From assembly GCA_004299485.1 (NCBI GenBank), contig SCQP01000007.1, forward strand, positions 62,001 through 126,000: a stretch of 64,000 nucleotides of DNA, written 5' to 3'. Position numbers and translations under genes: made by a program. How positions within the stretch are numbered: the stretch's first letter is position 1; every line of letters starts with the position of its first letter. This DNA is from Acidobacteriota bacterium (lineage in GTDB: Bacteria; Acidobacteriota; Terriglobia; Terriglobales; SCQP01). Positions 1 through 64,000 of the stretch are shown piece by piece. The notes under the pieces were generated by a model. That model made no database searches. It worked only from the letters and a program-made list of their open reading frames with translations, and had not been told where the DNA came from.

Positions 1-20
1 TCTTCGATCTCACCAGCCAT
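1..20 (-). CDS. 5' end of an unidentified gene, cut by the window edge
   Basis: An ATG on the minus strand at 20-18 opens a frame reading M-A-G-E-I-E and runs off the left edge. A GGAGG at 34-30 lies 9 nt upstream, a good ribosome-binding distance. A second in-frame ATG at 26-24 would be only 3 nt from it, so the inner ATG is preferred. The gene would follow tsaC on the same strand with about 50 bp between them. Too little is visible to name it. Confidence 0.4.
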
Positions 21-77
21 GGGCATCGTCCTCCGGCCCCGCACGGCAGACAGCCGGCACGGGGGCGCGAAAACCAA

Positions 78-707
78 TCATACACGGAATTCGAGATAGG
101 CTGCCAGACGTTCCGTCGCGATGGCGCCGGCGCGGATGAGGCGCGGTGCGGGGCCGCAGAGATCGACGATGGTAGAGGGAAGAGCGGAAGGCGACGGGCC
201 CGCATCAATCACGAGAGGGCAGTCTTCGCCGAGTTGGGCGATCACTTCGGCGGCGGTGCGGCAGGAGGGTGCGCCGCTGCGATTGGCGCTGGTGGCGGTC
301 AGCGGGAAACCGGTGGCGGCGAGCAGCGCCATCAGAAAGGGGAGGCCGGGCTGCCGGATGGCAATGGTTCCCGTCCCGGCGGTAAGCGCGGCGGGCACGT
401 GGGGAGCAGCTGGAAGCACCAGGGTCAGCGGACCGGGCCAGAAGGCGGCGGTAAGCTCGAGGAAGCGGGGCGGAAGCTGCGTGGCGAGCGTGGCGGCCTG
501 CGCCGCGTCGCGCACGACGACGGGAAGGGGTTTGTGGAAGTCGCGGCCCTTGAGCGCGAAGACGCGGCCGATGGCAACGGCGTCAAGCGCGTTGGCGGCA
601 AGACCGTAGAGGGTGTCGGTGGGAACGGCGGCGATGCCGCCGGCAGCGAGAAGCCGAAGCAGCTCGGGAATGGCGGCGGGATCGTCGGTGGCAAGAACGC
701 GAGGCAT
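78..707 (-). CDS. tsaC: L-threonylcarbamoyladenylate synthase (Sua5/YrdC/TsaC family)
   Basis: Makes threonylcarbamoyl-AMP from threonine, bicarbonate and ATP, the first step of t6A formation at tRNA position 37. The protein (209 aa from this ATG) shows the family's PTDTLYGLA motif near residue 30, the KGRDFHKPLPVVV nucleotide-binding stretch, and SANRSG in the second half. It is the short single-domain form without a C-terminal Sua5 domain. A TTG at 725 would add six residues, but neither start has a clear ribosome site. The ATG at 707 best matches the usual family N-terminus. Confidence 0.9.
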   Translation of the reverse strand: MPRVLATDDPAAIPELLRLLAAGGIAAVPTDTLYGLAANALDAVAIGRVFALKGRDFHKPLPVVVRDAAQAATLATQLPPRFLELTAAFWPGPLTLVLPAAPHVPAALTAGTGTIAIRQPGLPFLMALLAATGFPLTATSANRSGAPSCRTAAEVIAQLGEDCPLVIDAGPSPSALPSTIVDLCGPAPRLIRAGAIATERLAAYLEFRV

Positions 708-740
708 ATGAGGACGGGTAATCAACTTGGCGCGGCCCTG

Positions 741-780
741 AAAAACAACGAAGGGGAGCGATCGCTCGCCCCCCTTCGCC
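741..780 (-). terminator. Rho-independent terminator downstream of the 25-aa basic protein gene
   Basis: On the minus strand a GC-rich hairpin with arms GAAGGGG and CCCCTTC, extended inward by GCGA/TCGC, is followed directly by GTTGTTTTT. It starts about 18 bp after the stop of the small basic protein gene and separates that gene from tsaC. Confidence 0.75.
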
Positions 781-797
781 CAATTCCCGAAGAAATG

Positions 798-875
798 CTA
801 CTTCTTTTTCTTCGAGGTCTTCTTTTTCGCCGCCGGCTTCTTTGCAGCCTTCTTGGCGGGTTTCTTCGTAGGCAT
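798..875 (-). CDS. 25-aa lysine/alanine-rich histone H1-like peptide
   Basis: A complete short gene of 25 codons ending in TAG. Composition is almost only Lys, Ala and Pro with two Thr and one Ser. It begins MPTKKPAKKAAKKPAAKK and ends in four lysines, which resembles the basic tails of bacterial histone H1-like DNA-binding proteins. Three features support it as real: GGAG 8 nt before the ATG, a near-consensus sigma-70 promoter about 60 bp upstream, and an intrinsic terminator just after the stop. It therefore looks like a stand-alone transcription unit. DNA or RNA compaction is inferred from charge alone; a ribosome-associated role is equally possible. Confidence 0.75.
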   Translation of the reverse strand: MPTKKPAKKAAKKPAAKKKTSKKKK

Positions 876-932
876 GAACTATTCTCCAATCGAACAAGAT
901 CTGCGCGAGTAGATCCACGCAGGTTTAGTGAA

Positions 933-962
933 TGTATAGAATTTTGCGGAAGCGAGTGTCAA
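933..962 (-). promoter_or_regulatory. Sigma-70-type promoter for the 25-aa basic protein
   Basis: Reading the minus strand, a perfect -35 box TTGACA (962-957) is followed by an 18-nt spacer and a -10 box TATACA (938-933). This predicts a start near 926 and a leader of about 50 nt before the ATG at 875. It is the best consensus promoter noticed in the window. Confidence 0.65.
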
Positions 963-1019
963 GGAAAAAATGAAGCGAGGAACTCCGGATCGCAACCGGA
1001 AGGCGTGCGCTCTCGTCTG

Positions 1020-2084
1020 ATGAAAGAAGTGATGAAGACAATTCCGGTCGTCGCCGTGATGTTGCTGCTGCTCGCGCCGCTGACGCGGGCGCAGCTCTTG
1101 CCGCAGTCGCAGATCGCGCCGGTGCGGGCGCCGCAGGCGGCGAAAAAAGCGAAGCTGCCGCAAGTGCCGACGCTGGTGGCGAACGTAAATCTGGTGAACA
1201 TGGTTTTCAGCGTCGAGGATTTGCACGGCGGCTTTGTGCCTGGTTTGACGAAAGAAGATTTCCGCGTGCAGGAAGACGGCAAGCCGCAGGTGATCGAATT
1301 TTTCTCGGCAGAAAATGCATTGCCGCTCACGCTGGGACTGCTGCTCGACACCAGCCCCAGCCAGAGCGGCGTACTGACGGAAGAGCAGCGCATCAGCGAT
1401 CAGTTTTTCCACCAGGTGATCCGGCCGAAGGACCTCGCCTACGTGATCGGCTTCGATATCCAGGTGCAGTTGCTGCAGGACTTGACGGCGCAGAGCGACC
1501 GCCTCGCCGCCGCCGTCAACCACGCCCACATCGGAGGCGCGGACGCCTCGAGCGTGGGCGTGAACCCGGGAGATTTTCCCAGCCAGGGGCCAGTGGGCGC
1601 AACGCATCTGTGGGATGCGATCGTGCTCGCCTGCCGCGACGAGATGGCGCAGCAGGTGGGGCGCAAAGCCATCATCGTGGTCACCGACGGCGGCGAGCAG
1701 GGCAGCAGCTACACGAACCAGGACGCCTTGCGGGCTGCGCTCGACAGCAATACCACCGTCTTCGCCGTCATGACCGTCGACCGTCACTTTGGCGTTTATG
1801 GCTACGACCGCGGCCCGGGCCCGGGCGAGTTGAAAAAGATTTCTGAGCAGACCGGCGGCCGCACCATCAACGCCGGCAACAACCTCGCCAAGGCCTTTGC
1901 GCAGCTCGAGGCGGAGTTGCGCAGCCAGTACTCGCTCGGCTACCACAGCAACCTGCCGCCCTCGCCGGGGGCGTTCCGCACGGTGCACATCGAACTGCAG
2001 GGAGCGGCAGCGCAGGCGCATAGCGGCGTACGCCTTCGCGCGCGCTCCGGCTACTTCGCGCCGGGCGCGCCGCGGGTGCACTGA
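1020..2084 (+). CDS. Secreted VWFA-domain protein, acidobacterial type
   Basis: A 354-aa protein. A signal peptide (hydrophobic VVAVMLLLLAPLTRAQ) ends near residue 24, followed by an Ala/Pro-rich linker. Residues 55-105 hold the N-terminal module of acidobacterial VWFA proteins (VNLVNMVFSVEDLHGGFVPGLTKEDF). The von Willebrand A domain starts at about 103 with MIDAS motif DTSPS (110-114), and later has the VTDGGEQGS strand. Such domains bind metal and protein partners. The family is expanded in Acidobacteria, with no assigned function known to me. The start is uncertain: ATG 1020 (MKEVMKT) and ATG 1032 (MKTIPVV) both give a signal peptide and neither has a strong ribosome site. Confidence 0.88.
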   Translation: MKEVMKTIPVVAVMLLLLAPLTRAQLLPQSQIAPVRAPQAAKKAKLPQVPTLVANVNLVNMVFSVEDLHGGFVPGLTKEDFRVQEDGKPQVIEFFSAENALPLTLGLLLDTSPSQSGVLTEEQRISDQFFHQVIRPKDLAYVIGFDIQVQLLQDLTAQSDRLAAAVNHAHIGGADASSVGVNPGDFPSQGPVGATHLWDAIVLACRDEMAQQVGRKAIIVVTDGGEQGSSYTNQDALRAALDSNTTVFAVMTVDRHFGVYGYDRGPGPGELKKISEQTGGRTINAGNNLAKAFAQLEAELRSQYSLGYHSNLPPSPGAFRTVHIELQGAAAQAHSGVRLRARSGYFAPGAPRVH

Positions 2085-2145
2085 ACCGGATACCGGCGGC
2101 GCGTGCGGACCACCCGACGCTGCCCGGCACGGGCGCGGCGCCTAG

Positions 2146-2183
2146 GCTATCAGCTATCAGCTATCAGCTATCAGCTATCAGCT
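2146..2183. repeat. Heptamer tandem array, GCTATCA x5 plus GCT
   Basis: Five exact copies of GCTATCA followed by GCT occupy 2146-2183. They lie between the convergent VWFA and WXXGXW genes, about 60 bp after the VWFA stop. The unit shares an ATCAGC core with the octamer arrays at 19203-19315 and 27273-27296, so these may be one family of 3'-end repeats. Confidence 0.9.
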
Positions 2184-2223
2184 CGGATGCGGGCAGCCGA
2201 GAGTGAGGAGGCGGCGCCCGGTT

Positions 2224-2901
2224 TTAGAATCCGCCGCCGGGACCGCGGTGGTCGTGCTCTTTTTTGTCCTTGTGTTCGTGCCTGAATCTGCCATTGCCGT
2301 TGCGCTGCTGATGGCGGACTTCGGCGCCACGGCCGTGGCCGCGGCCGCGGCTGTAGCTGCGGCGGCCTTCGGCGCGTTCGCCGCGAACGCCGTTGCGGTC
2401 GATGTAGGTGGTATGGATGACGGCGCGGTTCACGCGCCAAACGCCGGTGTTGTAGTAGAAGCGCCGGCCCGACCAGTGGCCGCCGGCGAAACCGGCGCCG
2501 TAGTAGCCGTAGCCATAGTTGATGCCCCCGTAATAGCCGACGCGCGGGCTCCAGTAGCCGCGATGCCAGACGTAGTCGTCTGGTGCGTCGCCTTCCTCGT
2601 CGTCTTGCGCGTTGTCTCGCGCGCGGGCCCAGTAGCCGGGAGTCCAGAGAAGTCCCGGCTGGGGCGCCATGACCCAGGTACCCGGGACCCAGTAGTAGCC
2701 GTCGGGACCGTAGGCCCAGTAGCCAGGAGTCCAAAGGTAACCGGGTCCGGGGCAGACTGGCTGCACCGCGAGGACACGCAGGGGCGGCGGGCCGATGCGG
2801 ACGGAAATGCCGACGGCGACCTGCGCGGCGACGCGCCGCGGCAAAGCAAGGGGCAAAGCGGCCAGTAAGGTGAGAATCAACACCGGGTGCATTTTGCGCA
2901 T
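2224..2901 (-). CDS. Exported WXXGXW-repeat protein
   Basis: A 225-aa protein. A signal peptide (residues 1 to about 27, ending RVAAQ) precedes several aromatic repeats: PGYLWTPGYW, DGYYWVPGTW, GLLWTPGYW and VWHRGYW. This is the pattern of YXWGXW/WXXGXW repeat proteins. A Gly/Tyr-rich stretch follows (GGINYGYGYYGAGFAGG). The C-terminal 60 residues are Arg/His/Gly-rich and basic (RGRGHGRGAEVRHQQRNGNG). Repeats of this type are common in secreted or surface proteins of Gram-negative bacteria; their biochemical role is not established. The gene is monocistronic, convergent with the VWFA gene. Confidence 0.8.
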   Translation of the reverse strand: MRKMHPVLILTLLAALPLALPRRVAAQVAVGISVRIGPPPLRVLAVQPVCPGPGYLWTPGYWAYGPDGYYWVPGTWVMAPQPGLLWTPGYWARARDNAQDDEEGDAPDDYVWHRGYWSPRVGYYGGINYGYGYYGAGFAGGHWSGRRFYYNTGVWRVNRAVIHTTYIDRNGVRGERAEGRRSYSRGRGHGRGAEVRHQQRNGNGRFRHEHKDKKEHDHRGPGGGF

Positions 2902-2948
2902 GGGAACCCCCGTCCTAACCGCAAGCTGCGGCTGCCTGCTAATTAGAG

Positions 2949-3605
2949 TCAGATGGGTGAGGGAAGGGAGTCAGAAAAGTTTCGGGGTTCGAGTGTTCGC
3001 TGGGGGATGCAGGCGGCGACGGGGGCGTAGGAGAGGCGGTGAAGGGGAGACGGGCCGCAGCGGGCGAGGGCGGCGAGGTGGGGCGGGGTGCCGTAGCCTT
3101 TGTTGCTGGCGAGATGGTAGGCCGGGAAGATGACATCCCAGTGCGCCATGAGAGCATCGCGGTAGACCTTGGCGATGATGGAGGCGGCGGCAATCGAGAT
3201 CGAAAGGGCGTCGCCGTGGATCAGAGGGCGCTGGGGGAGGGGGGAGTCGAGCGAGACAGCGTCGAGCAGAAGGAAGTCGGGAGGAAGCGGAAGTGATTGC
3301 ACGGCGGCGAGCATGGCGCGGCGCGAGGCCTGGAGGATGTTGACGCAGTCGATGAGACCAGCATCACAGGCCGCGATGGCGAACGCCAGCGCACGGTGGC
3401 GGATATGGCCGTCGAGGCGCTCGCGCTCCGGCGCGTCGAGAAGTTTGGAATCGTTGAGGCCGCGGATGCGGTCTTCCGGGTTGAGGATGACGGCAGCGGC
3501 AACCACCGGTCCGAAGAGGGCGCCGCGGCCGACTTCGTCGACGCCGGCCACTAGACGATGGCCTGCGGCGAACGCTTGCTTTTCGAATGCGCTGCTGCAG
3601 CGCAT
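2949..3605 (-). CDS. rnhB: Ribonuclease HII
   Basis: Cleaves RNA in RNA/DNA hybrids and at misincorporated ribonucleotides. The 218-aa protein carries the diagnostic GVDEVGRG (acidic residues D23 and E24), a third acidic site in FLLLDAVSL, and SIAAASIIAKVYRD with the fourth carboxylate. It is the last gene of the ffh-to-rnhB block, starting 5 bp after the rplS stop, an arrangement seen in many bacteria. The C-terminal 15 residues (RNFSDSLPSPI) lie beyond the conserved domain. Confidence 0.95.
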   Translation of the reverse strand: MRCSSAFEKQAFAAGHRLVAGVDEVGRGALFGPVVAAAVILNPEDRIRGLNDSKLLDAPERERLDGHIRHRALAFAIAACDAGLIDCVNILQASRRAMLAAVQSLPLPPDFLLLDAVSLDSPLPQRPLIHGDALSISIAAASIIAKVYRDALMAHWDVIFPAYHLASNKGYGTPPHLAALARCGPSPLHRLSYAPVAACIPQRTLEPRNFSDSLPSPI

Positions 3606-3610
3606 ACAAG

Positions 3611-3982
3611 CTACGCTTTGGCGGCGGTGGTTTCGGTGATCTCGCGCAGGCGGGCGGCTTTGCCGCGCAGGCCGCGCAGGTAGTAGAGCTTGGCACGGCG
3701 GACGCGGCCGCTCCGCACCACCTCGACCTTGTCGATCACGCGCGCATTCACCGGGAAAATGCGCTCGACCCCCTGGCCAAAGGAGATCTTGCGGACGGTA
3801 AAGGAACGGCGCGCACTGCGGTCGTTGCGGGCGATGCAGACGCCCTCGAAGGCCTGGACGCGCTCCTTATCGCCTTCAATGATTTTCACGTGCACGCGGA
3901 CGGTATCGCCGGGGTGGAACGGCGGCAGGGCCGTTCCGGCCTGCTGATCGACAAACTTTTGAAGGGCGGGTTTAAGGCTCAT
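3611..3982 (-). CDS. rplS: 50S ribosomal protein L19
   Basis: A 123-aa L19 located at the 30S-50S interface. Conserved stretches include [31 protein letters not shown] and [39 protein letters not shown]. The start ATG at 3982 has GGAG 6 nt upstream (3992-3989). The frame stays open further upstream, but that part is low complexity and not conserved. It follows trmD by about 90 bp, the only sizeable gap in the block. Confidence 0.96.
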
Positions 3983-4044
3983 GGAAGACTCCGGCGAGAG
4001 ACAGATGCTTAGTTTAGCAGATCGGGATGGGAAGCGACGGGAGA

Positions 4045-4072
4045 GGGAAAAGGGAAAAGGGAAAAGGGAAAA
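4045..4072. repeat. GGGAAAA x4 tandem array directly behind trmD
   Basis: Four exact 7-bp copies of GGGAAAA (TTTTCCC on the trmD sense strand). The array ends 1 bp from the trmD stop codon at 4076-4074, in the trmD-rplS gap. On the transcript this is a run of U4C3 blocks. Confidence 0.9.
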
Positions 4073-4073
4073 G

Positions 4074-4784
4074 CTAAGAGAGGGGGCGGACCGAAAGGTC
4101 GGGGCGGAGGCGGCGGGCTTTGGCCTGGGCTTGCGCGCGGCGCCAGGCAGCAATGTCGGCGTGGTGGCCGGAACGGAGGACTTCGGGGACTTGCCAGCCG
4201 CGGAAATCGACGGGGCGGGTGTAGTGAGGGCAATCGAGCGCGGTGGGATCGGTGAAGGATTCGTTGATGGACGATTGTTCGTCCCCGAGGACGCCGGGGA
4301 GCAGGCGCGCCGTGGCATCGAGCACCAGGGCCGCGGCCAGTTCGCCACCCGAAAGCACGAAATCGCCGATGGAAATTTCCTCATCGATCATATGTGCAGC
4401 CACGCGCTCGTCGACGCCTTCATAGCGGCCACAGATCAGGATGAGGCGATCGAGCGAGGCGAAACCGCGGGCATCCGCCTGATGGAAGCGGCGGCCTTGC
4501 GCGGAAAGGAGAGCGACCCGCGTGGAGTCCGAATCGGCTGCGGGGCCGGGCTCGCGGCCGAGCAGCGACGCAAGACAGGCATAGATTGGCTCGGGCTTCA
4601 TCACCATGCCCTCGCCGCCGCCAAAGGGGCGGTCGTCGGTGATGCGATGCGGCGGCGGCGCCCAGTCGCGCAGGTTGTGGACGGCGATATCGATGATGCC
4701 GGCGGTGCGGGCACGGGCGACGACGCCGTGATCCAAAGGGCCGCGGAAGAAGTCCGGAAAAATCGTGATCAGGTCAAACTTCAT
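4074..4784 (-). CDS. trmD: tRNA (guanine37-N1)-methyltransferase
   Basis: Methylates G37 of tRNAs using SAM and prevents +1 frameshifting. The 236-aa protein has the N-terminal [41 protein letters not shown], and the trefoil-knot SAM site with [17 protein letters not shown]. The C-terminal half has [16 protein letters not shown] and [22 protein letters not shown]. Its ATG overlaps the rimM stop as ATGA (4784-4781), implying translational coupling. A tandem array starts immediately after its stop. Confidence 0.97.
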
Positions 4785-5311
4785 TCAATATCGAGGAGGC
4801 CGTCCGGCAGAGTGAGGTGGATGGCGCCGGCGGGGATGGCCAGTTCGCGGACGTAGGCAGCGGCAAAGGGGATGAGCACTTCCCTGCCCGTGGCGTCCTC
4901 GACGTGGAGGAGGTCAGCAGCGCCGGGGACGGGTTCGATGGCTTGCAGGACGCCGAGCAGGCGGTTGCCATCAAAGACGCGGCAACCGATGAGATCTTCA
5001 GTGTGCAGGCGGCCTTCCGGGGCGGGAGCACGCTCGGAGCGCGGAAGCTGCACCTCGGCGCCGACCCACGGCTCGGCAGCGTTGAGATCGGAGATTTCGG
5101 CAAAAGCGAGGATGAGCCAGCCTTTGTGCGGCCAGCGGCGGGTGATGGTCACGGGTTGGCGCGTGCCGGAGCGGCTGAGCAGAAAGACACGCTCCAGCGA
5201 GTCGAAGCGGTGGGGAATGTCCGAGAGAACGTCGAGGGCAAGCTCGCCCTTGCGACCCTGCGTTTTGACGACACGGGCGAGCGTGATCCAGTCAGACGGG
5301 ACGGCCGTCAT
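4781..5311 (-). CDS. rimM: Ribosome maturation factor RimM
   Basis: Assists 30S head assembly by binding S19. The 176-aa protein begins MTAVPSDWITLARVVKTQGRKGELALDV, the typical RimM N-terminal barrel. A PRC-barrel domain follows (EDLIGCRVFDGNRLLGVLQAIEPVPGAADLLHVE) and ends near EVLIPFAAAYVREL. The ATG at 5311 lies inside the last codons of khpA (20-bp overlap) and is preceded by GAGG in the upstream gene. The stop overlaps trmD by 4 bp. Confidence 0.94.
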   Translation of the reverse strand: MTAVPSDWITLARVVKTQGRKGELALDVLSDIPHRFDSLERVFLLSRSGTRQPVTITRRWPHKGWLILAFAEISDLNAAEPWVGAEVQLPRSERAPAPEGRLHTEDLIGCRVFDGNRLLGVLQAIEPVPGAADLLHVEDATGREVLIPFAAAYVRELAIPAGAIHLTLPDGLLDIE

Positions 5312-5576
5312 CCTCGGGATCCATAATGTTGAGTCCGGGGCGCTCGTAACCGCCGCCGCCCACGGCGTGGTAGCTGCCCTCGAGCAGGGCGCGCAGGGCA
5401 CGCGCGGTCCGGCCGCCGCGGCCGACCACGCGCGGGAAGTCCTCCGGGGCAACGCGCAACTCCCAGTTGGGCGCGCCATGCTCGCCCGAGCCGGGACGGC
5501 GCGGCACGGCGAGCACCTGCACCTGCTCGGGATACTGGACGAGGCCGCGCACGAGGAAATTGAGGAGGGATTCCAT
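5292..5576 (-). CDS. khpA: KH-domain RNA-binding protein (KhpA/YlqC type)
   Basis: A 94-aa single KH domain protein encoded between rpsP and rimM, its usual place. The RNA-binding loop reads VGRGGRTARALRALL, where most relatives have GKGGR, so Arg replaces Lys in the GxxG loop. The N-terminus MESLLNFLVRGLVQYPEQVQV is typical. Known relatives bind RNA broadly and act with KhpB in cell division and sRNA biology in Firmicutes. Its role here is unknown. It starts 2 bp after the rpsP stop. Confidence 0.88.
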   Translation of the reverse strand: MESLLNFLVRGLVQYPEQVQVLAVPRRPGSGEHGAPNWELRVAPEDFPRVVGRGGRTARALRALLEGSYHAVGGGGYERPGLNIMDPEDDGRPV

Positions 5577-5578
5577 AG

Positions 5579-5839
5579 CTACGCCGCCGGCGCAGCCGTG
5601 GCGCGTTCTTTGACGCGACGGAGGAGATTGGCGACGGTGTCGGAGACCTGGGCGCCATGGGAGCGCCAGTACTCGATGCGCTCGACATTCAGATCGATCA
5701 GCGCCGGGTTGGGCACGGGGTTGTAGGTGCCCAGAATTTCGAGGGAGCGGCCGTTGCGGGCAGAGCTTTTTTCAAGCAACAGGACGCGATAAAACGGCTT
5801 TTTGCTGGTGCCCTGACGGGCGAGGCGGATGGCTAGCAC
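5579..5839 (-). CDS. rpsP: 30S ribosomal protein S16
   Basis: An 86-aa S16 with MLAIRLARQGTSKKPFYRVLL, the RNGRSLEILGTYNPV block, and LNVERIEYWRSHGAQVSDTVANLL. The start ATG at 5839 is preceded by GGAGA (AAGGAGACTGTCACTGTG reading towards the gene). It lies 18 bp downstream of ffh and probably shares its transcript. Confidence 0.96.
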   Translation of the reverse strand: MLAIRLARQGTSKKPFYRVLLLEKSSARNGRSLEILGTYNPVPNPALIDLNVERIEYWRSHGAQVSDTVANLLRRVKERATAAPAA

Positions 5840-5857
5840 AGTGACAGTCTCCTTGAA

Positions 5858-7261
5858 TCAGGCTTCTTTTTCCGGTAAGCCGGGAAGGTTGGCGCCCATC
5901 AGTTTCTTGGTGAGGAACGAGGACGCGGAAACGGATTTGAACATTTTACGCATCTGGACGTACTGCTTCAGCACTTGATTCACGTCCTGAACGGTAACGC
6001 CGGCGCCGCGGGCGATGCGCTTGCGGCGGCCGCCGTTGAGTACCTGATGATGCAGGCGCTCCTGCTGGGTCATGGAATTGATGATGGCCTCGACGCGCGT
6101 GATCTGCGATTCATCGATCTGAGCGGAAGCTTTATGCAACTGCTGAAAGGGGCCGACGCGGGGCAGCATCTTGATGAGGCTTTCCATCGAGCCCAGCTTG
6201 CGCACCTGCTTGAGCTGGTCGCGGAAGTCGGCCAGGGTGAAGCTGTCGGTGCGCATGCGCTTTTCCAGCTCCATCGCCTGGCGGCGGTCGACGGTGGCCT
6301 CGGCGCGCTCGATCAGGCTCAGGATGTCGCCCATGCCGAGGATGCGGCTGGCGATGCGGTCGGGGTGAAAAATTTCAAGGCCGTCGAGGCGCTCGCTGGT
6401 GCCCATGAATTTGATGGGCTGGCCGGTCACGCGGCGAATGGACAGGGCGGCGCCGCCGCGGCTGTCGCCATCCATTTTGGTCAGAATGACGCCGGTGAGC
6501 GCGAGCTGATCGTGAAAGGCGCGGGCGGAACGTACGGCATCCTGACCGGTCATGGCGTCGGCCACGAAGAGGATTTCCTGGGGCGTGAGCAGCGCCTTGA
6601 GCTGCCGCATCTCGCCCATCAGATCCTCGTCAATGTGCAGGCGGCCGGCGGTGTCGACGATAAGCACGTCGCAGCCCTGCCGGACGGCCTCGCGGCGCGC
6701 GCCCTTGGCTAAATCGAGCACCCACCCCGTGGACTGATCGTGATGGGCCGGTTCGGCGCCCTCGGCAACCACCTCTTTGCCGGCAAACAGCGGCGCCGGG
6801 ATTTGCTCCGCCAGCAGCGCCAACTGCTCGCGCGCGGCCGGACGGTAAACGTCCACCGAAACCAGAATGGGCCGGTGGCCTTGCTGTCGCAGGAAGCGCG
6901 CCAGTTTGGCACTGGAAGTGGTTTTGCCGGACCCTTGCAGTCCGGCCATAAGCACTACCGCCGGCGGCCGATTGGACTTGAGATTGAGTTTGGCCTCGCC
7001 GCCCAGGACTTCCAGCAGCTCATCGCGCAGAATTTTGACCACCTGCTCGGCGGGGGAGAGCGAGCTGAGCACTTCCTGACCCAAAGCCCGCTCGCGAATG
7101 GCCGCCAGCATCTCATCCGCCACACTCTCGCTGACATCAGCTTCGAGCAGGGCGAGACGGATCTCGTTCAGCGGCTCGGCAATGTTGGCCTCGCTCAGGC
7201 GGCCTTCGCCACGCAGCGTCTTGAAGACGCGCTGCAATTTGTCGGACAGGGACTCGAACAT
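5858..7261 (-). CDS. ffh: Signal recognition particle protein Ffh
   Basis: GTPase subunit of SRP that targets nascent membrane proteins. The 467-aa protein has the N helical bundle, then G1 GLQGSGKT (107-114), DVYRPAAREQL, DTAGRLHIDEDLM, TKMDGDSRGGAALSI and the GTSERLDGLE closing loop. The M domain has RRQAMELEKRM, LADFRDQLKQVRKLGSMESLIKMLP and VTVQDVNQVLKQYVQMRKMFK. The start ATG at 7261 (MFESLSDKLQ) matches the family; the frame extends upstream without conservation. No strong ribosome site precedes it. It heads the block that continues to rnhB. Confidence 0.97.
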   Translation of the reverse strand: MFESLSDKLQRVFKTLRGEGRLSEANIAEPLNEIRLALLEADVSESVADEMLAAIRERALGQEVLSSLSPAEQVVKILRDELLEVLGGEAKLNLKSNRPPAVVLMAGLQGSGKTTSSAKLARFLRQQGHRPILVSVDVYRPAAREQLALLAEQIPAPLFAGKEVVAEGAEPAHHDQSTGWVLDLAKGARREAVRQGCDVLIVDTAGRLHIDEDLMGEMRQLKALLTPQEILFVADAMTGQDAVRSARAFHDQLALTGVILTKMDGDSRGGAALSIRRVTGQPIKFMGTSERLDGLEIFHPDRIASRILGMGDILSLIERAEATVDRRQAMELEKRMRTDSFTLADFRDQLKQVRKLGSMESLIKMLPRVGPFQQLHKASAQIDESQITRVEAIINSMTQQERLHHQVLNGGRRKRIARGAGVTVQDVNQVLKQYVQMRKMFKSVSASSFLTKKLMGANLPGLPEKEA

Positions 7262-7308
7262 AGGCTGAAACAGTAAAAGCGCCTGAGAGGCGCATCTTGA
7301 TTGTAACA

Positions 7309-7334
7309 GGGGACCGGGGCCAGAGGTCAGGACC
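7309..7334. repeat. G-rich GGGGCCAGAGGTCAG-type repeat
   Basis: A short stretch (GGGGACCGGGGCCAGAGG then TCAGGACC) between ffh and the pyrophosphatase gene. It has the same GGGGCCAG/GGTCAG composition as the arrays at the 3' ends of larE (16232-16286) and the DHA2 exporter (27232-27259). Confidence 0.55.
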
Positions 7335-7430
7335 GGCGACGCCCGGAGCAGCAGGAGGATCGGTTGCGTGCCATGCGGGGGTGGGTTATCGTGGAAATCG
7401 CGTTCGTGTGCGCACAGCGCGCATCCTGCA

Positions 7431-7448
7431 GGGAGGGAATCCACTCTG
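7431..7448 (+). promoter_or_regulatory. Strong ribosome site pointing to a CTG start for hppA
   Basis: GGGAGGG at 7431-7437 is placed 8 nt upstream of an in-frame CTG at 7446-7448. No ATG, GTG or TTG lies at ribosome-site distance. The alternatives are a 26-residue longer protein from ATG 7368, or a TTG much later inside the signal-like region. Confidence 0.45.
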
Positions 7449-9941
7449 ATCTATAAAAGGCTTCATCTGCCCAATCCGAGCAGGTGGCTCGTAGGGCTAT
7501 GTGTACCGGCGCTGGCGGGGCTGGCGGCAGCGCAAGCGCCGGGAACAGCCAGCGCAAACAGTGATGCGCTTCTGGTGGTACCGAACCTGCATCAGGGATT
7601 GTTCCTGGGCCACAGCGGCGCCGCCGTTCTGGGCTGGAGCCTGATCATCTGCGCGCTGGGGCTGCTGTTCGGGCTGGTAACCTACGCGCGGCTGCGGGAT
7701 TTGCCCGTGCATGCGGCGATGCGGCAGGTTTCGGAACTGATCTGGGAGACGTGCAAGACCTATCTGATCACGCAGGGAAAGTTCCTGGCGGCGCTCGAAG
7801 CCCTGATCGCCATCGTCATTCTGATCTACTTTGGCTACTTCGATAACATGGGCGCGGCCAAAGTCGCCACGATTTTCGGCTTTAGCGTGCTGGGCATTCT
7901 GGGGAGTTATGCCATTGCCTGGTATGGCATCCGCGTCAACACATTTGCCAACAGCCGCACCGCGTTCGCCAGCCTGAAGGGCGAGCCGTACTCGGTCTAC
8001 GCGATTCCGCTGCGCTCGGGGATGAGTATCGGAATGGTGCTGATCTCGCTCGAGCTGGCAATCATGCTCTGTATTCTGCTGTTCATCCCCGGCAGCTACG
8101 CCGGGCCGTGCTTCATCGGGTTTGCGATTGGGGAATCGCTGGGGGCGGCGGTGCTGCGTGTGGCGGGCGGGATTTTCACCAAAATTGCCGATATCGGCGC
8201 CGACCTGATGAAGATCGTCTTTGGCGTGAAGGAAGACGATGCGCGCAACCCGGGCGTGATTGCCGACTGCGCCGGCGATAACGCCGGCGATTCAGTGGGG
8301 CCGTCGGCGGACGGGTTTGAGACCTACGGCGTGACAGCAGTAGCGTTGATCACCTTCATCGTGCTGGCCGTGAAAGACACGCTGGTGCAAGTGCAATTGC
8401 TGGTGTGGGTGTTCTCGCTGGGCGCGGTCATGCTGCTGGCAGCGGGCATCGCGTACTTCGTGAATCAGGCGATCGCCAAGGCCAGGTACCAGCACCGCGC
8501 CCACTTCAATTTTGAAAGTCCGCTGACGTCACTGGTGTGGATCAGCGCGATTTGCTCGATCATCGCCACCTATGTCGTTTCCTATTTTCTGGTGCCAGTG
8601 ATTGCCGGCAACCACAGCTTGTGGTGGGAACTGGCGACAGTCGTAAGCTGCGGCACCCTGGCTGGCGCAGTGATTCCGGAAGTGGTGAAGGTGTTTACTT
8701 CAACGGATTCAGGGCACGTGCGCGAGGTCGTGACCTCGTCAGAAGAGGGCGGCAGCTCGCTGAATATTCTGTCGGGCATGGTGGCGGGCAGTTTCAGCGC
8801 CTTCTGGCTGGGGTTCATCATATTGGGACTGATGGCGCTGGGCTACTGGGTGTCGACGGGCGGACTCTCGGCGCCGGGGTTAATGGAGGCGCCGGCGGTA
8901 TTTGCCTTTGGGCTGGTGGCGTTCGGGTTTCTGAGCATGGGCCCGGTGACGGTCGCGGTGGATTCCTACGGCCCGGTCGCCGACAACGCCCAGTCGGTAT
9001 ACGAGCTCTCGCTGATCGAACAGATCCCGGACATTGAGCGCGAACTGGAGTCGAAATACGGCTTCCGGCCCGACTTCGCGCTGGCCAAGAAGAATCTGGA
9101 AGAAAACGACGGCGCCGGCAACACCTTCAAGGCGACAGCCAAACCGGTGCTGATCGGCACCGCGGTGGTGGGCGTCACGACGCTGATATTTTCCATCGTC
9201 ATGGCGCTGACGCACGGTCTGACGGTGAACCTGGACAAGCTGTCGATTCTGTATCCGCCGTTCCTGCTGGGGCTGCTGGGCGGCGGCGCAGTGATTTACT
9301 GGTTCACCGGCGCCGCCACGCAAGCGGTCACCACTGGCGCCTACCGCGCGGTCGAGTTCATCAAGAACAACATGCAACTGGACGGGACCGCCAAGGCGTC
9401 GACGGAAGACAGCAAGAAAGTCGTCGCGATCTGCACCCGCTATGCGCAGAAGGGGCTGGTGAACATCTTTATCGCGGTGTTCTTTGCGGCGCTGGCCTTC
9501 GCCTTCGCCGAGCCGTTCCTGTTCATCGGCTACCTGATAGCGATCGCCTTTTTCGGCCTCTATCAGGCCATTTTCATGGCCAACGCGGGCGGCGCCTGGG
9601 ACAACGCCAAAAAGATCGTCGAGACCGAGATGGAGAAAAAAGGGACGCCGCTGCATGCGGCCACCATCGTCGGCGATACCGTCGGCGATCCCTTCAAAGA
9701 CACCTCATCCGTCGCTCTGAATCCCATCATCAAGTTCACCACGTTGTTTGGATTGCTGGCGGTCGAGCTGGCCGTATCGCTCACCGGGCGCGAAGGCACC
9801 GCGCTCGGGCGCTGGCTGGCGGGATTGTTCTTCCTCATCATGCTGGTGTTCGTGTGGCGATCGTTCTACACGATGCGCATCGAACGCAGCGCAAAAACGG
9901 CAGAGGAGCCGGAACAACCCGAGCTGGAAGTTACGCAATAG
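7446..9941 (+). CDS. hppA: Membrane-bound proton (or sodium) pumping pyrophosphatase
   Basis: Couples pyrophosphate hydrolysis to ion export; about 830 aa with roughly 16 membrane helices. Diagnostic motifs are DIGADLMKIVFGVKEDDARNPGVIADCAGDNAGDSVG (an altered GDNxGD site), NAGGAWDNAKK, and VVGDTVGDPFKDTSS. The K/A position that separates potassium-independent from potassium-dependent enzymes reads GNTFKATAK, with Lys present. That suggests a potassium-independent pump, but the family here is divergent. The start is unclear: no ATG gives a sensible N-terminus. GGGAGGG at 7431-7437 sits 8 nt before an in-frame CTG (7446), followed by a signal-like helix (WLVGLCVPALAGLAAAQ). The in-frame ATG at 7368 would add 26 unlikely residues. 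Confidence 0.92.
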   Translation: MIYKRLHLPNPSRWLVGLCVPALAGLAAAQAPGTASANSDALLVVPNLHQGLFLGHSGAAVLGWSLIICALGLLFGLVTYARLRDLPVHAAMRQVSELIWETCKTYLITQGKFLAALEALIAIVILIYFGYFDNMGAAKVATIFGFSVLGILGSYAIAWYGIRVNTFANSRTAFASLKGEPYSVYAIPLRSGMSIGMVLISLELAIMLCILLFIPGSYAGPCFIGFAIGESLGAAVLRVAGGIFTKIADIGADLMKIVFGVKEDDARNPGVIADCAGDNAGDSVGPSADGFETYGVTAVALITFIVLAVKDTLVQVQLLVWVFSLGAVMLLAAGIAYFVNQAIAKARYQHRAHFNFESPLTSLVWISAICSIIATYVVSYFLVPVIAGNHSLWWELATVVSCGTLAGAVIPEVVKVFTSTDSGHVREVVTSSEEGGSSLNILSGMVAGSFSAFWLGFIILGLMALGYWVSTGGLSAPGLMEAPAVFAFGLVAFGFLSMGPVTVAVDSYGPVADNAQSVYELSLIEQIPDIERELESKYGFRPDFALAKKNLEENDGAGNTFKATAKPVLIGTAVVGVTTLIFSIVMALTHGLTVNLDKLSILYPPFLLGLLGGGAVIYWFTGAATQAVTTGAYRAVEFIKNNMQLDGTAKASTEDSKKVVAICTRYAQKGLVNIFIAVFFAALAFAFAEPFLFIGYLIAIAFFGLYQAIFMANAGGAWDNAKKIVETEMEKKGTPLHAATIVGDTVGDPFKDTSSVALNPIIKFTTLFGLLAVELAVSLTGREGTALGRWLAGLFFLIMLVFVWRSFYTMRIERSAKTAEEPEQPELEVTQ

Positions 9942-9981
9942 CCGCCGGAAGCGTGCCCGCACGACCGGCCCTCGTGGCGAG

Positions 9982-10100
9982 CTAGAGCGGTTTTAGCATC
10001 GCTGTAGCCCGCAAGGAGCTGACCGCATGCGGCTTCGATACCAGGAGAAGCCGCACGCACTTCGCCGGAGCGAGCCACACTTACGCTAAAACCGCTCTAG
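9982..10100. repeat. MITE-like element: 16-bp perfect inverted repeats around an inner hairpin
   Basis: CTAGAGCGGTTTTAGC at 9982-9997 is exactly complementary to GCTAAAACCGCTCTAG at 10085-10100. The 87-bp interior contains a second perfect 9-bp stem, TGCGGCTTC (10028-10036) with GAAGCCGCA (10047-10055), loop 10 nt. It fills the gap between hppA and the TPR gene and contains no reading frame. It could be a miniature inverted-repeat element or a structured RNA/terminator. No clear target-site duplication was seen. Confidence 0.8.
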
Positions 10101-10109
10101 ACTACAGCC

Positions 10110-11219
10110 ATGGGGCGCGTGCGCCAGGCGAGGATGGTTCTGGCGGTCAGCGCTTCGCTTCTGCTTAGCGCCGCAGCCGTGCAAGGTCACGCTTCGGCTG
10201 ATTTTGCCGCGACGAAAACCGCCGCGACCAATCACTTCTACAACCTCGAGTATCCGCAAGCGATCGCCGGATTTCGGGAGATCGCCGACGCCAAGCCCCA
10301 CGCCGCGGGAGCGTGGAACCATCTGGCGCAGGCTGAGCTGTATCAGGAGATGCACCGCATCGGAGCGCTGGAGTCGACCCTGTACGGCAAAAGCGATGCG
10401 TTTTTGCGGCGGAAGCTGCTACCGCCCGACCCCAGCACCGTAGCCACAATCGAAGAGGATTTGGGGCGGGCGAAGGCCTGCGCCCAGGCGGCCCTCGCCA
10501 CCAATCCCGATGACGCCCAGGCACATTACGATCTGGCGGTGGCGTGGGGCCTCGATGCGAACCTGGCGTTCTCTGTGAAGAAGGCGTACTGGAGCGCATT
10601 GGGTGACGCCAAAAATGCGCGGCGCGAAGCTGATATCGCGCATAAGCTGAAACCGGCGTGGGTGGATCCGCTGCTGATCATCGGGGTGCAGAACTACGTC
10701 GCCGGCAGCCTGCCCTGGACGATGAAGGTCTTCACCAGCGTCATCGGCTATCGCGGGAATAAGAAACGGGGCTTGCAGCAGGTGGCAGAGGTGGCGGCAC
10801 ATGGCGAGCGCGCGCGCACCGACGCAGCGGTGCTGCTGGCGGTCGCGTACCGGCGCGACGGTAACAACCGTGCCGCGGCGGCGTTGTTCGCCCGCCTGAC
10901 GGAGCAGTATCCCCGCAACGTGCTGTTTGCGGTGGAAACGGGCGAGGCGCAGGAAGCGGCGGGCGAGCACGCCGCGGCGCACGCGACTTTCGAGGCGATC
11001 TTGCAGCGGGCGCGGGCGGGCGCACCGGGATACGAGAAGGCGCCGCGGGCGCAGGTCTGGTACGACCTGGGTTCGATTGCGGCACTGTACTCACAATGGC
11101 CGGAAGCGGCACACGACTATCAGCGGGCCGCGCAGGTGCCCGATGCGCCGCCACACTACCGGGAGGCCGCGCGGAAAGCCGCAGCGATAGCGGCAAGCAA
11201 GGCCGGCAGCGGAGGCTAG
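10110..11219 (+). CDS. Exported tetratricopeptide-repeat protein of unknown function
   Basis: A 369-aa protein. A signal peptide (LAVSASLLLSAAAVQGHASA) ends near residue 30. TPR-like helical pairs follow: residues about 35-75 (HFYNLEYPQAIAGFREIADAKPHAAGAWNHLAQAEL), about 125-150 (AQAALATNPDDAQAHYDLAVAWG) and again about 250-340 (LFARLTEQYPRNVLFAVETGEAQEAAGEHAAAHATFEAIL; VWYDLGSIAALYSQWPEAAHDYQRAAQV). It is probably a periplasmic scaffold; no enzymatic motif is visible. The ATG lies 10 bp after the inverted-repeat element. It converges with the VapC gene, overlapping it by 4 bp. Confidence 0.8.
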   Translation: MGRVRQARMVLAVSASLLLSAAAVQGHASADFAATKTAATNHFYNLEYPQAIAGFREIADAKPHAAGAWNHLAQAELYQEMHRIGALESTLYGKSDAFLRRKLLPPDPSTVATIEEDLGRAKACAQAALATNPDDAQAHYDLAVAWGLDANLAFSVKKAYWSALGDAKNARREADIAHKLKPAWVDPLLIIGVQNYVAGSLPWTMKVFTSVIGYRGNKKRGLQQVAEVAAHGERARTDAAVLLAVAYRRDGNNRAAAALFARLTEQYPRNVLFAVETGEAQEAAGEHAAAHATFEAILQRARAGAPGYEKAPRAQVWYDLGSIAALYSQWPEAAHDYQRAAQVPDAPPHYREAARKAAAIAASKAGSGG

Positions 11220-11590
11220 GCAGCCGGCCAGGCCACGCCCAGATCGCGCGCCGCTGCCGCCAGCGGCGCATCCGCGGTCCAGAGGCGGAGATCCGCCGCC
11301 AGCGCGGAGGCCAGCAGGTGGGCGTCGATCCAGTGCAGGCCACGTCCGTGAAGGTGGCGCGAGCGCACCAGGGAAACGACCGCATCGTGCTCTGCGAGAG
11401 GTGCGGCTGGCAATCGGGCGTAGGCGTCGAGGAATGCGACTCGTCCGCCAGGATCGCCGATCAACAGTTCGCCGTAGACAAGAGGATGAGCGGCCAGCTC
11501 GCCGCGAGAGGTCAGGGCGGCTGCTTCGGCGGCATACGGTTCGCGATTCTGGAGCGCACGCAGGAGCACCGAGGTGTCAGCAAGAATCAT
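11216..11590 (-). CDS. vapC: PIN-domain ribonuclease toxin (VapC family)
   Basis: A 124-aa PIN nuclease of a type II toxin-antitoxin module. It begins MILADTSVLLRAL (Asp5), has a Glu in YGELLIGD, then HWIDAHLLASAL and LWTADAPLAAAA carrying the later acidic residues. These are the four carboxylates that hold Mg2+ in PIN domains. The start overlaps the antitoxin stop by 4 bp. The likely target is tRNA or rRNA, as for other VapC toxins. Confidence 0.88.
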   Translation of the reverse strand: MILADTSVLLRALQNREPYAAEAAALTSRGELAAHPLVYGELLIGDPGGRVAFLDAYARLPAAPLAEHDAVVSLVRSRHLHGRGLHWIDAHLLASALAADLRLWTADAPLAAAARDLGVAWPAA

Positions 11591-11850
11591 CTTCCGGCAG
11601 CCTTTGCCCGTGCCCGCCGCTTCTGCCGGCGAGGGTTGGGGTTGTAACGTTCTGCCTGCTGCAATGCAGCCCGGTACTGCCGCTCCAGAGCGTCGGGTTC
11701 AGATCCCCAGAAGGTATTCAGTTTGGCGTAAACCTCACGCCGGGCGAGCTCCTCAAGACCGAGGCGCACCGTCTCGGTATCGGTGCGCGCACCGGCCGCC
11801 TTGCGGGCGCGGGCCAGTAAGCCAGCGTCGATGTTCATCGTCTTCTTCAT
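11587..11850 (-). CDS. vapB: VapB-type antitoxin
   Basis: An 87-aa partner of the adjacent PIN toxin. The N-terminal half (MKKTMNIDAGLLARARKAAGARTDTETVRLGLEELARREVYAKL) matches VapB antitoxins of the type II TA family with a short DNA-binding region. The C-terminal tail is strongly basic (PNPRRQKRRARAKAAGR). It is first in the operon and overlaps the toxin by ATGA. It is expected to autorepress the pair. Confidence 0.85.
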   Translation of the reverse strand: MKKTMNIDAGLLARARKAAGARTDTETVRLGLEELARREVYAKLNTFWGSEPDALERQYRAALQQAERYNPNPRRQKRRARAKAAGR

Positions 11851-11859
11851 ACATACATT

Positions 11860-12630
11860 TTAGCGCCTGCGTATGGTTCCAGGTGCGGTGGTGGAGTTGC
11901 CGTGGGCAGCGTAGGTGGCGGCCATCTGGTCGTGGAGCTGCTGGGCGAGGGCGGTGGCGTCGTGGCGGGTGAGGCCGGCGGTGGAGATGGGCGGGCCGAT
12001 GAGGAGCTGGACGCGGCCGGGGCGGAGATGGGCGGTGGTGGGCTGGAGGATCTCGTAGGTGCCGACGAGGACGATGGGCACGATCGGGACCTGGGCCTGA
12101 ATGGCGATGAAGAAGGCGCCGGGGACGAAGGGCTGCATGGCGCCGGAGAAGCTACGGCCGGCTTCCGGAAAAATGAAGAGCGGCAAGCCGGCGGCAACGG
12201 CAGCGGCGGCCTGATGCAGACTGCGCATCGAGGCACGCGGGTTGGATTGATCGACCGCCAGGTGCTGGGCACGGCGGAGATGACCGCCAAGGAACGGAAT
12301 TTTGAACAGACCCTGTTTGGCGAGAATGCGGAACTGCAAGGGAAGCACGGCGAACAGGACCGGTACGTCCATATAGCTGAGGTGATTGCAAATGATGACC
12401 TTGGGACCAGGCATGAGGTGGGCAAGGCCTTCGACTTTGACGTGGATACCCCCGAGGCGCAACAACATCCGCGCCCAGGCTTGGGCGACGCGGTGCTGAC
12501 GAGCGCCGGATTCGTCAAAGCGAGAACAGGCCATGGAGACCAAGCCGTAGGCGGCTGTAGTCAAGCCATACAGCGGCGCAAAGATGAGGCCGGAGCGGAG
12601 ACGGGAACTGGTGTAGCTGAGCTTCGACAT
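11860..12630 (-). CDS. plsC: 1-acyl-sn-glycerol-3-phosphate acyltransferase
   Basis: Acylates lysophosphatidic acid to phosphatidic acid in phospholipid synthesis. The 256-aa protein has the NHxxxxD catalytic motif as NHLSYMD (82-88), the second block FPEAGRS (family consensus FPEGTRS, so the Gly-Thr pair is changed), and a third VPIVPIVLVG. An N-terminal membrane-associated segment precedes them. The chosen ATG at 12630 overlaps the folC stop as TAATG; an ATG five codons upstream is also in frame. Confidence 0.88.
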   Translation of the reverse strand: MSKLSYTSSRLRSGLIFAPLYGLTTAAYGLVSMACSRFDESGARQHRVAQAWARMLLRLGGIHVKVEGLAHLMPGPKVIICNHLSYMDVPVLFAVLPLQFRILAKQGLFKIPFLGGHLRRAQHLAVDQSNPRASMRSLHQAAAAVAAGLPLFIFPEAGRSFSGAMQPFVPGAFFIAIQAQVPIVPIVLVGTYEILQPTTAHLRPGRVQLLIGPPISTAGLTRHDATALAQQLHDQMAATYAAHGNSTTAPGTIRRR

Positions 12631-13895
12631 TACGGAGCGCCGCATCCATAGTCGCGTGCTTCACCCACCAGGTACAAGGAGCCGGTGACGAAGATGGGCC
12701 GGCTCGCATCGCCGGCGGCGCTGAGGCGGCGAGCGGCGGTGAGGGCTTCCGGGTAGGTGGCGGCGATCTCCCACTGCGGCGCCAGCGGGCCATAGGTTTC
12801 CGCCAGCGCGGCCGGGGCGAGAGCGCGGGGGTGATGGGCGGGCGCGGTCAGCACCACCGCGGCGGCGCGCGGGAACAGAAGCTCACAGATCTCTTCGACC
12901 GCTTTGTCGCGCATGCAGCCGAAGATCAATACCGGCGCCGGGTGCGCGCCACGATATTCGTCGAGAAAGGCCGCCAGGGCGCGCGCCGCCATGGGATTGT
13001 GGGCGCCATCGAGAAAGACTTCGGGGTGGTCGCAGAGGCGCTCCAGGCGGCCGGGCCAGCGGATGGAGGCAAAGCCGTCGCTGATGGCGGCTTCGGGAAT
13101 TGGAAAACCGCAAGCCGCCAGCGCACGACAAAGGGCGGCAGCGACAGCGGCGTTCACGTGTTGATGGGCGCCTCGCAAAGCGGTAGCGGGTGCGGCCGCG
13201 ACTTCCGCAGGCGTGATGGCATGGAGCGAAACACCCGCAGATTGGCAGCGGGCCGCGATCACCGCCATGGCTTCGGCCGGTTGGAGTGCGACGATCACGC
13301 TCCGGATGCCCGGCTTGATGATGCCGGCCTTTTCGCCGGCAATCGAAGGAATATCAGGACCGAGAAAGGCTTCGTGATCGAGGCCGATGGGGGTGATGGC
13401 GGCCAGGAGCGGCGCCAGAACGTTGGTGGCGTCGAGACGGCCCCCGAGGCCAACCTCGACGACGGCCAACTCGATGCGGGCGCGCGCCAAGGCGAGAAAA
13501 CCGATGGCGGTCATGACCTCGAAAAATGACGGCGGATACGGCAGTTCGCCTGTAGCCAGCAGTTGTTCGACCACATCGCGCACGCGGGTCGCCGCCGAGG
13601 CCAGCGCCTCCGGGTCAAGATCGTCGCCGGCGATGCGAATGCGCTCGTTGACCCGCTGCAGGTGCGGCGAGGTGTAGAGGCCAACGCGATAGCCGGCGGC
13701 GTGGGCAGCGGAGGCCACCAAAGCTGCGGTTGAGCCTTTGCCGTTAGTGCCGGCGATATGAACGCTGGCGAAAGCATGATGGGGATCGCCGAGCGGCGCC
13801 AATAGCCGGGCGATGGTGGCGAGGGTGAACTTACGGCCGGGATGCAACTCGGCGCCAAGCTCGTGCAGATACTGAAGCGACTCGTCTGGGGTCAC
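12630..13895 (-). CDS. folC: Bifunctional folylpolyglutamate/dihydrofolate synthase
   Basis: Adds glutamate to dihydropteroate and folates using ATP. The 421-aa Mur-ligase-type protein has P-loop GTNGKGS (49-55), the SPHLQRVNERIRI block, VEVGLGGRLDATNV, the ITPIGLDHEAFLG linker and DGAHNPMAA in the C-terminal domain. It overlaps accD by 4 bp upstream and plsC by 1 bp downstream. accD-folC is a common pairing in bacteria. Confidence 0.95.
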   Translation of the reverse strand: MTPDESLQYLHELGAELHPGRKFTLATIARLLAPLGDPHHAFASVHIAGTNGKGSTAALVASAAHAAGYRVGLYTSPHLQRVNERIRIAGDDLDPEALASAATRVRDVVEQLLATGELPYPPSFFEVMTAIGFLALARARIELAVVEVGLGGRLDATNVLAPLLAAITPIGLDHEAFLGPDIPSIAGEKAGIIKPGIRSVIVALQPAEAMAVIAARCQSAGVSLHAITPAEVAAAPATALRGAHQHVNAAVAAALCRALAACGFPIPEAAISDGFASIRWPGRLERLCDHPEVFLDGAHNPMAARALAAFLDEYRGAHPAPVLIFGCMRDKAVEEICELLFPRAAAVVLTAPAHHPRALAPAALAETYGPLAPQWEIAATYPEALTAARRLSAAGDASRPIFVTGSLYLVGEARDYGCGAP

Positions 13896-14788
13896 AACAG
13901 AGAGGGTTGAGAGGTCGCGGCGTGGGCCTGTTGCTCTTTGGGTTCAGCGGCGTGGAGAAAGGCAAGGGCGCGGGCAAGATAGGCGCGCAGATCTTTGCGC
14001 GCAACGATGGCGTCGAGCATGCCGTGGGCGAGCAGGAACTCGCTGCGCTGGAAGTCGGGCGGGAGCTTCTGGCGGATGGTCTGCTCGATGACGCGCGGAC
14101 CGGCAAAGCCGATGAGCGCGCCGGGCTCGGCAATATTGAGATCGCCCAGCATGGCAAAGCTGGCGGTGACGCCGCCGGTGGTGGGGTCGGTGAGCAGCGA
14201 GATGAAAGGGATGCCGGCTTCATCAAGCCGGGCGAGCGCCGCAGAAATTTTGCCCATCTGCATCAGGCTGACGGCGCCTTCCATCATGCGCGCGCCGCCG
14301 GAGGCGGAGATAATGATCAGCGGCTCGCGGGCGGCAAGCGAGGCCTCGACGGCGCGGGTGATCTTTTCGCCGACCACGGCCCCCATGCTGCCGCCGATGA
14401 AGCCATACTCCATGGCACAGACGTAGACCGGCTGGCTCTCGATGGCGCCGTGGGCGGTGATGAGGGCGTCGGCAAGGCCGGTGGCCTGCTGCGCCGCCTT
14501 CAACCGGTCGGCGTAGGATTTGCGGTCCACGAAATGGAGCGGGTCCGCCGAGGCCAGGGCGGTGTCGAGCTCTTCGTAGCGGCCGTCGTCGAGCAGAAAC
14601 TGCAGGCGGGTGCGGGCGTCTATGCGGAAATGACGCTGGCAGTGCGGGCAAACGTGCAGATGGGCGGCCAGATCCTTTTTCCAGATGATGGCGCGGCAGC
14701 CCTCGCACTTGAGCCACAAGCCCTCGGTGCGGACGTGTTTGTCGGCAACTGAGGGCAGAGGATGGTGTTCGCGCCGGAACCAGGGCAT
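13892..14788 (-). CDS. accD: Acetyl-CoA carboxylase carboxyltransferase subunit beta
   Basis: Forms malonyl-CoA with AccA, the committing step of fatty acid synthesis. The 298-aa protein has the four-cysteine zinc ribbon (C28, C31, C47, C50), then the carboxyltransferase fold with EYGFIGGSMGAVVGEKITRA, SASGGARMMEGAVSLMQM and DPTTGGVTASFAMLGD. Start ATG at 14788. The upstream gap contains nested inverted repeats that overlap the leader. Confidence 0.96.
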   Translation of the reverse strand: MPWFRREHHPLPSVADKHVRTEGLWLKCEGCRAIIWKKDLAAHLHVCPHCQRHFRIDARTRLQFLLDDGRYEELDTALASADPLHFVDRKSYADRLKAAQQATGLADALITAHGAIESQPVYVCAMEYGFIGGSMGAVVGEKITRAVEASLAAREPLIIISASGGARMMEGAVSLMQMGKISAALARLDEAGIPFISLLTDPTTGGVTASFAMLGDLNIAEPGALIGFAGPRVIEQTIRQKLPPDFQRSEFLLAHGMLDAIVARKDLRAYLARALAFLHAAEPKEQQAHAATSQPSLL

Positions 14789-14795
14789 GGCTACC

Positions 14796-14903
14796 GCGAA
14801 ACCAGACTTGGTTTCATGGGCTGCGGTTTATGACGTGCGGCTTTTCCTGATGTCAAAGCCGCATACGATTTGGTTGGAGTTGCCATAGCAGGTCTGGTTT
14901 CGC
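14796..14903. repeat. 12-bp inverted repeat around the accD leader
   Basis: GCGAAACCAGAC (14796-14807) is the exact complement of GTCTGGTTTCGC (14892-14903). The left arm can instead pair locally, since GAAACCA (14798-14804) and TGGTTTC form a 7-bp hairpin with a 4-nt loop. The structure occupies the gap between accD and cobO, both on the minus strand. Confidence 0.7.
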
Positions 14904-14904
14904 T

Positions 14905-15429
14905 CTAGTACTCGATGCCCCGCTGGGCGAGAATGCCCTTTTGATAGGCGTGTTTGATGTCGCGCATTTCCGTGACCGTATCGGCCAGCTCGACGATGCT
15001 GGGGTGGGCGTTGCGGCCGGTGAGGATGACGTGCACCTGCTCGGGCTTGGTTTTGAGAAACTCGACGACCGGCTCGGGCGCCAGCATGTGGTAGGAAATG
15101 GCGTAGTTGATTTCGTCGAGAATCACCAGATCCCAGTCGCCGCTCGCAATGTCGCGCTTGGCTTCCTCCCAGGCGGCCTCGACCAGCCGCACATCCTCCG
15201 GGTCGGGCTTTTCTTCGCCGACTTTGACAAACCCGCGGCCCATCTGACGGATGACAAACTTGTCGCCAAAGGCCTGCACCGCGTCGAGCTCGCCATAGTG
15301 CCACGAACCCTTGATGAACTGCAGCACCAGCACCTTGAGGCCGGCGCCGACGGCGCGCAGACCGGTACCGAGCGCCGCGGTGGTTTTGCCTTTGCCGGGG
15401 CCGGTGTGGACGATGATGAGACCGGGCAC
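14905..15429 (-). CDS. cobO: Cob(I)yrinic acid a,c-diamide adenosyltransferase
   Basis: Transfers the adenosyl group of ATP to reduced cobalamin or its precursors. The 174-aa protein has P-loop GPGKGKTT (10-17), the VLQFIKGSWHYGE segment, VILDEINYAISYHML and VHVILTGRNAHPSIVELADTVTEMRDIKHAYQKGILAQRGIEY, which ends as CobO/BtuR proteins do. No other cobalamin gene and no cobalamin riboswitch was recognised nearby. It is divergent from larE with 17 bp between starts. Confidence 0.95.
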   Translation of the reverse strand: MPGLIIVHTGPGKGKTTAALGTGLRAVGAGLKVLVLQFIKGSWHYGELDAVQAFGDKFVIRQMGRGFVKVGEEKPDPEDVRLVEAAWEEAKRDIASGDWDLVILDEINYAISYHMLAPEPVVEFLKTKPEQVHVILTGRNAHPSIVELADTVTEMRDIKHAYQKGILAQRGIEY

Positions 15430-15446
15430 GGGTATAGTTTAGATGA

Positions 15447-16301
15447 ATGACGGAAATTGCGGAACTGGAGACGATTTTGCGGGCGTGCGCGCCGCTGCTG
15501 GTGGCCTACTCGGGCGGGGTGGATTCGGCTTATCTGGCCTATGCCGCGCAACAGGCCGCCCCAGGGCAAATGCTGGCGGTGATTGCGGATTCCCCGAGCC
15601 TGCCGCGCAACGCCTTGAAGGATGCGGTAGCGTTTGCCGAGGCGCACCATATCCCCTGCGAAGTCATTCATACCGGGGAGATGGACGACCCCAATTACCG
15701 GCGCAACGCCCCCGACCGCTGCTACTTCTGCAAGGATGAACTGTTCCGCCGGATGGAGGCGGAACTGGCGCGCCGGCCCGAGTTCCGCACGCTCGCCTAC
15801 GGCGTTAACGCCGACGACAAGCTGGAGTTCCGGCCGGGACACCGGGCGGCGCAAGAGCACGGCGTGCGCGCGCCGCTGCGCGAAGCGGGGCTGGACAAGG
15901 CGGAAATCCGGCGGCGGGCGCACGAGGCGGGCCTGGAGGTGTGGGACCGTCCGGCCGCGGCGTGCCTGGCGAGCCGCGTTGCCTATGGGATTGCCGTGAC
16001 GCCGGAGGTGCTGGCACGCATTGAGCAGGGCGAAGAGGCGCTGTACGCCCTGGGCTTCCAGCAGGTGCGGGTGCGGTTTCACCGCGAAATCGTTCGCATC
16101 GAGATTGCCCGCGAGGAGCTGCTGCGCGCACTCACGCTGGAAATGGCGGACGCACTGACGGCGATTTTCCGCAAGCTGGGGTTCCGCTACGTGACGCTCG
16201 ATTTGGAAGGCTACCGGACCGGGTCGCTGAATCAGGGGCCAGGGGCTAAGGGTCAGGGGCCAGAGGTCAGAGGTCAGGGGTCAGGGCTTGCGCCTCGTTG
16301 A
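15447..16301 (+). CDS. larE: ATP-dependent sacrificial sulfur transferase LarE
   Basis: In the nickel-pincer pathway LarE adenylates the nicotinic acid-derived cofactor precursor and donates sulfur to it. The 284-aa PP-loop protein has SGGVDS (22-27), RCYFC (C92, C95) and RPAAACLASRVAYG, with C173 at the position of the sacrificial cysteine known from lactobacilli. larB, larC and a lactate racemase are not in the window. The last 20 or so residues (GPGAKGQGPEVRGQGSG) are encoded by a G-rich intergenic-type repeat and are probably not functional. It overlaps the next gene by 14 bp. Confidence 0.9.
   Translation: MTEIAELETILRACAPLLVAYSGGVDSAYLAYAAQQAAPGQMLAVIADSPSLPRNALKDAVAFAEAHHIPCEVIHTGEMDDPNYRRNAPDRCYFCKDELFRRMEAELARRPEFRTLAYGVNADDKLEFRPGHRAAQEHGVRAPLREAGLDKAEIRRRAHEAGLEVWDRPAAACLASRVAYGIAVTPEVLARIEQGEEALYALGFQQVRVRFHREIVRIEIAREELLRALTLEMADALTAIFRKLGFRYVTLDLEGYRTGSLNQGPGAKGQGPEVRGQGSGLAPR
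16232..16286. repeat. GGGGYCAG repeat array at the larE/manA junction
   Basis: A degenerate tandem array of GGGGCCA, GGGTCAG and AGGTCAG units. It encodes the C-terminal tail of larE and ends 2 bp before the TTG start of manA, so its last AGGGGTCAGGG may also act as manA's ribosome site. Similar arrays lie at 7309-7334 and 27232-27259. Confidence 0.85.
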
Positions 16302-17061
16302 GCCGGTGCTCAAGCCGCGCGTTTGGGGCAGCCGCGACTTGCGCGCTTGGTACCCCGACGCCGCGGCGCGCACCGAACCGATCGGCGAAGCGTGGCTCTC
16401 GCCCGAGAATTGCCCGGTGCTGGTGAAGCTGCTGTTTCCGCGGGAACGGCTCTCGGTGCAGGTGCATCCGGACGATGCCTATGCGGCGGCGCATGGCCTG
16501 GGACGCGGCAAAAGCGAAGCCTGGTATGTGGTCAGCGCCGAGCCGGGAGCGCAAGTGGGCGTGGGGCTGCGCGCAGGCGTTAGCTTCACCGATCTGGAGG
16601 CCGCGTGCCGGGCAGGACGCGGCGCCGGGATGCTGCACTGGTTCGAGGTGCACGCCGGCGAGGTCATCACCGTACCCGCCGGAACGGTGCATGCCATCGG
16701 AGGAGGATCGGTGCTGCTGGAAGTGCAGCAGCCGTCGGATACGACCTTCCGGCTGGACGACTACGGACGCGGGCGGGAGCTGCATCTGGAGCCGGGAATG
16801 GAGGTTGCGCGCCAAACCGATGGCGGGCGGTGCGCGGCGGCGACGAGCGGGTTATTGCTGCACACACCGTTTTTTCAGTTGTGGCGATGGGAGGGGCCGG
16901 TCAGGATCGGCGCGGCGGACGAGGCCCGCTGGCTGGTAAATTTGACCAGTGGAGGAACCATCCCCAGAGGATGGTTGGCGGAGCTGGCGGCGGGTGAAAG
17001 CTTCGAACAGGCAGAGGCCGCTACGATCATGGAGGTTCGAGCGGGCCAAGAATGGGGTTGA
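16288..17061 (+). CDS. manA: Mannose-6-phosphate isomerase, class I
   Basis: Interconverts fructose-6-phosphate and mannose-6-phosphate. The 257-aa cupin-type enzyme is the short bacterial form. It has the metal site QVHPDD and WFEVHAGEVITVPAGTVHAIGGGSVLLEVQQPSDTTFRLDDYGR, with an early WGSRDL and GEAWLSPE. The start is TTG at 16288, read as MRLVEPVLKPRVWG, which is the family N-terminus. It overlaps larE by 14 bp. With manC at 19.3 kb it supplies GDP-mannose. Confidence 0.92.
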   Translation: MRLVEPVLKPRVWGSRDLRAWYPDAAARTEPIGEAWLSPENCPVLVKLLFPRERLSVQVHPDDAYAAAHGLGRGKSEAWYVVSAEPGAQVGVGLRAGVSFTDLEAACRAGRGAGMLHWFEVHAGEVITVPAGTVHAIGGGSVLLEVQQPSDTTFRLDDYGRGRELHLEPGMEVARQTDGGRCAAATSGLLLHTPFFQLWRWEGPVRIGAADEARWLVNLTSGGTIPRGWLAELAAGESFEQAEAATIMEVRAGQEWG

Positions 17062-17136
17062 CCGTTCGGTTGGGAACCGCGAAAATATTAAGGACACCCA
17101 ATTTCTGAGATTTCCGTAGACGACTGCGTATATTTT

Positions 17137-18195
17137 ATGAGTTCGCGCCCTCAACCCCAACTATCGGTACCGGATCGCAAGCCGGCCGCCCCCTCAAACT
17201 CGACCAAAGTCCTCAGCCCGGCACGGCGCTTCCCGCTGGAGGCAGAAACCCTGCGCAACTTCTTGCGCAAAATGGTCACGCTGCGGGAGTTCGAGCACTT
17301 GGGCTACCGGGAGTTCAAGAATGGCCTGATCCGCGGCTACTACCATTCCTATGCCGGCCAGGAAGCGGTGGGGGTGGGCTTCTTCCACGCTATTGACCTG
17401 AGCCGCGACTACATTGTCGACAACTACCGGGACCACGGCCATATGCTGCTGTCCGGCATGGACCCGATGCGGATCTACGCCGAGCTGTTCGGGCGGCGAA
17501 CGGGCGTGGCCAAAGGCAAGGGCGGTAGCATGCATATGTACAGCCCGGAAGAGCATTTTCTGGGCGGCGACGGCATCGTGGGCGGACCACTTTCGATCGC
17601 CACTGGCGTAGGACTGGCGCTGAAGCAACAGAAAAAGGACGGCGTCGCCGTTTGCTTTTTCGGCGATGGCGCGCTCGATACCGGAACCTTCCACGAATCG
17701 CTGAATATGGCGTCGCTGTTCAAGGTGCCGACCGCTTACGTCTGCATCAACAACCAGTACAGTATGGGCACCAGCCTGGAACGGCATTCGGCGGTGACGA
17801 AGCTGGTGGACCGCGCCCGCGGCTACGGCATGCCCACCGAGCAGGTGGATGGACAGGACGTGTGGGCAACCACCGAAGCGGCGGCGCGGATTTTAAATAC
17901 GGTGCGGGACAAGCAGCGGCCCTATTTCGTGGAAGTGTTGACCTATCGTTATGACGGCCACGGGATTCATGACAAGACGCTGAACTACCGCAGCATTGAG
18001 GAAGAGACGTCGTGGCATGAGCGCGACCCGCTGAAGCTGCTGAGCGATTACATGATGGAAGAAAAGATTGTGAGCCACGGCGACATCGAGAAGCTGCGCA
18101 AGGACGTCATCGCCGAGCTGGAAGCGAAGGTGGCCGAAGCCAAGAAGGGTGAAGAACCGGCGCCGGAAGAGCTGCTCCACGACGTGCTGCAATAG
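17137..18195 (+). CDS. pdhA: Pyruvate dehydrogenase E1 component, alpha subunit
   Basis: Thiamine pyrophosphate-dependent decarboxylase half of E1, which feeds acetyl groups to E2. The 352-aa protein has an unconserved polar N-terminal stretch of about 35 residues. It then has GYYHSYAGQEAVGVG, GKGGSMHMY, GDGIVGG, the TPP motif GDGALDTG through CINNQ (GDG 176-178, NN 205-206), and YRYDGHGIHD. pdhB follows after 24 bp. No E2 or E3 gene lies in the window. A branched-chain or acetoin dehydrogenase E1 is possible but less likely. Confidence 0.9.
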   Translation: MSSRPQPQLSVPDRKPAAPSNSTKVLSPARRFPLEAETLRNFLRKMVTLREFEHLGYREFKNGLIRGYYHSYAGQEAVGVGFFHAIDLSRDYIVDNYRDHGHMLLSGMDPMRIYAELFGRRTGVAKGKGGSMHMYSPEEHFLGGDGIVGGPLSIATGVGLALKQQKKDGVAVCFFGDGALDTGTFHESLNMASLFKVPTAYVCINNQYSMGTSLERHSAVTKLVDRARGYGMPTEQVDGQDVWATTEAAARILNTVRDKQRPYFVEVLTYRYDGHGIHDKTLNYRSIEEETSWHERDPLKLLSDYMMEEKIVSHGDIEKLRKDVIAELEAKVAEAKKGEEPAPEELLHDVLQ

Positions 18196-18219
18196 GCGCA
18201 GGCAGACGAGGAAACTTTT

Positions 18220-19203
18220 GTGATTGTGAAAAAATCCATGCACGAAGCGCTGAACATGGCGCTGCGCGAGGAGATGGCCCGTGACGAGCGGGTGGTGGTT
18301 CTGGGCGAAGAAGTGGCCCAGTACAACGGCGTGCACTACGTCACCCGGGGTCTGTTCGACGAGTTCGGCGGCGACCGCGTGATCGATACGCCGATTTCGG
18401 AAGAGAGCTTCGTCGGCATGGGCGTGGGCATGGCGACCATGGGCCAGCGGCCGGTGGTCGAGCTGATGCGCATTGACTTCGGGCTGCGCGCCATGGACCA
18501 GATTTACAACCACATGGCCAAAATCCGGTACATGTCGGGCGGCCGGCTTTCGGTGCCGATGGTCCTGCGAGGACCCGAAGGACCGGGGCCAAACTCCGGC
18601 CTGACGGCGCAGCACGGGCAGCAGTTGACGGTGCTGTTTGCGCACTGCCCCGGGCTGCGGGTTGTGAGCCCGTCGAATCAGTACGACGCCAAAGGCATGC
18701 TGAAGTCTGCCATCCGGAGTGATGATCCGGTGGTGTTTTTGGAACCAGGTCCCCTGAACAACAAGCAGGGCGACGTGGACGACAGCGAGTATCTGGTGCC
18801 GATCGACAAGGCGGACATTAAGCGCCCCGGCGACGACGTAACCCTCGTCGGTTACGGCGCCAGCACGGCGCTCTGTCTGGAAGCGGCACGCGAGCTGGAG
18901 CGCGACGGCATTTCAGCCGAAGTGGTCGACATGCGCTGCCTGCGGCCCATCGACATGGGCCCGGCGCTGGCATCGCTGAAGAAGACGAATCGCGCCGTGG
19001 TCGCCGACTACGCCTGGCAGAGTTATGGCCCCTCGGCCGAGATCGTGACCCGGCTGAGTACCGACGGCTTCTGGGATCTGGAAACGCCCGTGCGGCGCGT
19101 CTGCGGCAAGGAAACCCCACTGCCCTACGCGGCAAATCTCGAAGAGCTGAGCAAGCCCAACGTGGACGAGATCATCGCCGCCGCAAAAGCGACGCTGAGC
19201 TGA
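18220..19203 (+). CDS. pdhB: Pyruvate dehydrogenase E1 component, beta subunit
   Basis: Pairs with PdhA to form the E1 heterotetramer. The 327-aa protein begins at GTG (read MIVKKSMHEALNMALREEMARD) with GAGGAAAC 4 nt upstream. It has VVVLGEEVAQYNG, the conserved DTPISEESFVGMGVGMA, VVELMRIDFGLRAMDQIYNHMAK, and the C-terminal VVDMRCLRPIDMGPALASLKKTNRAVV. The stop codon runs directly into an octamer repeat array. Confidence 0.93.
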   Translation: MIVKKSMHEALNMALREEMARDERVVVLGEEVAQYNGVHYVTRGLFDEFGGDRVIDTPISEESFVGMGVGMATMGQRPVVELMRIDFGLRAMDQIYNHMAKIRYMSGGRLSVPMVLRGPEGPGPNSGLTAQHGQQLTVLFAHCPGLRVVSPSNQYDAKGMLKSAIRSDDPVVFLEPGPLNNKQGDVDDSEYLVPIDKADIKRPGDDVTLVGYGASTALCLEAARELERDGISAEVVDMRCLRPIDMGPALASLKKTNRAVVADYAWQSYGPSAEIVTRLSTDGFWDLETPVRRVCGKETPLPYAANLEELSKPNVDEIIAAAKATLS

Positions 19204-19315
19204 TCAGCGGGTCAGCTTGTCAGCGGATCAGCACGGCAGACCTGGCGATTCACGGTAAACTTTGAGAGCAGTGCGGTGCGGCTGAATCGCTGATTCGCTG
19301 ATTCGCTGAGCCGCT
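19203..19315. repeat. Opposed octamer arrays between pdhB and manC
   Basis: Four 8-bp units of (A/G)TCAGCNN at 19203-19232 start on the last base of the pdhB stop. Four units of the same octamer in opposite orientation (GAATCGCT, GATTCGCT twice, GAGCCGCT) at 19284-19315 run into the manC stop. TCAGCGGATCAGC (19220-19232) can pair with GCTGATTCGCTGA at 19289-19301 or 19297-19309 with one G-U pair. The array pair may serve as a bidirectional terminator or RNA-stabilising hairpin for the two convergent genes. Confidence 0.8.
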
Positions 19316-20411
19316 ACAGCAGTTTGGTTTTCCCTTCGGCTTCGAGCTGCTGGACGAGCTTGCCGACTTTTTGAGATTGGGAGCGGGGGACGATCAGCAG
19401 GGCGTCAGGGGTCTCGACCACGACCAGATCGCTGAGGCCGACGATGGCAACGGTTTTGCCGTCCACGTTAATAAAATTGTTGGCGGCGTCCAGTTCGACC
19501 ACATCGCCGGCCTGAGCCACCGTACCGCCGTGGGGCGCGAGCTGTTCATAGAGCGACTGCCAGCTCCCCAGGTCCGTCCAGCCCAGATTGGCCGAGGGGA
19601 CGCAGACGATATTGCGGCTGCGCTCCATGACGGCGTAGTCGATGGAGATGTTTTCACACTCCGGATACCAGCGTTCGAGCACCGCTCCCAGCTTCGAGCG
19701 GGGCGCTTCGGCGATACGGCGGAGGATTTCGGCGGTTGCGGGGAGAAATTCGGCCAAGGCCTCCAGAATACTGGAGGTGCGCCAGAGGAACAGACCGGCA
19801 TTCCAGAAGTAATGGCCGGCTTCGACGAACTCACGCGCCTGCGCGAGGCTGGGTTTTTCGGTGAAGCGCTGCACGCGCAGCGCGTGCGCTTTGGAACGCG
19901 GGTCGTGAACGGCCTCGATATAGCCGTAGCCGGTTTCGGGGCGCGTGGGCTCAATGCCCAGCACCACGAGCTTGCCGGGGCGCTGCGCTTCTTTGATCGC
20001 CACGCGGGCGAGAGCAACGAATTTCTCCTCGTTGGCAATAAAGGCGTCAGAGGGAAACACCCCCATATTGACGTCGCCGCGGGCGCGCAGAATCAGCTCG
20101 GCGCCAAGGCCGATGGCCGGGGCCGTGTTGCGGCCGACCGGCTCGGCAATCACCTGCGCAGCCGGCACTTGCGGGACTTGCCGCAGCACCGCCGGACGGA
20201 GCTCGCGGTTGGTCATGATCCAGATGTCTTCGGGCGAGGCCAGCAGCGGCTGGAGGCGGTCAATGGTGCGCTCCAGCATGGTCCGGCCGCCCAGGATTGG
20301 AAGGATTTGCTTGGCGGCGGCACGGCGGCTTTTCGGCCAGAAGCGGGTTCCCCGGCCTCCGGCCAGAATCAGGGCACAAAAGCCGGTTGGTTTAGTGGCC
20401 GGTGTGGGCAC
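19314..20411 (-). CDS. manC: Mannose-1-phosphate guanylyltransferase
   Basis: Makes GDP-mannose from mannose-1-phosphate and GTP for polysaccharide or glycan synthesis. The 365-aa protein has the nucleotidyltransferase signature LILAGGRGTRFWPKSR, VIAEPVGRNTAPAIGLGA, GVFPSDAFI, ETGYGYIEA, FTEKPSLAQA and the FWNAGLFLW motif, and LGWTDLGSWQSLYE near the end. It lacks the fused isomerase domain, in keeping with the separate manA. Confidence 0.94.
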   Translation of the reverse strand: MPTPATKPTGFCALILAGGRGTRFWPKSRRAAAKQILPILGGRTMLERTIDRLQPLLASPEDIWIMTNRELRPAVLRQVPQVPAAQVIAEPVGRNTAPAIGLGAELILRARGDVNMGVFPSDAFIANEEKFVALARVAIKEAQRPGKLVVLGIEPTRPETGYGYIEAVHDPRSKAHALRVQRFTEKPSLAQAREFVEAGHYFWNAGLFLWRTSSILEALAEFLPATAEILRRIAEAPRSKLGAVLERWYPECENISIDYAVMERSRNIVCVPSANLGWTDLGSWQSLYEQLAPHGGTVAQAGDVVELDAANNFINVDGKTVAIVGLSDLVVVETPDALLIVPRSQSQKVGKLVQQLEAEGKTKLL

Positions 20412-20461
20412 GATGGCAGAATAGCAGGATTTAGCGGCGTTTCCCCTTAAAATTCAGAAAG

Positions 20462-21616
20462 ATGGATCTCATGAACGACCCCAAACGCTATGCCCGCGAG
20501 CGCTTCTGGCTGGGCCTTTTTTCCGGCGGCTTCAATCTGCTGCTGCTGGTGCTGTTGCTGGTGACGGGCTTCAGCATTGCAATTGCGCGCTGGTGCTCGG
20601 GTGCGCCCGCGCTCGTCGTGCTCGAGTACGTGCTGCTGGTCGGCGCCGGCTTTCAGGTGCTGGACCTGCCCAGCGCCTGGCTGGGGCGGCGCATTGAGAT
20701 CCGCTACGGCATGAACCGCCAGAGCGTGGGTTCATGGCTGTGGGACGAAACCAAAAGCGCGTTGCTGGCGGCGGTGCTGGGCGTGGGTGCGACCGAGCTG
20801 GTCTACTGGCTGCTGCGGGCTTCGCCTGAGCATTGGTGGCTGTGGGCGTGGGCGGCGTTCGCAGTAGTCATGGTAGGGCTGGCACAGTTGGGGCCGGTGC
20901 TGCTGTTGCCGCTGTTTTTCAAGTTGCGGCCAATGACGGAAGAGAATGAAAACGATGCACCCCTGGTACGGCGCCTGGAAGGCACCTACGCCGGCCTGCG
21001 GGCAAAGAACCCGAAGCTGCCGAAGCTGCATGGCATATTCGAGTGGAAGCTGGGCGAGAAAAGCGCCAAGGCCAATGCCGCCTTGACCGGCTTGGGGCGA
21101 ACCCGCCGGGTCATCATCAGCGACACGCTGCTGGAAGGCTCGCCGGTGGAAGAGATTGAAGCCGTGTTCGTGCATGAGCTGGGCCATCACGTCCATCACG
21201 ACATCTGGCGCGGGCTGGGCTTTCAGACGGCGCTCAGCTTGCTGGGCTTTTGGCTGGCGCACGTCGTGCTGGCGGCGCTGGTGGGGCCGCTGCGGCTGCA
21301 GGGCATTGCCGACGTGGCGGGCGGGCCGCTGCTGGTGCTGGTGTTCAGCGTATTGGGATTGCTGCTGCTACCGGTGAGCAATGCCTTTGTGCGGGCGATG
21401 GAACGCAACGCGGATGACTACTCGTTCGCCACGCTGGGCACGGCCGCGCCGCTGCTGGCAGGTCTGCGGCGGCTGGCGGAAAAGAATCTGGCGGAAGTCG
21501 AGCCGCCGCGCTGGAAGGAATGGCTGCTGTACTCGCACCCGTCGATTGCCACGCGCATCCGCCGGGGCGAAGCCTGGCAGTCAGCGCGGCAGGCTGCCGG
21601 CAGCGAGCTCGCCTAG
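20462..21616 (+). CDS. Membrane M48 family zinc protease (Ste24/CAAX protease-like)
   Basis: A 384-aa integral membrane protease. Hydrophobic segments lie near residues 20-45, 55-75, 100-120, 130-150 and 260-310. The zinc site is HELGHHVHHD, with the third ligand in MERNADDYS. The region SAKANAALTGLGRTRRVIISDTLL just before the HExxH site is typical of Ste24-type enzymes. Bacterial relatives act in membrane protein quality control; the substrate is unknown. It overlaps the deaminase gene tail-to-tail by 36 bp, encoding both C-termini. Confidence 0.9.
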   Translation: MDLMNDPKRYARERFWLGLFSGGFNLLLLVLLLVTGFSIAIARWCSGAPALVVLEYVLLVGAGFQVLDLPSAWLGRRIEIRYGMNRQSVGSWLWDETKSALLAAVLGVGATELVYWLLRASPEHWWLWAWAAFAVVMVGLAQLGPVLLLPLFFKLRPMTEENENDAPLVRRLEGTYAGLRAKNPKLPKLHGIFEWKLGEKSAKANAALTGLGRTRRVIISDTLLEGSPVEEIEAVFVHELGHHVHHDIWRGLGFQTALSLLGFWLAHVVLAALVGPLRLQGIADVAGGPLLVLVFSVLGLLLLPVSNAFVRAMERNADDYSFATLGTAAPLLAGLRRLAEKNLAEVEPPRWKEWLLYSHPSIATRIRRGEAWQSARQAAGSELA

Positions 21617-22537
21617 TTCGGAGAACGTAAAGCCGCCGTGTCCGGCGAGGAAGGCATATTCGTCGAGCAAGGTGCAACCGAAGATGCCCGGGTCGTCGGA
21701 GCTGATAGCCACGCGGATACCGCGGCGGTAATAGAGATGCGCCGGGTGAAGCGTGCCTTCCGGCCAGGCGCCGGTCTTGAAGTTCGAGGTCGGGCAGATG
21801 TCGAGCACGACCTGGCGCTGCGCCAGCTCGTCGAGAAGCCGTTCGTCCTCGAAGGCATGTAGTCCATGGCCAATGCGATCCGGGTGCAGATGGCGGAGCG
21901 CATCCCAGATGGAAGCCGCGCCGCAGGTTTCCCCGGCATGAATAGTGGTGCGCAGGCCGTGAGCCCGGGCGCGGCCGTAGCCGGCTGCAAACTCGGCTGC
22001 GGAGCGCTGCGTCTCGTCGCCGCCAATGCCGATGCCGGCGACCGCACCTGACGGTTGCAGCCGGATCGCCCAATTGACAACCTGCTCAAACGGCTCAGCA
22101 CCGAACTGACGCACGGCATCCAACACCCAACGGATGCGCACGCTGCTCGCGGCTTCGGCTTCCACGCGGGCCTGCTCGATCGCTTCCCAGTAGGGCTCGA
22201 CAGGAACGCCGCGCCAGAGCAGTATGCCCACCGAGAAGAAGACTTCGGCGTAGACGGCGCCCTGCGCATGCAAGTAGTCCGCGAGGGCAAGCACCGCGGT
22301 GGCGTAGTCGGCCGGCGAGTCGAGCAGCAGGCTGGCGGTCTTAATCGCCGTGATGAAGCCGCTGAAGTCGTGGAACTGATACAGGCGCTGACACGCCGCC
22401 AGATCGCACAGACCGTGGGGCCGGCCCTGTCGCTGCGCCAACGCCCACAAGGTTTGCGGCGAAAGGCTGCCTTCCAGGTGCAGGTGCAGTTCGGCTTTGG
22501 GGATGCGACGAAGCTGCTCGCGTTCGGCGGGCGTCAT
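21581..22537 (-). CDS. add: Adenosine deaminase family protein
   Basis: A 318-aa metal-dependent amidohydrolase. It has the metal site HLHLEGS (H18, H20), the HAGE motif with a catalytic Glu, the RIGHGLHAFED block, and ISSDDPGIFG. Most true adenosine deaminases have NTDDP here, while SSDDP occurs in adenine or aminofutalosine deaminase relatives, so the substrate is not certain. It is coupled to the upstream aminotransferase gene by ATGA overlap. Confidence 0.85.
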   Translation of the reverse strand: MTPAEREQLRRIPKAELHLHLEGSLSPQTLWALAQRQGRPHGLCDLAACQRLYQFHDFSGFITAIKTASLLLDSPADYATAVLALADYLHAQGAVYAEVFFSVGILLWRGVPVEPYWEAIEQARVEAEAASSVRIRWVLDAVRQFGAEPFEQVVNWAIRLQPSGAVAGIGIGGDETQRSAAEFAAGYGRARAHGLRTTIHAGETCGAASIWDALRHLHPDRIGHGLHAFEDERLLDELAQRQVVLDICPTSNFKTGAWPEGTLHPAHLYYRRGIRVAISSDDPGIFGCTLLDEYAFLAGHGGFTFSELGELAAGSLPR

Positions 22538-23676
22538 GCAGGCAGCTCGGCGAGCAGGCGGTCGATTTCGTCCGGGGTGTTATAGAGGTGCGGGGCAACC
22601 CGCACCCAGGGGCCGCGCTGGGAACAGAGAATCCCGGCGGCTTCGAGCCGCGGGACCAGGCTGGCGGCCTCTTCGCGCGGGTGCTGAAAGCTGGTGATGC
22701 CGCTGCGCACGCTGCGGTCGTCGGACAATAAAGCGAGAGTGCAGCCGCGCTGGTCCAGACCGTCGGCAAGGCGCTGGCCCAGGTCGAGGATATGGTTTGC
22801 AGCGGTATCCGCGCCCGCTGACAGCAACAGCTTGATGGCCGCACCCATGCCGAGCAGCACGGTTCTGTTTACGGCGCCGCATTCGAAGCGCGCCGCGCCG
22901 GCGCGCCAGTGCATAATCCCCGTTTGTGCCGCGCGCTGGGCGGCATCGAAGTCGAGATAGTTGTCGACCGAAAGCCAGCCGGGCTCGGGCGGCGTGAGTT
23001 GCTCGAGCAGAGCGGGATGGACGTACAGAAATCCCGCGCCCTCGGGACAAGTCAGCCACTTGTGGCTGCCGCAAGCGAGCGCGTGGATGCCGCAGCGGGT
23101 CACGTCGAGCGGAAACGCTCCCAAACCTTGAATGCCATCCACCACGAGCCATGTTCCGGTTTCGCGGCAAATGGCGCCGATAGCTTCGAGCGGAGCGCGA
23201 AAGCCGCTCAAATACTGCACGAAGCTGATGGCCAGCACTTTCGCGCCGCGGCAGGCGGCGCGCACTTGATTGAGATCGGTTAGCGCGGCCGTGGGCAGCA
23301 GCTCGACGTTTACGCCCCGGCCCCGCAGTGCGAGCCAAGGATAGAGGTTGGCTGGAAATTCACACTCGAACGTCACCACCCGCTCACCCGGGCGCCAGGC
23401 AAGACCATTGGCAATAGTCAACAGGCCTTCGGTGGTGTTTTTAGTCAGGGCAATATCGGCGGCAGTAGCGCCAATAAGGCCGCCAAGGGTGGCGCGCACG
23501 CCCTCCTGCGTCTCCAGCCACTGCATGAAGTGCAGGGCGCCAAACTCGGCTTGATCGGCCAAATGGGCCTCCATCGCCTGGCGGGTACTCGTAGCTACCG
23601 GCGCAATAGCGGCGTGGTTGAAGTAGGCATAATGCCGGGAGACGGGAAACTGGTCGCGGATTTCGGAAAGCAGCAT
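22534..23676 (-). CDS. Class V aminotransferase (cysteine desulfurase-like fold)
   Basis: A 380-aa PLP enzyme. The probable PLP lysine is K206 in ACGSHKWLTCPEGAGFLYV, with D180 of LVVDGIQGLGAFPLDV contacting the pyridine nitrogen. The start YAYFNHAAIAPV and the TKNTTEGLLTIANGL phosphate-binding loop fit the class V family. Relatives include cysteine desulfurases, isopenicillin N epimerases and kynureninase-like enzymes; the reaction cannot be assigned from sequence. The four-base overlap with the deaminase gene suggests a shared transcript. Confidence 0.85.
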   Translation of the reverse strand: MLLSEIRDQFPVSRHYAYFNHAAIAPVATSTRQAMEAHLADQAEFGALHFMQWLETQEGVRATLGGLIGATAADIALTKNTTEGLLTIANGLAWRPGERVVTFECEFPANLYPWLALRGRGVNVELLPTAALTDLNQVRAACRGAKVLAISFVQYLSGFRAPLEAIGAICRETGTWLVVDGIQGLGAFPLDVTRCGIHALACGSHKWLTCPEGAGFLYVHPALLEQLTPPEPGWLSVDNYLDFDAAQRAAQTGIMHWRAGAARFECGAVNRTVLLGMGAAIKLLLSAGADTAANHILDLGQRLADGLDQRGCTLALLSDDRSVRSGITSFQHPREEAASLVPRLEAAGILCSQRGPWVRVAPHLYNTPDEIDRLLAELPA

Positions 23677-23689
23677 GTCTCATTATGAG

Positions 23690-23802
23690 TGGCACGGCCA
23701 CCTCTTTTTGGAGCCGCCCTCCCGGTGGTCGGGCTGTGGCCGAGCGTCGCTCCCCTGCAACGGACGCCCACTGGCGCTCAGGGCGTCTCCAAGTTGCCGC
23801 GT
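23690..23802. repeat. Diverged copy of the 110-bp ADOP-flanking repeat
   Basis: The segment around 23773-23800 reads CGCCCACTGGCGCTCAGGGC followed by GTCTCCAAGTTGCCGC. It matches the 3' half of the repeat at 29905-30014 (CGCCCGCTGGCGCTCAGGGA then TCCTCCGAGCTGCCGC). The 5' half (CTCCCGGTGGTCGGGCTGTG) is only loosely similar. It lies in the divergent gap before the secreted M48 protease gene. Confidence 0.5.
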
Positions 23803-23804
23803 TT

Positions 23805-23874
23805 GGCGCGGGGCTCGGCAGGGCCGAGTGACCCGCTTGCGCTTGGCAGGGCTGGGGGCTCGCCCCTGCCAAGC
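23805..23874. repeat. Hairpin-rich dispersed repeat, copy 1
   Basis: Contains CTCGGC...GCCGAG followed by GACCCGCTTGCGC and then a second strong hairpin (TTGGCAGGG...CCCTGCCAA). The same order occurs at 54703-54788. Both copies lie just upstream of a plus-strand gene, here the M48 protease. Confidence 0.6.
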
Positions 23875-23953
23875 ATTAAGGGTAACGCCGGAGCGGGAAC
23901 TCAACGTCCTACCTTGGTAGACGTATACTTGGAGCAAGGAAGTCTGATCCCCC

Positions 23954-24943
23954 ATGAAGCGCGCCCGTCTCCGTTCGCTCGCCCTCGGGCTCATTTTCGC
24001 TCTGGCCATTCCGCTGGCCGCGCAAAGCGCCAACGAAAAGAACCTCAAGGATATCGGCCATCGCGGTGTGGGCGACGGGATGAACTTCTATTCCGTCGAA
24101 AAGTCTATTGCGCTGGGCAAGCAGTTGGCCGAACAAGTGGAGGCGACCGCGCGCATTCAGAAGGATCCGGAGATCAACGAATACATCAATCGACTGGCCC
24201 AAAATCTGGTGCGGCACTCCGATGCTAAAGTGCCCTTTACCGTACGGATTCTGGAGTCGCCCCAAGTCAACGCCGCGGCATTGCCGGGTGGCTACTTTTT
24301 CGTGAACACGGGGCTGATACTGGCGGCCGACAATGAAGCAGAGCTGGCGGGCGTGATGGCGCATGAAATTGCGCATGTAGCGGCGCGGCACGCCACCCGC
24401 AATCTCACGAAGGCGAGATTGATCGACTACGCGACGTTACCGCTGATTTTCGTTGGCGGCGGCATTGGACTTGCGGGACGGAGTCTGGCGGAGGTCGCCA
24501 TCCCCATGAGCTTCATGAAATTCAGCCGCGGTGACGAACGCGAGGCCGATTACCTGGGCTTGCAATACATGTATGAAGCGGGCTACGACCCGCAGGCATT
24601 TGTGCAGATGTTCGAGAAGCTGCTGTCCAAGGAAAAAAAGCAGCCGGGAACCATCGCCAAGGCGTTTTCCTCGCACCCGCCCACGCCCGCACGCATTAAG
24701 GACTCGGAAAAGGAAATCGATTCTTTGCTGCCCTCGCGGCCGGAATACATCCTGAACACCTCGAACTTCAACAAGATCAAGGCCCGCCTGGCCATGCTGG
24801 AGCACGTGGACGACACCAACCTGAAGCTGCATGGTACCGGGCGGCCCAGCCTGATCCGGCCGAATGGCTCGGCCGCGCCGGCAGGCAAACCCACTCTCAA
24901 GCGCCGGCCCGGCGGCGGTGGCGGTGGCGGCGGCGGCAACTAG
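23954..24943 (+). CDS. Exported M48 family metalloprotease (BepA/LoiP-like)
   Basis: A 329-aa periplasmic protease. The signal peptide ends near AIPLAAQS. The zinc site is MAHEIAHVAARH, with a further Glu in GDEREADYLGLQYMYEAGYDP. The stretch VNAAALPGGYFFVNTGLI before it is typical. SSHPPTPARI is the conserved motif after the domain. The C-terminus is a poly-glycine tail (eight Gly) after KRRPGG. Relatives degrade misfolded outer-membrane proteins. The tail overlaps the convergent PIN gene by 4 bp. Confidence 0.9.
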   Translation: MKRARLRSLALGLIFALAIPLAAQSANEKNLKDIGHRGVGDGMNFYSVEKSIALGKQLAEQVEATARIQKDPEINEYINRLAQNLVRHSDAKVPFTVRILESPQVNAAALPGGYFFVNTGLILAADNEAELAGVMAHEIAHVAARHATRNLTKARLIDYATLPLIFVGGGIGLAGRSLAEVAIPMSFMKFSRGDEREADYLGLQYMYEAGYDPQAFVQMFEKLLSKEKKQPGTIAKAFSSHPPTPARIKDSEKEIDSLLPSRPEYILNTSNFNKIKARLAMLEHVDDTNLKLHGTGRPSLIRPNGSAAPAGKPTLKRRPGGGGGGGGGN

Positions 24944-25371
24944 GCGACGGATAAACCGGCCGCGCTAGCCAGGGCGCGCTGGCGCTTGTCAAAGGACAAA
25001 AACATCTCGGCCTTTAACTCGATCGCCGCAGCCACATGAAGCAGGTCCAGCGATCGAACGCCATGGCGGTGCGTATGTGCGAGCGCCAGCTCGGCCGCGG
25101 TCGTGTATGTAGCGTCGGAAAGAGGCGCACAGATGTAAAGGCCGGAATCGCGATCTCTCGCGATCGCCGCACGGGCCGCTGCAGCCTCGACGGCCGCGAT
25201 TTCCTGGCGAAAGATGCGCAACTGGATGGCGTTGACCAACTCGAGCTCGTTCAGTGGGGTCAGTAGAATGCCGCCGCGGCAACGGACCAGAGCTTTCGTG
25301 GCAGCGGCGGAGTAGATCTCCGGAGCGTAGAGTGGGACGAGGGCACTGGTGTCCCAATAAGCTCTCACCAT
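24940..25371 (-). CDS. vapC: PIN-domain toxin
   Basis: A 143-aa PIN nuclease. It starts MVRAYWDTSALVPLY (Asp7), has NELELVNAI with the conserved Glu, GVRSLDLLHVAAAIEL with the third acidic residue and FLSFDKRQRALASAAGL with the fourth. It overlaps the Phd-type antitoxin by 7 bp. This is a different subtype from the other VapC proteins in the window (a long-form 'type II toxin-antitoxin PIN' with WDTSALVPL). Confidence 0.87.
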   Translation of the reverse strand: MVRAYWDTSALVPLYAPEIYSAAATKALVRCRGGILLTPLNELELVNAIQLRIFRQEIAAVEAAAARAAIARDRDSGLYICAPLSDATYTTAAELALAHTHRHGVRSLDLLHVAAAIELKAEMFLSFDKRQRALASAAGLSVA

Positions 25372-25610
25372 CGCTCGTCCCGCTCGCGGCGCAACAGCGT
25401 CGCGGTACTCGGCTTGAGGATCTTATTCCCATAGATCTGGCGCAGGCGTCCCAGGATGTCGGGCATCTCGACCGCATCCGCCGTGGACTCTGGAGCCAGG
25501 CGCGCAATACGGCGGCCACGGCGGGTGATCGCCACGGTTTCGCCAGCGCGAAGCCAGCGCTCAATCGTCGGAAAGCGGTAGCGCAGGTCCCGAATGGAGG
25601 CTGTCTTCAT
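25365..25610 (-). CDS. Phd/YefM-type antitoxin
   Basis: An 81-aa antitoxin beginning MKTASIRDLRYRFPTIERWLRAGETVAITRRGRRIARLAP, the canonical Phd/YefM DNA-binding N-terminus. The C-terminal half (RLRQIYGNKILKPSTATLLRRERDERW) presumably wraps the toxin. An in-frame ATG three codons upstream (25619) is also possible. It is first in the operon and overlaps the toxin. Confidence 0.85.
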   Translation of the reverse strand: MKTASIRDLRYRFPTIERWLRAGETVAITRRGRRIARLAPESTADAVEMPDILGRLRQIYGNKILKPSTATLLRRERDERW

Positions 25611-25662
25611 GTGATCCATCGTAGCATCACATAGAGGATCAGCGGTTTGGTAGTCTGAGAGA

Positions 25663-27264
25663 TTGGCGGATCAAGCGACGCTCAACCCGGAGCAGGCGGT
25701 GAGCTACCCGGAGGGGTGGACGCGCTGGATGATCGCCATTGCCGTGATGGCCAGCGCGGTTATGGAGCTGGTCGACACCTCCGCGGTCAACGTCAGCATT
25801 CCCTACATGGCCGGCAACCTCTCGGCCAGCATTGACGAAGCGACCTGGGTGCTCACCTCCTACCTGGTCTCGAACGCCATCATGCTGCCGCTGACGGGCT
25901 GGCTGTCGGCGCGGTTTGGGCGCAAGCGTTTGCTGCTGACCGCGGTGACCGGATTCACCTGCGCCAGCATTCTCTGCGGCCTGGCGCCGTCGCTGCCGCT
26001 GTTGATTAGCTTCCGGGTGCTGCAAGGAGGCTTTGGCGGCTTGTTGCAGCCGATCACGCGCGCGATCTTATTGGAGTCATTTCCGCGCGAGGAGCGCGGG
26101 CACGCCATGGCCATGTGGGGCGTAGGCATCGTCGTGGCGCCCATCGTGGCGCCGCTACTGGGCGGCTGGCTGACGACGGATTACTCCTGGCGCTGGGTGT
26201 TTTTCATCAACGTACCGGTGAGCATCTTTGCCCTGACGATGGTCAACGCTTATGTCTTCGACCCGTCCTACCTGAAGCGCATCAAGCAAGGCGCCGATAC
26301 CTGGGGCATTATTCTGCTCGCCTTTGGGATTGCTGCGCTGCAGGTCGTGCTCGACAAAGGCCAGGAAGCCGACTGGTTCAGCTCGCATCTGATCGTTGTG
26401 GGCGCGGTGATCGCCGCCGTGTGCCTGGTGGCGTTTGTGATCTGGGAGCTGCGCGCACCCAACCCCGTCGTCCATTTGCGGCTGCTCAAGTACCGTACGT
26501 TTGGCACCGCCTGCGCACTGTCGCTGATTCTGTTTTTTGTGCTCTACGGCAGCATCCTGCTGCTGCCGCTGTTCATGCAGGAAGTGCTGAACTTCCCGGC
26601 GGTGACCGCGGGCGTCTGGAACATGCCGCGCGGCATCGCCACCATGATCGGCATGCCGATCGTCGGAATTCTGATCGGCAAGCGCTGGGACATGCGCGGC
26701 ATGCTGTTTTGCGGGTTGGTGGCGTCAGCGATTGGCGTGCTGATGTTCGGCCAATTGAATGGGCAGTCGGGCCCTTGGGGATTCTTCTGGCCGCAGATTG
26801 TGATGGGGGCGGGGCTGTCGCTGGTCTTTGTGCCCTTTGCCACTATCAGCGTGGACCCGATTCCGAATCCCGAGATGGGCTACGCCACCAGCATCACCGG
26901 GCTGACGCGGAATCTGGGTTCGAGCTTCGGGATTTCGGTGATGGCGACGGCCCTGTCGCGCGGGGAACAGGCGCACCATGCGCGCCTGGTCGCACACGTG
27001 AATTCCGCCAACCCGATCAGCTCGATGCTCCACAGCGCCATCGCCCAGGGGCTGCTGCGCGACGGATCCAGCATCGCGCAGGCGGCGCAGCAAGCCTGGG
27101 GCGTGCTGCAAGGCGAGGTTATGCGGCAGGCGACGGTGCTCAGCTATCTCGACGCCTTCCGGGCGCTGGCCATCATCTTTTTCATCGCCTCGCCGCTGGT
27201 GTTTCTGATGAAGCAACCGAAGTTTGACAAAGGGGCAGGGGCCAGGGGCCAGGGGTCAGCGTAG
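25663..27264 (+). CDS. DHA2-family MFS multidrug exporter (EmrB/QacA type)
   Basis: A 533-aa proton-driven exporter with 14 predicted helices. The family motifs are WVLTSYLVSNAIMLPLTGWLSARFGRKRLLL (motif A) and GFGGLLQPITRAIL, then GWLTTDYSWRWVFFINVPVSI. The start is TTG at 25663 (MADQATLNPEQ), with GAGAG nearby. The last residues, GAGARGQGSA, are encoded by a G-rich repeat array and look like read-through of a 3'-end repeat. No adjacent EmrA or TolC-like gene is present. Confidence 0.93.
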   Translation: MADQATLNPEQAVSYPEGWTRWMIAIAVMASAVMELVDTSAVNVSIPYMAGNLSASIDEATWVLTSYLVSNAIMLPLTGWLSARFGRKRLLLTAVTGFTCASILCGLAPSLPLLISFRVLQGGFGGLLQPITRAILLESFPREERGHAMAMWGVGIVVAPIVAPLLGGWLTTDYSWRWVFFINVPVSIFALTMVNAYVFDPSYLKRIKQGADTWGIILLAFGIAALQVVLDKGQEADWFSSHLIVVGAVIAAVCLVAFVIWELRAPNPVVHLRLLKYRTFGTACALSLILFFVLYGSILLLPLFMQEVLNFPAVTAGVWNMPRGIATMIGMPIVGILIGKRWDMRGMLFCGLVASAIGVLMFGQLNGQSGPWGFFWPQIVMGAGLSLVFVPFATISVDPIPNPEMGYATSITGLTRNLGSSFGISVMATALSRGEQAHHARLVAHVNSANPISSMLHSAIAQGLLRDGSSIAQAAQQAWGVLQGEVMRQATVLSYLDAFRALAIIFFIASPLVFLMKQPKFDKGAGARGQGSA

Positions 27265-27296
27265 CGGCGACAGTCAGCAAGTCAGCGAATCAGCTT
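27232..27296. repeat. G-rich plus octamer repeat array at the 3' end of the DHA2 exporter gene
   Basis: Units of GGGGCCA/GGGGTCA at 27232-27259 encode the last residues of the exporter and reach 5 bp from its stop. Three octamers (GTCAGCAA, GTCAGCGA, ATCAGCTT) follow at 27273-27296. Both repeat types seen singly elsewhere occur here side by side, between convergent genes. Confidence 0.85.
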
Positions 27297-27311
27297 GGGA
27301 TGGCGCTGCGG

Positions 27312-27740
27312 CTACTTCGCGGGGATAGTAAAGGGCTTGCCCTTTTCGCCGACCTGGAAGACGAGCACTTCGGCGGGTTCGGTGGCGCTGAGGTTGCGCA
27401 TCATGCGATGCACATGCATGGGCGGTTCGTAGAAGTAATCGCCGGCGCGGTAGGTTTTGGGCTGGCCGGGATCGACCTGGTTCTCGATTGAACCCTTCAG
27501 GATGTAGGCGAACACTGGGCCGGTATGCTCGTGCGGATGGCCGTGCTCGCCGGGAGCGAGCGTCAGAATGATGACGCTGGCCTCGGCGTTGGGCATGGGC
27601 GCCAGCGGCTCACGCATGAGGGTGCGCACGGGGGTGTGTTTCCCGGATTGCGCGGCCGCAAGCGCCGGCAGAGCCAGGGGGAGCGTGAGCAGGCCGGCGG
27701 CGGCCGAGAGCAGCGCGGTGTTGGCTTCGCGTCGTGTCAT
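27312..27740 (-). CDS. Exported cupin-domain protein
   Basis: A 142-aa protein. A twin-Arg-like start (MTRREANTALLSAAAGLLTLPLALPALAAAQ) precedes a single cupin barrel. Metal-binding His/Glu residues lie in PGEHGHPHEHTGPVFAYILKGSI, with a second motif near PPMHVHRMMRN. The enzymatic activity, if any, is unknown; it may bind a small ligand. GGAGG lies 10 nt before the ATG. The ATG overlaps the end of the DUF3179 gene by 4 bp, so it is probably cotranscribed and translationally coupled. Confidence 0.85.
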   Translation of the reverse strand: MTRREANTALLSAAAGLLTLPLALPALAAAQSGKHTPVRTLMREPLAPMPNAEASVIILTLAPGEHGHPHEHTGPVFAYILKGSIENQVDPGQPKTYRAGDYFYEPPMHVHRMMRNLSATEPAEVLVFQVGEKGKPFTIPAK

Positions 27741-28735
27741 TGGGGTGAGTCCTCCTTGTAAAGCTTGGTGCCGGGATGGAATTCCGACCATGCAAACCAG
27801 AATTCTGGTTCCAGAATGAGCGAGCGCAGGCGCGCGCCGCGCAGGCGGCCAGAGAGGCAAACGCCATAGGCGTTCCAGAGGGAGTGCGTTTCCCGGTCGC
27901 GCAGGCGCGACGCGCCGGGGTTGGCAGCCTGGAAATGCAAATGGCGGCCGCGAGCTTCGGCGATGAAGGCGGTGGTGGTGTCGGAGGCGGGCTGATGCAC
28001 CAACAGCACCGGCACACTGCCGAGCTGATCGTTGACGACCGGCGTTTTATTGAGCGCGGCCACGGCATAGGCTTTGACGACGCCACCCGCCTCAAGGCCC
28101 ACAATCGTAGCGCGCGGCGGCAAGCGGTCATCATGGCCGAACGCGCCCTTGGGCGCACCGCCGCCGGCATTGACGATGCCCTGATCCAGAATCTGGTTCA
28201 TGCGCCCGAGGCGGGCGGCGTAGCCGGGCAAAGGCTGGAGCACCTGTGTCTGCGGATGCTTGCGGCGCCATTCGCTCCACTTCGTGAGCTGGAACGGATA
28301 CAGCTCGAGGTGCGTGCCCTTCAACGGCCCACTGATGGCGCTTGCGGTGGACTGCAGCCAGCGGCTACCGGTCTGGCGGTCGCGAAAGACTTCATTACCG
28401 CCATCGGCACCGGCGGTATCGAACTGCAGCACGCGACCTTTTACAGCGGCCCTGAACACGAGGGCCGTATTGCAGTAGCTTCACCAGGTGACGGTGATCG
28501 GTCCATCGGGCATCTGGTCTTCGACGATGCCGTGCTGCGCCACAATCGCGGCTGGATAGGCGCGCGAAACGCCATCCTCGCTAACGCCAATGAGCAGATT
28601 CGAGGGTGCGAGAAAGCTGGCCTGCGCCGCAGCGACAAAATGGGGATGGTCGATGGGACGGTAGGGCAAAGGCTGCTGCGCCGGCAACACGCCAACGGTC
28701 GCGAACCCCACGGCGATGAGGAACAGCAACCTCAT
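27737..28735 (-). CDS. DUF3179 protein with an in-frame TGA at the CxxC position: predicted selenoprotein
   Basis: One frame of 333 codons is crossed by a single TGA (28483-28481). From ATG 28735 the protein is 332 aa: signal peptide (MRLLFLIAVGFATVGVLPAQ), then LPYRPIDHPHFVAAAQASFL, typical of DUF3179. The TGA follows ITVTW and precedes S-Y-C-NTALVF. DUF3179 relatives have a CxxC motif at this point (TYCPLC type), so the codon replaces the first Cys and gives UxxC (U85, C88). The frame continues through RDRQTGSRWLQ and FWFAWSEFHPGTKLY, all conserved family features. A hairpin follows the TGA at SECIS distance. Function is unknown; UxxC suggests a redox role. A GTG at 28750 could extend the start by five codons. 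The alternatives are a nonsense mutation or sequencing error. Confidence 0.8.
28447..28467 (-). promoter_or_regulatory. SECIS-like hairpin downstream of the in-frame TGA
   Basis: On the DUF3179 sense strand a perfect 7-bp stem, CGGCCCT/AGGGCCG, closes a 7-nt loop CGTGTTC (28460-28454). The stem starts 13 nt and the loop 20 nt after the TGA. The second loop base is G. The general bacterial SECIS model calls for a short stem-loop with the loop about 16-37 nt from the UGA and a G in the first two loop positions. The hairpin lies inside the coding sequence, as bacterial SECIS elements do. Confidence 0.6.
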
Positions 28736-28754
28736 GGGGCCATTATGCACCCCG

Positions 28755-29846
28755 CTACTGATAAACGATATAGATCGGGCGCGGCGAGAGCGCCAGAATT
28801 TCTGCCGGCGTCATCAGGTGATGGCCCCACTTCATGTCGTTGTGGTAGAAGAGCTTGAAGCCTGTGAACTGAACCGGCTGGTGCTCGATGAAATCGCGAT
28901 AAGCGGCCTTCTTGTCACTGGGTGAGCCGAACCCATCCATATCCATCACGACCTCGACTTGCGGTCGCGGCTTGATGGCGCGGTAGTCGGTGACCATCGC
29001 CTGGGTGAAGCGGTGGACGACGAGAACTTTCGGCGGCAGGTGATTCTGCTCGACGATATTGGCCAGCCAGCGAACGGCAAAATCAATGTCGGAACCGCTG
29101 AGCGTGCCGCGCCACACGCCAGGGCGATGGCCATGCACCAGTGCGAATTCCGGGTCAATCGCCAGCTCGACGTTGGGCAACTTCATGTAGGGTTCAAGGC
29201 GCGGCAACTCCTGCTGCAGGCTGCTCCAGCCAGGTTGCACATCGAGGAACACCAGGCCATGCGCCTGATCGGCCATGTGAATGGCTTTCTCGATCTGCGC
29301 GGCGGGCATGCGCAGGCGGTAGTCGCCATCCGGGCCGCGGGATGCCTGCGCTGACACGGCAATGTAGTCCAGCGCAGGAATCACGGGCGTCGCGGGATCA
29401 GCCTCCGTCCAGGCGTTGACCACGGTTTGCAGTTTGGTGAGAACATCGGCCGGCGGGTACTGGCCGAGAATGCCCATCTGCGTGGAGTAGAAATTGCCGT
29501 AATAGGCGACGATGCGGTGAAAGGGCAGCAGCGCACCCGCATCGGGATAAGCGGCATGCACGGGCCACAACGGCTTGGGACACGGCCGCAAAGGCGCCAC
29601 CTTCTTCCGGTGCGGCTTGTGTTTGGAGGGCGCGCCGATCGGCTCAGCAGGGGGATCGACCGGGGTGGCAACCGCTCCCGGCGGCAGGCAATGGGTCTGC
29701 GGACGCCGATTCGCCAGCGCCAGCATTTTCGCGTTGTAAGCCGCTTCGTTGACCGTCGGCACGGGGGCAGATGGCGCTTGCCCGGCGGCACCGATGGCCA
29801 CGACAGCTAGAACCAAGAACGAAACAAAAATCTTAATGCCCTTCAC
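28755..29846 (-). CDS. Secreted protein of unknown function, upstream of the DUF3179 gene
   Basis: A 363-aa protein starting at GTG (MKGIKIFVSFLVLAVVAIGAAGQAPSAP, signal peptide). A Pro/Lys/His-rich linker spans residues 60-95. A conserved-looking domain follows with FHRIVAYYGNFYSTQMGILGQYPPADVL, VIPALDYIAVSAQASRG, HGLVFLDVQPGWSSL, VELAIDPEFALV, KVLVVHRFTQAMVTD and VVMDMDGFGSPSDKKAAYRDF. Repeated beta-strand/acidic-end blocks suggest a TIM-barrel, possibly glycoside-hydrolase-like, but I do not recognise the family. It ends about 20 bp before the DUF3179 ATG, so it probably shares the transcript. Confidence 0.75.
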   Translation of the reverse strand: MKGIKIFVSFLVLAVVAIGAAGQAPSAPVPTVNEAAYNAKMLALANRRPQTHCLPPGAVATPVDPPAEPIGAPSKHKPHRKKVAPLRPCPKPLWPVHAAYPDAGALLPFHRIVAYYGNFYSTQMGILGQYPPADVLTKLQTVVNAWTEADPATPVIPALDYIAVSAQASRGPDGDYRLRMPAAQIEKAIHMADQAHGLVFLDVQPGWSSLQQELPRLEPYMKLPNVELAIDPEFALVHGHRPGVWRGTLSGSDIDFAVRWLANIVEQNHLPPKVLVVHRFTQAMVTDYRAIKPRPQVEVVMDMDGFGSPSDKKAAYRDFIEHQPVQFTGFKLFYHNDMKWGHHLMTPAEILALSPRPIYIVYQ

Positions 29847-29904
29847 ATAATCAGTTTAAACGGCTGCTCTGCTGCTGGGCAGTAGCAGGTGAGGCGCGGT
29901 GCCG

Positions 29905-30014
29905 GTGGCTCGCCACTTTTTGCCCTGGTCGCTCCCGTTGGTCGCTTGGAGTGCGGGCTTCGATTCCCGGCAGGGTCCGCCCGCTGGCGCTCAGGGATCC
30001 TCCGAGCTGCCGCC
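29905..30014 (+). repeat. 110-bp repeat, copy A (upstream of the ADOP permease)
   Basis: Starts GTGGCTCGCCACTTTTTGCC and ends GAGCTGCCGCC. The inverted copy at 32634-32743 is identical at 106 of 110 positions by direct comparison. It contains the self-complementary GTGGC-TC-GCCAC and GCGGGC...GCCCGC arms. It has no credible reading frame. Confidence 0.9.
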
Positions 30015-30027
30015 GAAGGATTTTTTT
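29997..30027 (+). terminator. Terminator-like hairpin with T7 in the ADOP leader
   Basis: ATCCT-C-CG and CG-A-AGGAT form an imperfect stem (one C-A mismatch), followed by seven T residues (30021-30027). It overlaps the 3' end of repeat copy A and lies about 40 bp before the ADOP start. It may block read-through into the permease gene or act as an attenuator. Confidence 0.45.
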
Positions 30028-30067
30028 GAGAAACCTTTTCCGTGCGGGCCGGTATATAGGGATAGCC

Positions 30068-32623
30068 ATGTTGCCGGATCTCCGCCATGCCCTGCGGCAG
30101 TTGCGCAAAGCGCCACTGTTTACCATTACCGCCGTCGTGACGCTGATGCTGGGCATCGGGGCGACCACCGCGATCTTCACGCTCGTCCAGGGGATCCTGC
30201 TGCGCAAGCTGCCGGTCGCCAGCCCCAACCAGCTCTATCGGGTGGGCGACACCGGCGACTGCTGCGTGAACGGCGGCTTTGTCGGCAACAACGGCGACTT
30301 CGACATTTTTTCCTATGCGCTCTATAAGCGTCTGGAGGCGGCTTCCAAGCCCGAGTTCACCTCGCTCGCAGCGGTGTTTGCCGGCCAGGGGCGCTGGCCG
30401 GTGCGGCGGGGCGCGAACTTTGCGGCTTCGCTGAGCGGGCAATTGGTCTCGGGGAACTTTTTCCCCACACTGGGGATCAACGCCTTCGCCGGACGGTTGC
30501 TGACGCCTGCCGATGATCAGCCGGGAGCCGCACCGGTTGCCGTGCTCAGCTACGCCGCCTGGCAGAACGAGTTTGGCGGTGACCGGCACATCGTCGGCTC
30601 GACCATCTCGATCAAGGCCCATCCGTTTACCGTGGTGGGCGTTGCGCCACCAGGCTTCTACGGCGCACGCATGAGCGCTGCGCCGCCGGCGGTGTGGCTG
30701 CCGCTGCAGGCGCAGCCGGTCATCTGGGGCCAAACCGACCCGGCGACCACGCTGCTGAACCTGCCCAGCGCCAACTGGCTGTATCCCATCGGGCGGGTGC
30801 GGCCGGGAACCAATATCAAGGCCGTCCAAGCCAAGCTCTCGGCTGCGCTGCGCCACTGGCTGGCGGCACAGCCGTCGTACACGGCCAATGGCGGCGCGTC
30901 CATCATTCCCAAGCAACATGTGGTAGTCGTGCCCGCGGCCGGCGGGGTGCAGAACCTGCAGCAGGAGTCCGGCGCAGGTCTGAAGCTACTGTTGGCGCTG
31001 GTGGGGGTGCTGCTGCTCATTGCCTGCGCCAACGTCGCCAACATGATGCTGGCGCGCGCGACCACGCGGCGGGGCGAAATCGCGCTGCGCATGGCGCTGG
31101 GCGAGAGCCGGGCGCGGCTGCTGCGGCGCATGTTGACGGAAAGCGTACTGCTCGCCTGCATGGGCGGGCTGGCCGGTCTGGCGCTGGCCTACGGCGGCGC
31201 GCGCCTGATTCTGGCGCTGGCCTTTCCGGAGGCGGTGAACTCGGCAATCGCTACCGCACCCTCCTGGCCGGTGCTGGCCTTTGCCTTTGGCGTATCGCTG
31301 TTCACCGGCATTCTGTTCGGACTGGCGCCCGCCTGGGCCGCCAGCCACGCGCAGCCGGCCGAGGCGCTGCGGGGCGCCAACCGCTCGACCCGCGACCGCT
31401 CATCGCTGTCGCAATACGCGCTGGTGATTTTCCAGGTCGCGCTCTCGCTGGTGCTGTTGGTGGGAGCGCTGATCACGGCACGCTCGCTGGCCAACGTGGA
31501 GAACCAGAACTTCGGCCTGACCACGGCGCAGCGCTGGGTGGTGCATTGGGATGAAGCCGGCGCCGGCTACACTCCCGTGACGGCGCAGGTGCTCAACCGG
31601 CGGCTGACGGACGCGTTTGCGGCGCTGCCGGGCGTGGCGCACGTCGGCCTCGGAATGTACAGCCCGCTCGAGGATGATAACTGGGGCGAATGCGTCATTC
31701 AGGAAGGCCATCCTGCGCCCGGTCCGCACGACCGTTGCGGCTCGAGCTGGGACCGGGTAAGTCCCGGCTTTCTCGCCTCGGTAGGCGTACCGATTCTCCA
31801 GGGGCGTGATTTCACGGCGCAGGACACGGCATCCTCGCCCGAAGTCGCCCTGGTGAATCAGGCGTTCGCCAAGCAGTTCTTTCCGCATCAGGACGCCGTC
31901 GGACAGCACTTCGGCATTGATTACCCGCAATACTCGGGCAGCTTCACCATCGTCGGCGTCTTCCGCGACTTCAAGCTCAACAACCCCCGCCGGCCGGTCC
32001 GGCCGCTGTTCCTGCGGCCCATGACACAGTATTACAGCGGCTATACCCAGCCCGGCATGAAGGCCACCGAAGACGGCTCGATGTTCATGGGAGCCATGGT
32101 AGTGGACTTCAGCCATCCGCCCGCGGCGGCACCGGCGCTGTTGCGGCGCACGCTCAGTGACATCGACCCGAACCTGATCGTATCCGACCTGCGCACGTTT
32201 CAAAGCCAGGTCGCGGGCAATTTCAACCAGGACCGGCTGCTGGCCACGCTCGCCAGTTTGTTCGGCGTGCTGGCGCTGATTCTGGCGGTGATCGGCCTCT
32301 ATGGCGTCACCGCCTATCTGGTGGCGCGGCGGACCAATGAGATTGGCGTGCGCATGGCGCTGGGCGCTTCGCGCGTGCGGATTGTGCGCATGGTGCTGCG
32401 CGGGGTCGGCGTGCAGGCGGCGATCGGCATTGGCGTTGGCATTCCGGCGGCGATATTGACCGCGCGCCTGATGGCCAGCCAGATGTATGGCGTGGGGGCG
32501 TATGACCCGCGCGCGCTGGCGGCCGGCGCCATCGTGCTGGTGATCTGCGCGCTGGCGGCAGGACTGATTCCCGCGCGCCGCGCCGCAAGAATTGATCCGA
32601 TCCGAACGCTCAAAGCTGAATGA
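30068..32623 (+). CDS. ADOP-type ABC transporter permease (duplicated FtsX/MacB)
   Basis: An 851-aa membrane protein. The N-terminal MLPDLRHALRQLRKAPLFTITAVVTLMLGIGATTAIFTLV is the signature of acidobacterial duplicated orphan permeases. A MacB-like periplasmic domain (about 50-310), a first FtsX module (about 325-480, LLIACANVANMMLARATTRRGEIALRMALGESRARLLRRMLTESVLL) and a second periplasmic domain follow. The second FtsX module is near the C-terminus (LAVIGLYGVTAYLVARRTNEIGVRMALGASRVRIVRMVL). No ATPase gene is adjacent, hence 'orphan'. AGGGA lies 5 nt before the ATG. The gene is bracketed by inverted 110-bp repeats. The exported substrate is unknown. Confidence 0.93.
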   Translation: MLPDLRHALRQLRKAPLFTITAVVTLMLGIGATTAIFTLVQGILLRKLPVASPNQLYRVGDTGDCCVNGGFVGNNGDFDIFSYALYKRLEAASKPEFTSLAAVFAGQGRWPVRRGANFAASLSGQLVSGNFFPTLGINAFAGRLLTPADDQPGAAPVAVLSYAAWQNEFGGDRHIVGSTISIKAHPFTVVGVAPPGFYGARMSAAPPAVWLPLQAQPVIWGQTDPATTLLNLPSANWLYPIGRVRPGTNIKAVQAKLSAALRHWLAAQPSYTANGGASIIPKQHVVVVPAAGGVQNLQQESGAGLKLLLALVGVLLLIACANVANMMLARATTRRGEIALRMALGESRARLLRRMLTESVLLACMGGLAGLALAYGGARLILALAFPEAVNSAIATAPSWPVLAFAFGVSLFTGILFGLAPAWAASHAQPAEALRGANRSTRDRSSLSQYALVIFQVALSLVLLVGALITARSLANVENQNFGLTTAQRWVVHWDEAGAGYTPVTAQVLNRRLTDAFAALPGVAHVGLGMYSPLEDDNWGECVIQEGHPAPGPHDRCGSSWDRVSPGFLASVGVPILQGRDFTAQDTASSPEVALVNQAFAKQFFPHQDAVGQHFGIDYPQYSGSFTIVGVFRDFKLNNPRRPVRPLFLRPMTQYYSGYTQPGMKATEDGSMFMGAMVVDFSHPPAAAPALLRRTLSDIDPNLIVSDLRTFQSQVAGNFNQDRLLATLASLFGVLALILAVIGLYGVTAYLVARRTNEIGVRMALGASRVRIVRMVLRGVGVQAAIGIGVGIPAAILTARLMASQMYGVGAYDPRALAAGAIVLVICALAAGLIPARRAARIDPIRTLKAE

Positions 32624-32633
32624 GCGATTCGCT

Positions 32634-32743
32634 GGCGGCAGCTTGGAGGAGCCATGAGCGCCAGCGGGCGGACCCTGCCGGGAATCGAAGCCCGCACTCC
32701 AAGCGACCATCGGGAGCGACCAGGGCAAAAAGTGGCGAGCCAC
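32634..32743 (-). repeat. 110-bp repeat, copy B (downstream of the ADOP permease, inverted)
   Basis: Reverse complement of copy A with four mismatches. It begins 10 bp after the ADOP stop and ends exactly one base before the stop codon of the convergent M14 peptidase gene, filling the whole intergenic gap. Confidence 0.9.
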
Positions 32744-35380
32744 TCAGCGCTGCGCGGCCGACCAGTAGAGGGCGTCGAAGAGCATGGGCATGGTGGCGCG
32801 CGTCTGGGCACGGTGCTGCGGGCGAATGCCAAACAGCACGATTTTGCCCGGATGCAGATTCACCGTGACCACCGCCGCGCGACCCACCAGGTAGCTCTCG
32901 CCGCGCAGCCAGCCGGAGGCGTTGACCTCGGCATTGGGAAAGCGGGCGGCGACCGCCGTGGTTTGCGAGGCAAACCCATTGGTCAGCTCAAAAAAGGGCG
33001 TGTTGATGTAGAACGCCCAGGTGCCGGATGCCATGCCCAAGCCCACGGGATTGGTGGTGTCGACCTGCAGGTGAACAATCGAGCCGGGGCCGAAAAATTG
33101 CTCGCGCGATAGCGTGTGTTTGATGTCCTGCACGCCGATGGGCAGTTTGTTGATGAGCAGGTTAGTGGCGTTGCCCATGGCCACCAGTTCCCCACCGTCG
33201 CGGACGAATGCGGCCAGGGCATTCCAGCCGGCGTCGCCGATGCCGCCGCGATAGGGCTCCGGCAGCGCGGGCCAGTTGTTGCCTTTCAGAATGCTCTGGG
33301 CGGTTTGGTCGGGCAGGACGATAACGTCGAAGCGGGCGTGAAGATTGCCGGCGGCGACATCGGCATTGTGCAGCGTCGTATACGCCAGGCCGTAATGGTC
33401 GAAGACCCAGCGCGTCCAGCCCTCGTCCATGTTGGCGGTGAAGGACTGGTACATGCCGACGCGGGGCTGGTGAATCGTCCAGCCGGATGAGGGCGCAGGC
33501 AGGGTGGCATTGTCTACGGTAAAACCCGCGGTGGCTTGCCGCCACTGCGCCGCCGAAGCCGCTGCGGATGCGATGGCGGGCGCGGCGCCCGAGGCAGCGG
33601 CCAGATGGACGCTGAGGCCTTCGCGGAGCAGGCGATTGATCACTTCATCACCGGTCACGCCGGTATAGGCGAAACGCCAGCCACCGGAACCGTGCGCGGC
33701 GTTCAGACGGAAGCCGGGGTGCGCGACCGAGGCGCTGGTGAAATCAGACGGAAGCGGCGTGTGGGCGAAATTCACCGCGACGCCGAACTGCATGCCCAGC
33801 GACCAGGCCGAGACATCGTAGGGGGCTTCGGCGGGAGCGTTGGGCGCGCGCCGCACCAGCGGATAGACCTGCTTTTCTAGCATGTCTTTGGCATAGCGGC
33901 CGAAAACCTGAGCGAAGGGAACGACAAAAGTACCCGCCGGATAGCTATGCCCGTCATTACTAAAGGCCGCGGTCGCCTGGCGCACCTCGACGCCGCCCTC
34001 CTCCAGCTTGGCAACCAGATCGCGGACTTCATTGCCGTCCTGCTGGCCCGCCAGCGGAATGATGGCGGCGTAGCTGGGCTGGCGATCACCGAAGCCGAGC
34101 TTGCCTTCGCGGCCCAAAGCGATGGTGCGGGCATTGACGTCGTAGATGTTGTGCAGCAGCTCCTCGCGGCGCTGAGCGGCGGTTTGCAGCAGCGCGAAGG
34201 TCGCCGTCATTTCATAATCCACAATGTCCTTGAGCGTCCATTTGCCGCCCATCCAGGGCCGCGGATACTCGGTGCGGGAGTTGATATCGGTGGGCGCCGG
34301 CAGAATCGCGGTCGGCGAAGCGAAGGCGGCGGCGAAGCCTCCGCCGCGGCGTGGCGCCGGTCCGGCGATGGGCGTCGCTCCGGGCTTCGCCATGGCTTGC
34401 ATGGTGGGAGTGGCGATGCGAACGCTGGCGGCTTCGGTCAACAAACCCACTTCGTTGTGCCACCAGCCCGCCCAGGCGAGCGCGCCTTCCCAGTAGTTGG
34501 TGTAGGTAGCATTGAAGATGACGCCGGTTTTGCCTTCGGCTTCAAGCGCGGCGGCCTGCGACTGGCCGTAGATGGTGTTGAGCCGGTAGATCAGCGGATC
34601 GACGTTGGGATTGATGGGATCGGTCGCCGGCATGGTGAACATGCGCGGTCCGGTCATACCCTGCTGGTGCTCATCGAGCCAGACCGACGGAAACCAGTCG
34701 TGCCAGAGGAGCTTGCCCAGCATCTGGGTTTCGCGCTGCGAGAACAGATACATGTCGCGGTTGTCGTCGTGGCCGACGTACTTCTGATACAGAAACGGCA
34801 GCGGGCCACCCTCCTGCGGCGTGCCCAGGTACTTGTCGTACCAGTTCGTCACCATGATCTGGCCATCGGGGTTTTGGGAGGGGATGAGCAGCAGGATGTC
34901 GTTATCGAGAATCGTGCGGGTCGCGGCGGAATTGTCGGTGGCGAGCTTGTAAACCGCATCCACGACCATCTGTGAGGAGCCGATTTCGGTGGAGTGGATA
35001 TTGTTGGTGATCACCACCACGGCCTTGCCATCGCGGAAAATCTCGTCGCGCTGGGCAGGTGAGGGCTCGCCGCCCTGGAAATAAAGCTGCCGTTCGAGAT
35101 CGCGGTAATGATCCAGGTTTTTCATGGTGGCGGCGGAGCTGACGATCACGACCACGTAGGGATTGCCTTCCGTGGTCGGGCCGAGATCGAGCACCTTGAC
35201 ACGGGCTGATTGCCGGGCAACATCGTGGAAATAGGCCACGATCTTGTCGTAGCGCGCCAGCTTGCGGTCCGCGCCCATGGCGAAGCCGAAGTACTGCGCC
35301 GGGGTGGGGATGCCCTGAGCGGCGGCAAAGGTTGCGAGCAGAAGACTGCAGAGGAGCCAGCGGCAGCGGAGTAGGCGCAT
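32744..35380 (-). CDS. Secreted M14-family zinc carboxypeptidase-like protein
   Basis: An 878-aa protein. The signal peptide MRLLRCRWLLCSLLLATFAAAQ is followed at once by the M14 domain. Zinc ligands lie in NNIHSTEIGSSQ (H129, E132). LLIPSQNPDGQIMVTNWYDKYLGTPQEGG and VWLDEHQQGMTGPRMFTMPATDPINPNVDP are typical of the long M14 proteins of Acidobacteria and Bacteroidetes. The C-terminal about 350 residues (from FAQVFGRYAKDMLEKQ) resemble a glutamine-amidotransferase-like fold rather than peptidase. The ATG at 35380 is chosen because it starts the signal peptide. Confidence 0.9.
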   Translation of the reverse strand: MRLLRCRWLLCSLLLATFAAAQGIPTPAQYFGFAMGADRKLARYDKIVAYFHDVARQSARVKVLDLGPTTEGNPYVVVIVSSAATMKNLDHYRDLERQLYFQGGEPSPAQRDEIFRDGKAVVVITNNIHSTEIGSSQMVVDAVYKLATDNSAATRTILDNDILLLIPSQNPDGQIMVTNWYDKYLGTPQEGGPLPFLYQKYVGHDDNRDMYLFSQRETQMLGKLLWHDWFPSVWLDEHQQGMTGPRMFTMPATDPINPNVDPLIYRLNTIYGQSQAAALEAEGKTGVIFNATYTNYWEGALAWAGWWHNEVGLLTEAASVRIATPTMQAMAKPGATPIAGPAPRRGGGFAAAFASPTAILPAPTDINSRTEYPRPWMGGKWTLKDIVDYEMTATFALLQTAAQRREELLHNIYDVNARTIALGREGKLGFGDRQPSYAAIIPLAGQQDGNEVRDLVAKLEEGGVEVRQATAAFSNDGHSYPAGTFVVPFAQVFGRYAKDMLEKQVYPLVRRAPNAPAEAPYDVSAWSLGMQFGVAVNFAHTPLPSDFTSASVAHPGFRLNAAHGSGGWRFAYTGVTGDEVINRLLREGLSVHLAAASGAAPAIASAAASAAQWRQATAGFTVDNATLPAPSSGWTIHQPRVGMYQSFTANMDEGWTRWVFDHYGLAYTTLHNADVAAGNLHARFDVIVLPDQTAQSILKGNNWPALPEPYRGGIGDAGWNALAAFVRDGGELVAMGNATNLLINKLPIGVQDIKHTLSREQFFGPGSIVHLQVDTTNPVGLGMASGTWAFYINTPFFELTNGFASQTTAVAARFPNAEVNASGWLRGESYLVGRAAVVTVNLHPGKIVLFGIRPQHRAQTRATMPMLFDALYWSAAQR

Positions 35381-35476
35381 AAGCGGGAAGCATACTAAAA
35401 AAGCCCGGCCCGGGAGCAGGAAATTGCGGTCATGTGGGCGTAGACGCCTGGAACCTGCAAGGGTATCTCTGCAAAA

Positions 35477-35502
35477 TGGTGCAGTTTGGTGCATAATGGT
35501 GC
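35477..35502 (+). promoter_or_regulatory. Three TGGTGC repeats with a 10-bp period: probable antitoxin operator
   Basis: TGGTGC occurs at 35477-35482, 35487-35492 and 35497-35502, exactly 10 bp apart, so all three lie on one face of the helix. They sit at the start of the adjacent ribbon-helix-helix antitoxin gene, where such antitoxins bind to autorepress. Confidence 0.5.
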
Positions 35503-35503
35503 C

Positions 35504-35767
35504 GTGGCAACGCGCGCGAGGAAATCGGTTCACCGCCAGTCGGTAACGCTGCCGGCCTCGACGGCCCGCCGGGTCAAAGCGCTGGCGCGGGAGAAGCGCA
35601 CCAGTGCCAGCCAAATGCTGGCCCAACTCGTTGAGGCCGGCTTGGACGCGGAACAGGTGCGGCGGCAGCAATTCCTCAAACTGGCGCAGGACTTCCGTGC
35701 CGCATCCGACCCAGACGATGCCACGCGACTGGGAGAGGAACTCGGCCGCATGGTCTTCGGCGGCTGA
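35504..35767 (+). CDS. Ribbon-helix-helix-type antitoxin candidate
   Basis: From GTG 35504 an 87-aa protein beginning with a basic stretch, then RQSVTLPASTARRVKALAREKRTSASQMLAQLVEAGLDAEQ. This looks like a short beta-strand plus two helices as in RHH DNA-binding proteins. A TTG at 35486 would add six residues but would place all of the repeat operator in the leader or coding sequence. The C-terminal part (LAQDFRAASDPDDATRLGEELGRMVFGG) is acidic and would suit toxin binding. The stop TGA overlaps the next gene's ATG by one base. Confidence 0.7.
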   Translation: MATRARKSVHRQSVTLPASTARRVKALAREKRTSASQMLAQLVEAGLDAEQVRRQQFLKLAQDFRAASDPDDATRLGEELGRMVFGG

Positions 35768-36012
35768 TGCCGCGCTTGGCGCGCTGGGACGCGTTTCCGC
35801 CGGCCTTACGCCGCCACCTGATGGAACGCATGCGCGAACGTGGCATAGGCTTGGAGGATCTGTACGAGCTCATGCACTGGGTGCGGTCGGCGCCGCTAGT
35901 CCCCGACGGGGACTGGTACAAAGACTTTGGGACTTTCAAGCTATGCGGCAACGGAGCGCTGCCCAAGACGTTCCTGCTCCCAGGCCAGATCGCCAAAGGC
36001 CAGAAACTCTAA
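35767..36012 (+). CDS. Small DUF4258-like protein, candidate toxin
   Basis: An 81-aa protein, MPRLARWDAFPPALRRHLMERMRERGIGLEDLYELMHWV followed by a beta-rich half (PDGDWYKDFGTFKLCGNGALPKTFLL). The RMRERGIxxEDLYEL helix resembles DUF4258, a family linked to toxin-antitoxin systems, but the usual leading His is not obvious. The one-base stop/start overlap with the preceding RHH-like gene argues for a toxin-antitoxin pair of an unfamiliar type. Confidence 0.65.
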   Translation: MPRLARWDAFPPALRRHLMERMRERGIGLEDLYELMHWVRSAPLVPDGDWYKDFGTFKLCGNGALPKTFLLPGQIAKGQKL

Positions 36013-36098
36013 TCGGGGCCGCTCCCGGCTGCTGCACAGTCAGGCAGAGTGGCCACGAGTCTATTATTGGTATATCGCCCCCGAGCTGAGGCAGCGCC

Positions 36099-36635
36099 AT
36101 GTCCCGATTGAATCCGCGAACCGTTGCAGTTTGCGCATCCGGTGCCGCCATCGTACTGCTCGGCGGATGGTGGGCGGCCTCGGCTGGCTACTTTGCTGCG
36201 GCAAGTCGAGAACTGCCCGCGAGCTACGTGGAGAGCACCGACTTGGCAGGGTGTTCGTGCCCTGGAATGGAAATCGGCGGGGCCCTGCGTACCTACTGGA
36301 CTGGCGACGAGCTCAGGGTTTTGCTCGACGGGCACGTCCGGGGCCGCTATATCCGTCATGCGCCACCGGCGGCCTCGGTTTCGTCATCCGGCTGGCTGCC
36401 CCCGTTGCCGTGGGACAAGGGCGGCCCTGTGGCTCCTCGGGACGCTCTGGCGTCTTGCCGTTTTTACGCCGAGGTGCGGGGTGCACATGGCGTTGAGCTT
36501 GCGACTGTGCCGCTCTTGCTCACATGGGGCGATCCTCGCGGCAGCAGATTCTCGGGCGACGGCAGCGTGAGGCTCGACCGGCCCGCCGCAGCAAGGATCT
36601 CCAGTTGGGAACTTGCCACGAGCTGCGGGGGATGA
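36099..36635 (+). CDS. Hypothetical protein with one N-terminal membrane anchor
   Basis: A 178-aa protein. A hydrophobic segment at residues about 9-32 (VCASGAAIVLLGGWWAASAGYFAA) would act as anchor or uncleaved signal. The rest is a polar domain with two Cys (CSC, around residues 52-54). GAGG lies 7 nt before the ATG. The opposite strand and other frames are less plausible. No family was recognised. Confidence 0.55.
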   Translation: MSRLNPRTVAVCASGAAIVLLGGWWAASAGYFAAASRELPASYVESTDLAGCSCPGMEIGGALRTYWTGDELRVLLDGHVRGRYIRHAPPAASVSSSGWLPPLPWDKGGPVAPRDALASCRFYAEVRGAHGVELATVPLLLTWGDPRGSRFSGDGSVRLDRPAAARISSWELATSCGG

Positions 36636-36775
36636 TAACGGATCAGGCGCGCGCACGGAGAAAACGTGGCGCGGTGAAACCGCAATGTTCTGAGACCGGG
36701 CGATTTTCCTGGCGAGCAGCTTGGGGCGGCGTCGCGCACAACCGGCGCTACCCCTCCGTGCCACAATGACGTTGT

Positions 36776-36862
36776 GCGAGAGTGGCGAAACTGGCAGACG
36801 CGCCAGACTTAGGATCTGGTCCCCGCAAGGGGTTGGGGGTTCGACTCCCCCCTCTCGCACCA
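36776..36862 (+). tRNA. tRNA-Leu (UAG anticodon)
   Basis: Acceptor stem GCGAGAG (36776-36782) pairs with CTCTCGC (36852-36858), followed by A73 and an encoded CCA (36860-36862). The anticodon stem CCAGA/TCTGG encloses loop CTTAGGA, so the anticodon is TAG, reading CUA. A long variable arm (TCCCCGCAAGGGGT) and the T arm GGGGGTTCGACTCCCCC confirm a class II leucine tRNA. Confidence 0.97.
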
Positions 36863-36871
36863 GAAATCACC

Positions 36872-38593
36872 ATGAAACACGTCCTGCGAGTCGCTCTTCT
36901 TTTCGCCGCTGCGGCCGGGTTGTCGCTGGCGCAGGCACAGGTGCAGCGGGTGGGAGCCTATGCGCCGCCGTCGGGGGTGGTGCATACGGCCTTTGAAAGC
37001 CCGGCGGCTACCGGCGTGGTGCTCGTGGGGCCGGGCAAGGGTCTGGGCAGCGCGCCGCCGGCGCCACAGAGGCGATTTTTCCCGGCGGGGTTGACTCCGG
37101 CGCAGATGCACGCCTGGTTCGAGAAGCACCGGCCCGCGCCGACGGAGGCCACCGATCCGCCGCGGCCCGCACCCCTGCCGCCGCCGTTTCCTGAGCTGGG
37201 GCCGGCGGAGCGGGCGGCCGAGCAGACGGCGATGGGCGATGCACCCGCAGCGCGACTGGTGGCCAGCTTCGACGGTCTGGGCTATGGCTTTCCAGGACAG
37301 CATCCGGAGCCAGCGCGCCGGCGCGGCGCGCTCGACCTGAGTCTGGCGGTAGGGCCGAAGCAGGTGGTTGAGATCATCAACTCGCAGATGGCGGTGTTCG
37401 ACAAGCAGGGCAAGCTCCTCTATGGCGCGGTGCCGACCAATACGATCTTTGCGGGCTTTGGAGGCCGCTGCGCCACCACCAACAACGGCGATGCGGTGGT
37501 GCGCTACGACCAGCTCGCGCACCGCTGGCTGTTCGTGATGCCGATTTTCTCGCGGCCGCAAGGACAACCGAAGGGCGATTTCGGCATGTGCTACGCGGTC
37601 AGCACCAGCGCGAACGCGCTCGGCACCTATTATCGCTACGAGTTCCGGCGGCCGTATTTTCCGGATTACCCGCGGCCGGCGGTCTGGCCCGACGGTTACT
37701 ACGTGCCCACCAGCTCGGGCGATGGCGTGATTCAGAAAATGGATTGCGTCGCTCAGCGCGCGCGCATGCTGAAGGGCGAGCCGGCGCAGGAACAGTGCGT
37801 GCTGATCGACGGCGTCAGCTTTCTGAATAATACCGACGTCGATGGCCCCACGCCGCCGCCCGCGGGCGAGGCCAACATCCTGATGGCCGACGGCGGCACG
37901 CAGCTTAAGAACATTTACGACAGCTCGGTGCTGTATTGGTTCAAGGTTCACGTCGACTGGAAAAATTTCAGGAAGACGACCGTGTCGCGCGGCCACCAGC
38001 TTGCCGTCGCGCCCTATCACTTCCTGTGCAATGGACAGCTAAGCAACTGTGTCCCCCAGTTGAACTCCAAAACCTACCTCGACTCGCAGGGTGACAAGCT
38101 CATGCAGCGGCTGGTGTACCGCCGCTGGGACGGGCACCAGTCGATACTGGCCGAGCATTCCGTGGATACCGCCGCGCATGCCGGCGGCGTGGACTGGTAC
38201 GAGTTCCGGCTCGACCGGCAGGGCGATCCGGCGTTGTACCAGCAGGGCATTTACGCGCCCGACGACCACTATCGCTGGATGGCAAGCATGGATATGGACA
38301 AGTTCGGCGACATCGGCATCGGCTACTCCTACGGCGGGCCGGACGTGTACCCGGGCCAGCGCTTTGCAGCGCGGCGGGCGGGCGATCCACCGGGCAAGCT
38401 CACCATGCGCGAGACCGTGCTGGCGCAGGGCGGCGCGGCGCAGACGGGCAGCAATCGCTGGGAAGACTACACCACCATGGCCATGGACCCGAGCGACGAC
38501 TGCACCTTCTGGTACGTGGGCGACTATCTCAAGCCCGGCGCGCCGGCATCAACCACGCGCATCGGCGCCTTCCGCCTGCCCGGCTGCCGGTGA
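36872..38593 (+). CDS. Large secreted protein, probably beta-propeller, function unknown
   Basis: A 573-aa protein. The signal peptide MKHVLRVALLFAAAAGLSLAQAQ is followed by a Pro-rich region (residues 45-130). The folded part starts near SLAVGPKQVVEIINSQMAVFDKQGKLL and has repeated D-x-W/Y-rich strands (VVRYDQLAHRWLFV, RPAVWPDGYYVPTSSGDG, LVYRRWDGHQSILAEHSVDTA, RWMASMDMDKFGDIGIGYSYGGPDVYPG, NRWEDYTTMAMDPSDDCTFWYVGDYLKPG). This suggests a six-bladed propeller. The ATG sits 10 bp after the tRNA CCA; upstream in-frame codons lie inside the tRNA and are rejected as start. Confidence 0.82.
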   Translation: MKHVLRVALLFAAAAGLSLAQAQVQRVGAYAPPSGVVHTAFESPAATGVVLVGPGKGLGSAPPAPQRRFFPAGLTPAQMHAWFEKHRPAPTEATDPPRPAPLPPPFPELGPAERAAEQTAMGDAPAARLVASFDGLGYGFPGQHPEPARRRGALDLSLAVGPKQVVEIINSQMAVFDKQGKLLYGAVPTNTIFAGFGGRCATTNNGDAVVRYDQLAHRWLFVMPIFSRPQGQPKGDFGMCYAVSTSANALGTYYRYEFRRPYFPDYPRPAVWPDGYYVPTSSGDGVIQKMDCVAQRARMLKGEPAQEQCVLIDGVSFLNNTDVDGPTPPPAGEANILMADGGTQLKNIYDSSVLYWFKVHVDWKNFRKTTVSRGHQLAVAPYHFLCNGQLSNCVPQLNSKTYLDSQGDKLMQRLVYRRWDGHQSILAEHSVDTAAHAGGVDWYEFRLDRQGDPALYQQGIYAPDDHYRWMASMDMDKFGDIGIGYSYGGPDVYPGQRFAARRAGDPPGKLTMRETVLAQGGAAQTGSNRWEDYTTMAMDPSDDCTFWYVGDYLKPGAPASTTRIGAFRLPGCR

Positions 38594-38606
38594 GCTAGGC
38601 TGAGGT

Positions 38607-38837
38607 ATGGGATCCTCGGTGCGAGCTACGCTTGACGGCAAGACCAGCGACGCGCTGGAGCGCCTGGTGGCACGCCTAGGCTGGAGCCGGTCAGAAGTGA
38701 TCCAAGCGGCAATCCAGCAGTTCGAGGCAAGCCGTCCAACTGCCAGCCGGCACCGGGTCATCGGGACCGGACGATTCAAATCGGGGATCCCCGACCTGGC
38801 GACGAATAAGCAGCACATCGCAGACCTGGGCCGGTGA
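38607..38837 (+). CDS. Orphan ribbon-helix-helix antitoxin
   Basis: A 76-aa protein (MGSSVRATLDGKTSDALERLVARLGWSRSEVIQAAIQQFEASR) with the CopG/RHH beta-helix-helix pattern, then a basic linker (TASRHRVIGTGRFKSGIPDLATNK). Its stop overlaps a GTG as GTGA, the typical antitoxin/toxin junction. The frame beyond keeps only about a dozen toxin-like residues. Confidence 0.7.
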   Translation: MGSSVRATLDGKTSDALERLVARLGWSRSEVIQAAIQQFEASRPTASRHRVIGTGRFKSGIPDLATNKQHIADLGR

Positions 38838-38875
38838 CCGCACCATTCCTGCTGGCCACGAGCATCTCAGAACTG
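38834..38875 (+). pseudogene. Possible remnant of a PIN toxin start
   Basis: The GTG overlapping the RHH antitoxin stop reads MTAPFLLATSISELF, close to the FLLDTNxxSEL opening of many PIN toxins but with Ala in place of the catalytic Asp. Beyond that the frame is antisense to the neighbouring minus-strand PIN gene. The toxin therefore appears truncated. The remnant is very short. Confidence 0.3.
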
Positions 38876-39271
38876 TTCCCACTTCAGGCCCGCCACGCGG
38901 CGAAACTCCGCGGCGTTGCGGCTGAGCAGGGTCAAGCCGCGCGCCAGCGCCTGGCCCGCGATGAGTACGTCATAGGGGCCGATGGGCGTGCCGGCAGCGG
39001 CCAGCTCGGCGCGAATGCGGCCAGCCTGGCGGGCGTCGTCGGACTCGAGCGCCAGCACCGGAAACTGCAAGGCGTCCACCAGCCGGGCGTTTTCGTCAAC
39101 GCGCCGACTCCTGAAGGCTCCGTAATCGAGCTCGTGCAGGACAATGACGGAAATGGCGACGGCGCCGGGCAGCTCGCGGCGCACGCGCCGGTCCAGATCC
39201 TTCGAGGACTGGTTCAGCAAAGCGATGACGGCGTTGGAGTCCAGCAGGAAGCGGGGCGTGGTCACCGCCAT
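38867..39271 (-). CDS. vapC: PIN-domain toxin (VapC/FitB-like)
   Basis: A 134-aa PIN nuclease. It has RFLLDSNAVIALL (first Asp), ISVIVLHELDYGAF (Glu), GTPIGPYDVLIAGQALARGLTLLSRNAAEFRRVAGL, with the third Asp in PYDVLIAG and an Asn (SRN) at the fourth site as in FitB/VapC relatives. It overlaps the antitoxin by 10 bp. Confidence 0.88.
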   Translation of the reverse strand: MAVTTPRFLLDSNAVIALLNQSSKDLDRRVRRELPGAVAISVIVLHELDYGAFRSRRVDENARLVDALQFPVLALESDDARQAGRIRAELAAAGTPIGPYDVLIAGQALARGLTLLSRNAAEFRRVAGLKWEQF

Positions 39272-39513
39272 AGCTTGTCCAGCTCGCGCCGCCGCTGGCC
39301 GCGGGGCCGTTCCGTGGCCGCCTTTTCAAAATCAGCGTCTACCGGTGCCACCAAGGCATCCAGCCATGCCCAGCTTTCCGGCAACGGTTCCAGCACGATG
39401 GCCGCACCGCGCCGGTGCACGCTCACTTGCTTGCCCGGCAGTCTGAACTCCTTGGGCAGCCGCACGGCCTGCGAACTGCCGGTCCAAAAGAGCTTGGCGA
39501 GCTTACGGGGCAT
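39262..39513 (-). CDS. vapB: AbrB/MazE-type antitoxin (VapB)
   Basis: An 83-aa protein whose N-terminus (AKLFWTGSSQAVRLPKEFRLPGKQVSVHRRGAAIVLEPL) is the swapped-hairpin AbrB fold of VapB antitoxins. The C-terminal tail (WAWLDALVAPVDADFEKAATERPRGQRRRELDKLWR) matches the toxin-binding part. It is first in a two-gene operon with the PIN toxin. Confidence 0.87.
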   Translation of the reverse strand: MPRKLAKLFWTGSSQAVRLPKEFRLPGKQVSVHRRGAAIVLEPLPESWAWLDALVAPVDADFEKAATERPRGQRRRELDKLWR

Positions 39514-39539
39514 ATCTACTTAAAGTATATACTCGCTAG

Positions 39540-42500
39540 CTAATGGACCGGCGGCAGTTTGCCCTCCATCTGGCGGTTGAAGGCCGGCAGCGCGGTTTGG
39601 ATCACCTGGTCGTAATCGGCTTTAGCGGTGGCCAGCTTTTGCTCGATGCCGGCGAGGATGGGATAGGAAACATCGGTTGGTTTGTAATTGGCGCCGCCGG
39701 CAACATCGCCCGCGCCGGTGCCCACCACGCCGTTGAACCAGATCAGGTTCATGTAGACCTTGTACTGCTCCGGATAGTACTTATCATCGCTGAGCAGGCT
39801 TTCGTGGTTGAGCAACTGCATTTCGACCGCCATGAGCTTGCCCGCAAAGCTATTGAGCGCGGCAGCTTGATCGGGGTGCGACTTCAGATCGTCCTGCACC
39901 TGCTTGCGCAGAATCTCGAGGCGGTTGATCATGCTCGCGGCGGCGTCCATGTCGTTGCGGATGCGAACCTGCATCTTCGTCGAAGCCTCGAGATCGGCAT
40001 CGCTCGAGTGAATGGCAGGATCCTGGACGACGGTGAAGGGTTCGCTGTAGGTCTTGCCGGAGTCGGTGAAGCTGACGGTGAAATTGCCCGGCGCCGCGAG
40101 TGGACCGGCATGCTGCGCGCCTTCGATGCCCCAGTGCGTGACCGGGCGCCAGTCGCGGCCCTGGAAACGCGGCTCCGACCAGATATAGGGATCCTCGGGC
40201 GGCGTAGTGCGCAGCTTGACGAAGTCCGGCGCGGTGTAGCGCAGGTTCCAGTCGACGCGATTGAGACCGCCGTGCGCCGTGACCTTGAAGGATCGGACGA
40301 CAGCACCCGTGGAATCGTGGATGGTGAAGGTCAGCGGCTTGGCGGGCGTACGCGCGAGCGACAAATCGAACTCGGCGCGACCGTCGCGCGCCTGGCGGAT
40401 GCCTGCCTTGGGCGCATAGAGGCGCGTGACGCCGTCGGGATAGCTGGTCTTGCCGGTCTGCTCGAGGATGCTGATATCGGGCAGTACATACAGGCCGCGG
40501 CCGTAGGTGGCGACGAGCACATCGTGCGCCCGCTTCTGCACCGTAATCCAGTTGATGGGCGAGGCCGGCAGGTCGCGGTTGAACTGCGTCCAGTGGGCGC
40601 CGTCATCCATCGAATAGAAGAACCCATGCCCGCTGCCGGCAAACAGCATGTCTTTGCGGTTGGGGTTTGCAGCCACCGAGCGCATGTAGTCGAGCGGGTT
40701 GCCGTGCGGCAGATCGCCGCTGATGCTGGTCCAGGTCTGGCCGAAATCGTGCGTCTTGTAAAGGTACGGCGCGCGATTGTTGTTCAGGTGCAAATCGAAT
40801 GCGACGTACGCGGTGCCGGGCTCGAAGCTGGAGGGCGAGATCTGCGTAACGGTGCCCCCGGGCGGAAGATCAGGAATGTTCTTGGTGACGTTGGTCCAGT
40901 GCGTACCGCCATCTTTGGTGTACCAGAGCTGGCCATTGTTGGTGCCCGCCCAGATCAGGCGCGGCGCGACGGGCGAAGGCGCGATGGCGTAGACCACGCC
41001 ACCGTAGTACTGGCCGAGGTTGTCGCCGACGAGGCCGCCGGACGAGACGATGTGGCGCGGGCCGCCCTGCGACAGATCGGGGCTGATGACCTTCCAGGAT
41101 TGGCCCTGGTCATCGGTCTGGAAAACGACCTGGCAGCCGTAGTAGACGCTGCCGCTGAAGGGATCGATCGCCATCGGCGGCGTCCAGTGGCAGCGGTACT
41201 TGAGCAGATTGGGCTGCGAGTCGAGGGTGTGCATCCAGGGCGCGACCGAACGCGCCACGCTGGTGCGGGCGCTCCAGCGCGTAATTTCATCGCCGTAGCA
41301 GCTTGACCAGACGACGTTGGGATTGCCCTTGGCAGGCTCCGTGAAGCCGGATTCGCAGCCGCCCAGGCCGTACTGCCAATGCGGCGCGGAAGCGGCGGGA
41401 GCGCCGTACGGGGCGCGACGGCCCGGAGGCCCATGCGGACCGGCATCGACGCCGGGGACGCGGCCGCTGCCGGTGCCTTCGGAGGTGTCGCTGGGGCCGC
41501 GCATGGTGCCGTCGTCCTGGCGGTTGCTGTAGACCCAGTAGGGAACCTGATTATCGGTAAAGACGTGATACATCTGGCCGTTGGGCAGGCTGACGCGCAC
41601 GACGCTGTGGCCGGTGGCGATGCTGGCGCCGGCGTCATCGGTGAGGACGTAGCGGCCGGGGATTTTGGGATCCATCCAGATGTCGTGGCAGTCGCCGCAG
41701 CTCGCCTGCAGGCGCGGGCCGCCAAAGCGCGCTGGACGCGGCACCGAAAAGGTGTGGCCGCCGTCGAAGGATTCGTGGAAACTGCTGTTGGTGACCAGCA
41801 CGTTATCTTCGTTGAAAGGATTCACCGCGATGCGGACGTAGTAGCCGGCGCGGCCGATGAGCGTGCGGTCCCAGTTCACATCGCGCCAGGTGGCGCCGCC
41901 ATCGTCGCTGCGCCAGACCGAGCCTTGGTCAGTGGTCTGAATCAGCGCGTACATGCGCTGGCCGTCGGAGGGCGCGATGGCGACGTCAATTTTGCCCAGC
42001 GGCGGCTTCGGCAGACCGTCGGTCAGGTGTGTCCAGGTGCTGCCGCCGTCGTGGCTGATGTAGACGCCGCTGCCGGGGGTGCCCTGATAACCCGGCCACA
42101 TGCCGCTGAACTCGCCCCAGCTATGCATCAGCACTTGCCAGGTGCCGGCGAGCAGGACGTTGGGATTGTGGGGATCAAGCGCAAGGCCCGAGCAGCCGGT
42201 ATAGGGGTTCACAAACAGCACGCGCGTCCAGGTCTTGCCGCCGTCGGCGGTTTTGTAAACACCGCGCTCCTGTGATGGCCCGGTAATCTGGCCCAGCACG
42301 CAGGCGAAGACGGTATTGGGATCGGTGGGGTTGATGACAATGCGGCCAATGCGGCCCGATTTCTCCAGACCCATGTCCTGCCAGGTGCGGCCGGCGTTGG
42401 TGGACTTGTAAATGCCATCGCCGATGACGTCAATGCCGCGAATCGCCCAGGCTTCGCCCGTGCCTGCCCAGACCGTCTGCGGATCCGCAGGCGCCACGGC

Positions 42501-42797
42501 CAGCGCGCCGATCGCCATGGCGTTCTGGTTGTCGAACACCGGCACGAACGTCTTGCCGCCGTCGGTGGATTTCCAAACGCCGCCGGAAGACGCGCCGAGA
42601 TAGTAGACGTTGGGATTGCCGTCAACGCCCGCCGCCGACGCGATGCGGCCGGCGGGCGCCGGGCCGAGATAGCGGAAATGCAGCGGCGCCGGCGTTTGCA
42701 CCTCTTGCGGACCTTGAGGGCGGCCGAACGCCTGGCCGAGCGCCAACAAACCGAAACTGGTGAGGATGAGGGTGAAGTGGCGGAGCGTCGGTTTCAT
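39540..42797 (-). CDS. Large exported BNR/sortilin-like repeat protein
   Basis: A 1085-aa protein with signal peptide (MKPTLRHFTLILTSFGLLALGQAFG). BNR/Asp-box repeats follow, e.g. GVWKSTDGGKTFVPV, GIYKSTNAGRTWQDM, GVYKTADGGKTWTRV, GVYISHDGGSTWTHL, SVWRSDDGGATWRD, LWYTKDGGTHWTNV and FFYSMDDGAHWTQF, as in VPS10/sortilin or sialidase-type propellers. A C-terminal region of about 250 residues has an Ig-like domain and a helical tail. The protein is coupled to the upstream S9 peptidase gene by a 4-bp overlap. The ligand is unknown; secreted carbohydrate or peptide processing is a guess. Confidence 0.87.
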   Translation of the reverse strand: MKPTLRHFTLILTSFGLLALGQAFGRPQGPQEVQTPAPLHFRYLGPAPAGRIASAAGVDGNPNVYYLGASSGGVWKSTDGGKTFVPVFDNQNAMAIGALAVAPADPQTVWAGTGEAWAIRGIDVIGDGIYKSTNAGRTWQDMGLEKSGRIGRIVINPTDPNTVFACVLGQITGPSQERGVYKTADGGKTWTRVLFVNPYTGCSGLALDPHNPNVLLAGTWQVLMHSWGEFSGMWPGYQGTPGSGVYISHDGGSTWTHLTDGLPKPPLGKIDVAIAPSDGQRMYALIQTTDQGSVWRSDDGGATWRDVNWDRTLIGRAGYYVRIAVNPFNEDNVLVTNSSFHESFDGGHTFSVPRPARFGGPRLQASCGDCHDIWMDPKIPGRYVLTDDAGASIATGHSVVRVSLPNGQMYHVFTDNQVPYWVYSNRQDDGTMRGPSDTSEGTGSGRVPGVDAGPHGPPGRRAPYGAPAASAPHWQYGLGGCESGFTEPAKGNPNVVWSSCYGDEITRWSARTSVARSVAPWMHTLDSQPNLLKYRCHWTPPMAIDPFSGSVYYGCQVVFQTDDQGQSWKVISPDLSQGGPRHIVSSGGLVGDNLGQYYGGVVYAIAPSPVAPRLIWAGTNNGQLWYTKDGGTHWTNVTKNIPDLPPGGTVTQISPSSFEPGTAYVAFDLHLNNNRAPYLYKTHDFGQTWTSISGDLPHGNPLDYMRSVAANPNRKDMLFAGSGHGFFYSMDDGAHWTQFNRDLPASPINWITVQKRAHDVLVATYGRGLYVLPDISILEQTGKTSYPDGVTRLYAPKAGIRQARDGRAEFDLSLARTPAKPLTFTIHDSTGAVVRSFKVTAHGGLNRVDWNLRYTAPDFVKLRTTPPEDPYIWSEPRFQGRDWRPVTHWGIEGAQHAGPLAAPGNFTVSFTDSGKTYSEPFTVVQDPAIHSSDADLEASTKMQVRIRNDMDAAASMINRLEILRKQVQDDLKSHPDQAAALNSFAGKLMAVEMQLLNHESLLSDDKYYPEQYKVYMNLIWFNGVVGTGAGDVAGGANYKPTDVSYPILAGIEQKLATAKADYDQVIQTALPAFNRQMEGKLPPVH

Positions 42798-45268
42798 TGC
42801 TGCTCAGTTCCTTTCGTATTCCAGAGGGGTGGTTCTACGTGGAGAAGGTTATGGACAAAGAAATCTTCGAGACGGTGCTGGTAGTACTCACCGCCGGAGC
42901 CGTGGCCGCCGCCGGGAACTTCCATCAAGCTGAAGCGCTTGTTGTGCTGAATGAGCTGGTTCACGACCTGCACGGTGGAAGAGGGGTCAACGTTGCCGTC
43001 GAGTTCACCGAAAAACAGCAGCAACTTGCCGTGGAGGCGCCACGCGTTGACGGTGTCGGAGTTCTTGACGTACTGCGGACCGACCGGCCAGCCCATGTAC
43101 TGCTCGTTCCACCAGATCTTGTCCATGCGGTTGTCGTAGCAGCCGGAGTTGGCGACCGCGACGGTGTAGAAATCACCGTGCCACAGCAGCGCGGCCAGGG
43201 CGCTTTGCCCGCCGGCCGAGGTGCCGTAAATGCCCACGCCGTGGCTGATGTCATACCAGGGATAACGCGCCGCGGCCGCTTTGTGCCAGAGAATGCGGTC
43301 GGGAAAGCCCGCGTCGGCGAGGTTTTGCCAGGCGACATCGTGAAAGGCACGCGAGCGGTTGTTCGTGCCCATGCCGTCAATCTGCGCCACCACAAAGCCC
43401 AGCTCCGCCAGCGGCATGCCGCGCGGCCGGAACGTTTCGGGCACGAAGTTGCCCTGCGGCCCGGCGTAGATGCTCTCGACCACGGGATATTTCTTGCTCG
43501 GGTCGAAATTCGAGGGCTGCCAGATGATGCCCCAAATGTCGGTTTTGCCGTCGCGGCCTTTGGCATGCATGATGAGCGGCGGCTTCCAGCCGGCGGCGAG
43601 CAGCTTGCTGTCGTCGGCCTTTTCGAGCGTCAGGAGGACGTGTTGGTCGCTGGTGCGGCGCAGCTCGGAGATGGGCGGCTGATCAACCGTGGACCATTCG
43701 TCGGTGTAGAACTGGTGGTCGGGCGAGAAGCTGACGGTGTGATCGCCATCCGCGCTTGTGAAGGTCATCAGACCGGTGCCGTCGAAGTTGATGCGGTAAT
43801 AGTTGATGTAATAGGGATTCTCGCCCGGCGTCATGCCGCTGGCTTCGAACCAGATTTGGTGCTTGACCGGATCCACGTAGTCCACGGCGCGGACGGGCCA
43901 ATCGCCGTTGGTGATCTTGCGGATGACTTGGCCGGTGACGCCATCGTAGAGATACAGGTGCTCCCAGCCATCGCGCTCCGACGCCCAGATGATTTCCTTG
44001 CCGTCGTTGACGTCGTAGCGGAAATACTTGCCGGTGTCGGTGGGGTTGGGCACCAGCGGACGGTAGTCGACGAAGGTCTTGCTGTCTTCTTCAATCAGTG
44101 TGCGCGCTTGGCCCGTGGCCGCGTTGACCTCAATGACGCGGTAAACCTGGTGGCCGCGCTGGTTGTACTCGAAGGTGAAGCCGCGGCTGTCTTTCCACCA
44201 CTTGGGCGGCGTCAGATTGAAGGGATTGGGAAAAAGCGTGTTTGGGATCGGCGTTTCCGTGCGAGTCGCAACGTCGAATAGCGCCGGCTGCGCAATCGGC
44301 AGCGTGTCGCCGGGTTTCCGGTAGAGCGGGCCTTTAAAGGCGATGGGCTGCAACTGCGTGGTGGGCGAGGATTCAACGTATTGAATGTGCCGGTCGTAGC
44401 CGGGGCGGATGGCGTAGGCAGCGAGATGCGTCGAGTCGGGCGACCAGGCAAGCGTGGGCAGCGAGTAGGCATTGCCTTCGGAACCATCGGTGCTCAGTGA
44501 GGAGCCGGTTTTGTCGCCGCTGCGGCGCACCCAAACGTTGAAGTTCTGAATGTAGGCGATCCAGTCGCCGTTGGGGGAGGGCTTCTCGTTGGGCTGGGGC
44601 GGCGGTTGCGGCCGCGCTGAGGGTGGTTGTGCTGTTTGCGGGCGGTACGGAACCAAATCTTCGAGGCCGTCCTCCGGCTCATTGGCCATCATGGGCGGCG
44701 GATAGATGCCCGCATCCACCGCGACGCCACCGTTGGCGCCGGAGGCGTAAGGCGGGGGCGGGAAAAAACGGCGGGACTGCGGCTTCATTTTTTCGCCGCG
44801 CGTGCAGGTGTAATCGGTAAGGCTGCACGTCCAGTTGTAGCCGCCGAGGCCGAAGGCAATCGCCTGCTCGCCGTTGATGAACTGCAGCCCGCCCGGGCGG
44901 GGAAACGTGCGGCCCAGACGTTCGGCATTCGCATCCGTGAACGGCAGCGTCAGCGCGGTATAGTGCTTGCCGCTCGCGTCGGACAACGCCGCCGCCAGCC
45001 GCGCTTGATCAAACGCAGGGCGCTTGGTGAGCGTGGTCGCGTCCACCCAGATAAACTCACGCCCGCCGGGAACGGTCTTGTGATACCAGAAGTGATCGCT
45101 GCCGGCAATCCAGTTGGTCGGGCCGGGGATGTTGACGGTGAGCCCGGCGTACTCTTTGTTGATGGAGTTGGCGCGGGCATAATCAGCGGCGCTGCCTTGG
45201 GCAGAGGCTAGCAGCGGCAGGGCGCAGGTCAGAGCCAGAAGAGTAATGATGATTCGTCGGTTGGTCAT
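42794..45268 (-). CDS. Exported S9B prolyl/dipeptidyl peptidase (DPP IV-like)
   Basis: An 824-aa serine peptidase. The signal peptide (MTNRRIIITLLALTCALPLLASAQG) is followed by an N-terminal eight-bladed propeller region (e.g. LPTLAWSPDSTHLAAYAIRPGYDRHIQYVE; IIWASERDGWEHLYLYD). The C-terminal alpha/beta hydrolase domain has nucleophile Ser in GTSAGGQSALAALLWHGDFY, Asp in GELDGNVDPSSTVQVV and His in VPGGGHGSGGEYY. GGGAG lies 6 nt before the ATG at 45268. It is divergent from the GH27 gene across 74 bp. Confidence 0.92.
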   Translation of the reverse strand: MTNRRIIITLLALTCALPLLASAQGSAADYARANSINKEYAGLTVNIPGPTNWIAGSDHFWYHKTVPGGREFIWVDATTLTKRPAFDQARLAAALSDASGKHYTALTLPFTDANAERLGRTFPRPGGLQFINGEQAIAFGLGGYNWTCSLTDYTCTRGEKMKPQSRRFFPPPPYASGANGGVAVDAGIYPPPMMANEPEDGLEDLVPYRPQTAQPPSARPQPPPQPNEKPSPNGDWIAYIQNFNVWVRRSGDKTGSSLSTDGSEGNAYSLPTLAWSPDSTHLAAYAIRPGYDRHIQYVESSPTTQLQPIAFKGPLYRKPGDTLPIAQPALFDVATRTETPIPNTLFPNPFNLTPPKWWKDSRGFTFEYNQRGHQVYRVIEVNAATGQARTLIEEDSKTFVDYRPLVPNPTDTGKYFRYDVNDGKEIIWASERDGWEHLYLYDGVTGQVIRKITNGDWPVRAVDYVDPVKHQIWFEASGMTPGENPYYINYYRINFDGTGLMTFTSADGDHTVSFSPDHQFYTDEWSTVDQPPISELRRTSDQHVLLTLEKADDSKLLAAGWKPPLIMHAKGRDGKTDIWGIIWQPSNFDPSKKYPVVESIYAGPQGNFVPETFRPRGMPLAELGFVVAQIDGMGTNNRSRAFHDVAWQNLADAGFPDRILWHKAAAARYPWYDISHGVGIYGTSAGGQSALAALLWHGDFYTVAVANSGCYDNRMDKIWWNEQYMGWPVGPQYVKNSDTVNAWRLHGKLLLFFGELDGNVDPSSTVQVVNQLIQHNKRFSLMEVPGGGHGSGGEYYQHRLEDFFVHNLLHVEPPLWNTKGTEQQ

Positions 45269-45342
45269 CGGAGACTCCCCATGGCAAACGGTATACTTTA
45301 TCCGTTCAGGATTCAACTACTCTGTTGCGGAGGGGGGAACCG

Positions 45343-46920
45343 ATGCGTAGCTGGAAACTATGGGTTTTGGCGCTTGGCGTGATGTTTTTGGGGTTTGCGC
45401 CGCAGCAGTCGAAATTGGCGGGGACCTGGAAAGCGGAGCAGACCTATACGCGACGTGGGCAGAGCCACACGGTGCAACTGGAATACGTCTTCAAGACCGA
45501 GGGCAACCAGATCACCGGCGTAGCGGCCACGCAGCAGGGACACAACGGCATCATCAAGGGCAACGTCGAAGGGAATCAGGTGAAGTTGAAAATTTACGAT
45601 CCCTTCCGGCCACAGGCGCCGGGGCGGCAATACCAGGGCACCATGCAAGGATCGCGCCTGACGCTCGCCTTCGCGCCCGGCGGCAGCCGCGCCAGCTACT
45701 CCGGCTTCCGGCGGTTTTCGCCACAGCCGGTGACGTTTCATAAGGTCTCGTCCAACACTGTGTATGAGCTGCCGCCCGATTTGCGGCATCCGCCGCTTGC
45801 GCCGTTTCATCCGCTGCCGCCCAATGGCCTGGCGCTGACGCCGCCCATGGGCTGGAATAGCTGGAACCACTTCAACGTGCACGTGAACGCGGAAGACATC
45901 CGCCGCACGGCCGATCTCCTCGTCTCCACCGGCATGGCGGCGGCGGGCTACGTGTACGTCAATATTGACGACACCTGGGAGGGCCAGCGCGACGCCAACG
46001 GCAACATTCAGCCCAACAGCAAATTTCCCGACATGAAGGCGCTGGCCGATTACGTGCACTCGAAGGGACTGAAGCTGGGCATCTATTCGTCGCCGGGGCC
46101 GAAGACCTGCGCCGGCTACACCGGCAGCTACAATCACGAACTGCAGGATGCCCGCACCTACGCGAAGTGGGGCATTGACTACCTCAAGTACGACTGGTGC
46201 AGCGCGAGCGAAGTCTATTCGCCCGATCAGATGCGAGCGGTGTACGAAAAAATGGCGCTGGCGCTGCGCCGCGCGGGGTCCCGCGCCAGTCGAATGACTG
46301 GGCGGCCCATCGTCTTCAGCCTGTGCGAGTATGGCTGGCAAAACGTGGGCGCGTGGGGTGCAGAGGTGGGCGGCAATTTGTGGCGCACTACCGGCGACAT
46401 CGAAGACAACTACGCCTCGATGTCGCGCAACGGTTTCAGCCAGAACGGGCGCCAGGGCGCAGCCGGGCCGGGGCACTGGAACGACCCCGACATGCTTGAA
46501 ATCGGCAACGGCGGCATGACCGACGCCGAGTACCGCACCCACATGAGCCTGTGGTCCATGCTCGCAGCGCCGCTAATTGCCGGCAACGACCTGACCAAGA
46601 TGACCCCCGATATTCTGGCGATTCTGACCAACCGCGAAGTGATTGCGGTCGATCAGGACAAGCTGGGCAAGCAGGGCTACCGCGTGCAGCAGGATGGCGA
46701 TCTGGAGATCTGGAAAAAGCCGCTGTCGGGCGGCGCGACGGCGATTGCGCTGTTCAACCGGGGCCCGCAGGCGGCCGCGATGACCGCGGACTGGGCCAAG
46801 CTGGGCGTGGGGAGCAATCCCAAGATTCGCGACCTGTGGGCGCACCGGAGCTTCCGTTCGCCCGGTCATTACACCGTAACCGTGCCCTCGCATGGCGTGG
46901 TGATGCTGCGTGCCCACTGA
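45343..46920 (+). CDS. Exported alpha-galactosidase, GH27, with an N-terminal beta domain
   Basis: A 525-aa glycoside hydrolase. A hydrophobic N-terminus (LWVLALGVMFLGFAPQQ) is followed by a small beta-rich domain (residues about 24-125; LAGTWKAEQTYTRRGQSHTVQLEYVF and GTMQGSRLTLAFAPGG). The GH27 barrel starts at LALTPPMGWNSWNHFNVHV. The nucleophile Asp lies in LKYDWC, the acid/base Asp in GHWNDPDMLEIGNGGM, and NIDDTWEGQRDANG is the substrate-binding block. GGAGGGGGGA lies close before the ATG. It probably removes alpha-galactose from plant polysaccharides or oligosaccharides and heads the galactose operon. Confidence 0.93.
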   Translation: MRSWKLWVLALGVMFLGFAPQQSKLAGTWKAEQTYTRRGQSHTVQLEYVFKTEGNQITGVAATQQGHNGIIKGNVEGNQVKLKIYDPFRPQAPGRQYQGTMQGSRLTLAFAPGGSRASYSGFRRFSPQPVTFHKVSSNTVYELPPDLRHPPLAPFHPLPPNGLALTPPMGWNSWNHFNVHVNAEDIRRTADLLVSTGMAAAGYVYVNIDDTWEGQRDANGNIQPNSKFPDMKALADYVHSKGLKLGIYSSPGPKTCAGYTGSYNHELQDARTYAKWGIDYLKYDWCSASEVYSPDQMRAVYEKMALALRRAGSRASRMTGRPIVFSLCEYGWQNVGAWGAEVGGNLWRTTGDIEDNYASMSRNGFSQNGRQGAAGPGHWNDPDMLEIGNGGMTDAEYRTHMSLWSMLAAPLIAGNDLTKMTPDILAILTNREVIAVDQDKLGKQGYRVQQDGDLEIWKKPLSGGATAIALFNRGPQAAAMTADWAKLGVGSNPKIRDLWAHRSFRSPGHYTVTVPSHGVVMLRAH

Positions 46921-47986
46921 GGCTCCGCGCGAGTTTCGGGCTCCTGGAAGAATCAACCTCATCGGCGAGCACACCGACTATAACGACGGCTGGGTGATGC
47001 CGGCCGCCATTGACCTGGAGGTGCGGGTCGCCGTCGTGCCGCTCGCGGGGCGGCGCGTCCGTATATGGTCGGAGCATTTTGGCGAGGCGGCCGAATTTGC
47101 CATCGACGAGACGGACGTTGAGGCCGCCGTGCCGGTCTGGAGCCGGAGTTTGCGCGGGGTGGCGCTGCTGCTCGACCGCAAGGTCAAACTGCCAGGCGCG
47201 GCGCTGGAGCTGCGCAGCAGCATTCCGGTAGGCGCGGGTCTGAGCTCGTCCGCGGCCGCGGAAGTTGCGGTGGGCGTGGCGCTGGCCGCCGTCGCAGAGC
47301 TCGAGATCGACCGCACCGAACTCGCGAAGCTGTGCCAGCAGGCGAGTCACGAATTCGCCGGCAGCCGCTGCGGGCTGATGGATCAGTTCATCGCCTGCCA
47401 CGGCCGCAAGGGCTGGTTCCTGCAGCTCGATACGCGCAGCCTGGAGAAGCACTGGCTGCCGTGGCCGGAGGAGGCCTGCTTTGTCGTCTGCGACTCTGGC
47501 GTGCGCCATGATAATGCCGCCGGGGAGTATAACCAGCGGCGGGCGGAATGCGAAATGGCGGCGGCGCGGCTGGGCCTGCGCTCGCTGCGCGAGCTGGCGC
47601 CGCAGGATCTGGAGCGCAGCATCCGGCTGCTGCCGCCGGTGCTGGCCGCGCGCTGCCGCCACGTGGTGAGGGAGAACGAGCGCGTGCTGGCCGCGGCACG
47701 GTCGTTATCGGAGAGCAATTTGACCGCTCTCGGGGAATTACTGAATGCCTCGCACGCCAGTCTGCGCGATGATTACCAGGTGAGTTGCCCGGAACTGGAT
47801 GATCTCGCCGATCTCTGCCGCCGCCAACCGGGCGTGTACGGTGCGCGCATGATGGGCGGCGGCTTCGGCGGTTGCGTGCTCGCGCTGGCACAGCCGGAAG
47901 CGGTGGCCGGACTGCGGCGCGCGCTTCCCGGCGCCTCCTGGGTTTGCCGCAGTGCGCCGGGAGCGGGCGCGGAAGCCGCGTCATGA
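46910..47986 (+). CDS. galK: Galactokinase
   Basis: Phosphorylates galactose to galactose-1-phosphate. The 358-aa GHMP kinase has the galactose signature GRINLIGEHTDYNDGWVMP, the ATP loop PVGAGLSSSAAAEVA, and MMGGGFGGCVLAL. Start is GTG (MPTEAPREFRAPGR) inside the last codons of the GH27 gene (11-bp overlap). galT follows with an ATGA overlap, so the three genes are tightly coupled. Confidence 0.95.
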   Translation: MPTEAPREFRAPGRINLIGEHTDYNDGWVMPAAIDLEVRVAVVPLAGRRVRIWSEHFGEAAEFAIDETDVEAAVPVWSRSLRGVALLLDRKVKLPGAALELRSSIPVGAGLSSSAAAEVAVGVALAAVAELEIDRTELAKLCQQASHEFAGSRCGLMDQFIACHGRKGWFLQLDTRSLEKHWLPWPEEACFVVCDSGVRHDNAAGEYNQRRAECEMAAARLGLRSLRELAPQDLERSIRLLPPVLAARCRHVVRENERVLAAARSLSESNLTALGELLNASHASLRDDYQVSCPELDDLADLCRRQPGVYGARMMGGGFGGCVLALAQPEAVAGLRRALPGASWVCRSAPGAGAEAAS

Positions 47987-49020
47987 GCGAGATCTTCTCG
48001 CATCCGCACCGGCGCTATAACCCGCTGCTCGACGAATGGGTGCTGGTCTCGCCGCAACGCAATAACCGTCCCTGGCAGGGCCAGGAAGAATCGATCACGC
48101 CCGCGCTCGTACCGCCCTATGATCCGCACTGCTATCTCTGTCCCGGCAACGCCCGCGCGCAGGGCCGCAGCAATCCCGCCTATACGGCCACCTACGTTTT
48201 TGAAAACGACTTCCCTGCCCTAACGCCGGGCGTCACCGGTACAGAAGGTGAGTTTTTCCGGGCCGAGGCGGAAGCGGGCCTCTGCCGCGTGATCTGCTAC
48301 TCGCCGCGCCACGACGTGACACTGCCGCATCTGCCGCTGGCCACGGTGACAGCGGTCGTCGCTACGTGGGCGGCGCAATACCGTGAGCTGGCGGCGCGGG
48401 GCGAGCTGAGCTCGGTCATGATTTTTGAAAACCGGGGCGCCATGATGGGCGCCAGCAACCCGCATCCGCACGGCCAGATTTGGGCCAATGCGCATGTGCC
48501 CAACGTGATGGCGCGCGAGCTGGCGGCACTCGCCGGCTATCGCAGCCGGCACGGCGGCTGCCTGCTCTGCGACTGCCTGCAACGCGAGCAGGAAGCGGGC
48601 GAGCGCATCATCTGTGAAAACGACGGTTTCGTCGCACTGGTGCCCTTCTGGGCATGCTGGCCGTTTGAAGTGCTGCTGCTCAGCAAGGCGCATGTGGGCG
48701 GGCTGGAGGAACTGGACGGCGCCGCGCAGGCGCAACTCGCCGATATTCTGATCCGGCTCGGCTTGCGCTACGACAATCTGTTTCAGGCGCCTTTTCCTAC
48801 CTCCTGGGGCATTCACCTGCCGCCCTGCGACAGTGCGGCGCACCCGGAGTGCCACCTGCATGCACACTTTTTTCCGCCGCTGCTGCGCTCGGCCTCGATC
48901 CGCAAATTTCTCGTCGGCTACGAACTGCTGGCCATGCCGCAGCGCGACCTGACGCCCGAAGATGCCGCCGCGCGCCTGCGCGCGGCATCCACTGGCGCGT
49001 GTCCGCGCCGGGAGTCCTGA
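47983..49020 (+). CDS. galT: Galactose-1-phosphate uridylyltransferase
   Basis: Exchanges UMP between UDP-glucose and galactose-1-phosphate. The 345-aa HIT-like enzyme begins [34 protein letters not shown]. It has the zinc CxxC (C50, C53), [21 protein letters not shown] with the catalytic HPH, and [12 protein letters not shown] near the end. The stop overlaps the symporter ATG by one base. The UDP-galactose 4-epimerase needed to close the pathway is not in the window. Confidence 0.95.
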   Translation: [345 protein letters not shown]

Positions 49021-50762
49021 TGCACCATCTCATCACCCTGCATCCGGTCGACGTGGCGATTATCGCCCTGTATTTCCTCGCCACGCTCGGGTTGGGTTTT
49101 TACCTCAAGCGCTTCAGCGGCACCGGCGAAGACTTCTTCCTGGCCGGGCGCGAAATGACGGCCTGGGTCGCCGGCCTCGCCTTTCTGGCGGCCAACCTGA
49201 GCTCGCTCGAACTGATGGGCTGGGCGGCCTCGACCTATCAGTACGGCATCCTCACCGTGCACTGGTACTGGATCGGTGCGGTGCCCGCCATGCTCTTCCT
49301 GGGCGTGGTGATGATGCCCTTCTACTACATCTGCAAGACCCACTCGGTGCCGGGCTATCTGCACCTGCGGTATGGCGAGCCCACGCGGGCGCTGTCGGCG
49401 GTGTGCTTTGCCGCGATGACGGTGCTGGTGAGCGGCGTCAACATGTACGCCATGGCGCTGGTGCTGAAGGTCATGCTGGGCTGGAACATCAGCTTCAGCA
49501 TCTGGATTTCGGCGGCGACCGTCGCCGTCTACGTCGCCCTCGGCGGCCTGCGCTCGGCCATCTTCAATGAAGTGCTGCAATTCGTGCTGATCTGGGCGGG
49601 TGCACTGGTCATCGCCATCCTCGGCCTGATCGAAACTGGCGGCTGGAGCGGCCTGGTGGCGCGCATCCACGCCAATTTTCCCGGCCAGGACTTTACCCAT
49701 ATGTGGCGGGGCCTCGGCAGCTTCAGCAGCAATCCCATGGGCATCCACTGGACGGGCATCGTGTTCGGGCTCGGCTTTGTCGCCGCCTTCGGTTATTGGA
49801 CCACTGACTTCCTGGTGGTGCAGCGCGTCATGGCGGCCAAGGACTTACGCTCGGCGCAGATGGCGCCCATCATCGCCTCCGGTTTCAAAATGCTGGTGCC
49901 GCTGATTGTCGTGCTGCCGGGACTGCTGGCGCTGGGCGTGCTGCCCTTCAAGCTGGTGGGCGCGAATCAGGCGGCCATTACCGGCGGCTATAGCTATAAC
50001 GAAGTGCTGCCGCTGATGCTGGCGCGCTACTGCGGGCCGGGGCTGCTGGGCCTGGGCATTACCGCGCTCATGGCGGGATTTATGTCGGGCATGGCCGGCA
50101 ACGTAAGCGCCTTCTCGACGGTGTGGACCTACGATTTGTACCGGCCCTTCCGGCAGCGCGCGCAGGCCCGGCACGCCATCGCCGCCGCCGCGCCTGCCGG
50201 CAGCGTCACGGTGGCCCGCAGCGGCTACAGCGACCGGCACTACGTCCGCATGGGCCGCGCGGCGATTCTGGTGGGCGTGCTGATCAGCATCGGCACCGCC
50301 TATTTCGTGATGCAGTTCGCCAGCATTATGGATTACGTCCAGGCGCTCTTCAGCTTCTTCATCGCGCCGCTGTTCGCCACCGTGATCCTGGGCATGCTCT
50401 GGAAGCGCACGACCGGGCCGGGAGGATTCTGGGGCCTGCTCGCGGGCACCGTCAGCTCGGTAGGCATGTGGTTGTGGGTGAAGGCGAATCCGGCAGCGCT
50501 GGCGCTGATTGCGCTTTCGCCGCACGCCAAGACTATGGCGGAAGATATGTATCGCGCGCTCTGGTCGTGGATCATCGCCGTGATCGTCACGGTGGTGGTC
50601 AGCCTGGCGACCACGCCGCGGCCGGAGGCGGAGCTCGAGGGCCTGGTCTACGGCTGTACGCTGCTGCCGGATGAGGGCAAGGTGCGGCTAACGCAGCGGC
50701 CCTGGTTCTGGGCGGTGGTGATGATCGTGGTCTTGTTCGTGGCCAACATTATTTTCTGGTAA
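49020..50762 (+). CDS. Sodium:solute symporter (SSS family), probable sugar transporter
   Basis: A 580-aa membrane protein with about 14 helices. MHHLITLHPVDVAIIALYFLATLGLGFYL is helix 1. The family pattern FFLAGREMTAWVAGLAFLAANLSSLELMGWA is followed by GGLRSAIFNEVLQFVLIWAGALVI and a long hydrophilic loop near residue 375. Its position inside galK-galT suggests galactose or another released sugar as substrate, by inference from context only. It overlaps galT by one base. Confidence 0.9.
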   Translation: MHHLITLHPVDVAIIALYFLATLGLGFYLKRFSGTGEDFFLAGREMTAWVAGLAFLAANLSSLELMGWAASTYQYGILTVHWYWIGAVPAMLFLGVVMMPFYYICKTHSVPGYLHLRYGEPTRALSAVCFAAMTVLVSGVNMYAMALVLKVMLGWNISFSIWISAATVAVYVALGGLRSAIFNEVLQFVLIWAGALVIAILGLIETGGWSGLVARIHANFPGQDFTHMWRGLGSFSSNPMGIHWTGIVFGLGFVAAFGYWTTDFLVVQRVMAAKDLRSAQMAPIIASGFKMLVPLIVVLPGLLALGVLPFKLVGANQAAITGGYSYNEVLPLMLARYCGPGLLGLGITALMAGFMSGMAGNVSAFSTVWTYDLYRPFRQRAQARHAIAAAAPAGSVTVARSGYSDRHYVRMGRAAILVGVLISIGTAYFVMQFASIMDYVQALFSFFIAPLFATVILGMLWKRTTGPGGFWGLLAGTVSSVGMWLWVKANPAALALIALSPHAKTMAEDMYRALWSWIIAVIVTVVVSLATTPRPEAELEGLVYGCTLLPDEGKVRLTQRPWFWAVVMIVVLFVANIIFW

Positions 50763-50766
50763 ACCC

Positions 50767-50982
50767 ATGCACGAGCGGCGTCAAATTTCGATCTGGTTCT
50801 TCAACGGACTGCTGCTGGCCGTCTATGGAGCACTGATTCTGGCCGCGGGGTTGTGGCAGCTCCATCACCCCGCACACCCGCCGGTGGTGCTGGCCTCGCT
50901 GCATGTCGGCGTCTGGTGGGGCGCGCTGCTGCTGGCCGCCGGCGTGTTGTACGCGGTACTATTTCGGCCCCGCCGGCAATAG
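50767..50982 (+). CDS. Small two-helix membrane protein
   Basis: A 71-aa protein with hydrophobic segments at residues about 10-30 (FFNGLLLAVYGALILAAGLW) and 40-64 (VVLASLHVGVWWGALLLAAGVLYAVLF), and a basic C-terminus RPRRQ. It starts 4 bp after the symporter stop, so it is probably part of the operon and may be an accessory to the transporter. Its last 24 bp overlap the convergent galM gene. Confidence 0.7.
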   Translation: MHERRQISIWFFNGLLLAVYGALILAAGLWQLHHPAHPPVVLASLHVGVWWGALLLAAGVLYAVLFRPRRQ

Positions 50983-52113
50983 CACGGGCCGCGTCGAAAA
51001 CACGTAGGTCGTGCTTTCGTGATATTCCTGGCCCGGCTTCAGCTCGGTGGAAGGGAAGTTGGGGTGGTTGGGCGAGTCGGGAAAGTGCTGGGTCTCGAGG
51101 GCGAAGCCGGAACGGAAGCCGTAGATGTGGCCGTGCTTGCCGTGGACGCCGTTCAGAAAATTGCCGGAATAGAACTGCAGGCCGGGCTGCGTGGTAAAGA
51201 CCTGCATAACCCGGCCGCTGGCGGGATCGTAGGCCTCGGCGGCTTCCTTCGGCGTCGCAGTAGCGCCACCGTTCAGGACATAGTTGAAGTCATAGCCCCC
51301 GGCAAACTTCAATTGCGCATTGTCAGCGTGAATCCGCTCACCGATCGGGGTCGCGTGCGTAAAGTCCAGCGGCGTGCCCGCCACCGGGGAGATGGCGCCA
51401 GTGGGGATCAGATTGGCGTTGATGGGGGTGTAATCGTGCGCGTCAACGGAAAGCTCGGTGTTCAGAATACTGCCCGAGCCTTCGCCGCTCAGGTTGAAAT
51501 AGCCGTGGCTGGTGAGGTTGATGATGGTGTCTTTGTCGGTGGTGGCGAAGTAGTCGATGTGCAGGCCGTTTTCGCTGGTCAGCGTGTAATCGACGCGCAC
51601 CTTGACCGTGCCGGGGTAACCTTCCTCGCCATCCGGACTGGTGTAGCGCAGCTCCAGCCGCGGCCCTTGGGGCGTCAATTCCGGATGCGCCTGCCAGAGG
51701 CGGCGGTTGAAGCCCACCGTGCCGCCGTGGAGCGAGTTGGGCGGGTTATTGATGGGCAGCGTGTAGCTGTGGCCGTCGAGCGAGAAGCGGCCAAAGGCAA
51801 TGCGGTTGGCGAAGCGGCCGACGAGCGCGCCGAAATACGTCGCGTGGTCGTGCAGGTAGCCGCCAAGCGTGTCGTAGCCCAGCAGGACGTCAGCGAAGTG
51901 GCCGTTGCGGTCGGGCACTTTCAGGGAGACGAGAATGCCACCGTAGTTGGTGATCTCGACCTGCATGCCGCGGCCGTTGGTGAGGGTGAACAGTTCGGCC
52001 GTGCGGCCGTCAGGCAGCTTGCCGAACGGGCGCTGGGTGATTCCTGGCGTCACCGCCATCAGCAATCCTCCGAGAGACAGGGCCGTGAATGAGGCCAAAA
52101 GAAATCGTTTCAC
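50959..52113 (-). CDS. galM: Exported aldose 1-epimerase (galactose mutarotase)
   Basis: Interconverts alpha- and beta-galactose. The 384-aa protein has a signal peptide (FLLASFTALSLGGLLMAVTPG), then LPDGRTAELFTLTNGRGMQVEITNYGGILVSLKVPDRNG. Catalytic His residues lie in NNPPNSLHGG and NLTSHGYFNLSG, and the Glu in FALETQHFPDSPNHPNFPS. Start is GTG 52113 with GGAA just upstream; a TTG at 52122 is also in frame. Being exported, it would act on released sugar before uptake. Confidence 0.92.
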   Translation of the reverse strand: MKRFLLASFTALSLGGLLMAVTPGITQRPFGKLPDGRTAELFTLTNGRGMQVEITNYGGILVSLKVPDRNGHFADVLLGYDTLGGYLHDHATYFGALVGRFANRIAFGRFSLDGHSYTLPINNPPNSLHGGTVGFNRRLWQAHPELTPQGPRLELRYTSPDGEEGYPGTVKVRVDYTLTSENGLHIDYFATTDKDTIINLTSHGYFNLSGEGSGSILNTELSVDAHDYTPINANLIPTGAISPVAGTPLDFTHATPIGERIHADNAQLKFAGGYDFNYVLNGGATATPKEAAEAYDPASGRVMQVFTTQPGLQFYSGNFLNGVHGKHGHIYGFRSGFALETQHFPDSPNHPNFPSTELKPGQEYHESTTYVFSTRPVLLPAGPK

Positions 52114-52154
52114 AGGTTCCAATGTAGTCCTATTCTGAAGCCGGAGAGAGGATC

Positions 52155-54116
52155 ATGCCAGATTTTACACGCCGTGGATTTCTTGCCGGAGCCGCTGCCG
52201 CCGCAGGCGCGCTGGCCTCGGCCCCATCACTCGCCCGGGCGCTCACCGCGCCGCCTGCGAGAGCGGCGCGGGCGTCGCTGCGCGACCGTATCGAGCTGCT
52301 GGCCGAGCCGTTTCCGCTGCCGCAGGTTCGCCTGCTGGACAGCCCCTTTCTGCGCGCCGCCAAGGTCAATGACGACTATTTGCAATCGCTGCCCACGGCC
52401 AGCCTGGCGCACATGTTCCGGCTGACCGCCGGACTTCCGTCATCGGCCGAACCGCTAAGCGGCTGGGAGGCGCCGACGTGCCAGCTCCGCGGCCATTTTG
52501 CCGGCGGGCATTATCTCTCCTCCTGTGCGCTGCGCTATTCCATGCTCGGCGACGAGCGCGTACGGCAGCAGGGCGAGGCGCTGGTGGCCGAACTCGCAAC
52601 TTGCCAGAAGCAGCACGGCAACGGCTATGTCAGCGCCTTTCCTGAGCATTTGTTTGATCTGCTGGAAAGCGACAAACCCGCCTGGGCGCCGTTTTACACC
52701 ATCCACAAAATCATGGCCGGCAATCTCGATATGTACACCCACTGCGGCAGCGCGCAGGCGCTCGAGGTGGCGGCCGGGCTGGGCGACTGGGCCGGGCACT
52801 GGGTCAAGGACATGGGCGAGCCGCAACTGCAGCGCATCCTGCAGACCGAGTTTGGCGGCATGGAAGAGTCGCTCTACAATCTCGCCGCGCTCACCGGCGA
52901 GCGGCGCTACGAATACACAGCGCAGCGGTTCGAGAAAAAGGTCTTCTTCGACCCGCTGGCCGCGCACCGCGACGAGCTCAAAGGCCTGCACGCCAACACG
53001 CATATTCCGCAGGTGATTGGCGCCGCGCGGCGCTACGAGCTGACCGGTGACCCGCGCTACCGCGAGATTGCGCATTACTTCTGGCACGAGGTGACCGGCG
53101 AGCGTACCTACGCGCCCGGCGGCACCGGCTACGGGGAGCACTGGTACGCCGATGCCGGCCAGCTTGGCAAAATCCTCGACCGCTACTCCATGGAGTGCTG
53201 CTGCGGCTACAACATGCTCAAGCTGACGCGGCATTTGTACACCTGGTCGGCCGATCCGCGCTACTTCGATTATTACGAGCGCACGCTCTGGAACTCGCGC
53301 CTGGGAACGCAACATCCCGGTGATGGCGGCAAGATGTATTACTTCCCGCTGCAGACGGGCTGGTGGAAGTACTTCAGCTCGCCGCGCAGCTCGTTCTGGT
53401 GCTGCGACGGCACGGGCGCGGAGGAATTCTCGAAGTTCGCCAACTCGATCTACTTCCGCAAGGACGATGCGCTGTTCGTAAATCTGTTCCTGCCGAGCGA
53501 GTTGCGCTGGCCGGAAAAGGGGCTGCGCCTCACCCAGCAAACCCGCCTGCCGGAAGAGGACACGACGACGCTTCAGTTCCATGCCGCACGCCCAGTAAAG
53601 CTGGCCGTCAATCTGCGCATTCCGGCCTGGACCGCGCCGGGCGGCAGCATCAGCGTGAACGGACGGCGGCTGGAGGCTTTCGCCGGACCCGGAAGCTACC
53701 TGACCATCGAGCGCGCCTGGAGCGAGGGCGACACCGTGACGCTGACGCTGCCGATGGCGCTGCGGACCGAGGCGCTGAAAGGCGACCGCACCCAGCAGGC
53801 GGCAGTATACGGGCCGCTGGTGCTGGCAGCGAATCTGGGCAGCGATGGCCTCACGCGCACCATGCAATATGACCAGACGCATCCGCCCACCGGCCCCTAT
53901 GGCGGCACCGAGGTTGCAGCGACGCAGGGTAAGCGTCAGGGCAGCGCCGAAATTCAGCTCGCCCGCGGAGAAGATCCCGAAGACGCAACCTGGCTTGAGA
54001 AAACTGCGGGATTGCGCTTTGAAACGACGGGGCAGGCTACCCCGGTCCAACTCATTCCGCTGCATGAGATTCTAGGCACACGCTACGGCGTGTACTGGCA
54101 GATCCAGCGCAGCTAA
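52155..54116 (+). CDS. Exported GH127 family glycoside hydrolase (DUF1680; beta-L-arabinofuranosidase-type)
   Basis: A 653-aa protein with a Tat signal (TRRGFLAGAAAAAG). The N-terminal (alpha/alpha)6 domain includes LPSSAEPLSGWEAPTCQLRGHFAGGHYLSSCALRYS. The zinc-thiolate site typical of GH127 is SMECCCGYNMLKLTRH (E347, C348-350) and FWCCDGTGAEEF (C416, C417). A C-terminal beta-sandwich follows. Relatives cleave beta-L-arabinofuranosides from plant arabinan or extensin. Next to the galactose genes it suggests degradation of an arabinogalactan-type material. Confidence 0.9.
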   Translation: MPDFTRRGFLAGAAAAAGALASAPSLARALTAPPARAARASLRDRIELLAEPFPLPQVRLLDSPFLRAAKVNDDYLQSLPTASLAHMFRLTAGLPSSAEPLSGWEAPTCQLRGHFAGGHYLSSCALRYSMLGDERVRQQGEALVAELATCQKQHGNGYVSAFPEHLFDLLESDKPAWAPFYTIHKIMAGNLDMYTHCGSAQALEVAAGLGDWAGHWVKDMGEPQLQRILQTEFGGMEESLYNLAALTGERRYEYTAQRFEKKVFFDPLAAHRDELKGLHANTHIPQVIGAARRYELTGDPRYREIAHYFWHEVTGERTYAPGGTGYGEHWYADAGQLGKILDRYSMECCCGYNMLKLTRHLYTWSADPRYFDYYERTLWNSRLGTQHPGDGGKMYYFPLQTGWWKYFSSPRSSFWCCDGTGAEEFSKFANSIYFRKDDALFVNLFLPSELRWPEKGLRLTQQTRLPEEDTTTLQFHAARPVKLAVNLRIPAWTAPGGSISVNGRRLEAFAGPGSYLTIERAWSEGDTVTLTLPMALRTEALKGDRTQQAAVYGPLVLAANLGSDGLTRTMQYDQTHPPTGPYGGTEVAATQGKRQGSAEIQLARGEDPEDATWLEKTAGLRFETTGQATPVQLIPLHEILGTRYGVYWQIQRS

Positions 54117-54240
54117 CGATTCAATGTTCCTTGTTTTCCCACCGATCCAGGTGGGTAAGGCCAGCCGGTCAGGTGTGCGCGTGGCTCTGGCGGCGCACAA
54201 GCCCCATTTTCCCCAGCACCTGGGGAATCGCATCCATCTC

Positions 54241-54663
54241 TCAACCGGGGGCGGCGATGGCGCCTGCCAGCAGAAACGAAACGCCTGCATACAAAAACAC
54301 GACCAGCAGCAGAAGCAACATCAGCAGCGCCAGCGGCAGCGCCCATAGCTGCCCATAACCGGCCCGGCTCCAGACCACGGCTGCCGCCGTCAGCAACACC
54401 AATACGTACTGCGGCCGCGTACCCAGCCGCGGGCGAAGGCCGTCAAAGATCGAGTCCGGCAGTACCAGCCAGCAGATGATGGCGACGATCCACCAGTCAC
54501 CCACCGGCACTTGCCAGCCTGGCAAGGGGCGGAGAAAGGTTTGCGACTGCGCTAAGAGCTCGACAAACGCATACAGCACGACGGCGCCGGCGGCGATGCG
54601 AATGCTGCGTCCGAGCAGGCCCGGACGGGGCAGAGCAGGACGCGGCTGGCTGGCACCGACCAT
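54241..54663 (-). CDS. Putative small integral membrane protein
   Basis: A 140-aa protein with hydrophobic segments at residues about 23-40 (IRIAAGAVVLYAFVELLA), 57-68 (WWIVAIICWLVLP), 85-98 (YVLVLLTAAAVVWS) and 105-138 (LWALPLALLMLLLLLVVFLYAGVSFLLAGAIAA). No family was recognised. The about 125 bp between the GH127 stop and this gene hold no recognised element. Confidence 0.6.
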   Translation of the reverse strand: MVGASQPRPALPRPGLLGRSIRIAAGAVVLYAFVELLAQSQTFLRPLPGWQVPVGDWWIVAIICWLVLPDSIFDGLRPRLGTRPQYVLVLLTAAAVVWSRAGYGQLWALPLALLMLLLLLVVFLYAGVSFLLAGAIAAPG

Positions 54664-54702
54664 GAATAGAAGCGTAGCAGGATCGCGCCTACACTATTGA
54701 CT

Positions 54703-54788
54703 GGCGCGGGACCCCGCTCGGCTTCGCCGAGCGACCCGCTTGCGCCCCCGCGAGGCTGGGGCCCTGAGGCCCAGCCCCGCAGCGCGAG
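54703..54788. repeat. Hairpin-rich dispersed repeat, copy 2
   Basis: Contains GCTCGGCTTCGCCGAGC followed by GACCCGCTTGCGC and then a second hairpin (GCTGGGGCC...GGCCCAGC). The order matches copy 1 at 23805-23874. It ends 6 bp before the ATG of the VOC gene, so it sits in that gene's leader. Confidence 0.6.
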
Positions 54789-54794
54789 GACATT

Positions 54795-55211
54795 ATGAAG
54801 CTCCAAACTTACGTCAACTTTGGCGGGAACTGCCGCGAGGCGCTCGCCTACTACGAGAAGCATTTGGGTGCCAAAACCACCGCGCTGATGACCTTCGGGC
54901 AGATGCCCGACCCCAAGCAGGTCCCGGCAGGGATGGAAAACGCCGTGATGCATGCGCGCCTCGAAATGGCAGGCGCCGCGCTCATGGCAAGCGACGTTCC
55001 TCCCGCGGTCAACTGGCAGCCGATGCGCAGCGCCTACCTGACACTCAGCCTCGACAGCAATGCCGAAGCCGAGCGCATTTTCGCGGCGCTCAAAGATGGC
55101 GGGCAGGTGTTCATGCCCATGGAGGAGATGTTTTTCGCCTACCGCTTTGCGCAACTCCAGGATCGCTTCGGCATCAACTGGATGATCCTGCACCCCAAAC
55201 CGATGGCTTAG
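54795..55211 (+). CDS. PhnB/YjdN-like VOC-family protein
   Basis: A 138-aa protein of the vicinal-oxygen-chelate superfamily. MKLQTYVNFGGNCREALAYYEKHLGAKTTALMTFGQMPD is the typical PhnB-like N-terminus, and SYxLxLSLDSNAEAERIFAALKDGGQVFMPMEEMFFAYRFAQLQDRFGINWMILHP the C-terminal half. Role unknown; related proteins resemble glyoxalase-type enzymes without assigned substrate. The dispersed repeat immediately precedes the ATG. Confidence 0.88.
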   Translation: MKLQTYVNFGGNCREALAYYEKHLGAKTTALMTFGQMPDPKQVPAGMENAVMHARLEMAGAALMASDVPPAVNWQPMRSAYLTLSLDSNAEAERIFAALKDGGQVFMPMEEMFFAYRFAQLQDRFGINWMILHPKPMA

Positions 55212-55252
55212 GCCAGCCGCACGCCAATGAGTGGCCCGGCTAAACTGAAGCC

Positions 55253-57181
55253 ATGGGCATGATGGGGGCCGGCTGGGGGATGGGGGGCGCGCATGGCGCC
55301 ACCGGCAAGCTGAATAAGAGTTGGCGCGAGGTGTGGCCGCATGCGGCGGCGCTGCTACGGCCGCGCTGGCCGCTGCTCGTGGCCGGCTTTGCGCTCATGG
55401 TTGTCAACCGGGTGTGCGGCTTGGTGCTGCCCACCTCCAGCAAATATCTCATCGACCAGGTCATCGGGCAGAAGAAGATCGACTGGCTGCTGCCCATCAT
55501 CGTCATCGTGCTGGCCGCGACGGCGCTGCAAGGCATCACCAGCTACGCCCTGGTGCAGGTGCTGTCGAAAGAAGCGCAGCGCCTGATCAACGAGTTGCGG
55601 CGTGAAGTCCAGGCGCATCTTTCGCGGCTGCCGGTGAGCTTTTACGATCACAACAACACCGGCTCACTGGTGTCGCGCGTAATGAGCGACGTCGAGGGCG
55701 TGCGCAATCTGCTGGGCACCGGCCTGGTCCAGTTTGCCGGCAGCATCATCACCGCCGCAATTGCGCTGGCGCTGCTGCTGCGCATCAGCGTGGCGATGAC
55801 GGTGGTGGCGGCGATCCTGATTGCGCTCTTCACCCTCAGCATCAAGCATTCCTTCGCCGGCATCCGTCCGATCTTCCGCGAACGGCGCAAAATCAACGCT
55901 GCGGTGACCGGGCGGCTGACCGAATCGATTGCGGGCGTGCGGGTGGTCAAGGGCTATCATGCCGAAGCGCGCGAGGCGGAAGTGTTCCGCAAGGGTCTCG
56001 ACGGGCTGCTGCAAAATGTCTTTCAGACACTGAACGCCGTGTCGGCGATGGATCTGTCGGGCAAAGTGTTGGTGGGCGTAGTGGGCGCGGCGATGTGGTA
56101 CATGGGCGTCGAGCGCGTGCTCAGCGGCTCGATCACGCTGGGCGATCTGGTGGCGTTCAACCTCTATCTGGCGATGCTGGTAGCGCCAGTGATGCAGATT
56201 GTGGGCATTGGAACACAGTTGTCCGAAGCCATGGCGGGTCTGGAGCGCACCCATGAGCTGCTGGAGATGAAGCCGGAGGATGAGAGCGGCCAGCCACACG
56301 CGGCGCTGACGGAGGTGCGCGGCGCCATTGAATTTGACAACGTATCGTTCGCCTACAGCGAGCAGGGCCAACCCGGACCGGAAGTCCTGCACGCGGTCAG
56401 CTTCGCCGCCGCGCCAGGCACAATGACGGCGCTGGTGGGACCGTCGGGCGCGGGCAAATCGACCATCATCGGGTTGCTGGCGGCCTTTTACCATCCGACC
56501 GAAGGTGTGGTGCGGGTGGATGGACGCGACCTGACGACCATTCCGCTGGGCGCTTATCGCGAACAACTGGGCGTGGTCTTGCAGGAGTCGTTCCTGTTCG
56601 ACGGCACCATCCGCGAGAACGTGATGTTCTCGCGGCCGCAGGCGAGTGAGGGGGCCTTTCTGCGCGCCTGCCATATCGCGCGCGTGGATGCCTTTGCCGA
56701 GAACTTTCCCCAGGGCTACGACACCGTGGTGGGCGAGCGCGGCGTGAAGTTGTCAGGCGGCCAGCGGCAGCGGCTGTCGATTGCGCGCGCTGTGCTGGCG
56801 GATCCACGCATTCTGATTCTGGATGAAGCCACCAGCAGCCTGGATTCAGAATCCGAAGCGCTCATCCAGGAGGGCCTCGCCTGGCTGCTGCGCGGGCGGA
56901 CGACCTTCGTAATTGCGCACCGGCTATCGACCATTCGCGCCGCCGATCAGATTCTGGTGGTCGAGGAGGGGCGCATCGTCGAGCGCGGCACGCACGCCGA
57001 GCTGCTGGCCGCGCACGGGCGCTACTTCGATCTCTACACGCGGCAGCAGGATCTCCAGCAAAACCGCTTCCTGGCGCCGGGCGAGGACGTCGAAGAGCCG
57101 GAAGAAACTGCACCCATCACGGCGGGCGGCATCGGAAGCAGCGAAGAAATCCCCAACCCCGACCCCTACGGCGAGGGTTAG
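55253..57181 (+). CDS. ABC exporter, fused permease and ATPase
   Basis: A 642-aa half-transporter. After a Gly/Met-rich N-terminus come six membrane helices (about residues 45-330; EAQRLINELRREVQAHLSRLPVSFYDHNNTGSLVSRVMSDVEGVR is the first coupling-helix region). The ATPase has Walker A GPSGAGKS, Q-loop VLQESFLFDGTIREN, signature KLSGGQRQRLSIARA, Walker B ILILDEATSSLDSESE and the switch His in FVIAHRLSTI. Lipid or drug export is likely but not determined. The C-terminal 30 residues are acidic. It overlaps the convergent PIN gene by 4 bp. Confidence 0.93.
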   Translation: MGMMGAGWGMGGAHGATGKLNKSWREVWPHAAALLRPRWPLLVAGFALMVVNRVCGLVLPTSSKYLIDQVIGQKKIDWLLPIIVIVLAATALQGITSYALVQVLSKEAQRLINELRREVQAHLSRLPVSFYDHNNTGSLVSRVMSDVEGVRNLLGTGLVQFAGSIITAAIALALLLRISVAMTVVAAILIALFTLSIKHSFAGIRPIFRERRKINAAVTGRLTESIAGVRVVKGYHAEAREAEVFRKGLDGLLQNVFQTLNAVSAMDLSGKVLVGVVGAAMWYMGVERVLSGSITLGDLVAFNLYLAMLVAPVMQIVGIGTQLSEAMAGLERTHELLEMKPEDESGQPHAALTEVRGAIEFDNVSFAYSEQGQPGPEVLHAVSFAAAPGTMTALVGPSGAGKSTIIGLLAAFYHPTEGVVRVDGRDLTTIPLGAYREQLGVVLQESFLFDGTIRENVMFSRPQASEGAFLRACHIARVDAFAENFPQGYDTVVGERGVKLSGGQRQRLSIARAVLADPRILILDEATSSLDSESEALIQEGLAWLLRGRTTFVIAHRLSTIRAADQILVVEEGRIVERGTHAELLAAHGRYFDLYTRQQDLQQNRFLAPGEDVEEPEETAPITAGGIGSSEEIPNPDPYGEG

Positions 57182-57573
57182 CGATTCGGCAGCAGCGCGC
57201 AGATGTTAGCAGCCAAAATCTTGTGGTCGGCGGTTACTAGCGTCAGGCCGTACCAGCGCGCAGTTGCCACGAGGAGACGGTCAGCAGGATCGCGCCAGGA
57301 CAGCGGGGTAGCGATCGCCTGGAGGGCGACATCGCTGGTGAAGGGCGCTTCTCGCCATCCGACCTGTTGGCGGGCCTTTTCGATCCAGGCTGCGGCCGAC
57401 CACGGGCTCCGGAAACGGCCCTTTTCGATCAGCAATCCAAGCTCCCAGGCGCTCACCGGCGACAACCACTTCTCATGATCGTGGAAGCCCAGAATATGAC
57501 TTAGGCTTGGGCTGAGGCGCTGCGGTTCAAGGACACTCCAGATCCATATATGGGTGTCGAGCAGCAATCTCAT
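57178..57573 (-). CDS. vapC: PIN-domain toxin (type II TA)
   Basis: A 131-aa PIN nuclease beginning MRLLLDTHIWIWSVL (Asp6). It has WLSPVSAWELGLLIEKGR with the conserved Glu, SWRDPADRLLVATARWYGLTLVTADHKIL with the third and fourth acidic residues. The four-base overlap with the Phd-type antitoxin sets the start at ATG 57573; longer in-frame readings run into the antitoxin gene. Confidence 0.88.
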   Translation of the reverse strand: MRLLLDTHIWIWSVLEPQRLSPSLSHILGFHDHEKWLSPVSAWELGLLIEKGRFRSPWSAAAWIEKARQQVGWREAPFTSDVALQAIATPLSWRDPADRLLVATARWYGLTLVTADHKILAANICALLPNR

Positions 57574-57902
57574 GATTTTGCCGCTGCTGGGCGCCGCGAA
57601 CCCTTTGCGCGGGGCTTGGCGCTGCGAGCGGTTGGGGCAGGACGATGAGCGGGGAATGGTGGGATGCGCGTGGCTTCCCAATCTTCCTCGCTACCCACCG
57701 GCTCGATAAGGTCATCCAGTATCGTCGCCGTTCCTGCCATGCAGCCCAACCAGTTGCGGCGTGGCGCGGGATCCGTTGGCGGCACGAGCTGGGCGACGGG
57801 CTGCCCAAAACGCGTAATGGTCACCGGCTGTTTGGTCTTGCGGACCTTTTCGACGACCGCAGCGCAGGTGGCCTTGAATTCGGAAACGGCGATGGTCTCC
57901 AT
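57570..57902 (-). CDS. Phd/YefM-type antitoxin
   Basis: A 110-aa antitoxin, METIAVSEFKATCAAVVEKVRKTKQPVTITRFGQPVAQLVPP, the canonical Phd DNA-binding domain, then a longer C-terminal part with a basic tail (RPAPTARSAKPRAKGSRRPAAAKS). It is first in the operon and divergent from the MFS gene. Confidence 0.87.
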   Translation of the reverse strand: METIAVSEFKATCAAVVEKVRKTKQPVTITRFGQPVAQLVPPTDPAPRRNWLGCMAGTATILDDLIEPVGSEEDWEATRIPPFPAHRPAPTARSAKPRAKGSRRPAAAKS

Positions 57903-57904
57903 GC

Positions 57905-57940
57905 TCGTACCTTAACATGGTCAAAAATGTAGGTCAAAGT
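57905..57940 (-). promoter_or_regulatory. Promoter/operator candidate for the Phd-PIN operon
   Basis: On the minus strand TTGACC (-35) is followed by a 17-nt spacer and TAAGGT (-10). Two TTTGACC copies 13 bp apart (57938-57932 and 57925-57919) overlap this region and could be the antitoxin operator. This also argues that the MFS gene starts downstream of the repeat pair. Confidence 0.35.
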
Positions 57941-57970
57941 AGCAGCGGGAACGACTATGATCATGAGACG

Positions 57971-59302
57971 ATGTTCCCCACGCACGGCAGCGGGCGGCCG
58001 GAGTCCTGGCGGCGCTCCATCCGGGCGCTGGAACACCGCAATTTCCGGCTCTATTTTGGCGGGCAGGGGCTGTCAGTCATCGGCACCTGGATGACGCGGA
58101 CGGCAGTGGCGTGGCTGGTCTACAAAATGACCGGCTCGGCCATTCTGCTGGGTGTCGTCGCCTTTGCCGGGCAGCTTCCCACCTTTCTGCTGGCGCCGTT
58201 CGCGGGTGTCTGGGTCGACCGGCTGCCGCGCCGGCCGCTGCTGCTGTGGACGCAAGGCCTGGCCATGGCGCAATCGCTGGCGCTGGCAGTGCTGGCGTTT
58301 ACGCATATCACCATCGCCGAAATCATCGCGCTGATGGCGTTGCAGGGTCTGGTCAACGCCTTCGACATGCCTGGCCGCCAGGCGTTCCTGGTGGACATGG
58401 TGGAAGGGCACGAGGCCCTGGGCAATGCAATCGCGCTCAACTCCAGCATGGTGAACCTGGCGCGGCTGATCGGGCCGGCGGTCGCGGGTTTCATCATTGC
58501 GCTCTGGGGCGAAGGCTATTGCTTTCTGATTGACGGCATCAGCTACATTGCGGTGCTGGCGTCGCTGATCGCCATGAGCGACCTGCCACTGCAGGTGCAG
58601 CAGGTGCGGCGCTCGATGGTCATGGCGCTGCGCGAGGGTTGGTCGTACATCACCGGATTCGCGCCGGCGCGCAATCTATTGCTGCTGATGGCGCTCGTCA
58701 GCCTGGTCGGCCTGCCCTACACCGTGCTAATGCCGCTGTTTGCCGGCAACGTGCTGCGCGGCGGCGCGCATACGCTGGGCTACCTGCTGGGCGCGGCCGG
58801 TGCGGGCGCGCTCACCGGCGCGGTGCGGCTGGCGGCGCGGCCCTCGGTGCGCGGACTGACGCGGCTGGTGCCGTTCTCGGCCGGCTTGTTTGGCGTCGGG
58901 TTGCTGACCTTCGGGCTCTCGCATTGGCTGTGGTTGTCGCTGCCGCTGATTTTCGTCGCTGGCTTGGGCATGATGCAGCAGATGGCCTCGACCAATACCA
59001 TTCTGCAAACCGTGGTGGACGACGAAAAGCGCGGCCGCGTGATGGCGTTTTACACCATGGCATTTGTGGGCATGGCGCCCTGGGGCAGCTTGCTGTCGGG
59101 TTGGATGGCGGAGAAACTGGGCGCGCCGCATACGCTGGTGATCAATGGCGCCGTCTGCATTGCCGGGGCGCTCTGGTTTGCCTCACAACTGCGGACGGTG
59201 CGCAACGCCATCCGGCCGGTGTATCAGCGGCTGGGGATCATTCCCGAGATGACCGCAGGGATTCAGTCCGCGGCGGCGCTGACTACGCCTCCACAGGAAT
59301 AG
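57971..59302 (+). CDS. MFS exporter (EntS-like)
   Basis: A 443-aa, 12-helix transporter. The N-terminus (SWRRSIRALEHRNFRLYFGGQGLSVIGTWMTRTAVAWLVYKMTGSAILLG) and LLAPFAGVWVDRLPRRPLLLWTQGLAM (motif A) match the EntS-like MFS group. FDMPGRQAFLVDMVEGHEALGNAIALNSSMVNLARLIGPAVAGFIIALWG is the helix 4-5 signature. An upstream ATG at 57917 is in frame but lies in the divergent promoter region. The substrate is unknown. Its last 20 bp overlap the mfd gene tail. Confidence 0.88.
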   Translation: MFPTHGSGRPESWRRSIRALEHRNFRLYFGGQGLSVIGTWMTRTAVAWLVYKMTGSAILLGVVAFAGQLPTFLLAPFAGVWVDRLPRRPLLLWTQGLAMAQSLALAVLAFTHITIAEIIALMALQGLVNAFDMPGRQAFLVDMVEGHEALGNAIALNSSMVNLARLIGPAVAGFIIALWGEGYCFLIDGISYIAVLASLIAMSDLPLQVQQVRRSMVMALREGWSYITGFAPARNLLLLMALVSLVGLPYTVLMPLFAGNVLRGGAHTLGYLLGAAGAGALTGAVRLAARPSVRGLTRLVPFSAGLFGVGLLTFGLSHWLWLSLPLIFVAGLGMMQQMASTNTILQTVVDDEKRGRVMAFYTMAFVGMAPWGSLLSGWMAEKLGAPHTLVINGAVCIAGALWFASQLRTVRNAIRPVYQRLGIIPEMTAGIQSAAALTTPPQE

Positions 59303-62300
59303 GCGGTGCGAGCGAGTCCAGCAACCTCGTCGTTTCCGCGAGAACGGCAGCAGCGCCGTTGACGGTGAAGGGCAGCTTGAGCGTGCCGTCGGGGGTGAAC
59401 TGCGCGCCGGGGGCGCCCTCCACCAACGCCGCAATGCGCTGCGGCTCGACGCGCGTCTGCGGCATAAAGCGCAGCCAGAGCTGGGCATTGCCGCCGCTGC
59501 CGCGGCGCTCGAGGCCGGTGAGGCCAAGCTGGCGGCAGCGGGGCTTGAGCGTCGCATAGGCGAGCAGATTCTGCACCGGTGCGGGCGGGGGACCGTAGCG
59601 GTCTTCGAGCTCGCGCAGCACGTCGGCGCGGGCGGCTTCGGTTTCCGCCTCGGCCAGGCGCTTGTACATCCGCAGGCGCTGATTCTCTTCGGGCACGTAG
59701 TCGGCGGGAATGCGGATGTCGAGACCGAGATGAAGCTGGACTTCCGTTTCCGGCTCGACGGCTTCGCCTTTGAGTTCGCGCACAGTCTGCTCCAGCATGC
59801 GCACGTACAGATCGAAGCCGACGGCGTCCAGGCTCCCGCTCTGCTCGCCGCCGAGCAGATTGCCGGCGCCCCTTAGCTCGAGATCGAGAGCGGCAATCTT
59901 GAAGCCGGCGCCGAGATCGCTGAACTCGCGCATGGCGGCCAGGCGCTTGCGCGCCAGCGGCGGCAGCTCGACCTCCGCGGGCACCAGCAAAAACGCATAG
60001 GCGCGGCGGTTGGAGCGGCCGACCCGGCCACGCAACTGGTAAAGCTCGCTGAGGCCGAGGCGGTCGGCGCGGTTGATGATGATAGTGTTGGCGAGCGGAA
60101 TGTCGAGACCGTTTTCAATGATGGTGGTGGACAGCAGAACGTCGGCCTCGTGGCGCACGAAGCGGAGCATGACTTTTTCGAGCTCATCCTCGGCCATTTG
60201 GCCGTGGCCCACCGCGATGCGCGCTCCGGGCGCGAGCCGCTGCAGCAGCGCTGCGACTTCCCAGATGCTATCCACGCGATTGTGGACGAAGTAGACCTGG
60301 CCGCCGCGCGCGAGTTCCTGTTGCATCGCGTCGCCGATCAGGGTTTCGTTCCAGCCGGCGACTACCGTCTGAATGGCGAGGCGATCGCGCGGCGGCGTCT
60401 CAATCACGGACAGGTCGCGCAGGCCGGCGAGCGACATGTTGAGGGTGCGCGGAATCGGTGTGGCCGAAAGCGAGAGCACATGCACTTCTTTTTTGAGCTG
60501 CTTGAGGCGTTCCTTGTGGCGCACGCCGAAGCGCTGCTCTTCATCCACTACCAGCAGACCGAGATTCTGGAACTTGACGTCCTTCGACAGCAGGCGGTGC
60601 GTGCCGATGACGATGTCGCATTTGCCCGTAGCGAGGCGCTCCAGCGTTTCCTTTTGCTGCGGCCGGGTGCGAAAGCGGCTGAGCAGCTCGATGGTGACGG
60701 GAAAGGCGCGGAAGCGCTGACGGAAGGTCTGCTCGTGCTGGAAGGCCAGTACGGTGGTGGGTGCCAGCACGGCCACCTGGCGGCCTTCGCCCACGATCTT
60801 GAAGGCGGCACGCATGGCGACTTCGGTTTTGCCGTAGCCGACATCGCCGACAACCAGCCGGTCCATGGGGCGGTTGCTTTCCAGATCGTGGCGGACGTCT
60901 TCGATGGCTTTCTCCTGATCCTCGGTCTCGGCGTAGGGAAACGCGTCCTGGAACTCGCGCTGCACGTTGTCATCAGGCGCACAGGGCGGCAGGCGCACGG
61001 CGTGGCGCGCGGCGTAGAGCTTGAGCAACTCGTCCGCCATGTCGCGCATGGCGCGCTTGACCCGGCCCTTGCGCTGCGCCCACTGTGTGCCGCCGAGGCG
61101 GTCGAGCACCGGCGCGGTGCCCTCCGCGCCGCGGTATTTCTGGATGAGATCCATGCGCGTGAGCGGCACATAGAGCTTGGCCGCGTCCGCGTACTCCAGG
61201 ATCATGAACTCCCCGCTGCGCGCTCCCGAGGCGCCATCCTCCGCTTCGAACTCCTTCAAACCGGCGTAACGGCCGATGCCGTGCTCGACGTGAACAACGA
61301 AATCACCGGGCGTCAGATCGCGGAAGTCGCTAAGGAAGGTGGAGATGCTGGTGCGGCGGGCGGGCGGGACGTAGGCAGCGGCGGTTTCTTCGTGGAACAG
61401 GTCACTGGACCCGAGAAAAGTAATGAGTTGTTCGGGCAGCGAGAAACCATGCGGGAGCTTGCCCTGGGCCACAATCGCCGCCGCGCCGGCAGCGCTGAAA
61501 TAGGCTTTTTCCGAAAGGTAGTCAATGCCCGAGCGCCGGGGGCGCGAGCCGAACTGAAAGGGCAGCTTGTACTCGGTGAACAGATCGCCGAGGCGCTCCA
61601 CCTCGCCGGCATTGGTGCCCAGAAAGATGAGCCGCTCGCCGGCGGTCAGCGCCTGGCGGGAGTCTTCGACCATGCGGGCAACGACGCCCTGGTAGCGCGG
61701 CGCCGGACGCGTCGGCATATCGATCACATCGGCAGGCGCGACCGGAACGGCGCCCAGCTCCAGGGCTTCCGCGTCCAGATCGACGTGCTCGATGCGCAGC
61801 TCGCGCATTTCCACTACGGGCTCGCGCGCCAGCCGCTCGCGCATCTGCTCCGGCGTGAAGAAGATCGACTCCGGCTCCGGACCACGCTCGGGCGCATAAC
61901 GCTCGCGCAACCGGCGCCACCAGCGCTCGAGCTCGGCAGTCACATGTTCCGGCTCGCTGACAATCACCAGCGGCGGGCGCTCGCTCACCTCCAGCAAGCT
62001 GCGGGAAAAGCCCTCGAGGCCGGCGACGCGAAACTCCCAGCCGGGCGCAGGTGCCGTGCCCAGGCGCTCGCGCAAATGTGGCGCCAACGGCAGCGAGGTG
62101 AGCGGCAGCAGCAGTGCCTGTTCCAGCGGCGCCACCGAGCGTTGGGTCGCGGGGTCGAATTCGCGCAGGGATTCGATCTCATCGCCGAACAGCTCGATCC
62201 GGACCGGGCGAGCAGCTTCCGGACTGTAGACGTCGACCAGGCCGCCGCGAATCGAGAACTGGCCCGGCATTTCCACCGGGTCCTGGCGCTGGTAACCCAT

Positions 62301-62810
62301 CCACTGGAGTTGATCGGTGAGACCAGCAAGATCGACCACGTCGCCGGCACGCAGGCGCCGAACCAGACGGCGGTAATAATCCGGCTCCGGGAGGCGGGTC
62401 GCGGCCGCAACCGCCGGCGCGATCAGAAAGGGCAGACCCTCCACCCAGCGCCACAACGCCAGGGCGCGTTGCTCGAGGATCTCCGGGTGCGGCGAAAGGC
62501 CTTCGTAAGGATCCACGGCGAAGGTAGGCAGCACCAGAGGGCGGTCTTCTTCGCCGCCGGCCGCACCGGTAAGCTCGGCAAACGTGCCGAGGATATCGCG
62601 CCACTCCTCCGCGGTGCGGTTGTCGGGCACCAGGAAAAGAACCGGCCGCTGGGTCAGGCGCTGCAGCTGCGCCGCCGCCAAAAGCTGCGCCGGAGCCGTC
62701 AGGCCGCGAAGCTGGACCTGATGGCCCGCCTTCCAGGCAGATGTCACCCGCGCCAGCGGGCCTTGCCGCGCTAGCTCCTCCAGCAATTCACGCAAAAACG
62801 GCAACGTCAT
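59283..62810 (-). CDS. mfd: Transcription-repair coupling factor Mfd
   Basis: Displaces stalled RNA polymerase and recruits UvrA. The 1175-aa protein has a UvrB-like N-terminal part (LFLVPDNRTAEEWRDILGTF; FAVDPYEGLSPHPEILEQRALALW). The RNA polymerase-interaction domain is DFVVHVEHGIGRYAGLKEFE. The helicase core has GDVGYGKTEVAMRAAFK, DEEQRFGVRHKERLK, LSATPIPRTLNMSLAGLRDLSVIETPPRDRLAIQT, and TTIIENGLDIPLANTIIINRADRLGLSELYQLRGRVGRSN. The C-terminal domain follows. It is full length with no interruption. Confidence 0.97.
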   Translation of the reverse strand: MTLPFLRELLEELARQGPLARVTSAWKAGHQVQLRGLTAPAQLLAAAQLQRLTQRPVLFLVPDNRTAEEWRDILGTFAELTGAAGGEEDRPLVLPTFAVDPYEGLSPHPEILEQRALALWRWVEGLPFLIAPAVAAATRLPEPDYYRRLVRRLRAGDVVDLAGLTDQLQWMGYQRQDPVEMPGQFSIRGGLVDVYSPEAARPVRIELFGDEIESLREFDPATQRSVAPLEQALLLPLTSLPLAPHLRERLGTAPAPGWEFRVAGLEGFSRSLLEVSERPPLVIVSEPEHVTAELERWWRRLRERYAPERGPEPESIFFTPEQMRERLAREPVVEMRELRIEHVDLDAEALELGAVPVAPADVIDMPTRPAPRYQGVVARMVEDSRQALTAGERLIFLGTNAGEVERLGDLFTEYKLPFQFGSRPRRSGIDYLSEKAYFSAAGAAAIVAQGKLPHGFSLPEQLITFLGSSDLFHEETAAAYVPPARRTSISTFLSDFRDLTPGDFVVHVEHGIGRYAGLKEFEAEDGASGARSGEFMILEYADAAKLYVPLTRMDLIQKYRGAEGTAPVLDRLGGTQWAQRKGRVKRAMRDMADELLKLYAARHAVRLPPCAPDDNVQREFQDAFPYAETEDQEKAIEDVRHDLESNRPMDRLVVGDVGYGKTEVAMRAAFKIVGEGRQVAVLAPTTVLAFQHEQTFRQRFRAFPVTIELLSRFRTRPQQKETLERLATGKCDIVIGTHRLLSKDVKFQNLGLLVVDEEQRFGVRHKERLKQLKKEVHVLSLSATPIPRTLNMSLAGLRDLSVIETPPRDRLAIQTVVAGWNETLIGDAMQQELARGGQVYFVHNRVDSIWEVAALLQRLAPGARIAVGHGQMAEDELEKVMLRFVRHEADVLLSTTIIENGLDIPLANTIIINRADRLGLSELYQLRGRVGRSNRRAYAFLLVPAEVELPPLARKRLAAMREFSDLGAGFKIAALDLELRGAGNLLGGEQSGSLDAVGFDLYVRMLEQTVRELKGEAVEPETEVQLHLGLDIRIPADYVPEENQRLRMYKRLAEAETEAARADVLRELEDRYGPPPAPVQNLLAYATLKPRCRQLGLTGLERRGSGGNAQLWLRFMPQTRVEPQRIAALVEGAPGAQFTPDGTLKLPFTVNGAAAVLAETTRLLDSLAPPIPVEA

Positions 62811-62866
62811 CAGCAGCGGACTTCAATTTTAGCAAAGCGTAAACTGAAGCTAGATCCACCCGTCCT

Positions 62867-63766
62867 ATGCATGCTCACACCCACCACCGCACACGCACTT
62901 TCTTGACGCTGGGCGCCTTTGCCACGCTCGGCTACGTCGTACTGGCGTTTGTGGTGGGAATGCAGGCCCACTCGCTGGCGCTGGTCTCCGAAGCCGGCCA
63001 CAACCTGACCGATTTTCTCGCCTTGGCGTTGACCTGGGTGGGCGTGTACTTTGAGACCCGTCCCCCGACCGCCAACAAGACCTTCGGCTTCCAGCGCGCG
63101 GGCGTGCTTACGGCGCTGGTGAACGTGGTCACGCTGTTCGTGATCACCGTGCTGATTGTGGTGGAGGCCGTCGCTCGATTCCATGCACCTGGCACGGTCG
63201 CAACCGGACCGATGCTGTGGGTTGCGGTGATCGGGCTGGTAATGAACGCCACCATCGCCTGGTTTCTGGAAAGCGGCCACCACGACGTCAATTTACGCGC
63301 GGCCTTCCTGCACATGGTGGGCGACGCCGCGGCCACGGCGCTGGTGATCGTGGGCGCGATTGTGATCGCCAACACCGGCTGGATGGTTGTGGACCCGATT
63401 CTGTCGCTGGTGATCGCCGCGCTGATTCTGGCCAGCGGCTGGGGCATTTTCCGCGAGACGCTCAACATTCTGCTGGAAGGCGCCCCCCGCGGCGTCAAGT
63501 CGGCGCAAGTGCAGGCGGACCTGGCCGCCGTTGCCGGCGTCGAAGCTGTGCACGACCTGCACATCTGGAGCCTGGGCTCGCAGTCCCACGCCCTCAGCGC
63601 CCATGTGCGCATCGCCGACGTCCAGGTCTCCGCCAGCGACGTGATCCGCCTGCGGCTGTGCGCGCTCCTCGATGAACGCTACCACATTCACCACGCGACC
63701 CTGCAGTTTGAGACGGACGGGGCCTGCGATGGCTGCACTATTCGTGAGCCTCACAGGTCGCGCTGA
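62867..63766 (+). CDS. Cation diffusion facilitator (Zn2+/heavy-metal exporter)
   Basis: A 299-aa CzcD/ZitB-type antiporter with six helices. Metal-binding residues H45 and D49 lie in SEAGHNLTD, with a second HxxxD in HMVGDAAATA. The His-rich N-terminus (MHAHTHHRTR) and the C-terminal cytoplasmic domain (AGVEAVHDLHIWSLGSQSHALSAHVRI) are typical of the family. It is divergent from mfd across 56 bp. Confidence 0.94.
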   Translation: MHAHTHHRTRTFLTLGAFATLGYVVLAFVVGMQAHSLALVSEAGHNLTDFLALALTWVGVYFETRPPTANKTFGFQRAGVLTALVNVVTLFVITVLIVVEAVARFHAPGTVATGPMLWVAVIGLVMNATIAWFLESGHHDVNLRAAFLHMVGDAAATALVIVGAIVIANTGWMVVDPILSLVIAALILASGWGIFRETLNILLEGAPRGVKSAQVQADLAAVAGVEAVHDLHIWSLGSQSHALSAHVRIADVQVSASDVIRLRLCALLDERYHIHHATLQFETDGACDGCTIREPHRSR

Positions 63767-63769
63767 AAC

Positions 63770-64000
63770 CTATTTGCGCCGATCGAGCACTGGAAAGAGG
63801 TACTTTGCTACGACCGCAAACAACCCAACGACGCCCGCGGTCGTAGCAGCCAAAAGTGCGTACAGAACGCCATCCGGAAGTTGGAAAGCGCGGGTTCCAC
63901 CAAGCCAATTTGCCCTCACTCCGAAGCCGTCGAGAAAGAGAATGGCGAGCACGGCCAGTAGCCATCCGCAAAGCACGCAAAAGATTGCTGGCGCAAACTT
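63770..64000 (-). CDS. Small membrane protein, probably truncated by the window end
   Basis: At least 68 aa from a GTG at 63976. The in-frame sequence upstream (KFAPAIFCVLCGWLLAVLAILFL) is hydrophobic and runs to the window edge, so the true start may lie outside. Two helices are visible, one at the N-terminus and one at VLYALLAATTAGVVGLFAVVAKYLF, with basic end DRRK. It is tail-to-tail with the CDF gene. No family was recognised. Confidence 0.55.
   Translation of the reverse strand, partial: KFAPAIFCVLCGWLLAVLAILFLDGFGVRANWLGGTRAFQLPDGVLYALLAATTAGVVGLFAVVAKYLFPVLDRRK

Follow-up and report, generated by a model that had tools for sequence, protein, structure and literature searches.

DUF3179 proteins already figure among the prokaryotic selenoprotein families, where they are tabulated as 'DUF3179 domain-containing protein, pfam11376, UxxC/T' (PMC9312934; PMC13188914), and the tables of these two papers trace the entry to Zhang & Gladyshev 2007 and to an Olavius algarvensis symbiont. 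Public records named 'DUF3179 domain-containing (seleno)protein' also exist, for example WP_227777496.1 in Haladaptatus, and the suspicion voiced in the original prediction for the locus studied here, that some members may already be annotated as selenoproteins, was thus borne out by the tables (PMC9312934, PMC13188914) and by the record names. As the family is already listed, a DUF3179 selenoprotein is not new in kind. We know of no member that has been biochemically characterised.

The DNA analysed here is a stretch of 64,000 nucleotides (the window) from an acidobacterial genome of 3.3 Mb, 98.8% complete and in 22 contigs, and the closest named relatives of the window are likewise acidobacterial (Terriglobia, Acidiferrales, Bryobacterales). 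To judge from sequence comparison, one of its genes very probably encodes a predicted exported DUF3179 protein with selenocysteine (Sec) at an internal UGA, inserted through SelA, SelB, SelC and SelD and a SECIS hairpin. What is added to the listed family is its breadth in Acidobacteriota, at least four switches between Sec and Cys, a sub-branch with the motif U-P-L-A/V, a cupin gene linked in 24 of 24 close relatives and a confident structural model with a weakly Rieske-like N-domain. A phylum that selenoprotein reviews (PMC9312934, PMC13188914) hardly mention gains a well-supported selenoprotein, and gene callers that cut at TGA would truncate the protein in many Acidobacteriota.

The DUF3179 gene and its in-frame TGA

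On the minus strand, the frame from 28735 to 27737 contains one internal TGA (28483–28481), is otherwise open and closes on a terminal TGA (27739–27737); a GTG at 28750 is another possible start. Translation and Pfam confirmed the single frame as it had first been read, with ITVTW before the TGA and S-Y-C-NTALVF after it, residue 85 standing in the context PDGPITVTW-U-SYCNTALVFRA. The read-through protein belongs to DUF3179 (PF11376), which it matches over residues 28–323 and profile positions 7-292 of 292 (E=8.6e-64; 216.2 bits against a gathering cut-off of 27). Searches with this protein against NCBIfam (E<=0.001), PHROGs and a phage collection returned no match, and an Rfam search of the window at gathering cut-offs found a tRNA-Leu only and no SECIS family. 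The hydrophobic N-terminus MRLLFLIAVGFATVGVLPAQQ resembles, by eye, a Sec-type signal peptide, and the protein is predicted to be exported.

Table 1. Positions of the DUF3179 gene, its recoding elements and the neighbouring cupin gene in the window
Feature	Position	Strand	Details and basis
DUF3179 selenoprotein gene (predicted)	27737..28735	-	332 residues, Sec = residue 85; Pfam and frame reading
Predicted Sec codon, in-frame TGA, W-U-S-Y-C	28481..28483	-	Frame reading, alignment of relatives, synonymous conservation
Cys88 (TGC), second residue of UxxC	28472..28474	-	Alignment; Ala/Val in a distant Sec sub-branch
Putative bacterial SECIS hairpin	28447..28467	-	Stem CGGCCCU/AGGGCCG (28467-28461 with 28453-28447), loop CGUGUUC (28460-28454)
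Genuine TGA stop, overlapping the cupin ATG (ATGA)	27737..27739	-	Frame reading
Cupin gene with twin-Arg-like N-terminus MTRREANTALLS..., candidate partner	27312..27740	-	Pfam and adjacency

Relatives were gathered from genome contigs as well as from samples taken at phylum, family and class level. At the aligned codon, 77 loci, duplicates included, have TGA (61), TGC (14) or TGT (2), and the 64 acidobacterial rows left after duplicate removal have TGA in 49, Cys in 15 and no other residue, so that the in-frame TGA is aligned with the Cys of homologues, a mark of selenoproteins. Besides the window gene, 48 non-redundant relatives from separate assemblies carry the TGA, and it occupies the same codon in relatives of 53–69% identity. 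Downstream of the TGA, pN/pS against the window gene is about 0.35–0.5, similar to the upstream part, while closer pairs give a dN/dS of about 0.09–0.18 past the TGA. Because the substitution patterns are alike before and after it, both sides are, by this measure, under purifying selection as one protein. The shared TGA codon together with selection past it is, on these comparisons, beyond chance.

Selenocysteine machinery

All components needed for Sec insertion are encoded by the host: a tRNA-Sec (selC) with anticodon UCA (C14:280669-280759, 73.1 bits), selA on the same contig (440.6 bits), selB on contig C7, about 61 kb from the DUF3179 gene (350 bits counting its C-terminal neighbour), and selD on contig C16 (347.5 bits). 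Across the 46 genomes sampled, selA scores above the cut-off in all 31 with a TGA-type gene versus 5 of the 15 represented by a Cys-type gene (Fisher p=7e-7, kinship ignored); some of these five may owe their selA to other selenoproteins or to paralogues. The host's molybdopterin enzymes contain no in-frame TGA inside the matched domain, so that no second target in the form of a Sec-containing formate dehydrogenase is apparent.

The SECIS hairpin

The internal UGA would be decoded as Sec by the standard bacterial SelA/SelB/SelC/SelD route, a SECIS hairpin 20 nt further downstream directing the insertion. The published bSECIS model describes a loop of 3-9 nt, a stem of 4-16 bp, a G in the first two loop positions, a distance of 16-37 nt from the UGA and an MFE <= -7.5 kcal/mol (PMC13188914). 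The window hairpin, with a perfect 7-bp stem, a 7-nt loop that starts 20 nt past the UGA and has G at position 2 followed by U, and a folding energy of -15.0 kcal/mol, fits this permissive model, as do 48% of all the TGAs that the window contains; its single-sequence fold z-score, which varies from -0.4 to -1.9 with the stretch folded, is unremarkable. Since a lone hairpin is unremarkable and so many TGAs pass the model, the case for the SECIS rests on conservation.

In 21 close relatives of Sec type, synonymous conservation is highest, of all 302 segments of 8 codons, in those that start 2-6 codons past the UGA (0.84-0.89, versus 0.48 overall), and over codons +5 to +12 the value is 0.86 in Sec members versus 0.41 in three Cys members. 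The Arg at +10 is written AGG, a codon that makes up 6% of Arg codons elsewhere, in 21/21 Sec rows, and CGC or CGG in Cys rows. Pairing is kept in 99.3% of the stem cells, and two pairs have changed on both sides (G-C to A-U; C-G to G-C), these compensatory changes amounting to two cells only. The closest Cys members do not retain the window hairpin. The TLCHTG branch of DUF3179 has a different one, CACACC-GGUCU-GGUGUG, whose apical loop lies 16 nt past the UGA; with CGGCCCU-CGUGUUC in the window branch, two to three distinct SECIS sequences are found within the family. In members with U-P-L-A/V the hairpin loop is shorter (CGUGU in 3/4).

Taken together, the alignment column, the machinery, the conserved hairpin and the co-occurrence with selA strongly support the selenoprotein reading of the TGA, and two checks proposed with that reading came out in its favour, the column being exclusively Sec or Cys and selA, selB, selC and selD all being present in the source genome.

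Fold and active site

AlphaFold2 gives a confident model of the full-length protein, with two duplicated, mostly beta domains (pLDDT 90.4; 94.0 for the N-domain alone). The internal duplication covers residues 28-170 and 205-327 of the window gene product; U/CxxC occurs in the N-terminal half only, and in the window branch HQPxSDxTTAF stands at the matching place of the C-terminal half. A thioredoxin-type CxxC/UxxC oxidoreductase was rejected as a candidate, the two duplicated mostly-beta domains not being a thioredoxin fold; no thioredoxin occurs among the Foldseek matches listed for the models, which are mainly Rieske proteins.

Across 30 aligned full-length members, Thr83, U/C85, Asp119, Trp126 and Gln128 are among the positions that never vary. 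Cys88 is variable, four loci (L058, L059, L062 and L063) reading U-P-L-A or U-P-L-V with Sec retained, and the family can therefore do without a disulfide-type UxxC pair. The original prediction had placed the TGA at the first Cys of a conserved CxxC and proposed a redox role through UxxC: the first position holds as Cys or Sec in 64/64 rows and the window gene does have UxxC, but the U-P-L-A/V members lack the second Cys, and UxxC fails as a universal DUF3179 active site. The gene product would act in the periplasm as a redox protein whose catalysis or reactivity resides in the selenol of residue 85, perhaps assisted by the invariant Asp119, Trp126 and Gln128; in UxxC members Cys88 may form a selenenylsulfide with Sec85, while members with U-P-L-A/V may rely on an external thiol or on some other residue to resolve the intermediate.

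Against the PDB, Foldseek returned no match below E=0.001, and nearly all leading matches are Rieske domains: such proteins make up nearly all of the top ~30 for the N-domain, and the full-length model lists the same kind. The N-domain is aligned with PetC3 at probability 1.00, TM 0.64 by target and rmsd 3.4 over 96 columns (E=0.03). When the two are set against each other at one fixed offset, the loop pattern C-P-x-H-G-x-x-[FY]-x4-G-x5-P of Rieske proteins faces D-R-x-T-G-S-x-W-x4-G-x5-P in DUF3179, so that each position of the loop at the invariant Asp119 has its counterpart in their second ligand loop, Asp standing in place of Cys and Thr in place of His. A variant of the Sec reading builds on this: the N-domain would be a degenerate Rieske fold with residue 85 at the place of the first ligand, binding a metal or acting on a metal-bound substrate instead of performing thiol-disulfide exchange. 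This variant is a tentative possibility, favoured by the confident N-domain model, the Rieske-dominated lists, the aligned loops and the Sec members that dispense with the second Cys, but the domain E-values never fall below 0.03, both histidines and the second cysteine are missing, the model is without ligand, and a comparison of the N-domain profile by hhalign with a purpose-built Rieske profile was negative (probability 0.9%). A PDB sequence search with the family profile found no relative, with one chance match at E=0.94. A Rieske [2Fe-2S] cluster site as such was rejected, the loops being U-x-x-C and D-R-x-T in place of the C-x-H and C-x-x-H ligands. In a viral structure library the full-length model matched one uncharacterised protein of Indivirus, a giant virus (E=6.6e-8, TM 0.38/0.51), which is uninformative on function.

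A more specific and somewhat more doubtful proposal sees DUF3179 as a Rieske-fold protein, duplicated and without a cluster, whose Fe-S site has been replaced by an extracytoplasmic selenol/thiol site (U/C85 and Asp119) working with the adjacent cupin. If true, an old fold for electron transfer would have gained a new chemistry through Sec, the second Cys being unneeded.

Alternative readings of the TGA

The UGA could be read through by a route other than Sec insertion, such as reassignment to Trp or near-cognate readthrough, as the frame is open across it and the preceding residue is Trp; this is highly improbable, since the DUF3179 gene itself ends in TGA, the complete Sec machinery is encoded, the aligned residue is Cys and never Trp or Gln, and selA tracks the TGA form. 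That an ordinary CxxC gene was misread in sequencing or assembly, or has become a pseudogene by nonsense mutation, can be dismissed with near certainty: TGA is one base away from TGC or TGT and the genome is in 22 contigs, but 49 non-redundant relatives, each assembled separately, have TGA at this codon, a conservation by which, at the level of sequence, this explanation is already refuted, and purifying selection is equal on its two sides with synonymous constraint over the SECIS region.

Sec/Cys switching and the cupin neighbour

The Cys type is spread over a quick ML tree in at least four changes, and its groups lie nested next to groups of the Sec type; because the root was not inferred, the direction of the switches is unproven. 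A SECIS-like stem persists in one Cys member, L050 (TGC; -17.1 kcal/mol, 16 nt), and its genome, G171, is without selA. As the stem is kept in a selA-less genome, L050 suggests a recent replacement of Sec by Cys, the stem being a relic of a Sec ancestor. The interleaved forms are natural pairs for asking what benefit selenium brings to a predicted exported protein.

In the window, the DUF3179 stop codon overlaps the ATG of the cupin gene, which matches Pfam Cupin_2 at 4.5e-14, scored on a longer ORF with TTG start (27312-27860). A cupin adjoins the DUF3179 gene in 24/24 non-redundant close relatives (e.g. L064, L078, L080, L088, L092), lying downstream on the same strand in 11, downstream on the opposite strand in 10 and upstream on the same strand in 3; none was detected beside distant DUF3179 genes. 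The opposite-strand cupins, with just 36-46% identity to the window cupin, may be a sister type. Because the adjacency survives changes of orientation, it suggests a functional partnership, perhaps via a cupin-bound metal. To our knowledge, this linked cupin and the Rieske-like fold hint are the first concrete handles on DUF3179 function. The gene upstream of DUF3179 in the window (28755-29846, minus strand, 363 aa) has no match in Pfam, NCBIfam, PHROGs or PDB, and it was not found beside the DUF3179 gene in relatives.

Comparison with known systems

The window hairpin is presumably unrelated in sequence to the E. coli fdhF SECIS. The two share, following the general model (PMC13188914), the placement of a coding-sequence hairpin just 3' of the UGA and a G among the first loop positions, as known for the formate dehydrogenase type. 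The Rieske [2Fe-2S] domain (PF00355; e.g. PetC3, 5cxm) resembles the N-domain in a weak but consistent fold match and in one loop pattern at fixed spacing, whereas DUF3179 lacks the two ligand histidines and the second ligand cysteine and gives no sequence-profile match. The '(seleno)protein' records express the same annotation concept, but those of the Haladaptatus type are haloarchaeal proteins only ~25-32% identical to the window protein. The closest counterpart is the listed DUF3179 selenoprotein, which has the same Pfam family, the UxxC motif and Sec aligned with the family Cys; that entry comes from a deltaproteobacterial symbiont, whereas the present locus belongs to Acidobacteriota, with a U-P-L-A/V sub-branch, a linked cupin and a SECIS compared across relatives.
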